Below are positions 1-39,536 of a DNA stretch of 39,536 nt, one piece after another. The stretch spans positions 1-39,536 of IMG/VR virus record IMGVR_UViG_3300042475_005351; one strand, given 5' to 3'. Below the pieces are notes generated by a model. The model was not told the DNA's origin. It ran no database searches and saw nothing but the letters and a program-made list of their open reading frames with translations. The DNA comes from a virus. The position numbers and the translations under genes were made by a program. How positions within the stretch are numbered: the stretch's first letter is position 1; each line of letters opens with the position of its first letter.

Positions 1-2
1 AA

Positions 3-50
3 ATTGAAAAAGAGGCACAACAAGCAAACAAAAACGTAATCAAACCTTAA
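3..50 (+). CDS. C-terminal end of an upstream gene (partial)
   Basis: An open frame enters from the left edge and ends at TAA 48-50, one base before the ATG at 52. The 15 visible residues (IEKEAQQANKNVIKP) are polar and lysine/glutamine-rich, like the end of a coiled coil. Tight spacing to the next start suggests one operon. Too little is visible for a function, and the frame could be open by chance. Confidence 0.4.
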   Translation: MEKEAQQANKNVIKP

Positions 51-51
51 T

Positions 52-570
52 ATGAAATACATCCTACCCGTCATTGCAATTCTTTTCTTAACATCAACAA
101 CCCATGCCTGGCCCTTTGGAAAGAAAGAACCTAAACCACAACCTACACCAGCAGCTGTTGCTAAGCCAACACCTAAACCTACTATTAATGAAGGTAGAGA
201 AATTGTAAAAGGTATCGCTGCTGAACTTAAAGCTGCTAAAGAAGAGAATACAAAGCTTAAAGCTTCTCTTGATAAGGCTTTGCAACAGACTCAAACTGCA
301 GAAGCTAGGACTTTAGAAGTTCAAAAGTCAGCTGATGCTCTTAAGGAGTGGGGTGTTATTCAACAGGCTGAAGCACAGAAGTTTATGGAGAAGTATAATA
401 GTGCTGTTAAGCGTTATCATCGTTTGAAAGCTATTGCTGCTCTTATTGCTGCTGCCGTTGGGGTGTTACTAGGTTTACAGATTATGGGCTTTGTTCCTCC
501 TCCATATAGCTTACTGGTACCCGTAGGCGGGGCTGGATTGTTTGCAGCTCTTGTCTGGTTCTTCCTCTAA
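52..570 (+). CDS. Exported coiled-coil membrane protein, unknown function
   Basis: The 172-aa product starts with a Sec-type signal peptide (residues 1-19, ending THA before WPFGKK). A Pro/Lys-rich linker follows (about 24-45), then a coiled coil (about 50-115). Two hydrophobic helices lie near the C-terminus (about 125-145 and 152-172). Its TAA overlaps the next ATG by one base, so the two genes are probably translationally coupled. A signal peptide plus coiled coil upstream of a lysis pair could suit a spanin-like or envelope-associated protein, but two C-terminal membrane helices are not typical of Rz/Rz1. Function is not assigned; the topology is the solid part. Confidence 0.75.
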   Translation: MKYILPVIAILFLTSTTHAWPFGKKEPKPQPTPAAVAKPTPKPTINEGREIVKGIAAELKAAKEENTKLKASLDKALQQTQTAEARTLEVQKSADALKEWGVIQQAEAQKFMEKYNSAVKRYHRLKAIAALIAAAVGVLLGLQIMGFVPPPYSLLVPVGGAGLFAALVWFFL

Positions 571-815
571 TGTCTCTCGGAGACATTTATTCACAATCAG
601 TCAAAGGTAAAGCGGTTGGAGGGTTGCCTTCTATAGGTTCAGCTGCACCCCCTATCATAGAACGCGACCCTCAAGTTCGTAAACTAGAACAAGACGTCTT
701 TGCCCGGATGCATGAAATTGTTAAACCAGAACCTTTAGAACAAGGGCAGGCTGCACTTGATTTGGAGTTTGTTTCTTTTGAACAAGCATTAAAAGAATTG
801 CAGCAAATGAGTTGA
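570..815 (+). CDS. Hypothetical small protein
   Basis: An 81-aa soluble protein whose ATG overlaps the stop codon of the upstream membrane-protein gene (TAATG), indicating coupled translation. The N-terminal third is Gly/Ser/Pro-rich and probably disordered. The C-terminal half (about residues 32-80) is predicted helical and acidic. There is no signal peptide and no motif I recognise. The gene is followed by the tRNA-like RNA at 842-966. Reality is supported by the coupling and phage-like codon use; function is unknown. Confidence 0.6.
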   Translation: MSLGDIYSQSVKGKAVGGLPSIGSAAPPIIERDPQVRKLEQDVFARMHEIVKPEPLEQGQAALDLEFVSFEQALKELQQMS

Positions 816-841
816 AACGACTAAATAATTAAAATTTAAAT

Positions 842-966
842 TTCCCGGCACCGGTTGCTAACTCTTATCGAGCGGAGAGAGACCTTTGTAAGATGAGAGG
901 GTCCTAGGATCGCAACGAGCCTTTGGTCACGTCTTAGTGTAGGTTCAACTCCTACCCGGGAAACCA
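842..966 (+). ncRNA. tRNA-like RNA with encoded CCA and non-tRNA body
   Basis: The ends form a perfect 7-bp acceptor stem (842-848 with 956-962), followed by A963 and an encoded CCA (964-966). A canonical T-arm precedes it: stem 939-943/951-955 and loop TTCAACT 944-950. The element is 125 nt instead of 75-90, and I find no 5-bp stem with a 7-nt anticodon loop in the body. The body can instead fold as a 5-bp stem (854-858/912-916) enclosing an 8-bp hairpin (862-869/892-899, one G-U pair) and a 4-bp hairpin (900-903/908-911). It may be a tRNA mimic, a tRNA with an insertion, or a decayed tRNA. Acceptor and T-arm are secure; the identity is not. Confidence 0.6.
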
Positions 967-1006
967 TTTTAATGGCAATTAGTTAGACTGAGTTCTAATT
1001 AATTCC

Positions 1007-2296
1007 ATGACATTTATTCTAACTTTAATGCTTCTAGGGGCTGTTGCCGGAGCTGTATATTTTTTTCAACAAGGTCGAGGCTGTCAAACCCAAGTAACTT
1101 TGCTTCAAGAACAGATAGAAGCTTACAAAGTTAACTCCTCTCCTCTCCAGGATCAACTAACAGAACTTAAAAGACAGAATGAAGTTCTGAGTAACGAAAA
1201 GATTTCTTTACTTCAAGATAAGGCTACACTAGAAGAGCGTAATAAGGCTTTAAAAGAGCAGATTGAGGTTGTCACTGATATTACTTCACAATTGGAAAAG
1301 CATACAAGTCAGGCCATTAAAGATCAGTATTTGGCCTCTCAAGACCAATCTGTCCAGACTTTAAAGTATGCTTTAGATCCAATCCAAGATCAGCTTAATA
1401 CCCTCAGACAGCACGTCTCTGAGACCGCAGACCGTGAGACTCAGGCCCGGTCATCGCTTCTCAATTCAATTGAAGAATTACAGAAGTATCAGACAGACTT
1501 CTCTGAACGGGCTCGGGACTTAGTATCAGCTCTCACTGGACAGAATAGAGCACAAGGGGATTGGGGTGAAATGGTATTGCAGACTCTCCTTGAGACTTCC
1601 GGGCTCATTGAAGGGGTTCACTTCACCGTTCAAGGACATGCAAGGAATGACGAGGGTACAGCTTATCGCCCGGACGTCGTGGTGCAGTTCCCTGATAACA
1701 AGAACGTAATTATTGACTCAAAAGTATCTTTGGTTTCGTTTATGCGTTTAATGAATGCTACAAGTTCAGCTGAACAGAAGGCAGCCGAGAAGGATCTCAT
1801 GATGTCTATTAAGCTTCATATTGATGGCCTTTCAAATAAGAACTACGAAGACTTGTATCCTTTCGGAATTGACTTCGTTATGTTATTTGTTCCTGTAGAA
1901 GGTGCTTATATGCAGATTATGCAACTGGATCCTTCCATCTGGCAGTATGCTTATAAGAAGCGCATTGTGCTTATGTCTCCTACGTCCCTTATTCCTGCAT
2001 TGCGGATGGTACATCACATCTGGCAAAGAGATGGACAGCAGAAGATGGCCGATAAGATTGTTAAAGAGGCTTCTAACTTCTATGATAAGATTGCCGGGTT
2101 CTGTGATTCGTTTGTCAATATTGGAGATGCCCTTGAGAAGGCTTCTTCGGCATTCGGGAAAGCTAAGACTCAATTGTCAGAAGGTAAGGGCAATTTAATT
2201 CAGAGAGCCGAGCAATTCAAACAGCTCCACCTCCAACCTAAGAAGAAGATTGACGAGACTTTATTACTACAAAATTCATTTGAGGAGGCAGCATAA
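1007..2296 (+). CDS. rmuC: RmuC-family DNA recombination/nuclease protein
   Basis: The 429-aa product has RmuC architecture: an N-terminal membrane anchor (residues 2-20), a long coiled coil (about 28-170) and the RmuC core (about 175-360). Hallmarks are GDWGE at 184-188, RPDVVV at 221-226, IIDSKVS at 235-241 and the YPFGIDFVMLFVP block at 284-296. D223 with D237-x-K239 fits the PD-(D/E)xK-like nuclease core described for the family. Bacterial RmuC limits rearrangements at inverted repeats. It is normally a host gene, and its place between a tRNA-like RNA and a lysis pair in a phage is unusual. The next gene starts 10 bp downstream, suggesting an operon. The family call is firm; its role in infection is inferred. 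Confidence 0.93.
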   Translation: MTFILTLMLLGAVAGAVYFFQQGRGCQTQVTLLQEQIEAYKVNSSPLQDQLTELKRQNEVLSNEKISLLQDKATLEERNKALKEQIEVVTDITSQLEKHTSQAIKDQYLASQDQSVQTLKYALDPIQDQLNTLRQHVSETADRETQARSSLLNSIEELQKYQTDFSERARDLVSALTGQNRAQGDWGEMVLQTLLETSGLIEGVHFTVQGHARNDEGTAYRPDVVVQFPDNKNVIIDSKVSLVSFMRLMNATSSAEQKAAEKDLMMSIKLHIDGLSNKNYEDLYPFGIDFVMLFVPVEGAYMQIMQLDPSIWQYAYKKRIVLMSPTSLIPALRMVHHIWQRDGQQKMADKIVKEASNFYDKIAGFCDSFVNIGDALEKASSAFGKAKTQLSEGKGNLIQRAEQFKQLHLQPKKKIDETLLLQNSFEEAA

Positions 2297-2299
2297 ATA
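2293..2299 (+). promoter_or_regulatory. ATAAATA box before holin-like gene
   Basis: ATAAATA, ending 7 bp before ATG 2307 and overlapping the rmuC stop codon. Confidence 0.45.
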
Positions 2300-2306
2300 A
2301 CTATGA

Positions 2307-2786
2307 ATGTGGGACTCAATTACCAATATTGCCAAGAATGCAGCTTCGTTTCTCTCTTCAAATAGAGTACCACCAGGCACACCTATAGAGTTACAAGATT
2401 CTTTACGCAAAGAGAATCACTTTAAGTCAAAGAAGTTCTTTTTAGCTTTTTCTTCTTTTATAGGGGTATTAGCTTTTTATTTACTCTCTGTTGGTATTCT
2501 CTTTTTACTACCTACTGAGAATGAGCTTATAGCAGGTTACGTCACTATCTTTACAAAGACTATAGAGATTGTAGCTATTATTGTTGCTTCTTATATTGGT
2601 GTCCAGGCTGCAATCGACTTTAAGTATGGTAGTTCTTCTAGTACTAATCTTGACTCAGTTTTAACTTCTGAGCAAAGAGAAGAGAAGGTCATACAAGAGA
2701 TGACAATTAAGTATGCTGAAAAGTTTAAGAATGATCCATCATATGCGCCAATTGAATGGGTTTTTAGTCAGGAGGAAGGTATATGA
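2307..2786 (+). CDS. Putative holin (two-TM membrane protein)
   Basis: A 159-aa protein with a polar N-terminus (1-45), two hydrophobic helices (about 46-68 and 76-104) and a soluble charged C-terminal tail (105-159). The gene overlaps the endolysin by four bases (ATGA at 2783), the usual translational coupling of a lysis pair, and this supports holin as the role. No family signature is evident and holins are too diverse to identify by sequence alone. An ATAAATA box (2293-2299) lies 7 bp before the ATG and overlaps the rmuC stop codon. A regulator of the endolysin or an unrelated membrane protein remain possible. Confidence 0.6.
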   Translation: MWDSITNIAKNAASFLSSNRVPPGTPIELQDSLRKENHFKSKKFFLAFSSFIGVLAFYLLSVGILFLLPTENELIAGYVTIFTKTIEIVAIIVASYIGVQAAIDFKYGSSSSTNLDSVLTSEQREEKVIQEMTIKYAEKFKNDPSYAPIEWVFSQEEGI

Positions 2787-3478
2787 AAGTCTTACAAAGA
2801 GGAGATGTAAGTGAAGAGGTAAAGCAGTGGCAGTTGTTCTTACAGTCTGCTGGTTATAAGATCCCGGCTGTAGATGGAGCTTTTGGTCCTCAAACAGAAA
2901 GAGAGACAATTAAATTTCAAGTTAAGAATGGTCTAAAGCCTGACGGTGAAGTAGGACCTAAGACCTGGAAGTACGTAACTACAGTATCAAGTAATACACC
3001 ATTATCTCAAAAATGGCCTAAACAGGATTACACTTCAATGTGTAACTTCTACGGACCGGTTGGCGAGAATATGACTCAGCTTGAATTACCTTATGTTATG
3101 AAACTGGCTTGGGATACAGGAGTAACTGTTAAGAAGATCTCTTGTCATCAAAAATGCGCTAAATCGTTTCATAATATTTTCGAAAAGACTTTAAAGCATT
3201 ACGGAGAGGCTGAAATTAAAAAGCTAAGATTAGATTTATTTGGTGGCTGTTTAAATGTTCGTAGAATGCGTGGAGGTAGTGCTTATTCTATCCATTCCTG
3301 GGGGGCTGCTATAGATTTAGATCCTGATAACAATCAGCTTAAGTGGGGTAGAGATAGAGCTACATTAGCAAAACCAGCATATGAACCATTTTGGAAAATT
3401 GTTGAAGAAGAGGGAGCTACAAGTTTAGGTAGAGAGCGCAATTTCGACTGGATGCATTTTCAGTTTGCTTACCTATAA
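2783..3478 (+). CDS. Endolysin: peptidoglycan-binding domain plus M15 peptidase
   Basis: The 231-aa product combines an N-terminal PG_binding_1 domain (about residues 5-65, DGAFGPQTERE and GEVGPKTW) with a C-terminal peptidase of the M15/VanY type. Zinc ligands are visible as H171 and D178 in SIHSWGAAIDLD and H225 in DWMHF. M15 enzymes cleave peptide cross-links or stems of peptidoglycan as DD- or LD-endo/carboxypeptidases. There is no signal peptide, so export would need the holin-like protein encoded just upstream. AGGAAGG a few bases before the ATG is a good Shine-Dalgarno site. It is most likely the lysis enzyme rather than a virion hydrolase, because of this context. Confidence 0.92.
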   Translation: MKVLQRGDVSEEVKQWQLFLQSAGYKIPAVDGAFGPQTERETIKFQVKNGLKPDGEVGPKTWKYVTTVSSNTPLSQKWPKQDYTSMCNFYGPVGENMTQLELPYVMKLAWDTGVTVKKISCHQKCAKSFHNIFEKTLKHYGEAEIKKLRLDLFGGCLNVRRMRGGSAYSIHSWGAAIDLDPDNNQLKWGRDRATLAKPAYEPFWKIVEEEGATSLGRERNFDWMHFQFAYL

Positions 3479-3484
3479 TTTTTA

Positions 3485-3491
3485 ATAAATA
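3485..3491 (+). promoter_or_regulatory. ATAAATA box before the 166-aa gene
   Basis: AATAAATA, ending 7 bp before ATG 3499; resembles the T4 late promoter core but leaves almost no leader. Confidence 0.5.
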
Positions 3492-3498
3492 ATATACA

Positions 3499-3999
3499 AT
3501 GGATACTTTTGATAAACTAGTAGATCAATTATTAAACGAATTTAATGTAGAAGATCGTAACGACCCAGCCTTCTATGATTATGCTGTTATTTTTGTACAG
3601 CAATTAAAAGCTCGTAATATGGTGCAACCAGGTGTTGATGTTCGTAAAACAGCTATGCAGATTGTTAAAGATGAATATTATAACTATATTGATACTAATG
3701 ATAATGTTTCTTTTAAGGTGTCATTCTTCTTTGATAATAAGACACCAACTCCTAACAATTTAAGAATTGAAGTTGATAATCTTCTTAATGACGACCCCCC
3801 AAAGATGATTGAGAATACTCATGAAGAGGAGTCAATTGATGAGATTGTTGACTTTTTAGATACAGCTTCAAGAGAGGCTGAACAGAAGTCAGGTGAAGTT
3901 CCTGGTCAAAACGTACCAGCTGAAGTAGGAGAGACTCCATCAGAAATGCCTCAAGCACAGCAAGTGCCTAATACGTCCCAATATCTAAAGGGACTATAA
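3499..3999 (+). CDS. Hypothetical acidic protein, candidate capsid-targeted
   Basis: A 166-aa acidic protein. Residues 1-75 are helical and residues 110-166 are low-complexity, rich in Glu, Pro and Gln, and probably disordered. I recognise no family. The N-terminus is a short amphipathic helix ending in LLNE (residues 11-14), resembling the hydrophobic-x-Glu end of the peptides in the - strand cluster that follows, so it may be packaged in the head. An ATAAATA box (3485-3491) lies 7 bp before the ATG. It converges with the next gene, the two stops lying 2 bp apart, so no terminator fits between them. Confidence 0.65.
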   Translation: MDTFDKLVDQLLNEFNVEDRNDPAFYDYAVIFVQQLKARNMVQPGVDVRKTAMQIVKDEYYNYIDTNDNVSFKVSFFFDNKTPTPNNLRIEVDNLLNDDPPKMIENTHEEESIDEIVDFLDTASREAEQKSGEVPGQNVPAEVGETPSEMPQAQQVPNTSQYLKGL

Positions 4000-4001
4000 A
4001 A

Positions 4002-4247
4002 TTAATCAAACTTCAACAAACGAAGTAGGTTAGGAAGAGTTTCTGGTAAGTCTTGTTTTCTTTCTGCACTTGAAACGATATCATTTAATTCATTGATAAT
4101 ATCTTTCAATACCTCTGAGACTAACGCGCCAGACTTTGTTTTTGCTGTAGGGTCTAAACTAACATACAAGTCGTACAAATCATTTGCGACAGAGTAGCTT
4201 GTATTTTCTTTTACAATTTTGTTATAAACATCTTTAAATTTATTCAT
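4002..4247 (-). CDS. Small helical protein with N-terminal hydrophobic-x-Glu motif
   Basis: An 81-aa, mostly helical protein of unknown function. Its start (MNKFKDVYNKIVKEN) has the same layout as several neighbours: Lys-rich, an aromatic residue at 8, and a hydrophobic-x-Glu motif at 12-14. In T4, similar peptides target internal proteins to the prohead and are cut by gp21 after hydrophobic-x-Glu. It is the last gene of a - strand run, starting 3 bp after the stop of the 128-aa gene. Packaging in the head is an inference; the enzymatic role, if any, is unknown. Confidence 0.65.
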   Translation of the reverse strand: MNKFKDVYNKIVKENTSYSVANDLYDLYVSLDPTAKTKSGALVSEVLKDIINELNDIVSSAERKQDLPETLPNLLRLLKFD

Positions 4248-4250
4248 TTC

Positions 4251-4637
4251 TTATACCTCTTCTTCCGGGTAACCTGCCATATACACACTCTTGTACTCGT
4301 ATCTATTTAACATCTCTTCAATACGAGGGACATCAAAATCTAAAGCCTCATGCCAACTACTTGAGGTGTGTACTGTAAGTTCTAAAACTGCTGATCCGTT
4401 ATTAAGAGTATTTTTATAAGGTTCAACGGCATACTTATTAGTAGCTTCAAGCTCACGTTTAATACTTGAATAAGCTGCTTGTTTTGCAGGTTCAATACCT
4501 CTTTCTTCTTCTCTACGAAGATAGATTTCTACTGCAATTTCTGAACCCTGAGACTCATCTTCTCCTTCTATATAATCTTGTTCGTTAATAACTTTTTTAT
4601 AAGCTTCTTCTAGAAGAAGTTGATCTCTCTTTTTCAT
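4251..4637 (-). CDS. Hypothetical protein with candidate capsid-targeting peptide
   Basis: A 128-aa, strongly charged protein with no family I recognise. The N-terminus is a Lys-rich amphipathic helix ending in VINE (16-19) before QDY, matching the VINE/IINE pattern of neighbouring genes. The remainder looks alpha/beta: a glutamate-rich helix (about 30-68), then strands near 84-92 and 115-122. ATAAATA on the - strand (4644-4650) ends 6 bp upstream of the ATG. It sits in the run of small genes 4002-7291, each with its own start signal rather than being tightly coupled. Confidence 0.65.
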   Translation of the reverse strand: MKKRDQLLLEEAYKKVINEQDYIEGEDESQGSEIAVEIYLRREEERGIEPAKQAAYSSIKRELEATNKYAVEPYKNTLNNGSAVLELTVHTSSSWHEALDFDVPRIEEMLNRYEYKSVYMAGYPEEEV

Positions 4638-4643
4638 GTATTA

Positions 4644-4650
4644 TATTTAT
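4644..4650 (-). promoter_or_regulatory. ATAAATA box before the 128-aa gene
   Basis: AATAAATATAATAC precedes ATG 4637; box-to-start gap 6 bp. Confidence 0.5.
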
Positions 4651-4657
4651 TCTAATA

Positions 4658-4825
4658 CTACTCTTCGAAGTCTTCAGGCTCTAGGCCCTTAATCTTTTCT
4701 TTAAGATAATTTAAAGCGTATTCAATATCGCTAATATCGTGAAACTCTCCACTGAATACCTCTGACAGGATTTCATCTACAGCATGATCAACAATTGACT
4801 CGATTTCTGGTTCTTTAAGTGACAT
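4658..4825 (-). CDS. Small acidic protein (55 aa)
   Basis: A 55-codon frame (MSLKEPEIESIV at the start, EPEDFEE at the end) fills the gap between the 128-aa and 110-aa genes exactly. It begins with ATG at 4825, 13 bp after the upstream stop, and ends in TAG at 4658. The product is strongly acidic and helical, without a signal peptide or a recognisable family. It has no obvious N-terminal hydrophobic-x-Glu peptide, unlike several neighbours. Codon use and neat packing support a real gene; the function is unknown. Confidence 0.6.
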   Translation of the reverse strand: MSLKEPEIESIVDHAVDEILSEVFSGEFHDISDIEYALNYLKEKIKGLEPEDFEE

Positions 4826-4838
4826 ATATAAATCTTAT

Positions 4839-5171
4839 TTAATCTTCGATATATTTCAACTGCTTTGTTGTAAACTTCTTTTCAGAACAGAATATAGAGT
4901 AGATTAATCTTAATACACCTTTTTTAGATTCCATTACTATATCGGTACATTCTATCTTATTTTGCTCTAATTGATTAAGACCTGTTCGGATACTTTTAAC
5001 AGCTAAGGCCACATCTTCGGGTTTAAATTCTTTAGCAAAGACTATATGAGTCTCGTAGAACGGATCAGGCATTATAGTGACACCGTTTTTAAAGAATGCT
5101 GTAACAGCTGTTTCTGCTCCTAGAAGTAAGCAGCAATCTTTTAAGTCTTCGTTAAATTCGAAGCCAGTCAC
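4839..5171 (-). CDS. Hypothetical protein, GTG start
   Basis: A 110-aa protein of mixed alpha/beta composition with two cysteines near the N-terminus (DCCLL, 12-16) and one at residue 95. I recognise no family. The start is GTG at 5171, chosen because ATAAATA (5178-5184) ends 6 bp upstream, as at other genes here; an ATG overlapping it is immediately followed by a stop in its own frame. It lacks the N-terminal hydrophobic-x-Glu peptide of its neighbours. It lies in the - strand run with only 14 bp to the upstream gene. Confidence 0.6.
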   Translation of the reverse strand: MTGFEFNEDLKDCCLLLGAETAVTAFFKNGVTIMPDPFYETHIVFAKEFKPEDVALAVKSIRTGLNQLEQNKIECTDIVMESKKGVLRLIYSIFCSEKKFTTKQLKYIED

Positions 5172-5177
5172 ATAAAG

Positions 5178-5184
5178 TATTTAT
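5178..5184 (-). promoter_or_regulatory. ATAAATA box before the 110-aa gene
   Basis: Ends 6 bp before the GTG at 5171 and supports that start. Confidence 0.5.
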
Positions 5185-5185
5185 G

Positions 5186-5614
5186 TTATTTGTTCCAGGG
5201 CAATTTGTTACGTGTCGGATACAAATTTGTCTGTGAAATTGTGCGCTGAGCTTCATCAGCTGCTTTAGCTACGAGATCTTGTGCTGCAAGTAAATTTTTC
5301 CTACCTTCTTCACTAATATACTTTTTGTAAGCTATTATTTGAAGATCATGTAGTATGTCCTCTAAACGATCTTTATCGTCTAAGATAGGATGTCTTTTAA
5401 CTTCCTCATTAACAATTGATTCATTACAAGCTTTTTTAATATCTCCTGCAGAAACGCCATACTCATCAGCTAATTTATTGTAGTTTACTTTTTGGCCTTT
5501 TTTCTTTGCAGCTTTAGCTTTTTTAGCAGCATCTTGGATTTGTCTGTGTTCCCAGGCGCGCTCTTCGGCATCTTCATTAATAATCTTACTATACACTAGA
5601 TCGAATTTTTTCAT
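5186..5614 (-). CDS. Hypothetical helical protein with candidate capsid-targeting peptide
   Basis: A 142-aa, predominantly helical protein. The N-terminal peptide (MKKFDLVYSKIINED) ends in IINE at 11-14, the clearest example of the shared hydrophobic-x-Glu motif. A basic segment (about residues 31-42, KKAKAAKKKGQK) and a helix-turn-helix-like stretch (about 43-62, YNKLADEYGVSAGDIKKA) follow. This raises the possibility of DNA binding, which would suit an internal head protein carried with the genome. No family is recognised, and both packaging and DNA binding are inferred from composition. Confidence 0.65.
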   Translation of the reverse strand: MKKFDLVYSKIINEDAEERAWEHRQIQDAAKKAKAAKKKGQKVNYNKLADEYGVSAGDIKKACNESIVNEEVKRHPILDDKDRLEDILHDLQIIAYKKYISEEGRKNLLAAQDLVAKAADEAQRTISQTNLYPTRNKLPWNK

Positions 5615-5623
5615 ATATAATAA

Positions 5624-5851
5624 TTAAGGATTCTCAGCTAATATTTCTTCGTATGTTGTTTGTACACCTTCTTCTCCGAGCTGCATAAGATAATATTCAT
5701 CTCCTTCATCTCCGGGGACTATATCCATAATTATCCAACCATCTTTGTCTCCTTCGAGAGTCACAACATCACCGACATTAAAACGTTTTGGTGCAGGCTG
5801 ACCTGTTACGTAAGCTTCATTAACAACATTTTTAAAGTATCCTTTTTTCAT
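5624..5851 (-). CDS. Small beta-rich protein with candidate capsid-targeting peptide
   Basis: A 75-aa protein. The N-terminal peptide MKKGYFKNVVNEAY ends in VVNE at 9-12. The remainder (about 22-75) looks like a compact SH3-like beta barrel: RFNVGDVVTLEGDKDGW, then IIMDIV and YYLMQL strands. Such folds are common in small nucleic-acid- or protein-binding modules, but no specific family is recognised. ATAAATA (5859-5865, - strand) ends 7 bp before the ATG. It sits 9 bp upstream of the 142-aa gene in the same direction. Confidence 0.65.
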   Translation of the reverse strand: MKKGYFKNVVNEAYVTGQPAPKRFNVGDVVTLEGDKDGWIIMDIVPGDEGDEYYLMQLGEEGVQTTYEEILAENP

Positions 5852-5858
5852 TATATTA

Positions 5859-5865
5859 TATTTAT
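5859..5865 (-). promoter_or_regulatory. ATAAATA box before the 75-aa gene
   Basis: AATAAATATAATATA directly before ATG 5851; gap 7 bp. Confidence 0.5.
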
Positions 5866-6053
5866 TGACAATGATAGTTAAGAAATCTTTGAGCGCCCTT
5901 AGCTGTAGCGTTGTTCTTATTCTTTTGCTTAGATTTTAAAGCTCTAGCTTTTGCGCAGGTAACCTTACCTTTTACCTGACGCTTTAAGATTCCAGGACGA
6001 ACCGGGTCGTGAATAGACTTTTTTTCGTTTATGTATTCTTTTAGAGAGATCAT
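5862..6053 (-). CDS. Small basic protein with candidate capsid-targeting peptide
   Basis: A 63-aa, very basic protein (many Lys/Arg, two Cys), probably nucleic-acid-binding or disordered. The N-terminus MISLKEYINEKKS closely resembles the T4 internal-protein targeting peptide MKTYQEFIAEA: a Lys-x-Tyr/Phe-Ile-x-Glu core with Glu at 10. Cleavage after E10 by a gp21-type protease would release a 53-aa basic peptide. Its ATG overlaps the stop of the 413-aa gene by four bases (ATGA), so translation is coupled. No enzymatic family is recognised. Confidence 0.65.
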   Translation of the reverse strand: MISLKEYINEKKSIHDPVRPGILKRQVKGKVTCAKARALKSKQKNKNNATAKGAQRFLNYHCQ

Positions 6054-7291
6054 TTTAAAGATACTTGAACAGCTGGGCCATTTATTTTATCTTTAAAATC
6101 GATACTTGAAAATTTAAATTGTGGTATAAATTGCTCTAAATTATCTAGATTAAAAAATAACGACTCTTCAGGTGTAATGAATAATATATGTTTAAATGGT
6201 TCTGGTTTTTTAAGAAGCTCTTGTTTATAGTTAAAGAAACTCATACGGGCTATAGCATCAAATGCTTGTTGCCTGTTCATATTGTCAACACCAGGGAATA
6301 ATCGATCATATTCACTAGATGGTACAAACTTATATGTTTTGGTAATCATTTCTCGCATAAATTTATCTCCTAGGTTTTTACCTGGTAATATTTTATTAAG
6401 TATTTGAGCATGATCTAAAATGTTTATGCTTGCTTCACCTGAACGGCGAGTACCTGGTGTTGGGTTAGCAGTGAACATATTACTAGGTAGGATGAACCTA
6501 TTTCGATCAGGTAGGTTTTTTGGTATTTCTTTATACACTTCATTTTGAAGTAGCGGTTCACCAAAACTATCTTTACTATCTTTTAATCTACCACCACCGC
6601 TACCTAAAGATATTTGTCCTTTAACCTCAACCGGTAAACCACTTACTAGAAGATCTCCTTTTGTTGCAAAGGTTATTTGAGGTGATAAAAGAGATAATGA
6701 GACTTCTCCAGGGCCACGCGTACCAGCTTTTTCTCCAAAAGCATAACGAAAGACATCCATAATAAGTTCTTTACTAACAGAGCCATAACCCTTTATAAAA
6801 TTACTAGTAGGTTGTCTCCCTTCTTGTAATAATCTGTTTGTGTCGATGTAACTTACTTTACCATACATCTTTAAAAATTCCTCAATTTCATTTGTATCGG
6901 CTTGGGAATTAAGTAAAGCGTTTATAAGGGTTTGTTTATATATACCTTTTGCTGCTAAATGATCAACTTCAGGTTCTGTAAATTTCTTTTGCAACCAATA
7001 TGAAGGGTTGGTTTTAAATGTATCTTCTTTATACTCTTTTCCTTTTTTACCTTTAGGTAAAGGCTCGTCAACTACAACAAGCTTTTTATATATAGAGTTT
7101 ATTATTTCAGGATTCTCTTTCATTTTTTGTATAATGAAAGCCATTCTATCTTGATTTTTTAATCGTTGTTTATCGTCTTGCTCACAGACTAAACTATAAG
7201 ACTCAGACAGAGTACGAAAAGTAGATTTAGTTTTAGGTGCTTTATTGGCTAATAAAGAGTCGTAGATCTTATTGAGAAAGTAATCAGACAT
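6050..7291 (-). CDS. PD-(D/E)xK nuclease-like phage protein
   Basis: A 413-aa protein found at the head of the - strand run of small genes. Residues 194-236 contain the order GPGE (E196), GDLLVSG (D213), EVKG (E222-V-K224) and GGGRL, which fits a PD-(D/E)xK nuclease core: an early Glu, then D-x8-E-x-K. The N-terminal 40 residues are helical and contain LVCE (34-37), a possible protease-processing motif, and a Lys/Pro-rich segment follows (about 68-95). ATAAATA (7302-7308) ends 10 bp before the ATG. The nuclease call rests on motif spacing alone; a structural virion protein of unknown function is the alternative. Confidence 0.7.
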   Translation of the reverse strand: MSDYFLNKIYDSLLANKAPKTKSTFRTLSESYSLVCEQDDKQRLKNQDRMAFIIQKMKENPEIINSIYKKLVVVDEPLPKGKKGKEYKEDTFKTNPSYWLQKKFTEPEVDHLAAKGIYKQTLINALLNSQADTNEIEEFLKMYGKVSYIDTNRLLQEGRQPTSNFIKGYGSVSKELIMDVFRYAFGEKAGTRGPGEVSLSLLSPQITFATKGDLLVSGLPVEVKGQISLGSGGGRLKDSKDSFGEPLLQNEVYKEIPKNLPDRNRFILPSNMFTANPTPGTRRSGEASINILDHAQILNKILPGKNLGDKFMREMITKTYKFVPSSEYDRLFPGVDNMNRQQAFDAIARMSFFNYKQELLKKPEPFKHILFITPEESLFFNLDNLEQFIPQFKFSSIDFKDKINGPAVQVSLK

Positions 7292-7301
7292 ATAGATATA
7301 T

Positions 7302-7308
7302 TATTTAT
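7302..7308 (-). promoter_or_regulatory. ATAAATA box before the 413-aa gene
   Basis: TAATAAATAATATA, ending 10 bp before ATG 7291. It lies back to back with the + strand box at 7315-7322. Confidence 0.5.
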
Positions 7309-7314
7309 TACGGA

Positions 7315-7322
7315 TATAAATA
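7315..7322 (+). promoter_or_regulatory. TATAAATA box before the 59-aa gene
   Basis: Exact 8-base match to the T4 late promoter core TATAAATA, 6 bp before ATG 7329; part of a divergent pair. Confidence 0.55.
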
Positions 7323-7328
7323 ATTGAA

Positions 7329-7508
7329 ATGTCTTTTAATAGTCTTATACAGCAATACCTCGAAGAGAAGGCTGAACCTACAAAGGAAGACTATGAAGCT
7401 ATGCCCTGGAGTCTAGAAATTGTTAAAGATTCAAAGCGATCGGAAATGTATAATGAGCTAGGGGACCTCATTATTAAGCTTTTTGAGCTAAGATCTAGGT
7501 TAGAGTAA
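7329..7508 (+). CDS. Small acidic protein (59 aa) with N-terminal LEE motif
   Basis: A 59-codon frame starts at ATG 7329 and ends at TAA 7506-7508. TATAAATA (7315-7322) ends 6 bp upstream, the same arrangement as at longer genes, which supports it as real. The product is helical and acidic; its start (MSFNSLIQQYLEEKAE) has the layout of the candidate capsid-targeting peptides with hydrophobic-x-Glu at 11-13. It is divergent from the 413-aa gene and overlaps the end of the - strand 80-aa gene by 14 bp. Function is unknown. Confidence 0.6.
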   Translation: MSFNSLIQQYLEEKAEPTKEDYEAMPWSLEIVKDSKRSEMYNELGDLIIKLFELRSRLE

Positions 7509-7737
7509 CCGGTTCAGGTAAGGTCACAGTAGCTGGCATAGGCACAGAAGGGTTAGCCAAAGTACGAGACAGTTCCGGTACTTCTTGAGGCTGGGCAAAT
7601 TGAATCACCTGATTACTCTTTCTGCTATTACCCTTACGGCGATAACCTAAAATCATTACCTTACCGTCCTCGGTCTTCTGAAGAATGGGAACGAGACGGC
7701 CTTGCATTACTAATTTGTTAACTTTTTGTGGTGACAT
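7495..7737 (-). CDS. Small hypothetical protein downstream of tmRNA
   Basis: The 80-aa product starts MSPQKVNKLVM; the C-terminal third is Pro/Thr/Val-rich and probably disordered, and the middle is basic (YRRKGNSRKSN). I place the start at 7737 because a longer reading to 7845 would run through the 3' end of the tmRNA, including its acceptor and T-arm. It lies 16 bp downstream of the tmRNA 3' end and overlaps the small + gene by 14 bp at the stop. No family is recognised; it could have been co-acquired with the tmRNA. Confidence 0.5.
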   Translation of the reverse strand: MSPQKVNKLVMQGRLVPILQKTEDGKVMILGYRRKGNSRKSNQVIQFAQPQEVPELSRTLANPSVPMPATVTLPEPVTLT

Positions 7738-7753
7738 ATATTTTGTTTGAAAG

Positions 7754-8210
7754 TGGTGGAGGTGCCGGCCTACGATAGCCGGTTCCCTTGCAACGTACTC
7801 TAAAAGGTCTACATGTTTTAGTATCTTTAGCATTTCAGCCACCATACGGTAACGAAGACTTTAGGCTGCTTGGCGATACTAACCGAGTTTTTAGTCTGCC
7901 TATAGACATTATCGCAATCTATAAACGGTTGATATTTTGTTATTACATTAGAACTACCAACAATCTAATTCCCTCTGCTATCAATACAACCTTAGAGGAT
8001 CTGGTTATAAGGACCTTAGGCTGCTAAGAGCATTTCGTCTTCGATGCCAGCGAGGTACTCGTCAGCATTGTTGAAGATATGCTCGGCTTCAGCCAAGATG
8101 GAGTCAGTATTATCTGCTCTTAATTTTTTTAATCAGCTTTTAACGAGGCCAACTGATTAACCTCGACATGCGCTTTTAGATTCTGTTCCAGGTCGAATCC
8201 TTTCACCCCC
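7754..8210 (-). ncRNA. ssrA: Transfer-messenger RNA (tmRNA), phage-encoded
   Basis: All hallmarks of one-piece tmRNA are present on the - strand. The 5' GGGGGTG (8204-8210) pairs with CACCTCC (7758-7764), followed by A and encoded CCA (7754-7756). The D-loop region has GGATTCGAC (8192-8200). P2 pairs 8173-8180 with 7799-7806. Pseudoknot 1 is textbook: CGAGG/CCTCG (8161-8165/8144-8148) and an 8-bp second stem (8153-8160/8129-8136), with TTGGCCTCGTTAAAAGC between. Resume codon GCA at 8117 is preceded by TAAGA, retaining the conserved U and A at -5 and -4. The tag ORF ends LLAA-stop. tmRNA with SmpB and alanyl-tRNA synthetase rescues stalled ribosomes and tags products for proteolysis. At 457 nt it is long. 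Its T-arm has an 8-nt loop instead of 7. No smpB is seen in the window. Confidence 0.95.
8016..8117 (-). other. tmRNA tag-peptide reading frame (33 codons + stop)
   Basis: Resume codon GCA at 8115-8117, stop TAA at 8016-8018. The tag begins ADNTDSILAEAE, continues HIFNNADEYLAG and ends IEDEMLLAA; with the tRNA-borne alanine this is a 34-residue tag. Most bacterial tags have about 8-20 encoded residues. The C-terminal LAA fits recognition by ClpXP-type proteases. The last codons can form a small hairpin (CTTAG/CTAAG) around the stop. Confidence 0.9.
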
Positions 8211-8228
8211 ATAAATGTTAAAGATCTG

Positions 8229-8864
8229 TTAAAGCTTATACAATACTTTTGTCAAAGCATTATGTAAACTGTTGGTGCCTCTAATTGTATATCTAATTAG
8301 AGTTCTGTACCAGCTAAATTTTCTTAAAAACGAAACAATTCTTCTTGAAAGTTTTTTATTCTCTATGGCTCTTTTTTCAGCCCAGGTTTTATTATTTTTA
8401 ATTCTTTCGCTAATCGGGTCTTTAGTAACTTTAATAAGTTTAATTTCATCTAGTTTACCTTTAGTAAAGTAAGCTTCAAATTCAAACCACCAATCATAAC
8501 CCTGAATTAATTCAATATCATCCCAGGACATTTGCTCCGGGTCATCGCTAATCCAATCCCAATGATAATCATTATTGTCGGTATGAGTAGTATAGAAGTT
8601 AATTGTACCGTGAAAATCAACATCTCTCCATTCTTCTTTAATGACCTCAAAATACCCTTTTAAGAAAGCACTATCATCATCTTTCCATTCTCTTTCTTGC
8701 CAGAGATGACGAAGTTTACCGGATTTAGTAATCTCGTAAGCATCTAAAGCGTTGTCTAAATCTTTAGTTTGAAAGTCTAGTTCTTCCCAATTGACATCAA
8801 GAGCTTTAAGCTCTTTAGTTAACGGAAGCTTTTTCTTTATGTAGATGTGATCGAACATTCCCAT
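8229..8864 (-). CDS. Conserved phage protein, MGMFD N-terminus, unknown function
   Basis: A 211-aa protein starting MGMFDHIYIK, a start resembling a group of small phage and bacterial hypothetical proteins beginning MGMFD. The middle is rich in Trp, Asp and Glu (about residues 45-135, including YHWDWISDDPEQ and GYDWWFEFEAYF). The C-terminus is basic and helical (about 150-211). There is no signal peptide or catalytic motif I can name. It lies immediately upstream of the tmRNA on the same strand (18 bp), so read-through transcription of the tmRNA from this gene is possible. It is divergent from phoH. Confidence 0.65.
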   Translation of the reverse strand: MGMFDHIYIKKKLPLTKELKALDVNWEELDFQTKDLDNALDAYEITKSGKLRHLWQEREWKDDDSAFLKGYFEVIKEEWRDVDFHGTINFYTTHTDNNDYHWDWISDDPEQMSWDDIELIQGYDWWFEFEAYFTKGKLDEIKLIKVTKDPISERIKNNKTWAEKRAIENKKLSRRIVSFLRKFSWYRTLIRYTIRGTNSLHNALTKVLYKL

Positions 8865-8902
8865 TTGTAGTAATTATGCAGGCTTTTATCTGTACTGCAA
8901 GA

Positions 8903-8909
8903 ATAAATA
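8903..8909 (+). promoter_or_regulatory. ATAAATA box before phoH-like gene
   Basis: GAATAAATATTAATAG then ATG 8917; gap 7 bp. Confidence 0.5.
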
Positions 8910-8916
8910 TTAATAG

Positions 8917-9699
8917 ATGAGCAAAAGTAAGCGCTCTCGTAAGACTAAAACATCTAATGTTAGTGGAACCGAGAGCAAATCTGCGCCGGCCTTAGACACG
9001 TCTCCGTATGTGTTCCAAAGGGAGAAGATCAAACATGAACTTAATGTCCGGGATCTCCCTTGGACTGAAAAACAAAAAGCTTTAATTGAGCTCATACTAC
9101 ATAAAGATACTAAAGCAGTTTTTATTAGCGGGCCTGCAGGTACAGCTAAAACCATGCTTGCAACATATTGTGGTTTAAAACTTTTAAATCAAAGAAAGAT
9201 AAGTGAAATTGTTTATATAAGATCGGTTGTTGAAAGTGCTTCTAAGTCATTAGGCTTTTTACCTGGAGAGGCTGACGATAAGCTCAAACCATTCATTATG
9301 CCGTTAATAGATAAATTAGAAGAACTATTACCCGCTAATAATATTAAATTTTTATTTGACGATGAAAGAATTAAACCTATACCTATTAACTTTTTAAGAG
9401 GGGCTTCTTTTAATGTAAACTACATAATTGCAGATGAAATGCAAAATGCTGAATTTTCTGAAATTCAAACTATTATTACCAGAATGGGCAACTTTAGTAA
9501 GTTTATATTTTGTGGTGATCCAATGCAGACAGATATTAAAGAAAAAGGCAAAACAGGCTTTAAACCTCTTTTTGATCTCTTTAATGATGAAGAATCTCGC
9601 AACAACGGCATTTACTGCGTAGAGTTACTAGAAGAAGATATTATGCGTTCTGAAATTTTAAAGTTTATTGTAAGTAAGCTTCAAATGTACAAGAAGTAA
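8917..9699 (+). CDS. phoH: PhoH-like ATPase
   Basis: The 260-aa product is a PhoH-family P-loop ATPase. After a basic, Ser-rich N-terminus (1-30) come Walker A GPAGTAKT (72-79), the IRSVVE and GFLPGE segments (101-118), Walker B YIIADE (169-174) and GDPMQTD (200-206), related to superfamily 1 helicase motif III. PhoH-like genes are frequent in marine and freshwater phages; phosphate regulation and RNA metabolism have been proposed but the role in infection is unsettled. ATAAATA (8903-8909) ends 7 bp before the ATG. The gene is divergent from the 211-aa gene and leads a short + strand group. Confidence 0.95.
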   Translation: MSKSKRSRKTKTSNVSGTESKSAPALDTSPYVFQREKIKHELNVRDLPWTEKQKALIELILHKDTKAVFISGPAGTAKTMLATYCGLKLLNQRKISEIVYIRSVVESASKSLGFLPGEADDKLKPFIMPLIDKLEELLPANNIKFLFDDERIKPIPINFLRGASFNVNYIIADEMQNAEFSEIQTIITRMGNFSKFIFCGDPMQTDIKEKGKTGFKPLFDLFNDEESRNNGIYCVELLEEDIMRSEILKFIVSKLQMYKK

Positions 9700-9726
9700 A
9701 TTAACGGCAGAAGAATAAGTATATAT

Positions 9727-10212
9727 GTGAACGCTCTCATCGACGAGCTTTACGACCCGGAGGACTGTAATAAGATTCGATCTTTTTACAAAGAGGATAA
9801 CTCGCTTCACACGGCATTACGCCAGGCCATTGGTGAACAGATTACTATTAAGTCTGATAAGTTTTTAGCTTCTAACCCCATTGATGTTATTTGTCTAGTT
9901 TGTTTGACAGCTAAGTTTGCTTCTTCAGAAGACGAATGTCATAGAGTGGGTGTTACGGTTAGCCAGATGATAGATGAACCCAACCCTCTACCCTATGTTC
10001 ATAGAGATGATCCCTTAACTCTTGCTAGTAAGACACTTATATCATTATCCTTCTTTTATAAGGCGTTAGAACATAGATTCTTGTGTCACGGATCACCCTC
10101 TCCTGCGTTTTACCGTAATCTCTCTAAGTCCGTGTATAAGTCGAATAAGCAGCCAGATATAGCGGCTCATCACGAAAAGTGGGAAGGCTTCTTAGGGGAG
10201 ATGTTTTGTTAG
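9727..10212 (+). CDS. Hypothetical protein, GTG start
   Basis: A 161-aa, mostly helical soluble protein with six cysteines and several histidines (for example ECHRVG near 77-82, HRFLCHG near 117-123, AHHEKW near 147-152). I recognise no family. GTG at 9727 is preferred because no in-frame ATG occurs near; the overlapping ATG at 9725 reads straight into TGA. It follows phoH by 27 bp on the same strand and may be co-transcribed. A metal-binding role is conceivable from the Cys/His content but is not supported by a known motif. Confidence 0.65.
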   Translation: MNALIDELYDPEDCNKIRSFYKEDNSLHTALRQAIGEQITIKSDKFLASNPIDVICLVCLTAKFASSEDECHRVGVTVSQMIDEPNPLPYVHRDDPLTLASKTLISLSFFYKALEHRFLCHGSPSPAFYRNLSKSVYKSNKQPDIAAHHEKWEGFLGEMFC

Positions 10213-10219
10213 TTGGATC

Positions 10220-10239
10220 TTTATAGTTTTTACTATAAA
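10220..10239 (+). repeat. AT-rich inverted repeat between two + strand genes
   Basis: A perfect 8-bp stem (10220-10227 with 10232-10239) with a TTTT loop. The 3' arm contains CTATAAA and so overlaps a promoter-like box for the next gene. There is no GC core or following T-run, so it is a weak terminator at best; an operator or RNA processing site is possible. Confidence 0.4.
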
Positions 10240-10247
10240 TTAGTGGT

Positions 10248-10868
10248 ATGGATAGTTTATTAAACAATTTATTATTTTCAGATCATAATTTATCAACAGC
10301 AGCATTCAATCTTTCAAACATAGATCTAACCACCGAAGCAGGGCTAAGTAGCTTTTTATCAGGGTCTAATATTGACTTTGGTGCAGCAACATCCATTGAA
10401 TTACTTTCGGCATTTAATAGTCAAATACAAGATCTTTCTCAAACCTTACTTCAAGGTTTAAGCGCTGATCCAATACACCCTTATGACTTGATAAAATTAT
10501 CATTATTCGGGTCTGATTATAAATTTCCTACTATAGATGAAATAGAAGTTCCTGAAGAGGTGACACCTCAAAGCATCGTTGATAACTTAAAAGGGCATGA
10601 AAAACAGTACCGTCAAAACTTACTAGAATATGTTCATAATAGAGAAGATTACCAACTTACCGGGTTTCATGATCATATAACTATGCTATCTGAACCCTCA
10701 GGGGAAAAATGTTTTACAGTAACTGAAAAAAGGTTTAAAAATTATATTGAAGCTGTAGAAATTCTTGTCAATATTAACCGAGAAGATATTAATGAGTTAA
10801 ACTATATGGACTATTACAAAAAGATTGGTTACTGTTTAACAAAAATCTTAACACAGAAAACAGTTTAA
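10248..10868 (+). CDS. Hypothetical protein near the baseplate genes
   Basis: A 206-aa acidic protein. The first 75 residues are Leu/Ser/Asn-rich and helical, followed by an acidic linker (about 90-105, TIDEIEVPEEV) and a helical C-terminal half. There is no membrane segment, signal peptide or motif I recognise. It ends directly against the convergent - strand spike-tip gene (TAA at 10866-10868, next stop at 10869). T4-like phages carry small baseplate or tail assembly chaperones near such positions, but nothing in this sequence shows that role. A CTATAAATTA box lies just upstream of the ATG. Confidence 0.6.
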   Translation: MDSLLNNLLFSDHNLSTAAFNLSNIDLTTEAGLSSFLSGSNIDFGAATSIELLSAFNSQIQDLSQTLLQGLSADPIHPYDLIKLSLFGSDYKFPTIDEIEVPEEVTPQSIVDNLKGHEKQYRQNLLEYVHNREDYQLTGFHDHITMLSEPSGEKCFTVTEKRFKNYIEAVEILVNINREDINELNYMDYYKKIGYCLTKILTQKTV

Positions 10869-12683
10869 TTAGCCACCTAACCGTTGAATAGCAGCAACAA
10901 CTGCTTGATAAGGTATTTGTATAATTCGGAATAGTTTTAGTAAAGCGCTTTCTTTATTAATAGGTACTGGCGCTCGAGATGCTTTTGATGTAGATGCAAG
11001 ACGTACTTGTTCATCACTTTCAACCAAGTTAATATTTGGTACTCTCATATTGTGAGCGTGAATTTGATCAGTTAATGTGTGATGGTGAGGGAAGTTAAAT
11101 ACAGGAATAAAACCAGGATTAACACTCGGTCCTAAAGCACCAACTACGTAACACGTACCTGGTAAAATTACCCCTGTAGGGAAAGGCTCGAGAGGGAGCG
11201 CTTTTTCAAGAGCTTCTCGATAATCCATAAAGAAGTTAATAATTTGTCTCGGTGAAGCTATAATAGCAGACGGGTCTAAAGTTCGGATACCCACTGTTCT
11301 TAAAAGGTCTCTTAATCCTTGAGCTGCAGCAATTCCGCTCCAGCGGGCAGGGCCACCATACTCTGCTTCTTGGGATGAGTGTTTTGTTCTTTCTTCTTTG
11401 TAAGGACAAGTAGCTGATACAAATGATAAGTCACCATCAACGTGAGCTCCTCCAATAGCCACCATGTTACCGGTAATTGTATGAGTGCCTTGAGTAATAA
11501 CTTGACCATCACCGTTTCGACCGGGTGTTAATGCAATACTATCTCCGTCAAGTTGTAAGTGGTTACCTGAGATACGTGTTTCCCCTGTTGCTGTACCAAT
11601 TACTACCTCCGGTCCAACCATTTGGGTTTGACCGGCTTTTATAATAAGCGGTCCTTCAGTTGAAAGTTCAATACCTTGAGCACCAGCTCGAAGCTTAAAA
11701 TGGTTACCAACTTCCATGGTATAGTTACCCCCAATTGTTGGTAGGGGGTTAAGACCGTTTACTTGTGCAATTTTACGACTTTGTTTAGTCCAGGCTCTTT
11801 TTTCACCTTGAAGTCCTGATGGTACGTCTTTACCTTCAGATATACTCTCATAAGATTGAAAATCATTATAGGCTGCTCCAACTTTTACAAATTTATTACC
11901 CACTATAAAAGTAATATCGTTACCACCGAGGCCTGTACCTCCTGATGCTCGAGATTCTAAATCTAATAATCTATCCTTTTGAGCATTAGCAGCTGCAACT
12001 GTTTTTTGTATTTCAGGTGTTTGGTCTGATTTATCTTCTACAGCTCGCTTACCCTTACACGTACGGCATTTACCTTCTTTTAAATCAAAAATATCTACTA
12101 AGTTATTAAAAAAACTTCCAATAGACTCTAATATAAGAGCACCTATTTGTAGGGGATTTAAACCGGCAAAGGGTTGACTTGGGTACCAACTGTTAGTATC
12201 TGATACCGGTTTTTTCTTTTGATTAACAGATTGTTTACCACCACCCCCTGGTACTTGACCGCAATCTGGGCACGGTTTTTCAGGAGAACTATTTGAACCT
12301 TCCCCTGTATTAGAGTTTGTTTCAGATAAAGTTCTATCAGCTCTAGCAAGAGCTTCTTCAGATTTTTGTAATTCAGCAGAAAACTCGTTATATTCAGGAG
12401 AGCCTGGTTCAAGTGTTGAAAGAAATTCTCTACCACTATTCACAGATTCTCGTAGCTGAGATGCTTGACTGAGTAATAATGCCTGACTAGTACCAGCGCC
12501 AGTAGGTATAGTATTACCCATACTATAAGCTACTCCAGTTTCCCCTGTAGCGGGATCTACTTCTACAGCTACGTACCGATTATTTGGATCTGCAGGTATT
12601 TTAGCAGCTGCAGCTTCAGCAGCCGCTCTTGCTGTTGGACTTAAAGATTCGTTTCTAGATTCGACTACTCCTGCTGTTGCCAT
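10869..12683 (-). CDS. Baseplate central-spike protein with beta-helix and metal-binding motifs
   Basis: The 604-aa product follows the gp5-like hub gene. Residues 1-130 are Ala/Ser-rich and helical. Two CxxC pairs (C138/C141 in PCPDCGQ and C206/C209 in KCRTCKGK) resemble a DnaJ-type zinc ribbon split by about 65 residues. Residues about 255-430 show the alternating Gly/Val/Ile pattern of a beta-helix (GPLIIKAGQTQMVGPEVVIG). A histidine cluster FPHHHTLTDQIHAHN (531-545) recalls the HxH iron site at the tip of P2-like spikes. Together these suggest an extension or tip of the membrane-piercing spike. AAAGGA, 9 bp before the ATG, is a good ribosome site. The spike role is inferred from architecture and neighbours. 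Confidence 0.75.
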   Translation of the reverse strand: MATAGVVESRNESLSPTARAAAEAAAAKIPADPNNRYVAVEVDPATGETGVAYSMGNTIPTGAGTSQALLLSQASQLRESVNSGREFLSTLEPGSPEYNEFSAELQKSEEALARADRTLSETNSNTGEGSNSSPEKPCPDCGQVPGGGGKQSVNQKKKPVSDTNSWYPSQPFAGLNPLQIGALILESIGSFFNNLVDIFDLKEGKCRTCKGKRAVEDKSDQTPEIQKTVAAANAQKDRLLDLESRASGGTGLGGNDITFIVGNKFVKVGAAYNDFQSYESISEGKDVPSGLQGEKRAWTKQSRKIAQVNGLNPLPTIGGNYTMEVGNHFKLRAGAQGIELSTEGPLIIKAGQTQMVGPEVVIGTATGETRISGNHLQLDGDSIALTPGRNGDGQVITQGTHTITGNMVAIGGAHVDGDLSFVSATCPYKEERTKHSSQEAEYGGPARWSGIAAAQGLRDLLRTVGIRTLDPSAIIASPRQIINFFMDYREALEKALPLEPFPTGVILPGTCYVVGALGPSVNPGFIPVFNFPHHHTLTDQIHAHNMRVPNINLVESDEQVRLASTSKASRAPVPINKESALLKLFRIIQIPYQAVVAAIQRLGG

Positions 12684-12699
12684 ATTATATCATCCTTTC

Positions 12700-15204
12700 T
12701 TATTCTGTACCTTGAAAATAATCTACAACCCCTTGTACGGCAGCTCCTGCCGTAGATTTTACACTACTTGCAGCGTTGCTTACAACCTCTACAACAGCAT
12801 TACCGAATTTTGCATAACGGTCTGCTTGTTGAACACTGACATTTGCTCCCGCAGCTGAAGAAGCTGCTCCAACCTGTTGTAACACATCTTGATTATTGAG
12901 AGCTACATCCCCTAAACCAGTTGATTGAGCATTTAAAATTTCAGAAGGCGTTGAGGGTGTTTCAGGTTTTTGTGGATGTGGTCTTGTTGCACCAGAGCCT
13001 CCACTTGAACTACCACCACCTTGTTTTAACATATTTTGATTAATTTTTTTCACGATTTGGGCATGTTCTTCTATAATTGCAAGCGCTTCTGGTGATACGT
13101 TACCAACAATTGTCACTCGATCCCCGATTGTAACATTGTTGTTAGTACCTTGTGTCCAGTTTTCTCTATTTAGGCAGCTGCTATAAAGGTTACCAGCAAT
13201 TTGTTGCATGTGTTCATTAGGGGAATAATGCACCGAGCCTTTTATATTAAATTCAAAATAACCACCATTAGAGTGGAAAATACGAACTGATCGACAGTCC
13301 TCCTGGTCAGTAATCGTATCAGTAAATGTCATACCGCCTGATTGATTAGGGCGGAATATAGCTTGATTACGAGGGGTAGTATCCTCGAGTGCTGGATAAT
13401 GAGCCCCAGGGCTTGAACGCTTATAAGCATTACCCCATTCTTTAGAACCGTAAGAAGCAGCAAAGTAAACAGGGTACAAAGGATCTCCTCCTCTAAAGAA
13501 TACCCATAGCATTGCACCCGGGTTTGGTACTGAAAATAGCCCTTGAGGCATACCTGTAGTATCTGTTACTGTTGGTTGGGTGTCTGTCGGGTTGCGTACC
13601 ATTGTACCATCAAGTTCTGATCCGTTATTTTCAGGGCCTGTAGAGCCTGTTGTAGGGGTTGTAGTTATGGGAGCAGTTCCTTCATAAGGAACTCCCAATT
13701 GGGTGGTATCAGCTCGGCCAAGAGCTAACATTGCTTGTTGCCCTTCTGGAGTCAATCGAAATAAATTTGATTTTTGACCACCAATACCTAGATATGTCGG
13801 AAGTGTGTTGCCTTCAGTTGCAAAGGAATGCCAAGAACCGTTCACAAAAATTTGAGCGTGACCATATTTTTTACCGTTTGCGCTTGTACCGTATTGATGT
13901 AGCATTACATCGCCTTGTTGAGGTTGATAGGTTGATCCCTGTATTATTCCTTGGTTTGAATATAGCTTGTTACCCTTTCCGGGGCCGCTAGTAGCAGTAG
14001 CTGTAAGAATATCATTAGCCCCGGAAAAATCATTTCCGTTAAATCCTCCAGAGTAGTTGTTACCTGTTATATACTTTGCAACTGCAAGTGTACCTCTTCC
14101 ACAGTAAGTCATTTTAGAAGTACGAAGTACTAGATCGCCTTTAGCTTTTCCGAAATCGAAAGCGTTTTTACTACCACCCGGTAAGGCTTCTCCGCTAGCT
14201 CCAGCCTCTGTACTTAAAATAGCTCCTTCTGCAGGTTCTGGTGATACATATGGCGGTGGTGTAGGTTGTAAATGTGGAGAAGCTTGAGCTGGGTTTGAAC
14301 TAGGTGCAAAAAGAGCTTCTTGTGGTTTATTAAGGTCAATTGATGGCGGAGGTGCTGTCCAGCCTTTACGTAATGGTCCCCAGTATCTGGCAGCCCCTGT
14401 ACTTGCATTACTACCTATTGCCCCATCTTGTCTTACAAGCTGTTGTGTGATAACAATTGCTGCTGTAGAATTAACAACAGGATCGATTAGTTGTTGCTGA
14501 GAGAAAGCAGGTTGTCCATTAATTGTGGTTCCAGGTTGAATACCAGCCGCCTGCATCGCCCCTCTATAATTGTTATAATCTAAAGGGGATAATTGAAATA
14601 ACCCATTTGAGTTTCCAGTAAATTTACCTACATCCCCAACTGTGTTTGTGTTGTAGCTTGATTCTCGATTCGCAAGATGAAATAGATAGTTTGCCCATGA
14701 ACCAGGGGAACCATCAATACCATGTTTAGCTCCATCAGATGGTACAAAGCCGTTTAAGCTTGAATTTGCTATTTGCCCTTCTAGAAAGCCTAGAAGCTCC
14801 CCTTTATTGACTCTACCATCTGCCCCGACACTAATAGCACCACTATTTATAGGGGTAGGGTTAGCGGCTGCAGCCGCTTCAGTTTCCGTTCCATATGTTT
14901 GATTGAAGTTACCAGATTGATCGTTGTAATGACCAGATACAGAATTACCAAAAATAGGAGCTGCTGCTTCTGCCCAGGGCAACATTAGTTTTAATTGATC
15001 TATATCTACTTTGCTCAAAGCAAGTTCAATATTATCACCGGTACACTCTATAAATTTATCTACACCCTCTTTATTCCATCTTTCATCTAATGCAGGTAAA
15101 ACATGCGGTACAAATATTTGTACCCGGCCTCTTTGTTCGGGGTCTGTGTTACACACACAAATACCTAAATAATTTCCATAAAATTTTTGTTCTTCTCTTA
15201 TCAT
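12700..15204 (-). CDS. gp5-like baseplate hub/spike with two inserted cell-wall hydrolase domains
   Basis: The 834-aa product begins with a gp5-type OB fold (about 8-94: GNYLGICVCNTDPEQRGRVQ, LPWAEAAAPIFG) that resumes at 552-590 (GLFSVPNPGAMLWVFF, PLYPVYFAASYG). Inserted between are a lysozyme/transglycosylase-like domain (about 135-290, E181 in NRESSYN, GLFQLSP 201-207) and a CHAP/NlpC-like amidase or peptidase domain (about 345-495, C368 and H449 in YGHAQIFVNG), joined by a Pro-rich linker. A spike region follows (about 600-735) and a disordered tail. T4 gp5 carries a single lysozyme after its OB fold, so this arrangement differs. It would pierce and digest the wall during DNA entry. The start is 1 bp from the upstream stop. 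Confidence 0.88.
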   Translation of the reverse strand: MIREEQKFYGNYLGICVCNTDPEQRGRVQIFVPHVLPALDERWNKEGVDKFIECTGDNIELALSKVDIDQLKLMLPWAEAAAPIFGNSVSGHYNDQSGNFNQTYGTETEAAAAANPTPINSGAISVGADGRVNKGELLGFLEGQIANSSLNGFVPSDGAKHGIDGSPGSWANYLFHLANRESSYNTNTVGDVGKFTGNSNGLFQLSPLDYNNYRGAMQAAGIQPGTTINGQPAFSQQQLIDPVVNSTAAIVITQQLVRQDGAIGSNASTGAARYWGPLRKGWTAPPPSIDLNKPQEALFAPSSNPAQASPHLQPTPPPYVSPEPAEGAILSTEAGASGEALPGGSKNAFDFGKAKGDLVLRTSKMTYCGRGTLAVAKYITGNNYSGGFNGNDFSGANDILTATATSGPGKGNKLYSNQGIIQGSTYQPQQGDVMLHQYGTSANGKKYGHAQIFVNGSWHSFATEGNTLPTYLGIGGQKSNLFRLTPEGQQAMLALGRADTTQLGVPYEGTAPITTTPTTGSTGPENNGSELDGTMVRNPTDTQPTVTDTTGMPQGLFSVPNPGAMLWVFFRGGDPLYPVYFAASYGSKEWGNAYKRSSPGAHYPALEDTTPRNQAIFRPNQSGGMTFTDTITDQEDCRSVRIFHSNGGYFEFNIKGSVHYSPNEHMQQIAGNLYSSCLNRENWTQGTNNNVTIGDRVTIVGNVSPEALAIIEEHAQIVKKINQNMLKQGGGSSSGGSGATRPHPQKPETPSTPSEILNAQSTGLGDVALNNQDVLQQVGAASSAAGANVSVQQADRYAKFGNAVVEVVSNAASSVKSTAGAAVQGVVDYFQGTE

Positions 15205-15205
15205 A

Positions 15206-16495
15206 TTATGGTACTCCTACATAAGTTGGGTTAGGTTGATTAGGCTCAGTTTGAACAATATTAGCACCATAGATACCTTTATCGTAAGTTGTGCCACTAG
15301 CGGTGAAAGGTACTGTAGAATTTGAGCCACCAGGTGCAGCACCGGGGTTACCTCCACCTGCAAAGAGTGGTGCAAGGATTGAAAACTGTCGAGCAAAACC
15401 ATTAAAAACACTGGCTAAAACACCACCCTGTAGTCCTTGTAATACGCTATGTAACCCATAACCCATATTACCATTTAAACCGAAACCGGTAACCGATGAA
15501 ATTTGACCTAGAATATTACCAACTTGTGGTACTTGAGCTAAAGCTTGATTAAAAAGTTGTTGTGGGTTTTGTAAAACGTAAAGGCCTTCAGATACACTGG
15601 GCGGTAGCATGGCAAATGCATAATCTAAAGGGCTCTGTAATATACCATTTAAAGTATTTGAAAACGTTAAAATATTGTTTGTAAAGCTTGTTATAGCATT
15701 TGCTCCTGCAAATATTGAAGCTAAACCACCTATTTGTCCCGCGAAATTAGACAACTGAGATAAGAAATCTGTTAACCCAGGTAACAAATTATCAATGATA
15801 CTAATTAAAAACTTTTGTACACTATCAAGAGCAGAATTAATAAGGTCACTAATCATTTTCATGACCTCCATTAACCCTGCATAGATGTCAGATAATAACT
15901 GAACTGGTATTGCAAGTATACCGTCAATTGTTGAAACTAATGATTGAATGCTACCAAAAATTTGTCCAGGTAGTTCAAACATTTTACCTAAGTTATGATT
16001 TTTGTAAGTAGCCTGAAATTTGGCGCGGAGGGTGGGACTAATTGCGTCTAAAATAGGGCCTATTGTATTTGGTAGATCAAATACCGACCCTAGCGGATCC
16101 TTCATTACATTTGTCAATGAGTAAAGAGTAGCACCCATGAAGCTAGAAACCGGCTTTAATGCATCAGCTATAGCGTCACTGGCTTGATCTAGTGTACCAG
16201 TAATACCACTTGAAACATTACTAATACCAGATGTTATTAACCCCGCCCCAGTTGCTACATACAGGTTAGCATACTGATATTTTAATTTTTTGTAAACATT
16301 GTCATCAATACGACTGAGTGCTTGAGAGTTTGTGCCATTTATTGTATTTTGAAAATTAGCGACACTTTGATTAATACCACCAAGTGTAGAGCGCACCGGA
16401 CCTGTTGAACTGAAAAATTCAATAACAGGGTCTATTCTTTTTACAGCCCGAACTACTTCAGACGGGTTTTTATAAGACCATACAGTCGATGACAT
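15206..16495 (-). CDS. Virion structural protein, probable baseplate component
   Basis: A 429-aa protein with long hydrophobic, Ala/Leu/Ile/Ser-rich stretches (about 75-340) resembling tail tape-measure or hub-associated helices rather than true membrane spans, and a Gly/Pro/Asn-rich C-terminus (385-429). No family can be named with confidence. It lies immediately upstream of the gp5-like hub gene (1 bp apart), so a baseplate hub role such as those of T4 gp27, gp29 or gp48 is plausible. Without alignment I cannot choose among them. At 429 aa it is short for a tape-measure protein. Confidence 0.65.
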   Translation of the reverse strand: MSSTVWSYKNPSEVVRAVKRIDPVIEFFSSTGPVRSTLGGINQSVANFQNTINGTNSQALSRIDDNVYKKLKYQYANLYVATGAGLITSGISNVSSGITGTLDQASDAIADALKPVSSFMGATLYSLTNVMKDPLGSVFDLPNTIGPILDAISPTLRAKFQATYKNHNLGKMFELPGQIFGSIQSLVSTIDGILAIPVQLLSDIYAGLMEVMKMISDLINSALDSVQKFLISIIDNLLPGLTDFLSQLSNFAGQIGGLASIFAGANAITSFTNNILTFSNTLNGILQSPLDYAFAMLPPSVSEGLYVLQNPQQLFNQALAQVPQVGNILGQISSVTGFGLNGNMGYGLHSVLQGLQGGVLASVFNGFARQFSILAPLFAGGGNPGAAPGGSNSTVPFTASGTTYDKGIYGANIVQTEPNQPNPTYVGVP

Positions 16496-16504
16496 TATAT
16501 ATTA

Positions 16505-16527
16505 TTTAGCTAGAGAATCTAGCTAAA
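16505..16527. repeat. Perfect inverted repeat upstream of the baseplate operon
   Basis: A 10-bp perfect stem (16505-16514 with 16518-16527) with a 3-nt loop, lying between the small basic-protein gene and the start of the 429-aa gene. On the - strand its end runs into TAAATAATATATAATG at the start codon, so it may act as an attenuator, operator or processing site. There is no T-run. Confidence 0.45.
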
Positions 16528-16531
16528 CAAC

Positions 16532-16723
16532 TTACTTTACTAATCCTTTAACCCAATCAACAGCTTTTTGCCAGTAAGATTTAACTACAGGAACTGTAGC
16601 AGCAGGAATTTCAGCAACAGCTTCAACAGCTTCTACTGTTTCCTTTTTAATTCTCTTAACTGTTTTCTTAAGAGTTGTTGAAGGTTTTTTAGTATATTTA
16701 CGTTTTGTTGTATACTTTGCCAT
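16532..16723 (-). CDS. Small basic protein with amphipathic C-terminal helix
   Basis: A 63-aa protein. Residues 1-28 are extremely Lys/Arg/Thr-rich (TKRKYTKK, KKTVKRIKK). Then comes an Ala/Val/Glu segment, and the end is amphipathic (SYWQKAVDWVKGLVK). It could bind nucleic acid or membrane, or be a minor virion protein. ATAAATA (16733-16739) ends 9 bp before the ATG. It sits between the tail-fibre and baseplate genes on the same strand; I recognise no family. Confidence 0.6.
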   Translation of the reverse strand: MAKYTTKRKYTKKPSTTLKKTVKRIKKETVEAVEAVAEIPAATVPVVKSYWQKAVDWVKGLVK

Positions 16724-16732
16724 AACTATTAT

Positions 16733-16739
16733 TATTTAT
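16733..16739 (-). promoter_or_regulatory. ATAAATA box before the small basic-protein gene
   Basis: GAATAAATAATAATAG precedes ATG 16723; gap 9 bp. Confidence 0.5.
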
Positions 16740-16744
16740 TCGAG

Positions 16745-18715
16745 TTATCTGCTAATCTCTTCCCAGTCCATAGAAGCGTGAATATCTGCGCCGTTTGAAT
16801 TAGCAACAGCAACAACAGAAAGTTCATATGGAGTTCCAGGGGTTCCGTTTAATGCATCTCTTTCTAATTGGAATTTAAATAATGCCTCTTTAAGAATATC
16901 TACTGATGTCGAACCCTGATTAGAGCCATACATATAACCGGATGCTAATATTCTTCCCCCTGTGTAAGTTCCTCCCCCAATCTTGTATTCTACAGCACTG
17001 TCAAGACCAGCATCAGTCCAAGTTCCTCCATTAGATGTACCACTAGCCCGTACCTGCCAGTTATAGGTTGCATTATTTGTAATTCCCAAAAGAGAAATTG
17101 CAGTTAAGATTACAATTGCATCTAATCTATTCGGTACTGTTTTAAGACGAATTGACAGAACTGTATAAACCGTTCCTGCAGTTGTTAAATCAACAGGTGT
17201 TTGAACTGGTGTTCCCACTGCTTGTTGCAAACCTCTTAATTCATAACCACCTTCTGAAATTACAGTAGAACATACTTGTTTTAAGGTTTTAGTACCACCT
17301 GTTTCTGCTTTATTAGTAATTTCATATCTCAGTGGTAGAGAGGCTGTAGTAATATAAGTTGAAGGAATTAAATTTGCATGGTGAAATGAATGACAGACAA
17401 TAAATTTACCATTGATTACAAATCCTATTCTTACTGTCCCTAAACCAAGCCATTCAATATCTGTCCACAATATTTGTGCTTTTGTAATATCTAAAGTAAA
17501 TCCAGAAGGTCCAGTTCCATCTAATCTGTCACCATTCCAAGCCGATACAGGTACTATGGTTTCTGAAGAAGGGGAGCCATTAACTAATGTTCTTTCAACA
17601 AAGCTCATTACACCACCATCTAGTTGAAAATAGATACCATTATCTTGTCCAAAATATCCAACTCTCTGTCTTAAATTTGCAGCAGAGGAAGCCATGACAA
17701 ATGTGTTCATTACTAATAATGACTTGCCAGGTTGATAGGAGAATACTTTTGTTGTCTCTCTAATAACAGATGACCCAGATAAACCATTAACAGTCATTTC
17801 TATAAGACCTTGATTTTGATTGAATGCATAAGTTCCACCAACTGCTGTTAAAGATGACCAGAGATTATTGTCTCTATATCTATGACTTGAATCAAATAAA
17901 GTCATGGGAGAAGATGTTCTCAATCTTCCAAAGGCATCAAGCTGAGTTGCTTCCGGTGTTGTGGTAACTTCTGTAATTGGATTTAAGACAGTAACTGAAC
18001 CAGATATTGGTAAGGTTTGAGTTGTACTAATTGCTACAGTATTTGTTATTGTAGCATTAACAGAAGTTACAGGATTTGTTACCGTTAAAGAACCTGAAAC
18101 TCCAATTGTGTTTGTAACAACAGCATTAACAGAAGTTACGGGGTTAGTAACTGTAACACTTCCTGATATTGGCAAGGTCTGAGCTGTACTGATAGATACG
18201 GTATTTGTTATATTAGCATTAACAGCTGTAACAGGATTTGCAACTGTAACATTTCCTGATATTGGTAAAGTTTGAGTTGTACTAATTGCCACTGTATTTG
18301 ATATAACAGCTGTTAAAGGCGTTACATTAGCCACTCTAACATCTAAAGCTGATAGTGTAGGATCAACATTGGCAAAATTACCTTGTTTATCTCCAATTGT
18401 TATATCATCGATAGTAGATTCTAAGTCTTGTGTAAGAACTTGAAGGCCGTTTCCATAACCAGGTATAGCTACAACATCTACGGTTACCCCTGAGCTTTCA
18501 TCTGAAATGTGTACTGAACCAATATTTACCTCTGAGGATGAAAGAGTTACTTGAAGATCAGAGAAGTTAGTTATATAATTGGCCTGAGCATATAGAGGTC
18601 TACCTAGAGCATCTCCTTCTACAGGTATCCAGGAATAGGTTTCAGCTATTCCAACGTTATAAGCTCTTGGTGTATCTTTAGTAGCAGATAATATAGGGGT
18701 TAATACAGTTCCCAT
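16745..18715 (-). CDS. Repeat-containing tail fibre protein
   Basis: A 656-aa protein. Residues 1-125 form an N-terminal domain. Residues about 136-249 hold tandem repeats of the form ITNTVAISTTQTLPISGSVTV followed by NPVTSVN, which would build a beta-structured fibre shaft. The C-terminal domain starts with DAFGRLRTSSPMTLFDSSHRY and contains VGYFGQDNGIYFQ and later FVINGKFIVCHSFHHAN; similar domains occur in fibres of aquatic T4-like phages. It is probably the receptor-contacting part. The gene follows the 684-aa fibre gene by 21 bp on the same strand. Adhesin function is inferred from architecture and position. Confidence 0.78.
   Translation of the reverse strand: MGTVLTPILSATKDTPRAYNVGIAETYSWIPVEGDALGRPLYAQANYITNFSDLQVTLSSSEVNIGSVHISDESSGVTVDVVAIPGYGNGLQVLTQDLESTIDDITIGDKQGNFANVDPTLSALDVRVANVTPLTAVISNTVAISTTQTLPISGNVTVANPVTAVNANITNTVSISTAQTLPISGSVTVTNPVTSVNAVVTNTIGVSGSLTVTNPVTSVNATITNTVAISTTQTLPISGSVTVLNPITEVTTTPEATQLDAFGRLRTSSPMTLFDSSHRYRDNNLWSSLTAVGGTYAFNQNQGLIEMTVNGLSGSSVIRETTKVFSYQPGKSLLVMNTFVMASSAANLRQRVGYFGQDNGIYFQLDGGVMSFVERTLVNGSPSSETIVPVSAWNGDRLDGTGPSGFTLDITKAQILWTDIEWLGLGTVRIGFVINGKFIVCHSFHHANLIPSTYITTASLPLRYEITNKAETGGTKTLKQVCSTVISEGGYELRGLQQAVGTPVQTPVDLTTAGTVYTVLSIRLKTVPNRLDAIVILTAISLLGITNNATYNWQVRASGTSNGGTWTDAGLDSAVEYKIGGGTYTGGRILASGYMYGSNQGSTSVDILKEALFKFQLERDALNGTPGTPYELSVVAVANSNGADIHASMDWEEISR
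17970..18310 (-). repeat. Tandem coding repeats in tail fibre gene
   Basis: Four in-frame units, three of about 30 codons and one shortened to about 23, share the core TLPISGSVTV and NPVTSVN. DNA similarity between units is high, making the array prone to recombination and length change. Confidence 0.75.
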
Positions 18716-18736
18716 CTATAATACTTATAAAGTTCT

Positions 18737-20791
18737 TTAACCTACTTTCCAAATTTCTAGTTGGAATAATATTGCTCTTGTTTCTGATGGGAAAGCAGCG
18801 GTAACGGGTTCCCGTAAACTACCTGTTACACCACCTTGATTGCCGCGTATTCTTATACGGTAAGAACTTGCTATTGGGACATTTATTCTACCAGTAAGAA
18901 CATGGTCATAAGTCATAACAGAAGACGCACTCCACGGTTTTGTCATGTATGGTGTACTCATAAGTACAGGGGCACTTGTTCCCGCTTGTTCAAAAATGTA
19001 ATCAACAGCACTTTCAACACCTGAAGACCATGTTATTAAAAGAGGAGCTCTAAGAGAAATTTCATAAACACCTGCACTCGGGAATGAAACAAGACCACTA
19101 GGGTCACATGTTATACCTATAGTATCGTAACGTAAACTGTTTGTCGGGTCTTGAGGTTGACCTGGTTGAAATCTTAAAAATCTTTCTACCATAGAGCCAA
19201 AAGCGGGTCTGGATGTGTTAGTGGGTGCAGGTAAGATAATTTGAGCTGGTTGATTTTCAGCTGCTGAAGCTCCGGTTATAAGTTTTAACGTACTGACATT
19301 GGTATATGTACCAGCCATTTCATAAAATCTAGCATATGGTATATTAGATAAATAATTTCTCATAAGTTCTGCAGTTATTTTTTTAAGAGAAGTTCCTGAT
19401 GTATCATAAATTAGAAACTCATCATTATTACTTAAGGATGTTTTGGAATTTCGATTAGTAATAATAGTAGGACTTGCTGTAGTACTGATATTGATTGGAG
19501 ATCCACTAAAAACAGATGTAGTTGTACCGGTTGTTTCACCATTAATGTTTATATTGTGAAGATAGAGTTTTCTACCCAATCCTGCTTCAAGAGCGTAACC
19601 GGCGGTATATGCTTCGTTAGCTACTTGAGCAAATACCGATCTATCTGCTGAAAGAGCAGATAATGAAACATCTGCTGTAAATGCTTTGTTTGCTAATACT
19701 GCGCGTTCTGCTGAAAGAGCAGAAATAGCAGTTGTAGCCGTAGATGCATTACCTATTAAATTCCCTCTAAATGTAGTAGCTGAGACTTCACTTGCAAAAA
19801 TTTGATTAGCGGAAAAGTTACCTGAGGTATTTCTTAATACTATAGTGTTTGTCGTTGCAGCAGATGTTGCAGTAGTTGCAGAGTTTGGAACTTGCCCAAA
19901 CGATAATGCATTAGCCACTCTCACTAAAACGGTATCATTAGTTGTTGCTGAAATATCTATTGGTACGTCTGTTGCATTTGTGGGATTACCTTTTATGGTT
20001 AAAGCGCCCATATTAGCAAGTTTAGAATTAGTAACTGCTCCTGCTAAAATTTTATTAGTGGTTATGGCGTCTGTAGCTATTTTGACATCTGTTACAGCGG
20101 AATTATCAATTTTAGAAGTTGTAACAGCATTAGCAGAAAGTTTAGCAGTAGTTACAGCATTGTCAGCAATTTTATCTGTTTGAACGGCCCAAAAAGAAAT
20201 ATTTTCAGCTAATACAGCAGCAGATGCAAGTTCTGTATTGGTTATAGTATCAGGATTAATTTGCCAAAGTGTTCCAATATTTGAGACAGTAATATCTCCT
20301 TTATCGCCATCAGTTAAATTACCTGTTACCCCTGCAAGGGTTGTGTTTGTCCATTTTGAACCGTTCCACTGTATAATGTTATTAAGAGCTAAAGAAGTGA
20401 ATTGTACATCAGATAAAGAGCTTAAAGCTATACTTGATGAAGTTAATAAACGTTTACCAAATGTTGTAATGTCTTGCCCTAGCTTTATTGTACCGAGAGA
20501 ACTATCGAAAACACTTGCTGAAAATATATGTGTGTTAGTAGTATTAGTATTAACACTAAAATCAATAGTAGTTGAATCATTTACTAAAAATGATGATGTT
20601 GTAATGGTTGCAGTTGGTCTGGCTGAGAGGGCACTTGTTAGTAAATATAAACTACATAAATCTCCTGCAATGTTTATAAAATTGTCGTTTAAAACTAATC
20701 GGGAATCACCAAGGCAATCTCCACCATCTAAAGCAGATAAACGAGATAGTTTAGAAGAACATGCTGCGGTTGTACTAATCGGTGTTGCCAT
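18737..20791 (-). CDS. Tail fibre protein with coiled repeats
   Basis: A 684-aa protein. The N-terminus contains GGDCLGDSRLVLNDNFINI (23-41), related to a motif at the start of the 185-aa and 88-aa proteins further right. A repeat array follows (about 205-260) of the type DNAVTTAKLSANAVTTSKI, common in phage fibre shafts. A second pair of repeats, ALSAERAVLANKAF and ALSADRSVFAQVAN, lies in the middle. The C-terminal about 180 residues look like a compact beta-rich head (GVYEISLRAPLLITW, SYRIRIRGNQGG). It is likely a trimeric fibre. ATAAATA (20799-20805) ends 7 bp before the ATG. Confidence 0.8.
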   Translation of the reverse strand: MATPISTTAACSSKLSRLSALDGGDCLGDSRLVLNDNFINIAGDLCSLYLLTSALSARPTATITTSSFLVNDSTTIDFSVNTNTTNTHIFSASVFDSSLGTIKLGQDITTFGKRLLTSSSIALSSLSDVQFTSLALNNIIQWNGSKWTNTTLAGVTGNLTDGDKGDITVSNIGTLWQINPDTITNTELASAAVLAENISFWAVQTDKIADNAVTTAKLSANAVTTSKIDNSAVTDVKIATDAITTNKILAGAVTNSKLANMGALTIKGNPTNATDVPIDISATTNDTVLVRVANALSFGQVPNSATTATSAATTNTIVLRNTSGNFSANQIFASEVSATTFRGNLIGNASTATTAISALSAERAVLANKAFTADVSLSALSADRSVFAQVANEAYTAGYALEAGLGRKLYLHNININGETTGTTTSVFSGSPINISTTASPTIITNRNSKTSLSNNDEFLIYDTSGTSLKKITAELMRNYLSNIPYARFYEMAGTYTNVSTLKLITGASAAENQPAQIILPAPTNTSRPAFGSMVERFLRFQPGQPQDPTNSLRYDTIGITCDPSGLVSFPSAGVYEISLRAPLLITWSSGVESAVDYIFEQAGTSAPVLMSTPYMTKPWSASSVMTYDHVLTGRINVPIASSYRIRIRGNQGGVTGSLREPVTAAFPSETRAILFQLEIWKVG
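20015..20180 (-). repeat. Short tandem coding repeats in fibre shaft
   Basis: Five in-frame units of about 10-11 codons encode variants of NAVTTAKLSA, TSKIDNSAVTD, TNKILAGAVT and so on. This is the usual signature of a triple-stranded fibre shaft rather than a DNA-level element. Confidence 0.65.
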
Positions 20792-20798
20792 TATAAAA

Positions 20799-20805
20799 TA
20801 TTTAT
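20799..20805 (-). promoter_or_regulatory. ATAAATA box before the 684-aa fibre gene
   Basis: GCATAAATATTTTATA precedes ATG 20791; gap 7 bp. Confidence 0.5.
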
Positions 20806-20861
20806 GCTACGGAAACGTTAAAACAAGTTGATTACGTTTTAAGTTCTTTTAATATTTAGTC

Positions 20862-21398
20862 GTGAATATATTTGTAACCAATGAAAATCCGGTTATTGCG
20901 GCTAGAGAGCTTTGTGATAAACATGTTAGATCTAAAATGCAAATTGAGTCCGCTATTATGCTACAAAACTGTTTTACTAACGAACAGTTACAAGATCCAA
21001 AATGTCCTAGAACTAAAACCGGTAAAGCCCGTAAAGCGGGTAAAGGTTATGCCAAACATCAGTGCACTCTTTGGACAATGGAATCAAGAGCTAACTTTAT
21101 GTGGCTTGTAGAACATGCTTTAGAAATGTTTAACGAAAGAGATTATCGCTGGCCAAATTCCAATCCCCATTTCACAAAAGAATTTATTGAATGGTGTAAA
21201 CAAAACAAAGACAAGACTATTCATACAAATAATGAACCGACGCCTTTTACTATTGCGATTGCAAAAGACACCGAATGTCGGAAGATAAAAGATTTTGACA
21301 AGCTTTCTGTAATTGAACAATACCGGCAGTATATTATAAAAGATAAACCTTTTGTATCTTGGACTAAACGTGCCCAGCCCTTCTGGTATACAACTTAA
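20862..21398 (+). CDS. Conserved phage hypothetical protein (LCDKHV family)
   Basis: A 178-aa protein with NPVIAARELCDKHVRSKMQIESA at the N-terminus, followed by a conserved-looking CTLWTMESRANFMWLVEHA block (about residues 68-86). This combination recurs in hypothetical proteins of many phages and some bacteria; I recall no established function. It starts with GTG at 20862, the only suitable start. It is divergent from the fibre gene and followed 10 bp later by the 97-aa gene. Charged and aromatic residues (YRWPNSNPHF) suggest a soluble enzyme or binding protein, but this is a guess. Confidence 0.7.
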   Translation: MNIFVTNENPVIAARELCDKHVRSKMQIESAIMLQNCFTNEQLQDPKCPRTKTGKARKAGKGYAKHQCTLWTMESRANFMWLVEHALEMFNERDYRWPNSNPHFTKEFIEWCKQNKDKTIHTNNEPTPFTIAIAKDTECRKIKDFDKLSVIEQYRQYIIKDKPFVSWTKRAQPFWYTT

Positions 21399-21408
21399 GC
21401 ATTTGTTA

Positions 21409-21702
21409 ATGGCAAAATATTCTTCAATGTATATTCCCCTGTCTATGCCTCCTACTACAGAGGATAAGTTTGCTATCTATCTCACTATAGAAGGAGATGT
21501 AGAAATGTTTCTCTATGATGGTAAACAGGTTTTTACTCCAGACTTCCCTGATATACCTATTGAGAGAATTGACTTAAAGGACGGCAGAACTATAAGACAA
21601 GAAACATTAGCTCGTATCTGCCGTTACCTCATGTCTCAGCAAACTGTTGAGTATAATAAGGAGTTTAAGTTCTGGGAGGCTTTACCTAACGATCCTTTTT
21701 AA
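21409..21702 (+). CDS. Hypothetical protein (97 aa)
   Basis: A soluble 97-aa alpha/beta protein beginning MAKYSSMYIPLSMPP. I place the start at ATG 21409, just after the upstream stop at 21398, rather than at the in-frame TTG at 21352 that would overlap the previous gene. The sequence has a beta-rich first half (FAIYLTIEGDVEMFLYDG) and a helical second half (QETLARICRYLMSQ). No family is recognised. It is the last gene before a strong hairpin terminator that separates it from the capsid gene. Confidence 0.6.
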   Translation: MAKYSSMYIPLSMPPTTEDKFAIYLTIEGDVEMFLYDGKQVFTPDFPDIPIERIDLKDGRTIRQETLARICRYLMSQQTVEYNKEFKFWEALPNDPF

Positions 21703-21708
21703 AAAAGA

Positions 21709-21733
21709 AACTCCCGACCTTCGATCGGGAGTT
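21709..21733. terminator. Bidirectional rho-independent terminator
   Basis: A 9-bp stem (21709-21717 with 21725-21733; AACTCCCGA/TCGGGAGTT) with a 7-nt loop, flanked by an A-run on the left (21699-21708) and CTTTTAA on the right. It lies between the convergent 97-aa gene and the major capsid gene and can serve both strands. Confidence 0.88.
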
Positions 21734-21769
21734 CTTTTAAATCGTTGAGGTTTTCCACCAATACCTGTA

Positions 21770-23218
21770 TTAGAGGTATGTAGCTGCTTGACCAGGTACG
21801 AACGATTGGCCCAAGCCGGTGCAGATTACCATGTGATAGTAAAGTGAAGCACCGAAGATGTGGTCGACAACACCATAACGTGTTAATAGACCAACTCTTG
21901 GACTGAAGTCGTTAGGACCGATAGTACGCTGAACCATGACAGGGATATATGGGCAGTATACGATACCAGTATCGTAGTACTCTGGGCCCTTATAACCTAA
22001 CAGAGCGTAATCAACTGTTGTTGCGCGGCCTGCTGCATAACCAGCGTTTGCGTAACTTTGTGTTGATTGTGCTTCTGTGCGTGTGTCACGATAGATTTGG
22101 AAGCGGCCACCTACTGAACCAACCTTAGCGATACCGACAGGTGCTGTGTTAACAGAGCCTGTTACGGGCTGCCAGGTGAAGTTAGGAAGTGTCTCGAGGA
22201 TTGCGCAGATACGTGGTGTAGCGATGATGAAGTTAGCAGCGCCACGACGGTTGCGAACAGCAACGCGGTTAGCTTCAACAACAACTCTGTTGTAGAAGTC
22301 ACGGGCACGCTCACCTGACCAACGGCCGTCAGCTGAGATAGCTGACCATGTTGAATAGCCAACGCCAGCGCCAGCATTCAAGCATGTTTGGATCATACGA
22401 GCAATCATTTCACGGTCGATCTCAGCTTGAATTTCATATGACATAGCATTTGTTAATTCAGCGTCGATATCGATACCGTTCATGTTTCTTAAATCTTGTT
22501 CGAGTTCAACGGACCACTTAGCTGCGAGACGGCGTGTACCGGCTTCAACTGCGGTCTTTTCAAACGAAACAGTTACTTGAGGAATGTTTGAAGTTAATTC
22601 AAACTGTGAGAGAAGGGCTGCAACACCTGAATCTTCACCAACAACCGCGAAGGCTGAGTTACCGGAAAGAGCTGCACTGGATACACCTGTGAAGGATGTA
22701 TTCAGGTAGTTATAACCGATTTCTTTGCCTGTTACGTTTGCTTGGTTGTAGATTGAGTTAGCGGCTAAGCCGGAAGAATTACCGTCTGAACCGTTACTTG
22801 ATGTGCCAAGTGCTGAACCTTCATACTTGTAGCGCATTGCGAATGCTAAGCCAACAGGACCAGTCATAGGCTGTACACCAACGATCTCATTTGTGATGAG
22901 CTCAGGGAATGTACGGCGAATCATTGGGATGAGGACTTTTGGCAGACGTGCGTCACCAGTTGCGTAGGTATCGCGGTTAGGTACTGCGCCACCGTTGACA
23001 TTTAAATTGCCACCTGTAGCACTAAATACTGAACCGTTACCAGCTACGTTTGATGCTTCAAAGCACCACTTTTCTTGGTTCTCAAGAAGGATAGCGGTGT
23101 TCAAGCGTGTGTGTTCGTCTGAGATAGCTGCAACTTTGTCTGAAGTGTAATCCAATACTGGAGTCCACTTCTCAACTAAAGCTTCAGCTCTCGATTTATC
23201 GATATGTAGAAGTTCCAT
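21770..23218 (-). CDS. Major capsid protein, gp23-like
   Basis: The 482-aa product matches the T4 gp23 family: NEIVGVQPMTGPVGLAFAMRYKY, the MNGIDIDAELTNAMSYEIQAEIDRE helix region and GVVDHIFGASLYYHMV near the C-terminus. gp23 is made with an N-terminal propeptide removed by the prohead protease. Hydrophobic-x-Glu sites before the conserved body are L14-V15-E16 and L44-L45-E46; the latter is the better candidate. A strong ribosome site (AAAGGAG, 23232-23238) lies 13 bp before the ATG. The gene ends before the bidirectional terminator and follows the scaffold gene, the T4 gene order 21-22-23. Confidence 0.95.
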   Translation of the reverse strand: MELLHIDKSRAEALVEKWTPVLDYTSDKVAAISDEHTRLNTAILLENQEKWCFEASNVAGNGSVFSATGGNLNVNGGAVPNRDTYATGDARLPKVLIPMIRRTFPELITNEIVGVQPMTGPVGLAFAMRYKYEGSALGTSSNGSDGNSSGLAANSIYNQANVTGKEIGYNYLNTSFTGVSSAALSGNSAFAVVGEDSGVAALLSQFELTSNIPQVTVSFEKTAVEAGTRRLAAKWSVELEQDLRNMNGIDIDAELTNAMSYEIQAEIDREMIARMIQTCLNAGAGVGYSTWSAISADGRWSGERARDFYNRVVVEANRVAVRNRRGAANFIIATPRICAILETLPNFTWQPVTGSVNTAPVGIAKVGSVGGRFQIYRDTRTEAQSTQSYANAGYAAGRATTVDYALLGYKGPEYYDTGIVYCPYIPVMVQRTIGPNDFSPRVGLLTRYGVVDHIFGASLYYHMVICTGLGQSFVPGQAATYL

Positions 23219-23231
23219 AGTTATTTTATTT

Positions 23232-23238
23232 CTCCTTT
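23232..23238 (-). promoter_or_regulatory. Shine-Dalgarno site of major capsid gene
   Basis: AAAGGAG, 13 bp before ATG 23218. This is one of few strong ribosome-binding sequences in the window, at the gene expected to be most highly translated; the spacing is longer than usual. Confidence 0.5.
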
Positions 23239-23285
23239 ATAAAAAGAATATTTTCGACCTTATTTGTGAGGTATGAAGGATGACC

Positions 23286-24254
23286 TTAGTGTCTAAGTTT
23301 TAACTTAGAACCGTCAAGCTTCTTCATCTCATTCAGATATCCGCCAACAGGAGATTGACTCTCAACTATTGGTGTAGAAATGACCTCGTCTTGTGTCTCT
23401 GTTGCTTCAGGGCGGTCAACGGCCTCAACGATCCGTCTTGTAACCTTCTCCTTAGCATCTTCAACTTGTTCGGAGGTTTCTTTCTCGAACATCTCAACTA
23501 CGTACTGATAGTTCTCTTGAATGTACTCGGGTGACTTACCTCTGAGTAACTTACTGACATATGCCTTAGTACTTTGTGGCATATCTTTTGTCTTTTCTTC
23601 AAGCAAAATTTTGGCTTCAGCGTTATTTAACTTTGAGTTAAGTGCTGTATTAGCCTCAAGTGCTTCATTCAATTCCTTCTTTAAGGAATCGATTGTTGTC
23701 TTACCATCAATGAGAGCGTCTTTGATCTCTCCATTGATAAATTCTTCGTTAATACCAACAAGCTTACGAATCTCGTCAAGAACTTTGCGTGAGCGAATAT
23801 TTTCAACAGCTTCATTTACTTGTGATGTTGGTACTACTTTTTCAAGATACAGATCCATGTAATTTGAAATCTCATCCACTAAACGTGAACGGAAGGATTC
23901 TGCTTCTTCTTTTAAAGTTGTTTCGTACTTCTCAACTACAGTCTCTAACTTTGCTGTGTGGTCTTCGTCGATCTTTGTAAGTACTGCTTTGAGCTTTTGG
24001 GCATGATCGAAATCAATTGTCTCAACAAGTTTTTGAAGCTTTGCTGTGTGATCAGAATCGATTGACTCGATTAATGATTCGAGCTTAGCAGCGTGATCTT
24101 CATCGATCTTTGTTGTTGTTGCTTCAACAGCAAGTTCTGCTCTTTGTTCTGCTTTTTCATTTACAGCAGCTTCGAATGCTTCGTGTACTGCGGTTAAGGT
24201 TTCTTCTGTGATGAGATCCTTAAACTGTTCTTTGAGAATTGATTTGAAGTCCAT
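23286..24254 (-). CDS. Prohead core scaffold protein, gp22-like
   Basis: A 322-aa, highly charged, helical protein between the protease and capsid genes, the T4 position of gp22. Residues 49-108 contain four consecutive 15-aa repeats with the core IDxDHxxKL. Further coiled coil follows (190-230) and then LRGKSPEYIQENYQYVVEMFE, a segment typical of gp22-type proteins. Many hydrophobic-x-Glu sites (for example ILKE 6-9, LITE 14-17, ILLEE) would let the gp21-type protease degrade it during maturation, as in T4. ATAAATA boxes (24265-24275) end 10 bp before the ATG. Confidence 0.85.
   Translation of the reverse strand: MDFKSILKEQFKDLITEETLTAVHEAFEAAVNEKAEQRAELAVEATTTKIDEDHAAKLESLIESIDSDHTAKLQKLVETIDFDHAQKLKAVLTKIDEDHTAKLETVVEKYETTLKEEAESFRSRLVDEISNYMDLYLEKVVPTSQVNEAVENIRSRKVLDEIRKLVGINEEFINGEIKDALIDGKTTIDSLKKELNEALEANTALNSKLNNAEAKILLEEKTKDMPQSTKAYVSKLLRGKSPEYIQENYQYVVEMFEKETSEQVEDAKEKVTRRIVEAVDRPEATETQDEVISTPIVESQSPVGGYLNEMKKLDGSKLKLRH
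23931..24110 (-). repeat. Four tandem 45-bp coding repeats in the scaffold gene
   Basis: Residues 49-63, 64-78, 79-93 and 94-108 of the scaffold protein share the pattern (K/S/T)IDxDHxxKLxxxxE/T. The period is exactly 15 aa, and the units differ at the DNA level, so the array is old rather than freshly duplicated. Confidence 0.85.
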
Positions 24255-24264
24255 ATTTGTTGTA

Positions 24265-24275
24265 TATTTATTTAT
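24265..24275 (-). promoter_or_regulatory. Double ATAAATA box before scaffold gene
   Basis: Two overlapping copies (GAATAAATAAATATA); the nearer ends 10 bp before ATG 24254. Confidence 0.5.
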
Positions 24276-24285
24276 TCTAAAAGGG

Positions 24286-24435
24286 TTAATTTTCTTCTTG
24301 ATTTATGTAAGAACGGATTTTATTTTTGATTTTAGCTTCAACGGCGTCTTGTAGAGCTTGTTGAGCTTCGGAGTAATCTTTATTGGCAATCTTACCAATG
24401 AAGCCGGTAATAGTTTTTTGTTCTTCTTGTGTCAT
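24286..24435 (-). CDS. Small prohead core-like protein (49 aa)
   Basis: A 49-codon frame fills the gap between the protease and scaffold genes: ATG at 24435, TAA at 24286-24288. The product (MTQEEQKTITGFIGKI at the start, INQEEN at the end) is charged and helical. T4 encodes small core proteins gp67 and gp68 beside gp21, so a minor prohead core role fits by position; I see no alignable similarity at this length. The ATG is 3 bp after the protease stop, indicating translation from the same message. Confidence 0.65.
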   Translation of the reverse strand: MTQEEQKTITGFIGKIANKDYSEAQQALQDAVEAKIKNKIRSYINQEEN

Positions 24436-24438
24436 ATG

Positions 24439-25113
24439 TTAACCTAATTTAATCTTGTTAATGAAACCAATCAAGGCCTCTCTTAAGAATGTATCTGTGC
24501 CGTGTTTAGGCATGTTAGAAAGTTTTTCAGTAAGTTCTGCCTTAGCGCGTGCTGAGCATTCGATGATTGAACCGTCAGGACGAATCATATACTCTCTTGA
24601 CTCCATAACGGACTCAAGCATAGCATTTTGTACTGAAGGTTGGTGAACAACATCCAAGCAGATAAGATGGAAATTTGAAACGTGTTTAGCGTCTGACATC
24701 TCTTGAATATTACCTAAAGCACGGGAAGAGATACCCATTTTAATTCCGTCAGTAATAAGCGACTTAAGAAGTTGACCCATTGGTGTATTAAGCACTTGAG
24801 ACTTACCCATGAAGTAATTACCATTCTGTTTTAGTTCTGTAACAAGGTGACAGGCATTGACAGGATTAACTTCAGTTGATTGTGGGTGGTTCATTTCACC
24901 GATAGCTCTACGGGACTTAACCATTTCATCAGTATAGCGGTTAACCTCTTTAACCATTTCATCTAGTTTATAGATACGACCGTTTTGATTCTTTTGCTCG
25001 GCCATTAAGAATGGACCGGTGATGTAGAGTTTTTGTTCACCTTGACGGTTTTTTTCCTCGATCATGAAATCGAGCCCGTCATGGATATCTTCGACTAAAA
25101 ATTTAAGTCCCAT
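24439..25113 (-). CDS. Prohead core protease, gp21-like
   Basis: The 224-aa product resembles T4 gp21, the serine protease that cleaves head proteins after hydrophobic-x-Glu. Visible motifs are NGRIYKLDEM (44-53), GEMNHPQS (72-79, catalytic H76), GISSRALG (127-134, nucleophile S129 or S130) and CLDVVHQPS (152-160). Length matches T4 gp21 (about 210 aa). It leads the capsid cassette protease/small core protein/scaffold/capsid. It is divergent from the + strand membrane-protein gene. Its substrates probably include the scaffold, the capsid propeptide and the small proteins with hydrophobic-x-Glu N-termini at 4002-7508. Confidence 0.93.
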   Translation of the reverse strand: MGLKFLVEDIHDGLDFMIEEKNRQGEQKLYITGPFLMAEQKNQNGRIYKLDEMVKEVNRYTDEMVKSRRAIGEMNHPQSTEVNPVNACHLVTELKQNGNYFMGKSQVLNTPMGQLLKSLITDGIKMGISSRALGNIQEMSDAKHVSNFHLICLDVVHQPSVQNAMLESVMESREYMIRPDGSIIECSARAKAELTEKLSNMPKHGTDTFLREALIGFINKIKLG

Positions 25114-25164
25114 ATGTTTCTATTATTTAATCTACCAGGTTGTAATTTCTCCAGTTAAAATAGC

Positions 25165-25171
25165 ATAAATA
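25165..25171 (+). promoter_or_regulatory. ATAAATA box before the membrane-protein gene
   Basis: GCATAAATATTGCTACT precedes ATG 25180; gap 8 bp. Confidence 0.5.
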
Positions 25172-25179
25172 TTGCTACT

Positions 25180-26055
25180 ATGTTTACAGCACTATTAGCT
25201 TTTACAGCTTTATTGGTAGCCGGTTGCGGGGCTTATTTTTCCGTTCTCGGCATAGCAACACTATTCTCTGGTCACTTTTGGCAGGTAGCCATTATGGCCG
25301 GGTCTTTAGAACTAGGTAAATTAGTCGCAACCTCTTTCTTGTATCGTTATTGGAAGAAGATTATTTGGTTTCTTAAAGTATATATGATAAGTGCCGTATT
25401 GGTGCTTATGGTTATTACATCTATGGGCATTTTTGGTTATCTATCATCTGGTTACCAGGTTAATGCCGGTAAAACAGAATTAATTGATAACAAAGTAGCT
25501 CTTATAGAACAGCAAAAGACAAATATTAAAAATGAAATTGACCAGATTAACGCGCGTATTACTACACTTAATGAGGCTCGTAAATCTCAGGAAGCTCGTC
25601 TCCCGCAAATGTCACGCCGCTCTGCAGCACCCGTCTATGAGGACATGGCAAGAGCAGCAGAAGAGATCAAAGGGTTAACAGCTAGAGCACAAGTGCTTCA
25701 AACAACAGTATTTGAAAAAGATAATGAGCTCATTACATTGAGTAGTGAGGGCAATAAAGTACATGATATCGGTACGTTTAAATTTGTAGCCGAATCGGTC
25801 GGTTTACCTCTTGATACAGTTGTAAAGATTTTTATTATCTGTATTGTATTAGTGTTTGACCCATTAGCTGTAGCTTTAGTATTAGCTTATAATATTGCAA
25901 GAGGTGGCTCAGTACTAAAAGAAACTAAACAACTATTAGTAGATCAGCCAATTCCTGCTCAACCAAAGACTAAGACAATTATAACAGAAGAAATTATTGA
26001 AGAGGTTATACCTGAGTCAGGTAAAACAAGAAAATATTCAGCTCATCAATCTTAA
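25180..26055 (+). CDS. Multi-pass membrane protein with coiled coil
   Basis: A 291-aa protein with hydrophobic segments at about 3-30, 34-52 and 62-90, a long coiled coil (about 100-185), another membrane helix at about 208-238 and a charged tail. Topology is clear, but no family is assigned. A large membrane protein inside the head gene cluster, on the opposite strand, may act in the host envelope, for example in superinfection exclusion, but this is a guess. ATAAATA (25165-25171) ends 8 bp before the ATG. Its TAA overlaps the stop of the convergent gp4-like gene by three bases. Confidence 0.75.
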   Translation: MFTALLAFTALLVAGCGAYFSVLGIATLFSGHFWQVAIMAGSLELGKLVATSFLYRYWKKIIWFLKVYMISAVLVLMVITSMGIFGYLSSGYQVNAGKTELIDNKVALIEQQKTNIKNEIDQINARITTLNEARKSQEARLPQMSRRSAAPVYEDMARAAEEIKGLTARAQVLQTTVFEKDNELITLSSEGNKVHDIGTFKFVAESVGLPLDTVVKIFIICIVLVFDPLAVALVLAYNIARGGSVLKETKQLLVDQPIPAQPKTKTIITEEIIEEVIPESGKTRKYSAHQS

Positions 26056-26510
26056 AGGCCTAAATGTTTTTCGGTAAGAATAGTAAATTCGTAACCCTTC
26101 TTCTTGCACCATTGCTCGGCTGCCTGCCACTTAGCTCTGTTTTTTACGTACTCTGCTTGACGCCGTAATAGAGCTTTTGTATTCTTACCTGGTTTAGGTG
26201 GCTGAGTTTGAATGGAGGGTTTAATCTCTATAAGATACTTTTTAAATTCACCGTTTTTTGTTTTAAGTGTTATATTAGAATCAACAAAGTAACGAGATAC
26301 TTTTCCAGTAAGAGGATTTTGATAAGGTACTATAATTGATTCTGAGCCCCATGATATCACAGCAGGGTTGTGGTCACACCAGCGCATGAATTTGAGTTCA
26401 TAGGAAGATCTCCATAATATCGGAAACGTGCCTGCATATTTTTGAGGGTACACAGGCTTAAAGATGCCTTGTTTAAACTTTCGATTACGTTTAGGTCTTA
26501 TCGTGTTCAT
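26052..26510 (-). CDS. Head completion nuclease, gp4-like
   Basis: The 152-aa product matches T4 gp4 (gp50) head-completion proteins in length and motifs: RSSYELKFMRWCD (34-46, E38), RYFVDSNI (73-80, D77) and LIEIKP (93-98, E95-x-K97). Together these form a TnsA-like PD-(D/E)xK nuclease core. T4 gp4 is needed to finish packaged heads before tail joining. Its start overlaps the end of the HNH gene by 20 bp, and its stop overlaps the convergent membrane-protein gene. Confidence 0.9.
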   Translation of the reverse strand: MNTIRPKRNRKFKQGIFKPVYPQKYAGTFPILWRSSYELKFMRWCDHNPAVISWGSESIIVPYQNPLTGKVSRYFVDSNITLKTKNGEFKKYLIEIKPSIQTQPPKPGKNTKALLRRQAEYVKNRAKWQAAEQWCKKKGYEFTILTEKHLGL

Positions 26511-27384
26511 ACAATTTAAAAAGTTCCTCTTTAGTTATAGAGCATTGTTTATGTTTCTTTAAATTATCTTTTTGTTCAAGCATTTGTAAATTATATTTTG
26601 ATGCTATTACTTCACATGGTATTTTGTCTACAAAACCTTGTAATACACTATATTTGTGATCAATGTGATATAAACCAGAACCGAACCCTCTTTTTAGTTT
26701 TGTAGGGTTTATTATGTCTCTGTATTTTTTGTAAGTTTGTTGTGTTAGATAGGTTACCTCTGCTCTATAGTCTTTAAAAAGGGTCAATACTTCTCTTTGA
26801 TTTTTAAGTTTCATTGTTTGAGCTCTTCTTTTAAAAATTTTATTTTTTTCTTCTTCTGTAGCATTTTTCCACCATTTATGAGCCCCGGTTTCTAGTAAAA
26901 CGTTTTTAACAAATTTCTTTCTATCTTTTAAAGAGAGTTTATTTAACCAGCCAAATTTTTCTTTTCTTTCTTGTTCGGTTAATTTTGCAGCATTATTTTT
27001 TCTTGTATTAGAAATTTTTTTCCTAAACTCTGCTTTTTCTTGAGGTGTTCTATTAGCATGTTTGTTTTTTAAATTAGTTTTAACTTTATTAATATAAACT
27101 TGATATTTGTTTGAGTTGTTTTTAAGGTTTTGTTGATGCATTATACCCCCACATTTATGACTACAGGTTTTTTTATAACCATCTTTTATATTAATAAATT
27201 TAGTAACACCATTACATATAACACAACCACTATAACAATTATTTAAAATATACTGATCGTAATATTGTTGACTTGTTATTTTATGTTGATATTTTATATG
27301 CTTAGCAAAAGACAAAAAGTTTTTAAACTGCTGTTTACAAATACAGCATACAGGACCTACTTCTTGCGGTTCACAAATTAACAT
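26491..27384 (-). CDS. HNH-type homing endonuclease with zinc fingers
   Basis: A 297-aa, strongly basic protein. The N-terminus has a C2H2-like finger (C13, C16, H29, H34) and a second Cys cluster (C54, C57, C74, C78). The middle is Lys-rich with helical repeats. The C-terminal HNH core is HIDHKYSVLQGF (240-251), with N265 in SKYNLQ and N274 in KDNLKKHK. It is a free-standing, intron-less endonuclease of the sort that invades phage genomes by cutting a neighbour's sequence in endonuclease-free relatives. It overlaps the upstream gene by 7 bp and gp4 by 20 bp. Its lower GC and Lys/Asn-rich composition differ from its neighbours. Confidence 0.85.
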   Translation of the reverse strand: MLICEPQEVGPVCCICKQQFKNFLSFAKHIKYQHKITSQQYYDQYILNNCYSGCVICNGVTKFINIKDGYKKTCSHKCGGIMHQQNLKNNSNKYQVYINKVKTNLKNKHANRTPQEKAEFRKKISNTRKNNAAKLTEQERKEKFGWLNKLSLKDRKKFVKNVLLETGAHKWWKNATEEEKNKIFKRRAQTMKLKNQREVLTLFKDYRAEVTYLTQQTYKKYRDIINPTKLKRGFGSGLYHIDHKYSVLQGFVDKIPCEVIASKYNLQMLEQKDNLKKHKQCSITKEELFKLYEHDKT

Positions 27385-27683
27385 TTCCAGCGTCTTCTTG
27401 CAGCGCAGCCCCTTGTATCTTTACCTGCACAGCCACCTGCCGGGATCCATGCTTTACTTCGAGCACAGAAGCTTTTTCTGCGCTTAGATGCTTTTGAACC
27501 CTTTTTAACCTTGCCAGTAACAGGTGCTTTTAAATTGGAACCTGTTGCACGGTTGTATTTTGCTCTACCTTTAGCTGTTAATCCTCCGCCGCGGCTTACG
27601 GGTAATTTCTCACCACGCTTAATAGAAAGGCTGGGCGCTTTTTTTTCTTCTAAAATTTCTAATACTGTATTATCAAAGTTCAT
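27378..27683 (-). CDS. Conserved small basic phage protein (DUF6321-like)
   Basis: A 101-aa, very basic protein with RGGGLTAKGRAKYNRATGSNLKAP-type sequence (about residues 31-55), then KRRKSFCARSKAW and a Cys/Arg-rich end (GGCAGKDTRGCAARRRWKC). This pattern is common in small phage proteins classed as DUF6321; the name is from memory. Its charge suggests nucleic acid or capsid association. The stop lies inside the start of the HNH gene (ATGTTAA overlap). It lies directly after the neck gene, with 8 bp between them. Confidence 0.72.
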   Translation of the reverse strand: MNFDNTVLEILEEKKAPSLSIKRGEKLPVSRGGGLTAKGRAKYNRATGSNLKAPVTGKVKKGSKASKRRKSFCARSKAWIPAGGCAGKDTRGCAARRRWKC

Positions 27684-27691
27684 AAAAGTAA

Positions 27692-28552
27692 TTATCCAAT
27701 AAAGAACATAGCACCAGTTACATCTTCGTAGGTGTTTTTAAGTTCATTTTCTAAAGCGTCCCTTTCAGCAATACCTTGGGACATAAAGTCTTGATAGTTA
27801 ACTTGACCCCCACCGAAGAGATTTGTACCACCGAATTTACCTCTCACATTACCTACTACAATCTTTGAAAGAGCTAAAGCATATCTGTAAATCCATCTCT
27901 CATTAATAAGATCTTTAACAGGTCTTTCAAGATAGCAGCCAACAACACCAAGATAGGATTGTTCGAGAATAGGTTCAGGAAGAATTCTAAGAATCTGACT
28001 TTTAGGATCAAATCTATAGTGAGGGGTCATTGCTAGGACTTTATTTCTAGTATCAATAAATCCTTTAAGTACTTCCCAAGTTACCAAGTCAAAACCGAAG
28101 TTACCGACCATATAACTAGAATAGATTTGCTGGGCCATGGCCTGCTCTAGCGTAAAGAGTGTATTAATGCCTGTAGTTTCACCGTATGTAAAAGAGAAGC
28201 AATCTAACACTCTTCTATAGGAGTTTAAATCATAATCATACCCTGCTGACAGGCCTGGTGTTAATGACTTATACATCTCCGGGGTTTGATTAATGAGAGT
28301 TGCTACATCAATGCCGACACCTCTTGTATATTTCTTGGAATCAAATACTAAGAATTCCTCTGTGTATCCGGCATACTTGGTAAAGAATTCCATAGCCTGG
28401 GCAATACAATCGTAAATCTGTTCATTAGCTATTTCAACGTTAACTAGAGGTTCGCCCATTTGACGACGAATTCTTTGAGCCAAGGCATCGTAACTTGTAA
28501 TAACAGAGTTAAAGTTAGTAGATCCGGAAGTATATCTTGGCAAAACGTTCAT
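27692..28552 (-). CDS. Neck protein, gp13-like
   Basis: The 286-aa product resembles T4-type gp13. It has an N-terminal IRRQMGEPLVNVEIANEQIYDCIAQAMEFFTKYAGY (about 28-64), matching the pattern of R-x-LG-x-P-x-x-V-E-(I/V)-x-x-x-Q-I-x-D-x-I-x-E-A-L-E, then mixed beta structure and a C-terminal region near VKDLINERWIYRYALALSK. gp13 with gp14 forms the neck that closes the filled head and receives the tail. It follows the gp14-like gene with a 13-bp gap, in the order gp14-gp13 on this strand. The assignment of gp13 over another neck protein rests on pattern memory and adjacency. Confidence 0.8.
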   Translation of the reverse strand: MNVLPRYTSGSTNFNSVITSYDALAQRIRRQMGEPLVNVEIANEQIYDCIAQAMEFFTKYAGYTEEFLVFDSKKYTRGVGIDVATLINQTPEMYKSLTPGLSAGYDYDLNSYRRVLDCFSFTYGETTGINTLFTLEQAMAQQIYSSYMVGNFGFDLVTWEVLKGFIDTRNKVLAMTPHYRFDPKSQILRILPEPILEQSYLGVVGCYLERPVKDLINERWIYRYALALSKIVVGNVRGKFGGTNLFGGGQVNYQDFMSQGIAERDALENELKNTYEDVTGAMFFIG

Positions 28553-28565
28553 ATTAGTTATTTAA

Positions 28566-29279
28566 TTATATTTCTTTTAACCCTCCGTAGTAACCATAAG
28601 GTTCAGTTTTTTCTTGATTAGTTATTAGATCTTGATCAACGATACATTTAGCTGCCTTATCATTTGATTGCTCGTAAGGTTGTACCAACTCTTCAGGGTT
28701 AGCTCCTCCAGCTTCTCTTCCGTACTCTTCATCATCGTTAAACTGCACATTAAGAGGCTCTGCTTTTGTACCAGGCTCGTATGAGTATTCCCAACGCTTA
28801 CATTTTATAACCCAGATGTAATGACCCATAAGCTGGTTGGCATTAAATTGTAAGTTTTGATCGTCTCGTTCTGTTATTTCGTATACTGGGGCACCTCTAC
28901 CACCAGGTCTGTCTCCATAACCACCATACTCAGCTAATTCAATAAGGTCTCCAGCTTTTGGTTCTCTATATGTTCCAAAGAACTCTTGGAAGGATGAAAT
29001 ATGTAACACACAAGTCATATCACAGTCAGCCATGATACCAAATTTAGAAAGCATAATGGCATCATTGGTAATATCAGTGAGCATTACAATAGGTCCAGCA
29101 CTTACGAAAGGTGTTGTTGGATCTTCTCCGTAGAGGTAGTAATGAGAGGAAAGAGTGTAGCCATGGGTGTAGTAAGTTACTTCTGCACCATAATGCTCAA
29201 TCTGTTCTTTCCAATAACCGGAGACTAAATTTCTCTCGTTATCGTTTATTGTTTTGTCTAGATAACGAACTTTTTGCAT
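28566..29279 (-). CDS. Neck protein, gp14-like
   Basis: The 237-aa product resembles T4-type gp14: a start region with EQIEHYGAEVTYYTHGY, then YLYGEDPTTPF (51-61), the LSKFGI segment (about 77-82), and REPKAGDLIELAEYGG (about 105-120), with CKRWEYSYEPGT in the C-terminal part. These follow the order found in gp14 proteins (GED, LSKFG, PREGDLI, ELFEYS). It partners gp13 to build the neck. The ATG follows the upstream stop by one base (TAACATG), so the two are co-translated from one message. Confidence 0.85.
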   Translation of the reverse strand: MQKVRYLDKTINDNERNLVSGYWKEQIEHYGAEVTYYTHGYTLSSHYYLYGEDPTTPFVSAGPIVMLTDITNDAIMLSKFGIMADCDMTCVLHISSFQEFFGTYREPKAGDLIELAEYGGYGDRPGGRGAPVYEITERDDQNLQFNANQLMGHYIWVIKCKRWEYSYEPGTKAEPLNVQFNDDEEYGREAGGANPEELVQPYEQSNDKAAKCIVDQDLITNQEKTEPYGYYGGLKEI

Positions 29280-29280
29280 G

Positions 29281-29859
29281 TTAGATTGTTGTTAATTTTT
29301 TAATACCTTTTTTAAGAGAAGTTTTATGCTTTAGTTTTGTTGGGTCTTTGTAAAGCTTTTCTAAATCTGATTTTGCTTCGCCGAGGAATCTAGGCTTCTT
29401 TACCCATTTTTCTGTAAAGGGATGGTAGATGGCTGGATATCTTTCCTGATCTAAGTCTCTAATAGTAGGAATATAATGAATAGGGTGTTGAGTGCCAGTA
29501 GCTAATCTTCCGTTTAGTTCTTTGATTGTCTGAAGAATTCTCTCTTTAAGCATATCATCCAGGTTTGTCTTGTTAATCAAGACTAAAATGTTTATAGAAC
29601 ATTTTTCAGATGAGTTTTCTTCTAATACAGGACCAACAATAAAGTAATCCCAAACTCTTTTTCTAGCATACTCTTGTTCTGCGGAATTAATACGATCGAT
29701 GTCTTGAAGTATTTGAGCTTTTATACCAGGTTGTAATTTTGGATCTCCTCCACCAGGAAGGAAATACCAAACACGAGGATCTAAAGAATTAGGAGATACA
29801 GGGTCTGTATGATACGGAAGATAAGCTTTATCGAATTCCTCTTGAAACAATTTCTTCAT
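29281..29859 (-). CDS. Hypothetical protein, possible degenerate nucleotidyltransferase fold
   Basis: A 192-aa protein. A stretch VWDYFIVGPVLEENSSEKCSINILVLIN (about residues 69-95) recalls the beta-hairpin core of nucleotidyltransferase folds (V/I-G-S, then D-x-D), but the acidic pair is replaced (CSIN), so catalysis by that mechanism is doubtful. The C-terminus is Lys-rich. It sits between the acidic core-like gene and gp14 and is co-directional with gp14 (stop 1 bp before its ATG). The fold suggestion is weak; it is best treated as unknown. Confidence 0.6.
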   Translation of the reverse strand: MKKLFQEEFDKAYLPYHTDPVSPNSLDPRVWYFLPGGGDPKLQPGIKAQILQDIDRINSAEQEYARKRVWDYFIVGPVLEENSSEKCSINILVLINKTNLDDMLKERILQTIKELNGRLATGTQHPIHYIPTIRDLDQERYPAIYHPFTEKWVKKPRFLGEAKSDLEKLYKDPTKLKHKTSLKKGIKKLTTI

Positions 29860-29892
29860 ATATTGTATTTAAGCTTTTCTCTATAAACAGAA

Positions 29893-29912
29893 ACGGCCCC
29901 TTGCGGGGCCGT
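29893..29912. terminator. Hairpin terminator between the acidic protein and neck genes
   Basis: An 8-bp GC-rich stem (29893-29900 with 29905-29912; ACGGCCCC/GGGGCCGT), TTGC loop, followed on the + strand by CTTTTT and on the - strand by TTCTGTTTA. Flanking ACAGAAA and TTTCTGT extend the symmetry. It lies after the stop of the 263-aa gene and probably ends that transcript on the - strand. Confidence 0.85.
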
Positions 29913-29936
29913 CTTTTTAATTTCTGTTAATAATTC

Positions 29937-30728
29937 TTACTTGAAGAATTCGCCCTTTTTGACGTTACCGACTTCAGCCTTACCTTTTGGTGACTGAAGG
30001 GCTTTGTTGAAAGGCTTAGCTGGCTTGAGCTCTGGATCTGATTCAACATCACCGCCGTGAGCTTTACCACCGTGGGGTTTTACTGTTCCGGCTTTGTTGT
30101 TCTTGTTTTGAAGAACTTTACTCTTATCACCGAGTGGCTTTAATTCAGTAGCTTCACCCATTGGCTTCTCTTCTTCTTTTTCTTCTGACTCTACTTCTTC
30201 TTCAGCTGATTCGTCACCGAATTCCATTTCAGCTTCGTCTTCTTTTTCTTCTGAACCAGCCTCGTCAGTTACTTTATCGAGAATTGTTTGAAGCTTACCC
30301 ATAAGATCTTTAAGATCTGAAACGAGATCTGACACTTCATCAGCTTCACCTTCGAGCTCGTCTACCATCTCTTCGTTTGAGGCTGGTACTTCAACTTCCA
30401 TTGAATCGGTGGTCATATCTTCCATCATGTCTTCATTGATTGTGGCTTTGAAAAGCTTTTCAAATGAACCTTCAAATGACTTCTTAGGAGCTTCTTCTAC
30501 TGAATCCTTAAGAACTTTTGGAGCAGCAGCTTTAACGTCTGTACCTTCAGCTTCTTCTGGCTTTTTAACGTCTTTAACCTTATCTGGGCCTTGGCCAGAT
30601 ACTGGTTGGGCTTTTTTGCCGTGAATCATTGCGTCTAATTCTTTTTCACCTTTAACTTTGTTAGAAGGTACTGATTCAGAAACTAGAACCTTTGATGCAT
30701 AGATTTCTTCGAGAGGATTTTTCTTCAT
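29937..30728 (-). CDS. Acidic low-complexity protein, candidate internal head/core protein
   Basis: A 263-aa, extremely acidic protein (EEE and DE runs at about 105-200) with a Lys/Gly-rich C-terminus (about 205-263). The N-terminus MKKNPLEEIYASKVLVSES ends in LVSE (15-18), matching the candidate capsid-targeting/protease motif. ATINED (95-100) and MGEATE (190-195) hold further hydrophobic-x-Glu or similar sites. These properties fit a prohead core or internal head protein processed by the gp21-type protease. I recognise no family. ATAAATA (30741-30747) ends 12 bp before the ATG, and a terminator follows the gene. Confidence 0.68.
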   Translation of the reverse strand: MKKNPLEEIYASKVLVSESVPSNKVKGEKELDAMIHGKKAQPVSGQGPDKVKDVKKPEEAEGTDVKAAAPKVLKDSVEEAPKKSFEGSFEKLFKATINEDMMEDMTTDSMEVEVPASNEEMVDELEGEADEVSDLVSDLKDLMGKLQTILDKVTDEAGSEEKEDEAEMEFGDESAEEEVESEEKEEEKPMGEATELKPLGDKSKVLQNKNNKAGTVKPHGGKAHGGDVESDPELKPAKPFNKALQSPKGKAEVGNVKKGEFFK

Positions 30729-30740
30729 ATGTTGTAATTA

Positions 30741-30747
30741 TATTTAT
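30741..30747 (-). promoter_or_regulatory. ATAAATA box before the acidic core-like gene
   Basis: AGAATAAATATAATTAC, ending 12 bp before ATG 30728. Confidence 0.5.
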
Positions 30748-30765
30748 TCTAAAGGGTATGTTTTT

Positions 30766-31032
30766 TTATGTTAAAATTAGAGATGATAGGGATCTAAATG
30801 ATGTACTAAGAGTATTATAAGTTGTTGAGGTATTAGCAAATCCAGTTAATGTTTGAATGAGTGTATTGAATTGTGCTTTAAATAAAACATCTCTTGAACT
30901 TAATTGAACGGTATTTGCGCTAACATTTGCTAATCCAGTATCGAGTAAAACGTAATTGTTATTAATAGCACCCAAACTATCTCCAATACATTCACTTTCT
31001 GCTATAATTTTATCTATAAATGAGTATGGCAT
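30766..31032 (-). CDS. Short fibre-like protein sharing the ECIGDS motif
   Basis: An 88-aa protein. SECIGDSLGAINNNYVLLD (13-31) matches the N-terminal motif of the 185-aa neighbour and the 684-aa fibre. The remainder is Thr/Ser/Asn-rich helical sequence with no catalytic signature. It begins 4 bp after the 185-aa gene. It may be an attachment or adaptor protein of the tail or baseplate, or a shortened fibre that has lost its distal domain. Confidence 0.65.
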   Translation of the reverse strand: MPYSFIDKIIAESECIGDSLGAINNNYVLLDTGLANVSANTVQLSSRDVLFKAQFNTLIQTLTGFANTSTTYNTLSTSFRSLSSLILT

Positions 31033-31036
31033 ATTA

Positions 31037-31594
31037 TTATTTACTGTGGAAAACTAACATTACTAGCGGTGGATCGTAAAATTGACCAAGTAAAGTACGG
31101 GTTATAATACGACATTGGGTAGTTCCTGGGTCAGGGAAAGGTTCAGTTGGACTCAAATTTACTACTCCTGAGTCTACACCAGTAGTGCCTGGAGGTAGAG
31201 GAGAGACAGTACCAGTAACTATAAACCCTTTTGTTAAACCAGGGGGAGCAATATTAACAAGATACTTACCCGTATCTTCTCTTAAAACGTTTGTTATATT
31301 GTAACTACTTTCGATATGCCGGTTTATATTGTTAAAGTTAGTTGTTGCTTGGCCGTCGTTACCTGTTGTTTGACGGCCTCTAAAATTAACCCATGCACTT
31401 GCAAGTCTTGGGGTAGCAGATATTGAATTAATAATAGTTGTTAGGTTATTGAGTGTAGTATTGATCTGTATAAGATCACTATTAACAGTAACTATCGAAT
31501 CTTTAATATTGCTGTAATTTCCATTAATAGCAATTAATGAATTACCAATACATTCAGATTTATCAATAGTTGTTATTGTAGGTACTGTTGCCAT
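31037..31594 (-). CDS. Short tail fibre-like protein
   Basis: A 185-aa protein with the N-terminal motif DKSECIGNSLIAINGNY (12-28), a short coiled segment (about 30-60), and a C-terminal domain beginning LASAWVNFRGRQ with HIESSYNITNVLREDTGKYLVNI. This kind of AWVNF...SYN...GxYxVN sequence is common in the tips of phage tail fibres and is likely a small beta-rich distal domain. ATAAATA (31604-31610) ends 9 bp before the ATG. Host binding is inferred. Confidence 0.75.
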   Translation of the reverse strand: MATVPTITTIDKSECIGNSLIAINGNYSNIKDSIVTVNSDLIQINTTLNNLTTIINSISATPRLASAWVNFRGRQTTGNDGQATTNFNNINRHIESSYNITNVLREDTGKYLVNIAPPGLTKGFIVTGTVSPLPPGTTGVDSGVVNLSPTEPFPDPGTTQCRIITRTLLGQFYDPPLVMLVFHSK

Positions 31595-31603
31595 TTGTTC
31601 GTA

Positions 31604-31610
31604 TATTTAT
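31604..31610 (-). promoter_or_regulatory. ATAAATA box before the 185-aa fibre-like gene
   Basis: TTAAATAAATATACGAAC precedes ATG 31594; gap 9 bp. It lies just outside the stop of the 1299-aa gene. Confidence 0.5.
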
Positions 31611-34600
31611 TTAACAATCTAAATTATAATATTCCAATATAACTTTAAAGTTTTCCCAAAGATAGCCTAAAGCCCGGTTTATAACGGCGCTAGTAACTAT
31701 TTCATTTTGACCAATTGCAACTGAGTCTTTATTGTAAATTGGTGGTTTGTATCGTTTACATGTACCGGAGTTATTATATAGTAAAGTGTTTCTAAAAATT
31801 TCTATATTGTCCCAAAGTCTATGCAACGATTTTGTATATACCCAGTTCTGTACATACTCTTCATCGTGTATCATTATGTCTTTTAATGACCAGTATTGAC
31901 TCGGTAATTGAGACTTTAAAGGTATTAAAGTCATTGTATCAACAAACTTTAAAATTTTATTATCATTAGCTACTAATAGATTGCGATATTCGTCATGAAA
32001 TAAATCATTAATATTGTCTACACACTGTTTATTATTAATAATTGTGCCACTGTAACCACCAGTTCTAAAATGTCTAATAACTTGAGATTTAGTTGCTATA
32101 TAGACTATTTCTCGATTGTAACTTGTAGCAATTTTTCGTAAGTTAGTTAACGGTATTATATCTTCCCCAGGGAAATATTCGAATAAAAATTCTCCCTGAT
32201 ATGTATAAACCCGTATTACTTTAGCTGTTAAGATATGTAAATTATTAGCAGAATCGACGCAAATGTCTATAGGTGGATCTTCTCTAAAGTATTCATCATC
32301 TCTTAAAGTAAATAACCAACTACCTGTATTTGTAAAATGTTTAATAACTTTATTACCGGAATCTACAACCCAAAGGGAGTCATACTGGTCAATATGTATA
32401 TTAGTTGGGTTTAAGAATTTGGTTTTTGCTGAAGAACCACCTACACCTCCAAAAGTTGTAAATAGTGTCCAACGCTCCCCTGGTGAGTATTGTTTGTATT
32501 TATAAACGGCTATTTGGGACAGAGTTGAATCTAATATAAAGATTTTTTGTTCACTATCCAGTGCTATACTTTTAATATTAACAAACGGTGTTGTTTGATT
32601 GAATGTCGATCTTAAATCAAAGAACGTAGCGGTACGATTCGATGATAATACTTTTAATTCAGTGGTTAGAGCTCCGTAAATTATGTTATTGTGAGATGCA
32701 ATTGCTGTATAGTTGCATCTATTTTGAGAATAACATTCCGGAATTGGATCGTAATAAAAGTCTAATCCGGGGATATTTACATTCCAAACCCCTTCGTCAC
32801 ATTTTGCAGTTGTTGCTATATCACAATCCTCAAGAGGCTGTCTCCATTCTTTTTGATATTTACCTCCTGTTTTAGTATCTTTCCAAGTTATTAAAGCAGT
32901 AGTATTTTCACTCTTACGAGCTGACCATTTCCACTCTAAGCAGTATTTACCTAAGCATGAAGGAACAAGCGATGAGAGAGTGCATGTTTGTTGTTCCCAT
33001 CGACCACAATTAAACAAGGAGCCTGTCTCGGTAACTTCAGGTATTACTCCCCCGAGCATTAATTCGCTCCAAGTAACATATTGATTATCCGGAGACGTGC
33101 AATCAAGATCTTCCCATGTCCAGAGTGGGCAAGCAGTTACTCCCTGTATTACTGTTGGTTCAGAACCTAACCATCCATAATACTCATTATATGTATCTTG
33201 ATAAACATTATTCCTTTTTGTTAGATATGTTAAATTGTCATAAAACTGTTTAATACATGAATTAAAGTTGTCACTTACTACCCAATCGTTAGCCCCTATT
33301 TGAGGTTGATTTTTCCAAGGTAAATCTAGTAATATTTTATCTATACTATAATATGAGTCCGGATCTACTGTATCGTACTTTTCAACAACATATAATAAAC
33401 TTGGAAAATTATAAGTGTTTTTTACACCGTTAAGAACGTTATAACCAGCTATTTTAATATTTTTAATACCAGGTGTAGAATATGTAATTGTAATATCTTT
33501 ACCAATATCGTCTCCAGTTAATATAACAGTCTCTCCTGCCACATCATCTAATTCAAGTTCTATAGCAGAAACAGCTCCGACTGTTCGCGCAAATAAATTT
33601 TGAAGAGTGATGGGTGTATTAGTTAATACGTATTTATTTGGGGTGTAAATGTTAATTTCGTAAGGAGGTATAACTGTCGATTGTTGAGCATAATCGATAG
33701 ATGTTTCAATAACTGGCCAATCTCCTGCAGATACCCCTTGAGTAATATTAATAAAATTTTGTATTTTGTGTTGTACCCCTACTGTTACAAAAGTATTTCC
33801 AAAACGACTTACAGTAAAGCCCGGTATATCAACTAGATCTCCACCATAACCTGAATACTGCAACGAAAAGGTATAACTAGATCTAGCATCTTGTGGTAAC
33901 AAATAAATAATTTTAGGCTCTGTATCAATTATCTTTTGAGCTGTATATGCTGTTAAATACCAGGTAGTAGAATATAATAAAGTTTGCACAGGTGCAACAC
34001 CTGTAACTAAAGTAGCATATGTGAGGGTTTCTGGTTCAAAGCGCCATTTTTTAGGAAACGTGCCCGAACATTCAACGGTACCCCAAGAAGATGGGGTAGG
34101 TAAATTAGAAGTAAAGTCAGTACCACTACATTCATCAAATGTCGACCATTTCCAAATATACCCGTGTCGATCATAACAAGCGGAAAGTTCTTTTGGATTA
34201 TAAATAGCTAAATCTGAAAATGCAGTAAACTCTACATCTAAGCCATTTATCGGTAAATAAACAATACTTGGTATACCTGGTATAAAGTTTGAGACAGTAT
34301 TTAAACCAAAAGGTAGTACTTCAATATTTTGTCTTAATTTAAAATTATTCGAATTTGCAGAGCCAAAAGGTGTAATTGTGGAGGTATAAAACGGGTAGTA
34401 CGTTTTTACCCCTGTTGTATCGTCATAATAATATGATGGACCTGAAGACAAAATATAGCTATTTGAAACTAATAAAGAAATTGGTAAAGAAGGGTAAAGC
34501 CCTCTTATTGTAGAAATAGGTGCAACGGCTACTGAAAAATCTGAAGAACCGAAATATGGGTATACGTTAACTGTATTTTCAATTGGTGGATTGTTGATAA

Positions 34601-35510
34601 TCCAGTTGTAATTGTGATTAGGAATTGAAGCAGTACTTAAAATAATTTCTTCAGTGTGTCCTTCACCATAAAAACTTAACCCTTGAGACTGCGTTGATAA
34701 ATTTGTAATACTACTTGTATCTATTTCATAACGTTCTTGAGGGGAAGCAAAGTAATATTTTGCCCATGCTATGAAATCAGCTACAGGGTAATTGGGTATA
34801 AAAGATGCTTTTATTTCTTTACTAAGAATATGCGGGCTGTACCAATCCGCAAAAGTGATATTATTAGGACCTGAAGTTGCAGATAAATAGGCTTGTACAC
34901 TACTTAAACGTGGTGTTGATCTAGTAAAAGAGTTTGTAGCAGAGAACGTATTGTTTAATGTTGACGAATTATTTAGTGTATACCATGCTCTGTGATAGTT
35001 GGATGAAAGAGATGTACTTAAACTGTATGTTAAGCTTTGTAATTTAATTTTAACATCAAACGGGGTAGAGGATGTTAGTCTATAAAATAAAGTATCGGTT
35101 TCAGATGTTTGATTGTTTAAAAAGAGGGTAAAATCAATATTCGGAAAAGTGTCAAATGAAACTGTATAAAAAGAGGTTTGCCCGTCTTCTACATCGTAGT
35201 TTATGCATTGAAAAGTATGAGCACAAAGTGTGTATCTGGTTGTTTTATAGTCATACTGACTAGCTGAAAAAGAAAAGTACATTGTACCAATAGCAGAAAC
35301 TGCATCTAAAGTTGCTGACTGATAAGGGGTGCCGTTTGGAGTACGGGCGTAAATGCCTTTATTAATAGGAAACGACCATGCAATTAAAGAATTTCCTGAT
35401 GCTGGTGCAGTTAGTGTGTTAACTGTTGTCATCGCAACAGCAGTTAACTCTCTAAAAAAAGGAAGATTGTTAAATTTTACTGCTGAAATTGAAATATTTG
35501 TTAACTGCAT
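31611..35510 (-). CDS. Very large tail/baseplate protein with NHL-like propeller
   Basis: A 1299-aa protein, beta-rich and Thr/Ser/Asn/Tyr-rich. Cys/Trp-rich patches lie at about 450-510 (YIWKWSTFDECSGTDF, WGTVECSGTFPKKW) and about 800-900 (WTWEDLDC, CGRWEQQTC, YCLEWKWSARK). From about residue 935 to 1195 it shows NHL-type propeller blades (NPTNIHIDQYDSLWVVDSGN, IDICVDSANNLHILT). A helical C-terminus with RLWDNIEIFRNTLLYN ends it. It probably builds part of the tail periphery or an adhesin. No signal peptide. It lies between two other large structural genes on one strand. Confidence 0.75.
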   Translation of the reverse strand: MQLTNISISAVKFNNLPFFRELTAVAMTTVNTLTAPASGNSLIAWSFPINKGIYARTPNGTPYQSATLDAVSAIGTMYFSFSASQYDYKTTRYTLCAHTFQCINYDVEDGQTSFYTVSFDTFPNIDFTLFLNNQTSETDTLFYRLTSSTPFDVKIKLQSLTYSLSTSLSSNYHRAWYTLNNSSTLNNTFSATNSFTRSTPRLSSVQAYLSATSGPNNITFADWYSPHILSKEIKASFIPNYPVADFIAWAKYYFASPQERYEIDTSSITNLSTQSQGLSFYGEGHTEEIILSTASIPNHNYNWIINNPPIENTVNVYPYFGSSDFSVAVAPISTIRGLYPSLPISLLVSNSYILSSGPSYYYDDTTGVKTYYPFYTSTITPFGSANSNNFKLRQNIEVLPFGLNTVSNFIPGIPSIVYLPINGLDVEFTAFSDLAIYNPKELSACYDRHGYIWKWSTFDECSGTDFTSNLPTPSSWGTVECSGTFPKKWRFEPETLTYATLVTGVAPVQTLLYSTTWYLTAYTAQKIIDTEPKIIYLLPQDARSSYTFSLQYSGYGGDLVDIPGFTVSRFGNTFVTVGVQHKIQNFINITQGVSAGDWPVIETSIDYAQQSTVIPPYEINIYTPNKYVLTNTPITLQNLFARTVGAVSAIELELDDVAGETVILTGDDIGKDITITYSTPGIKNIKIAGYNVLNGVKNTYNFPSLLYVVEKYDTVDPDSYYSIDKILLDLPWKNQPQIGANDWVVSDNFNSCIKQFYDNLTYLTKRNNVYQDTYNEYYGWLGSEPTVIQGVTACPLWTWEDLDCTSPDNQYVTWSELMLGGVIPEVTETGSLFNCGRWEQQTCTLSSLVPSCLGKYCLEWKWSARKSENTTALITWKDTKTGGKYQKEWRQPLEDCDIATTAKCDEGVWNVNIPGLDFYYDPIPECYSQNRCNYTAIASHNNIIYGALTTELKVLSSNRTATFFDLRSTFNQTTPFVNIKSIALDSEQKIFILDSTLSQIAVYKYKQYSPGERWTLFTTFGGVGGSSAKTKFLNPTNIHIDQYDSLWVVDSGNKVIKHFTNTGSWLFTLRDDEYFREDPPIDICVDSANNLHILTAKVIRVYTYQGEFLFEYFPGEDIIPLTNLRKIATSYNREIVYIATKSQVIRHFRTGGYSGTIINNKQCVDNINDLFHDEYRNLLVANDNKILKFVDTMTLIPLKSQLPSQYWSLKDIMIHDEEYVQNWVYTKSLHRLWDNIEIFRNTLLYNNSGTCKRYKPPIYNKDSVAIGQNEIVTSAVINRALGYLWENFKVILEYYNLDC

Positions 35511-35530
35511 TGTTAATATTTAGTTATATA

Positions 35531-38035
35531 TTAGGTCCATTCAATGTTTAATAGATCGGTATTTTTAGGTATTATTTCTAAAAATGCTGCTCTTATATCA
35601 TTTTCTATGGCTTGTTGTAGTTGAGGATCTGTTATTTCAGATTGATTTATTTTTATATTAAAAAAATTACTTTTATGACCCGGGACACGATGTTTAAAAA
35701 ATCTATCTATAGATTCAACATACTGAAGCGGGGCAGTGGGTATATTCCATGTTATACTATCCCCGACTATTTTTTCTCTTATAAAATATTGCACAAGAGA
35801 CGGATCAATTGCGTAGTCATATATTCGTACTGTATCAATATAACCATCCCAAATTAAAGCTTGTGAGTTAATTTCTCTATTTAAATTTTCAGATTTACCA
35901 GTAGGACATCCTATATGAAAGTTATTTTTATAGATGTATGTAATACTTAACTCCGGGCTAATTTCAATAGAATCTCGAAAATAGTTATCTACAATTAAGC
36001 TTAATTTTCGATTTTTAAGAGTTGCAACTATTAAATGCCATTCACTATTAACAAAATAAGATACAGGAACTGAAACTTTATATATAGTATTTTTATTACT
36101 GATTGTCGGTTCATTAACACCAACCTTAAATTGAATTTGTATATTATTATCGTAAAGAACTTTATTAAAAATACGCTTCCATTCGTATCCTGTAAAATCT
36201 CCTTTACCTAGAAATGTTAATGCTTCTTTATTTTGTAAAGCAGTTACCGGTTCAAGTGTATTAAGTTTTTGTGGTAAAAAGATAGTTTGTTTAATTTCAC
36301 CATCTAGAGTTGTTTGATAAAGTGTTTTTTCGTTGCTATGGTATATTAAAGCGTACCAAGTTTTAGTTTGTGTAGATCTAGAATAGCTGTATATAAAACT
36401 TATGTTTTTCACATCTGTGGTTACAGCGTCTAAACCAACATAAAAAAGAGATTTAATTTGTTTAGTGTTTATATCTATTTTATAAACTTTATTTGTACCG
36501 GCTAATACCCATAAATCGTTATTTGGATCAATATGGATATTTGTTGCTTGGGTGATAGTGTTTAAAAGTGTATTATTATAATAAAGATTACCAGTTAAGT
36601 TTATATGCCATTTAACATTATTAGAATCAAATTTAACGTCTAAACAATTTGTTTGTTTAATAAAGTTACCATTATAATCGTAGCAAATTTGTTGATTATT
36701 TTGATATGGCTCACTTGATAGATAACTTGTTAAAAGAAGATCAGAATCAAAAGTGTACGTACCAGATGTAGTTATAACAATGGTACTATTATTTTTATCT
36801 AGAATAGATAGTTTAGGTATTCCTAGTAATGATAAAGTGTTATTGTTTTGATCTCGGGAAACAGATAATAATTCTCCAAGATGGTTATATTTATGAACCT
36901 TATTAATTTCACTTGTGGCACTAAGTTCGTTTATAGTACTTATATTGAGCGGGGCTTGAACAGTTATTAGTTCCCCTTCTTGATTTATATGAACGTTAAA
37001 GTGATTTATAGGCCGTCCGTAAACAATTTGTGAATTTTTTTCTTCGTATAATAGTCCTTCTTGATTAAACAAGAAGAAGTGACCGTATGTAGTTTCAGGA
37101 ACGACAAAAAAAGGATAATATTTTAAATTATCAAAAAATAAACTAACACCCCCTCTGTTTAAATTACCTAAAAATTGAGTGCTTGGTGATTCTAACCAGT
37201 TATTACTTTTAACCCAAAAAGCTATAGTGAATTCATCATTCAAAGTATAACTGTCATCATATGTGACTTGACAGTTTATAAATTTGTTATTATTAAAAGA
37301 TAAAGTATTTCGATCTATATACCCAGGAGATTTTTCGTCGTTAATAAATTCAAATGTAAAATTTTCTATAGTGATATTATTATTATAAATAGAGTTATCA
37401 ACAGGTTTTGGATCATTTGGGCATAAACATGACCAATTATCAATATCTAAACGAAGCTTAGATTTGTCGTTACCTGCAAAAGTTTTTACAAACTCCGCTG
37501 CCATTTTTTCTCCTTGATGGTAATACTGATACCATACCCCTGATTCAAATGTTAAAGTGGATGGTACGTCATAGTAAATCGGGTCGTTTTTTTGATAGTT
37601 TAAAAAACTTACATTACGCTTTAAAGCATCTTCAAACGTAAGAGAGCCAGGGTTATAATAACGGTCTAACCATTGTGGTGTTTCTGAAGAAACAGCATAT
37701 AACCAAGAACAAAGCCAGGTTCCATCTTGTCTTTGTTGAGCTTCACCCCATGGGGTAGTATTACCGTATCCACCTAATTTTTTAAGAACCTTATCTGCTC
37801 CGGCAGGTATAGGTCCTGCTATAGCTCCAGCTCCGACTAAATTACTATCCTGTATATGTTGAGTGCTGGCAAAATAAGGAATGTGAAAAAAAGTAATTTG
37901 ATCTTTATTAAAAGTAACTTCAGTAGTTAAAGCCTCGTAACCTAAATGTATTTTGTCAATACTTTGATCTTGATTAGTACCTGAATATATTCTGTAATAT
38001 TCTCTTTGTTTAATATGGGAATCGGTGTGAGACAT
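35531..38035 (-). CDS. LamG/concanavalin-like adhesin split by a propeller-like region
   Basis: An 834-aa protein. The first part of a LamG/concanavalin A-like domain (about 240-305: DEFTIAFWVKSNNW) is separated from its second half (about 650-765: WHLIVATLKNRKLSLIVDN, WDGYIDTVRIYDYAI) by about 330 residues with NHL-like repeats (ATNIHIDPNNDLWVLAG). The N-terminal 200 residues and the C-terminal 60 form other domains; the latter (VESIDRFFKHRVPGHKSNFFNIKI) may attach to the tail. LamG domains often bind carbohydrate, so a receptor or capsule-binding role is likely. The start follows the upstream stop by 1 bp (TAATATG). Confidence 0.78.
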   Translation of the reverse strand: MSHTDSHIKQREYYRIYSGTNQDQSIDKIHLGYEALTTEVTFNKDQITFFHIPYFASTQHIQDSNLVGAGAIAGPIPAGADKVLKKLGGYGNTTPWGEAQQRQDGTWLCSWLYAVSSETPQWLDRYYNPGSLTFEDALKRNVSFLNYQKNDPIYYDVPSTLTFESGVWYQYYHQGEKMAAEFVKTFAGNDKSKLRLDIDNWSCLCPNDPKPVDNSIYNNNITIENFTFEFINDEKSPGYIDRNTLSFNNNKFINCQVTYDDSYTLNDEFTIAFWVKSNNWLESPSTQFLGNLNRGGVSLFFDNLKYYPFFVVPETTYGHFFLFNQEGLLYEEKNSQIVYGRPINHFNVHINQEGELITVQAPLNISTINELSATSEINKVHKYNHLGELLSVSRDQNNNTLSLLGIPKLSILDKNNSTIVITTSGTYTFDSDLLLTSYLSSEPYQNNQQICYDYNGNFIKQTNCLDVKFDSNNVKWHINLTGNLYYNNTLLNTITQATNIHIDPNNDLWVLAGTNKVYKIDINTKQIKSLFYVGLDAVTTDVKNISFIYSYSRSTQTKTWYALIYHSNEKTLYQTTLDGEIKQTIFLPQKLNTLEPVTALQNKEALTFLGKGDFTGYEWKRIFNKVLYDNNIQIQFKVGVNEPTISNKNTIYKVSVPVSYFVNSEWHLIVATLKNRKLSLIVDNYFRDSIEISPELSITYIYKNNFHIGCPTGKSENLNREINSQALIWDGYIDTVRIYDYAIDPSLVQYFIREKIVGDSITWNIPTAPLQYVESIDRFFKHRVPGHKSNFFNIKINQSEITDPQLQQAIENDIRAAFLEIIPKNTDLLNIEWT

Positions 38036-38036
38036 A

Positions 38037-38954
38037 TTAATTTGTTGTTATTGGTGTTTTTGTATAACTGTTATCAACCGTAGCAAGACCACCTGCTGGA
38101 GTTACCACGTTTTTAAGATTAGCTATATTTATATTTGTATCGTTATTGCTTTTAACACTATCAAATGTAAAGCTTAATAAAAAGTTATTTGGATTATCAT
38201 CAAATGTTTTATTAACAATTAAATTTTCATTATTAGCCGCGCTCTCTTTATCAAAATAATATGTCACGTAATCATTAACAGGTATAAAGCCATGTATACC
38301 GGTATTTACTGCAACATATTCTATATTAAAAATATAATCATTAATTACGGAGTTATTGAGTATGGTGCCTGTAGCGCGTAAAACTCCATCTGAACAAAAA
38401 CCTAAATATCGGTAACCGGTGTTTGTTTTGGTTTTAAATCCTACAGTATTCCCTTGTATGGTGCATATAAATCGTTGACGGTAAATACTTTCAGGATCTA
38501 AAGTTTTTTCAACTAATTGTATTTCGTATGGGTAATTTGCATCAACTTGAATATATTTTCGTTCAACAATAAGTTCGACTTCATTAGTACCTAAAACTGG
38601 AGAAATATAAATTTGAGTTGCTGACGGAGAAAGGTATAATGAATTTAAAACGGTGTTATATGAAACATAATAACCAGGAGATATTCTAGGTTTTAAATAA
38701 ACAGAGCCAAAAAAGTTATTTTCGAAAAGTTTGGTAGTAAAAAAAGAACTTAAATTAACCGATGATGTTAAAATTAAACAAGTTTCGTTATTAAAAGAAA
38801 TGTCTTGAAACCTATTAGTGCTTTGTAAAGTGTTTATATGAAGACCTGTATCATAGGTAGTCTTCTCTTTAATTAAAGGTTCTGTTATATTATATGTATA
38901 CTCAAACTCTAAAGGACGTAGAGCTGATAAAGGTATATATTGAACATCGGCCAT
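38037..38954 (-). CDS. Virion structural protein, unknown
   Basis: The 305-aa product, starting MADVQYIPLSAL, is beta-rich with many Asn, Tyr, Thr and Ile residues, like its neighbours, and has no motif I recognise. I choose ATG 38954 rather than an in-frame TTG two codons upstream. It lies 1 bp before the LamG gene and follows the partial gene at the right edge, so it belongs to the same tail or adhesin operon. The stretch GGLATVDNSYTKTPITTN near the C-terminus may be disordered. Confidence 0.65.
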   Translation of the reverse strand: MADVQYIPLSALRPLEFEYTYNITEPLIKEKTTYDTGLHINTLQSTNRFQDISFNNETCLILTSSVNLSSFFTTKLFENNFFGSVYLKPRISPGYYVSYNTVLNSLYLSPSATQIYISPVLGTNEVELIVERKYIQVDANYPYEIQLVEKTLDPESIYRQRFICTIQGNTVGFKTKTNTGYRYLGFCSDGVLRATGTILNNSVINDYIFNIEYVAVNTGIHGFIPVNDYVTYYFDKESAANNENLIVNKTFDDNPNNFLLSFTFDSVKSNNDTNINIANLKNVVTPAGGLATVDNSYTKTPITTN

Positions 38955-38987
38955 ATTCAATAATACTTATTAGGTAATATTAGTTTC

Positions 38988-39536
38988 TTATAGTACAGAT
39001 CCGGTATTACCTAAAAGTATAACGTTCGTACGATTGAAGTTATGATATTTCAAACTTCCTTCGCTGTTTAATATAGTACGTATTTCTGTATATTCAGCAG
39101 TTTGAAGATCCCCTGTTGTTCTCTCAATAGAAGAACTATAAGGACCAGTTAATAATAAATCTTCTTCAAAACCTAGTGTACCGCTACCAGCAAAACATAA
39201 ATGATAGGGTGCTAAAGAAGAGCCATCAAAAGGCCATTCAAAATTTAATATATGGCGACCTGTATCTTTATAAGCAACATTCCGAACACCGTAATTTTCA
39301 GTTACTATACACTGTTTAATAAACATACTACCACTTGCGGATTGAGATATGCTAGAGCTTAATTCATAACTATATGGGCTAAAAACATTTGTAACCCTAT
39401 ATAGACCTGAAACCGGAACTGAAGCGGTTATCCCAGACAAGGGTGCAGCATTAATAAAATATGCATTAACTAAATGTCCGGGTTGAAGGTTGTTTTGAAA
39501 TTGTAAAAGAGTTTGATCGTATGTAATAATTACATT
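38988..39536 (-). CDS. Virion structural protein (5' end beyond window)
   Basis: The frame stays open from the right edge of the window to TAA at 38988, giving 182 visible residues. An internal TTG at 39440 is not a convincing start, because the 32 upstream codons (NVIITYDQTLL...) read like protein. The sequence is beta-rich with Ser/Gly/Asn, like the neighbouring structural proteins (for example GLYRVTNVFSPYSYELSSS and DTGRHILNFEWPFDG). No family is recognised. It is probably the upstream member of the same adhesin/tail operon. Confidence 0.7.
   Translation of the reverse strand, partial: NVIITYDQTLLQFQNNLQPGHLVNAYFINAAPLSGITASVPVSGLYRVTNVFSPYSYELSSSISQSASGSMFIKQCIVTENYGVRNVAYKDTGRHILNFEWPFDGSSLAPYHLCFAGSGTLGFEEDLLLTGPYSSSIERTTGDLQTAEYTEIRTILNSEGSLKYHNFNRTNVILLGNTGSVL

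Follow-up and report, generated by a model that had tools for sequence, protein, structure and literature searches.

Shared N-termini in the 3499-7508 cluster

The locus at 3499-7508 of a 39.5-kb IMG/VR virus record (the whole stretch analysed, here called the window) raises the question of whether the similar starts of its small proteins are addresses for the phage head. The window spans head and tail genes of a T4-like myovirus, in which gp23, gp22 and gp21 correspond to PF07068, PF25623 and PF03420 (Pfam), and the closest cultured relatives found display just 33-41% identity in gp23 and gp21. Loci of relatives were fetched by gp21 (64 loci) and by PhoH (79 loci). The tagged cluster is located between an endolysin-like gene and a phoH gene, and its shared N-termini are very probably T4-type capsid-targeting sequences, by which the proteins would bind the scaffold, be cleaved by gp21 and enter with the DNA.

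The signal was written as phi-x-x-phi-phi-x-Glu with the Glu at residues 9-25, a form taken from the window genes and from the T4 rule, where residues 4 and 7 act in targeting and residues 8 and 10 in processing (PMC9026906). This rule matched 8 of the 10 genes of 3499-7508 and 2 of 31 non-head genes elsewhere in the window (Fisher 1.9e-5), and since it was partly drawn from these same genes, independent checks weigh more. Shuffled sequences gave a mean of 0.5 matches per 10, and 8 were reached in 0 of 5000 shuffles. These counts bear out, and strengthen, the common Lys/aromatic start ending in hydrophobic-x-Glu that the preliminary description had proposed for the genes at 3499, 4002, 4251, 5186, 5624, 5862 and 7329, whose coordinates and N-termini agree with the window ORFs.

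These seven are the cluster genes counted as tagged, namely 3499-3999 (plus strand; signal MDTFDKLVDQLLNE at 3499-3540, then FNVEDRND...; mature pI 4.3, acidic; rule match); 4002-4247 (minus; MNKFKDVYNKIVKE, 4206-4247; strict regex and rule); 4251-4637 (minus; MKKRDQLLLEEAYKKVINE, 4581-4637; rule); 5186-5614 (minus; MKKFDLVYSKIINE, 5573-5614; mature pI 8.9, basic; strict regex and rule); 5624-5851 (minus; MKKGYFKNVVNE, 5816-5851; rule); 5862-6053 (minus; MISLKEYINE, 6024-6053, in the register of T4 IPII/IPIII; mature pI 10.9, very basic; rule); and 7329-7508 (plus; MSFNSLIQQYLEE, 7329-7367; strict regex and rule, with homologues starting similarly). The gene at 4658-4825 (minus) fits the rule in the window and was left out of the count, its homologues being without it, and 4839-5171 (minus) is without a tag by the rule and by homologue comparison. 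As in the seven cluster genes, a signal of about 10-20 residues ending in hydrophobic-x-Glu was observed beyond the cluster in a DUF6321 protein (Pfam) at 27378-27683 (minus; MNFDNTVLEILEE, 27645-27683; pI 11.6, very basic), and gp21 and gp22 carry the signal too. Signal length in the window is mostly 12-19 residues, against 10 in the strict T4 form; the tagged cluster genes carry I, V or L two residues ahead of the Glu, the residues following it are variable, and the mature cargo is mostly acidic, in contrast with the T4 IPs. The S/A-x-E cleavage motif of phiKZ-like phages was considered as well and does not describe these I, V or L sites.

In the relatives, the hit rate of the rule was 13% for N-terminal positions against 4.5% further along, and a stricter regex matched 36 of 2138 proteins against about 1 expected. 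Where homologues exist (3499, 5862 and 7329), the motif is kept; 4002, 5186 and 5624 had no homologue in the fetched loci, and 5186 had no close relative among viral contigs by peptide pattern. The gene at 3499, previously described as a looser member, is instead among the best, as Glu14 and Phe4 are invariant in 8 aligned sequences. For the cluster proteins, no credible family came out of Pfam, PHROGs or NCBIfam, and family searches found no recognisable anti-defence domain in the cluster cargo.

Processing genes, late-promoter-like signals and swappable tags

A gp21-family prohead protease is encoded in the same genome at 24439-25113 (minus), as previously noted, with a Peptidase_S77 match (PF03420, E 9e-29), an H/S/D triad (H76, S129/S130 and D154) that is invariant in comparison with the gp21 of T4 and others, and an N-terminal FMIEE of its own. 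Similarly, the gp22-type scaffold at 23286-24254 (minus; PF25623) has an N-terminal DLITE that is kept in homologues, and a putative prohead core protein at 29937-30728 (minus), without a Pfam match, has VLVSE at residue 18, hydrophobic-x-Glu lying near this residue in the homologues of most loci.

The motif [AT]TAAATA, which we take to resemble the T4 late promoter, was observed in the sense direction 13-21 nt ahead of 18 of 43 starts, compared with 3 antisense and 3.3 in shuffled sequence, and its owners include gp21, gp22, the core protein and several cluster genes. One site lies upstream of 4251 (4644-4650, minus), and further sites lie at 3485-3491 (plus), 5859-5865 (minus), 7302-7308 (minus) and 7316-7322 (plus). 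In the relatives the motif is commoner at tagged genes (74 of 121, versus 245 of 676; orthologues are included in both counts). As a promoter it would give very short leaders, and it may alternatively be an A-rich translation signal.

Tag and cargo were observed to move separately. Homologues of 3499 keep Phe4, Leu12 and Glu14 while the remainder of the tag is swapped, as in MKKFDLVYSELLKE; the first nine residues of 5186 are those of the 3499 homologues in loci L079 and L081; near-identical versions of the 4251 start stand on five bodies without detected similarity, adjoining gp21 in relatives; the 27378 tag fronts other kinds of basic body at the corresponding place; and homologues of 5862 have the tag kept or swapped, its body in Flavobacterium phage immuto forming the end of a 252-residue protein that starts MKKSQLRQIIKE. 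A paper on Baltic Flavobacterium phages contains no virion mass spectrometry and makes no mention of immuto. N-termini common to proteins without detected similarity elsewhere gave 305 pairs, against 43 and 13 for internal windows, the pairs being non-independent and including a tail-fibre motif. The signal is thus common to otherwise unrelated proteins, as observed for the 3499 homologues, the N-terminus pairs and the 6050 family, and the tag probably serves as a swappable address, acquired by unrelated cargo genes that sit in fast-changing clusters.

The tail-fibre motif, ECIG[DN]SL, is another modular N-terminus and heads proteins of the tail-fibre region whose bodies are not detectably related (window 30766-31032 and 31037-31594; loci L005, L015, L019, L021 and L029). 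A gene at 26491-27384, zinc-finger/homing-endonuclease-like by eye, adjoins the DUF6321 gene and was observed in only 3 gp21 loci.

The gene at 6050-7291 (minus) lies within the cluster and was absent from the earlier list of tagged genes; it is probably a further cargo, judging from its N-terminal region (7181-7291), the start of which is near-identical in relatives. The signal fits only through a longer variant, in which residue 37 ends the possible site SLVCE. In three relatives, 12-14 of the first 15 residues are identical to the window gene and the hypervariable body is 16-24% identical. The body carries G-x-G-E196...D213...E222-x-K224, of which E196, D213, E222 and K224 are invariant in 10 divergent members, and this E...D...E-x-K pattern, the signature of PD-(D/E)XK nucleases, suggests at motif level a nuclease-like protein. 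The AlphaFold prediction had a pLDDT of 42; a homologue model (pLDDT 63) had no significant PDB match, and a viral library gave only two uncharacterised phage proteins. Family searches gave no match for 6050, a profile search of PDB gave nothing credible, no close relative was found among viral contigs by peptide pattern, and the family members of loci L070 and L082 had no match in phage records.

Tags in T4 and in cyanophage virions

As a control, the strict ten-residue form matched 5 of 250 called ORFs in 150 kb of T4, which were ipII, ipIII, alt, gene 24 and gene 61.1, the last being the only one not known to be a gp21 substrate. T4 gene 61.1 (NC_000866 18966-19130, L156) starts MKTFKEFIKE and may be a further internal protein. 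IPII, IPIII, Alt and gp24 are known gp21 substrates (PMC5694885, PMC9026906 and the T4 record). The strict form did not match ipI; the loose pattern occurred in 8% of T4 ORFs and also missed IPI, so that a single match carries little weight and the rule is not complete.

The virion proteome of S-CREM2, a distant T4-like cyanophage, was determined by mass spectrometry and has been published with coordinates (PMC10665884). The loose form was present in 7 of 29 virion-detected non-tail proteins versus 10 of 157 undetected ones (P=0.007), and the strict form, applied after it, in 5 of 29 versus 1 of 157 (P=3.6e-4). The tagged virion proteins include a SAM hydrolase, a kinase and a cytidylyltransferase, and a Cas9-like protein has the tag at residue 25. 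For the virion proteome of S-SCSM1, likewise a T4-like cyanophage, enrichment was not significant (strict 1 of 22 versus 3 of 306, P=0.24; loose P=0.81 for part of the genome). The cytidylyltransferase/NMNAT proteins start MKSFLQFLKE in S-SCSM1, where the protein is virion-detected; MKRYTNFLSE in S-CREM1; MKKFSAFLKE in P-SSM4; and MKKFSAFLNE in Syn19. The tag is absent from the NMNAT of S-CBWM1, which has been described as a non-T4 cyanomyovirus. In OQ984149 (63451, L161), the annotated cytidyltransferase start seems to leave out a KNFSQYLLE tag, which lies upstream and uses a non-ATG start.

Proposed packaging and its alternatives

The cluster proteins would be made late, together with the head proteins; their tags would form short amphipathic helices attaching them to the scaffold core of the prohead; the gp21-type protease would cut after hydrophobic-x-Glu; and the mature proteins would stay in the head among the DNA and enter the next host cell along with it. 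The steps after the tag are modelled on T4, and it is inferred that the proteins of this phage are packaged, cleaved and injected. The capsid targeting put forward in the preliminary description is well supported indirectly, by the enrichment, the modularity of tag and cargo, the gp21 and gp22 N-termini, the late-promoter-like signals, the T4 control and the cyanophage virion mass spectrometry, and because the outside checks in T4 and S-CREM2 agree, packaging is well supported by inference. The leading guess for the cargo is a role in early takeover or counter-defence. Counter-defence is made plausible by the T4 IPs, which inhibit distinct GmrSD restriction enzymes (PMC12373910); host takeover is an alternative suggested by the tagged enzyme-like proteins of relatives.

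A less likely, though real, possibility is that the proteins enter the prohead by the tag and serve there as core, scaffold or DNA-compaction proteins instead of host effectors, for which the small basic 5862 and 27378 proteins would be suited and with which the related N-termini of gp22 and the core protein agree; the cargo is, however, fast-changing and often acidic, and enzyme-like tagged domains occur in relatives (ADP-ribosyltransferase, GNAT, cytidylyltransferase, AAA/VWA). That the starts are generic amphipathic helices with another role, such as membrane, oligomer or chaperone binding, with the Glu incidental, is unlikely: the frequency of the loose pattern among T4 ORFs would suit it, whereas the window tail and other non-head genes mostly lack the tag, the enrichment in relatives is confined to the N-terminus, and virion-detected S-CREM2 proteins are enriched. 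Although the motif is short and degenerate, chance resemblance picked by eye from many genes is scarcely credible and is refuted by the shuffles, the stricter regex and the conservation in homologues.

The principle behind capsid targeting is already known from T4. IPI, IPII and IPIII likewise combine an N-terminal helix ending in hydrophobic-x-Glu with unrelated cargo, a gp21-family protease and variable loci (PMC3012670, PMC9026906, PMC12373910), but the window signals are mostly longer than ten residues, many cargo proteins are acidic and without detected similarity to known families, and the battery is longer. The S-CREM2 and S-SCSM1 virion enzymes carry the same kind of tag on cargo different from that of the window. 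In phiKZ and SPN3US, a related protease removes propeptides of ejection proteins after x-x-Glu, although these are mostly long, with S/A-x-E sites (PMC5694885, PMC9026906). What is new is the distant clade, the mostly longer signals, a cargo battery for which family libraries showed no relatives, one cargo that is probably nuclease-like, and the connection of the tag with unexplained enzymes in cyanophage virions, for which no paper was found in the open-access literature searched, a search that was incomplete. The cyanophage proteome authors could not separate virion enzymes from possible carry-over (PMC10665884, PMC9602691).

With roughly even chances, T4-like phages at large load many unrelated proteins by one short swappable tag, including nuclease-like, ADP-ribosyltransferase, acetyltransferase, NAD-related and AAA/VWA enzymes, and their injected proteome can be read from the genome. 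If so, the proteins that uncultured T4-like phages deliver alongside their DNA could be predicted from sequence alone, such co-injected proteins would be the first molecules facing host defences, and the NMNAT, SAM hydrolase and kinase in cyanophage virions would be explained.

Further tagged genes were observed in relatives. Locus L067 encodes a MoxR-type AAA ATPase (1088-2560) beside a DUF2201/VWA protein (2578-3972), both with hydrophobic-x-Glu near the N-terminus; a series of other tagged genes occupies 4015-8325. Tagged ADP-ribosyltransferase-like genes in L072 (5270-6163; ART-PolyVal, E 1e-8) and, more weakly, L015 (6843-7649; weak PARP match) are possible analogues of T4 Alt, which matches the strict form and is delivered with the DNA, whereas the window contains no ADP-ribosyltransferase-like gene. 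In addition, a GNAT acetyltransferase in L057 (7823-8320) starts MKSFKIFYSE, in the exact T4 register.

Follow-up and report, generated by a model that had tools for sequence, protein, structure and literature searches.

The window analysed here is a virus contig of 39.5 kb, and positions 7754–8210 of it contain a one-piece tmRNA gene on the minus strand. The Rfam covariance model RF00023 matches 8210..7754 over the full model (1–374) with a score of 96.2 bits and an E-value of 1.8e-36; the gathering score of this model is 47 bits. A first-pass annotation, made from the sequence alone, had placed a complete phage-encoded tmRNA at exactly these coordinates, naming no strand, and had proposed the Infernal/Rfam search that gave this match. 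The features of the locus are as follows.

7754–8210, minus strand: one-piece tmRNA gene (ssrA), 457 nt including the encoded CCA; RF00023 match and conservation at the same locus in relatives
8216–8226, minus strand: boxA-like leader motif GATCTTTAACA, 5 nt upstream of the mature 5′ end, of putative function
8204–8210, minus strand: 5′ acceptor strand GGGGGUG, which pairs with 7758–7764 and includes the G3-U70 alanine identity pair
8192–8203, minus strand: D-loop AAAGGAUUCGAC, the form that accompanies the UAUC T-loop
8129–8165, minus strand: pseudoknot 1 (CGAGG/CCUCG and UUAAUCAG/CUGAUUAA), with 7 pairs changed on both sides
8019–8117, minus strand: tag reading frame ADNTDSILAEAEHIFNNADEYLAGIEDEMLLAA, with resume codon GCA at 8117–8115 and stop codon UAA at 8018–8016; selection at the peptide level
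7873–8009, minus strand: pseudoknots 2, 3 and 4, from the fold comparison
7765–7782, minus strand: T-arm CCGGC-UAUCGUAG-GCCGG, with a non-canonical 8-nt T-loop and compensatory T-stem changes in relatives
7754–7764, minus strand: 3′ acceptor strand CACCUCC, discriminator A and encoded CCA

The elements that had been read from the sequence are all present, i.e. the paired ends, the encoded CCA, GGAUUCGAC, P2, the first pseudoknot, which precedes the in-frame resume codon, and the GCA codon itself. The 5′ acceptor strand is located upstream of the 3′ strand, thus the gene does not have the permuted arrangement of RF04321. The canonical UUCRANN T-loop, which is usual but not strictly defining for tmRNA, is absent and is replaced by UAUCGUAG (8 nt). 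Close relatives of the same gene have UUCRANN, and the kinship of the window gene with RF00023 tmRNAs is therefore not in doubt. An open reading frame at 7495–7845 was rejected as a coding overlap, as its N-terminus is tmRNA sequence and homology is conserved only from 7737 on, which is downstream of the tmRNA gene.

The window encodes a gp23 major head protein at 21770–23218 (phrog_138, E-value = 6.7e-86), which identifies the virus as a T4-like phage, as had been proposed; PhoH and a prohead protease are also encoded. The nearest deposited gp23 proteins are of the cyanophage type and display about 33% identity, thus there is no close isolate, and deposited phages show no DNA match to the window. 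A wider set of 50 contigs, many of them fragments, includes 9 with a detected gp23. The psbA/psbD family is absent from 50 related contigs, which is not decisive on a cyanophage host. No Pfam or PHROG family was found for the neighbouring open reading frames at 8229–8864 and 6050–7291. A further open reading frame at 26491–27384 has cysteine/histidine motifs and the look of a homing endonuclease, with no Pfam match. The first-pass annotation considered tmRNA genes to be present in few phages and unusual in T4-like genomes. Phage tmRNA genes are indeed known, however they are less rare than supposed, as 402 of 18,146 phage genomes have one, among them marine T4-like phages whose tmRNA is two-piece (PMC9004378).

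Nine related contigs were recovered by means of the upstream open reading frame of 211 residues, and the tmRNA is at the same locus in every one that reaches that far. Two further contigs with the tmRNA were recovered by means of the downstream open reading frame. In 13 aligned sequences the proposed fold, which has 72 pairs including the four pseudoknots, is paired in 95.5% of cells, versus 39%–51% for slid versions, and 31 of the 72 pairs show changes on both sides. The locus is kept, pairs change in a compensatory manner and the tag is under selection (see below); the window tmRNA is thus not decaying. A chance match or a pseudogene is rejected on account of the selection on fold and tag. 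The G3-U70 pair is found in 70 of 74 tmRNAs, and two of the remaining four are register errors of the fit. In four contigs (L347, L363, L367 and L375) the discriminator is U instead of A and the CCA is not encoded; a GIY-YIG-like open reading frame lies 35 nt downstream of the tmRNA in L367.

Of the 56 distinct upstream regions in the family, 53 contain the motif G[AT]TCTTTGA at a distance of 5–15 nt from the mature 5′ end; a slightly broader pattern occurs in 0.8% of random 30-nt windows. We take this leader motif to resemble the boxA of rRNA. Most UAUC tmRNAs with other tags lack it.

The tag of the window gene has 33 codons and ends in LLAA, as originally read. The number of acidic residues had been given as 11, but the count is 9 (4 D and 5 E), and there is no K or R. 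Selection was analysed with tags found through neighbouring genes, without use of the tag itself. In this set the variable sites number 15, 11 and 26 at the first, second and third codon positions (third-position excess, p = 0.0006), and dN/dS is 0.23, compared with 1.4–1.9 in the two wrong frames. A set of 63 distinct tag sequences gives a dN/dS of 0.155, which falls to 0.048 for the core alone; both values are biased downward because most of these loci were found by the tag. Constraint on the RNA alone, with an incidental peptide, would be conceivable since tag and RNA share one molecule. It has hardly any probability, as the variation is concentrated at third codon positions and no constraint is seen in the wrong frames.

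A tag-alignment search shows that 102 metagenomic virus contigs of IMG/VR, of up to 218 kb, share the tag, and RF00023 genes are present in all 20 of the contigs sampled from this search (84–135 bits). Family tags are 33–35 residues long with a nearly fixed core, LAEAEYIFNNADEF, and have ends such as YLLAA, YALAA and YELAA. No match to the tag was found among 50,697 records of deposited phages. The most frequent length of known tmRNA tags is 10 (PMC11915505). This is apparently a large phage family with a conserved, unusually long tag which has been undescribed so far. Compared with the PDB, the tag gives a weak match (best 0.005) to a designed barrel, which was set aside; a predicted model has two helices (pLDDT 83) and is indicative only. 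Two of the tmRNAs found through neighbouring genes have a second type of tag, AKAITSAVEAVKSAWSNVVEFFAPEENYCLMAA in L122 and AKTNVKAILAKVKKAVNTITEFCLCDEMAPLAIAA in L238. This second type (AKAI..SAVEAVKSA..NV.EFF..CLMAA and relatives; L122:5654–6104, L238, L407 and L453) is of similar length and unrelated sequence. ARAGORN gives ADEELLLAA, of 9 residues, as the tag at L128:5855–6316, but by comparison this tag has 35 residues.

ARAGORN was also among the checks proposed at the outset, and it reports no tmRNA for the window gene; as a check it would thus fail a true gene. Its misreading of long tags is likely systematic. ARAGORN has been used in earlier phage surveys, and since it missed most genes of the family or mis-set their tags, the number of phage tmRNAs is probably underestimated.

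Few parts of tRNA-like RNAs are as conserved as the T-loop/D-loop elbow. Among 74 tmRNAs three elbow classes are found, i.e. a canonical D-loop with a UUCRA T-loop (46), an AAAGG D-loop with UAUC (18) and an xUAGA D-loop with GGCAG (8). The remaining two (L357 and L375) are mixed and have the AAAGG D-loop with a canonical UUCRA T-loop. In a tree of the central part of the molecule, from which the two loops were omitted, the T-type changes 11 times and the D-type 10 times. Joint change of D- and T-type is observed in 8 of 9 independent pairs and the opposite in none (p = 0.008); the two loop types are thus coupled.

The departure of the T-loop from UUCRANN, as first noted, is real; it is no blemish and represents a recurrent and structurally maintained class. 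The UAUCRUAN T-loop is present in at least 50 phage tmRNAs, both one-piece and permuted, with 12 different paired T-stems, and in relatives the stems differ by compensatory pairs (TCGGC/GCCGA, ACGGC/GCCGU, etc.). A scan for the UAUCGUAU T-arm gave 56 sites, and the stem is completely paired in nearly all of them. When 58 UAUC arms, including the UAUCGUAG cases, were sorted, 28 were one-piece, 22 were permuted and 8 were left unassigned. Permuted cases are confirmed by Rfam (RF04321 in L403, L433 and L457), as are one-piece cases with unrelated tags. A third class of T-loop, GGCAGNA, also exists. The odd T-loop, together with the failure of ARAGORN, might suggest a host-derived tmRNA that is decaying and has lost its T-loop consensus. 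This is extremely improbable, given the same loop in so many tmRNAs with compensating T-stems and the selection on fold and tag.

In a genome collection of 84,980 species the UAUCGUAG T-arm has 53 matches, none with a tmRNA D-loop, and a looser form of the UAUC T-arm was found in none of 398 cellular genomes from one phylum. A literature search gave no phage tmRNA with a noncanonical T-loop; an earlier description, e.g. in the tmRNA database, is possible. GOLLD RNAs (RF02032) are present on two contigs with UAUC tmRNAs (L402:6914–7296 and L433:2524–2979).

Among deposited phages, UAUC T-arms are found only in crAss-like relatives. The phage cr56_1 and its kin have the T-arm GGGGC-UAUCGUAU-GCCCC, and the 5′ piece, GGGGCUA-AACGGUUUUGACAGC, lies 622 nt downstream and matches annotated crAss tmRNAs. 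This apparent permuted tmRNA (L462; NC_055890.1, 6600–8400) is unscored by Rfam and missing from the annotation of the record. The intervening sequence contains an annotated endonuclease whose frame is interrupted by a stop under table 11 but not if TAG codes for Q.

Bacterial tmRNA genes are known to contain group I introns, and such introns (RF00028) lie in the tmRNA T-loop of two family members, at L376:1843–2077 and L395:1825–2059. Genes for GIY-YIG, HNH or endonuclease VII proteins directly adjoin UAUC tmRNAs in L426, L413, L428, L412, L411 and L427. The new T-arms could have spread as alleles that resist mobile endonucleases or group I introns directed at the 3′ end of tmRNA, and not as elbows that work better. 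This concerns the elbow variation and not the identity of the RNA. The T-loop introns and flanking endonucleases make such an escape, also from nucleases, attractive, and cr56_1 has both the UAUC arm and the intervening endonuclease, where cr60_1, cr52_1 and cr115_1 have canonical T-arms. A known parallel is evasion of host nucleases by phage tRNAs with changes in the anticodon loop (PMC10264068). However endonucleases flank canonical tmRNAs too, less often and in an unmatched sample, and none is beside the window gene. The Pfam-based link between flanking endonucleases and the UAUC arm is suggestive, the UAUC and canonical samples not being matched, and resistance as the reason for the elbow variation is rather unlikely.

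No SmpB or SspB was found in the phage contigs searched, which for SmpB were the window record, where the first-pass annotation had suggested looking, and relatives of up to 218 kb; host SmpB is therefore assumed to serve. The window gene very probably encodes a one-piece tmRNA that functions in a T4-like phage, is charged by the host and adds a tag ending in LLAA, with the 8-nt T-loop forming an alternative but working elbow. The gene, its fold, the selection on its tag and the coupling of the loop types follow from the analysis, and we infer the charging, SmpB binding, tagging and proteolysis, and the exact elbow contacts. The G3-U70 pair would allow charging by the host alanyl-tRNA synthetase, and host SmpB and EF-Tu would deliver the charged tmRNA to stalled ribosomes. 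Translation would resume at GCA with addition of a 34-residue tag (Ala and 33 encoded residues), and the LLAA end would direct the product to ClpXP-type proteases. A late supply of ribosomes or a different degradation signal, as first suggested, is plausible as the function.

The RNA could instead be charged or SmpB-bound and act mainly as an inhibitor of host trans-translation. There is precedent for tmRNA-like inhibitors in phages, e.g. a TLD-only molecule like that of mycobacteriophage DS6A (PMC11915505; PMC4131195), the variant elbow could alter handling by SmpB, and SmpB was not found in the phage. A decoy would need no tag, however, yet conservation extends to the tag frame, the resume site, the stop codon and the degron-like end, which makes inhibition as the main role improbable.

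The canonical elbow has the pairs U54-A58 and G19-C56 and a contact between U55 and G18 (PMC7912444), and in known tmRNA the binding of SmpB depends on contacts between the D- and T-loops (PMC3968760). For a working elbow in the window tmRNA, UAUCRUAN may be read as U-A54-U55-C56-R57-U58-A-N. It would retain U55-C56-R57 facing the conserved GG (G18-G19) of the D-loop, the sole change being reversal of the closing pair U54-A58 to A54-U58. In GGCAGNA, C56 and purine 57 would be retained with G18 changed to A and U55 to G. The T-loop modification enzymes recognise the canonical 7-nt loop (PMC7912444), so the variant loops may be unmodified. Taken further, at least two elbows with matched D-loops, UAUCRUAN and GGCAGNA, may have evolved in phages, be unknown in cellular tmRNAs and swap repeatedly among one-piece and permuted phage tmRNAs, where the swaps may be due to an attack on the canonical T-loop by mobile endonucleases, introns or host nucleases, and the conserved 34-residue tag may go beyond a bare protease signal, e.g. 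as an adaptor-binding helix. This extended proposal is tentative, with the odds slightly against it.

The natural and repeatedly swapped elbow replacements, with their matched loops, offer a way to test which rules govern the elbow and SmpB recognition, and the conserved tag, by its length, suggests that the phage controls what becomes of rescued proteins. The phage tmRNA is of a known kind, and what is new is the conserved long tag and the alternative tRNA-like elbows. With the bacterial one-piece tmRNA (RF00023) it shares the G3-U70 acceptor, D-loop, P2, four pseudoknots, GCA resume codon and Leu-Ala-Ala type of tag end, and it differs in the family tag of 33–35 codons and, in part of the family, the non-UUCRANN T-loop. 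The OM43 phage Melnitz and the pelagimyophages are likewise T4-like aquatic phages with their own tmRNA, however these are two-piece, with a glutamine riboswitch in Melnitz, whereas the window tmRNA is one-piece with a boxA-like leader (PMC9004378). Mycobacteriophages Bxz1 and Wildcat and Bacillus phage G also encode ssrA and belong to other lineages (PMC4131195). CrAss-like phages have a permuted tmRNA, annotated in NC_055891.1 among others, which in cr56_1 and close relatives has the UAUCGUAU T-loop, but its gene is two-piece and the remainder is unrelated to the window tmRNA. Eukaryotic initiator tRNA likewise tolerates A for U at position 54 in a working elbow; there the pair is A54-A58 in a 7-nt loop, unlike the A54-U58 proposed for the window loop (PMC7912444).
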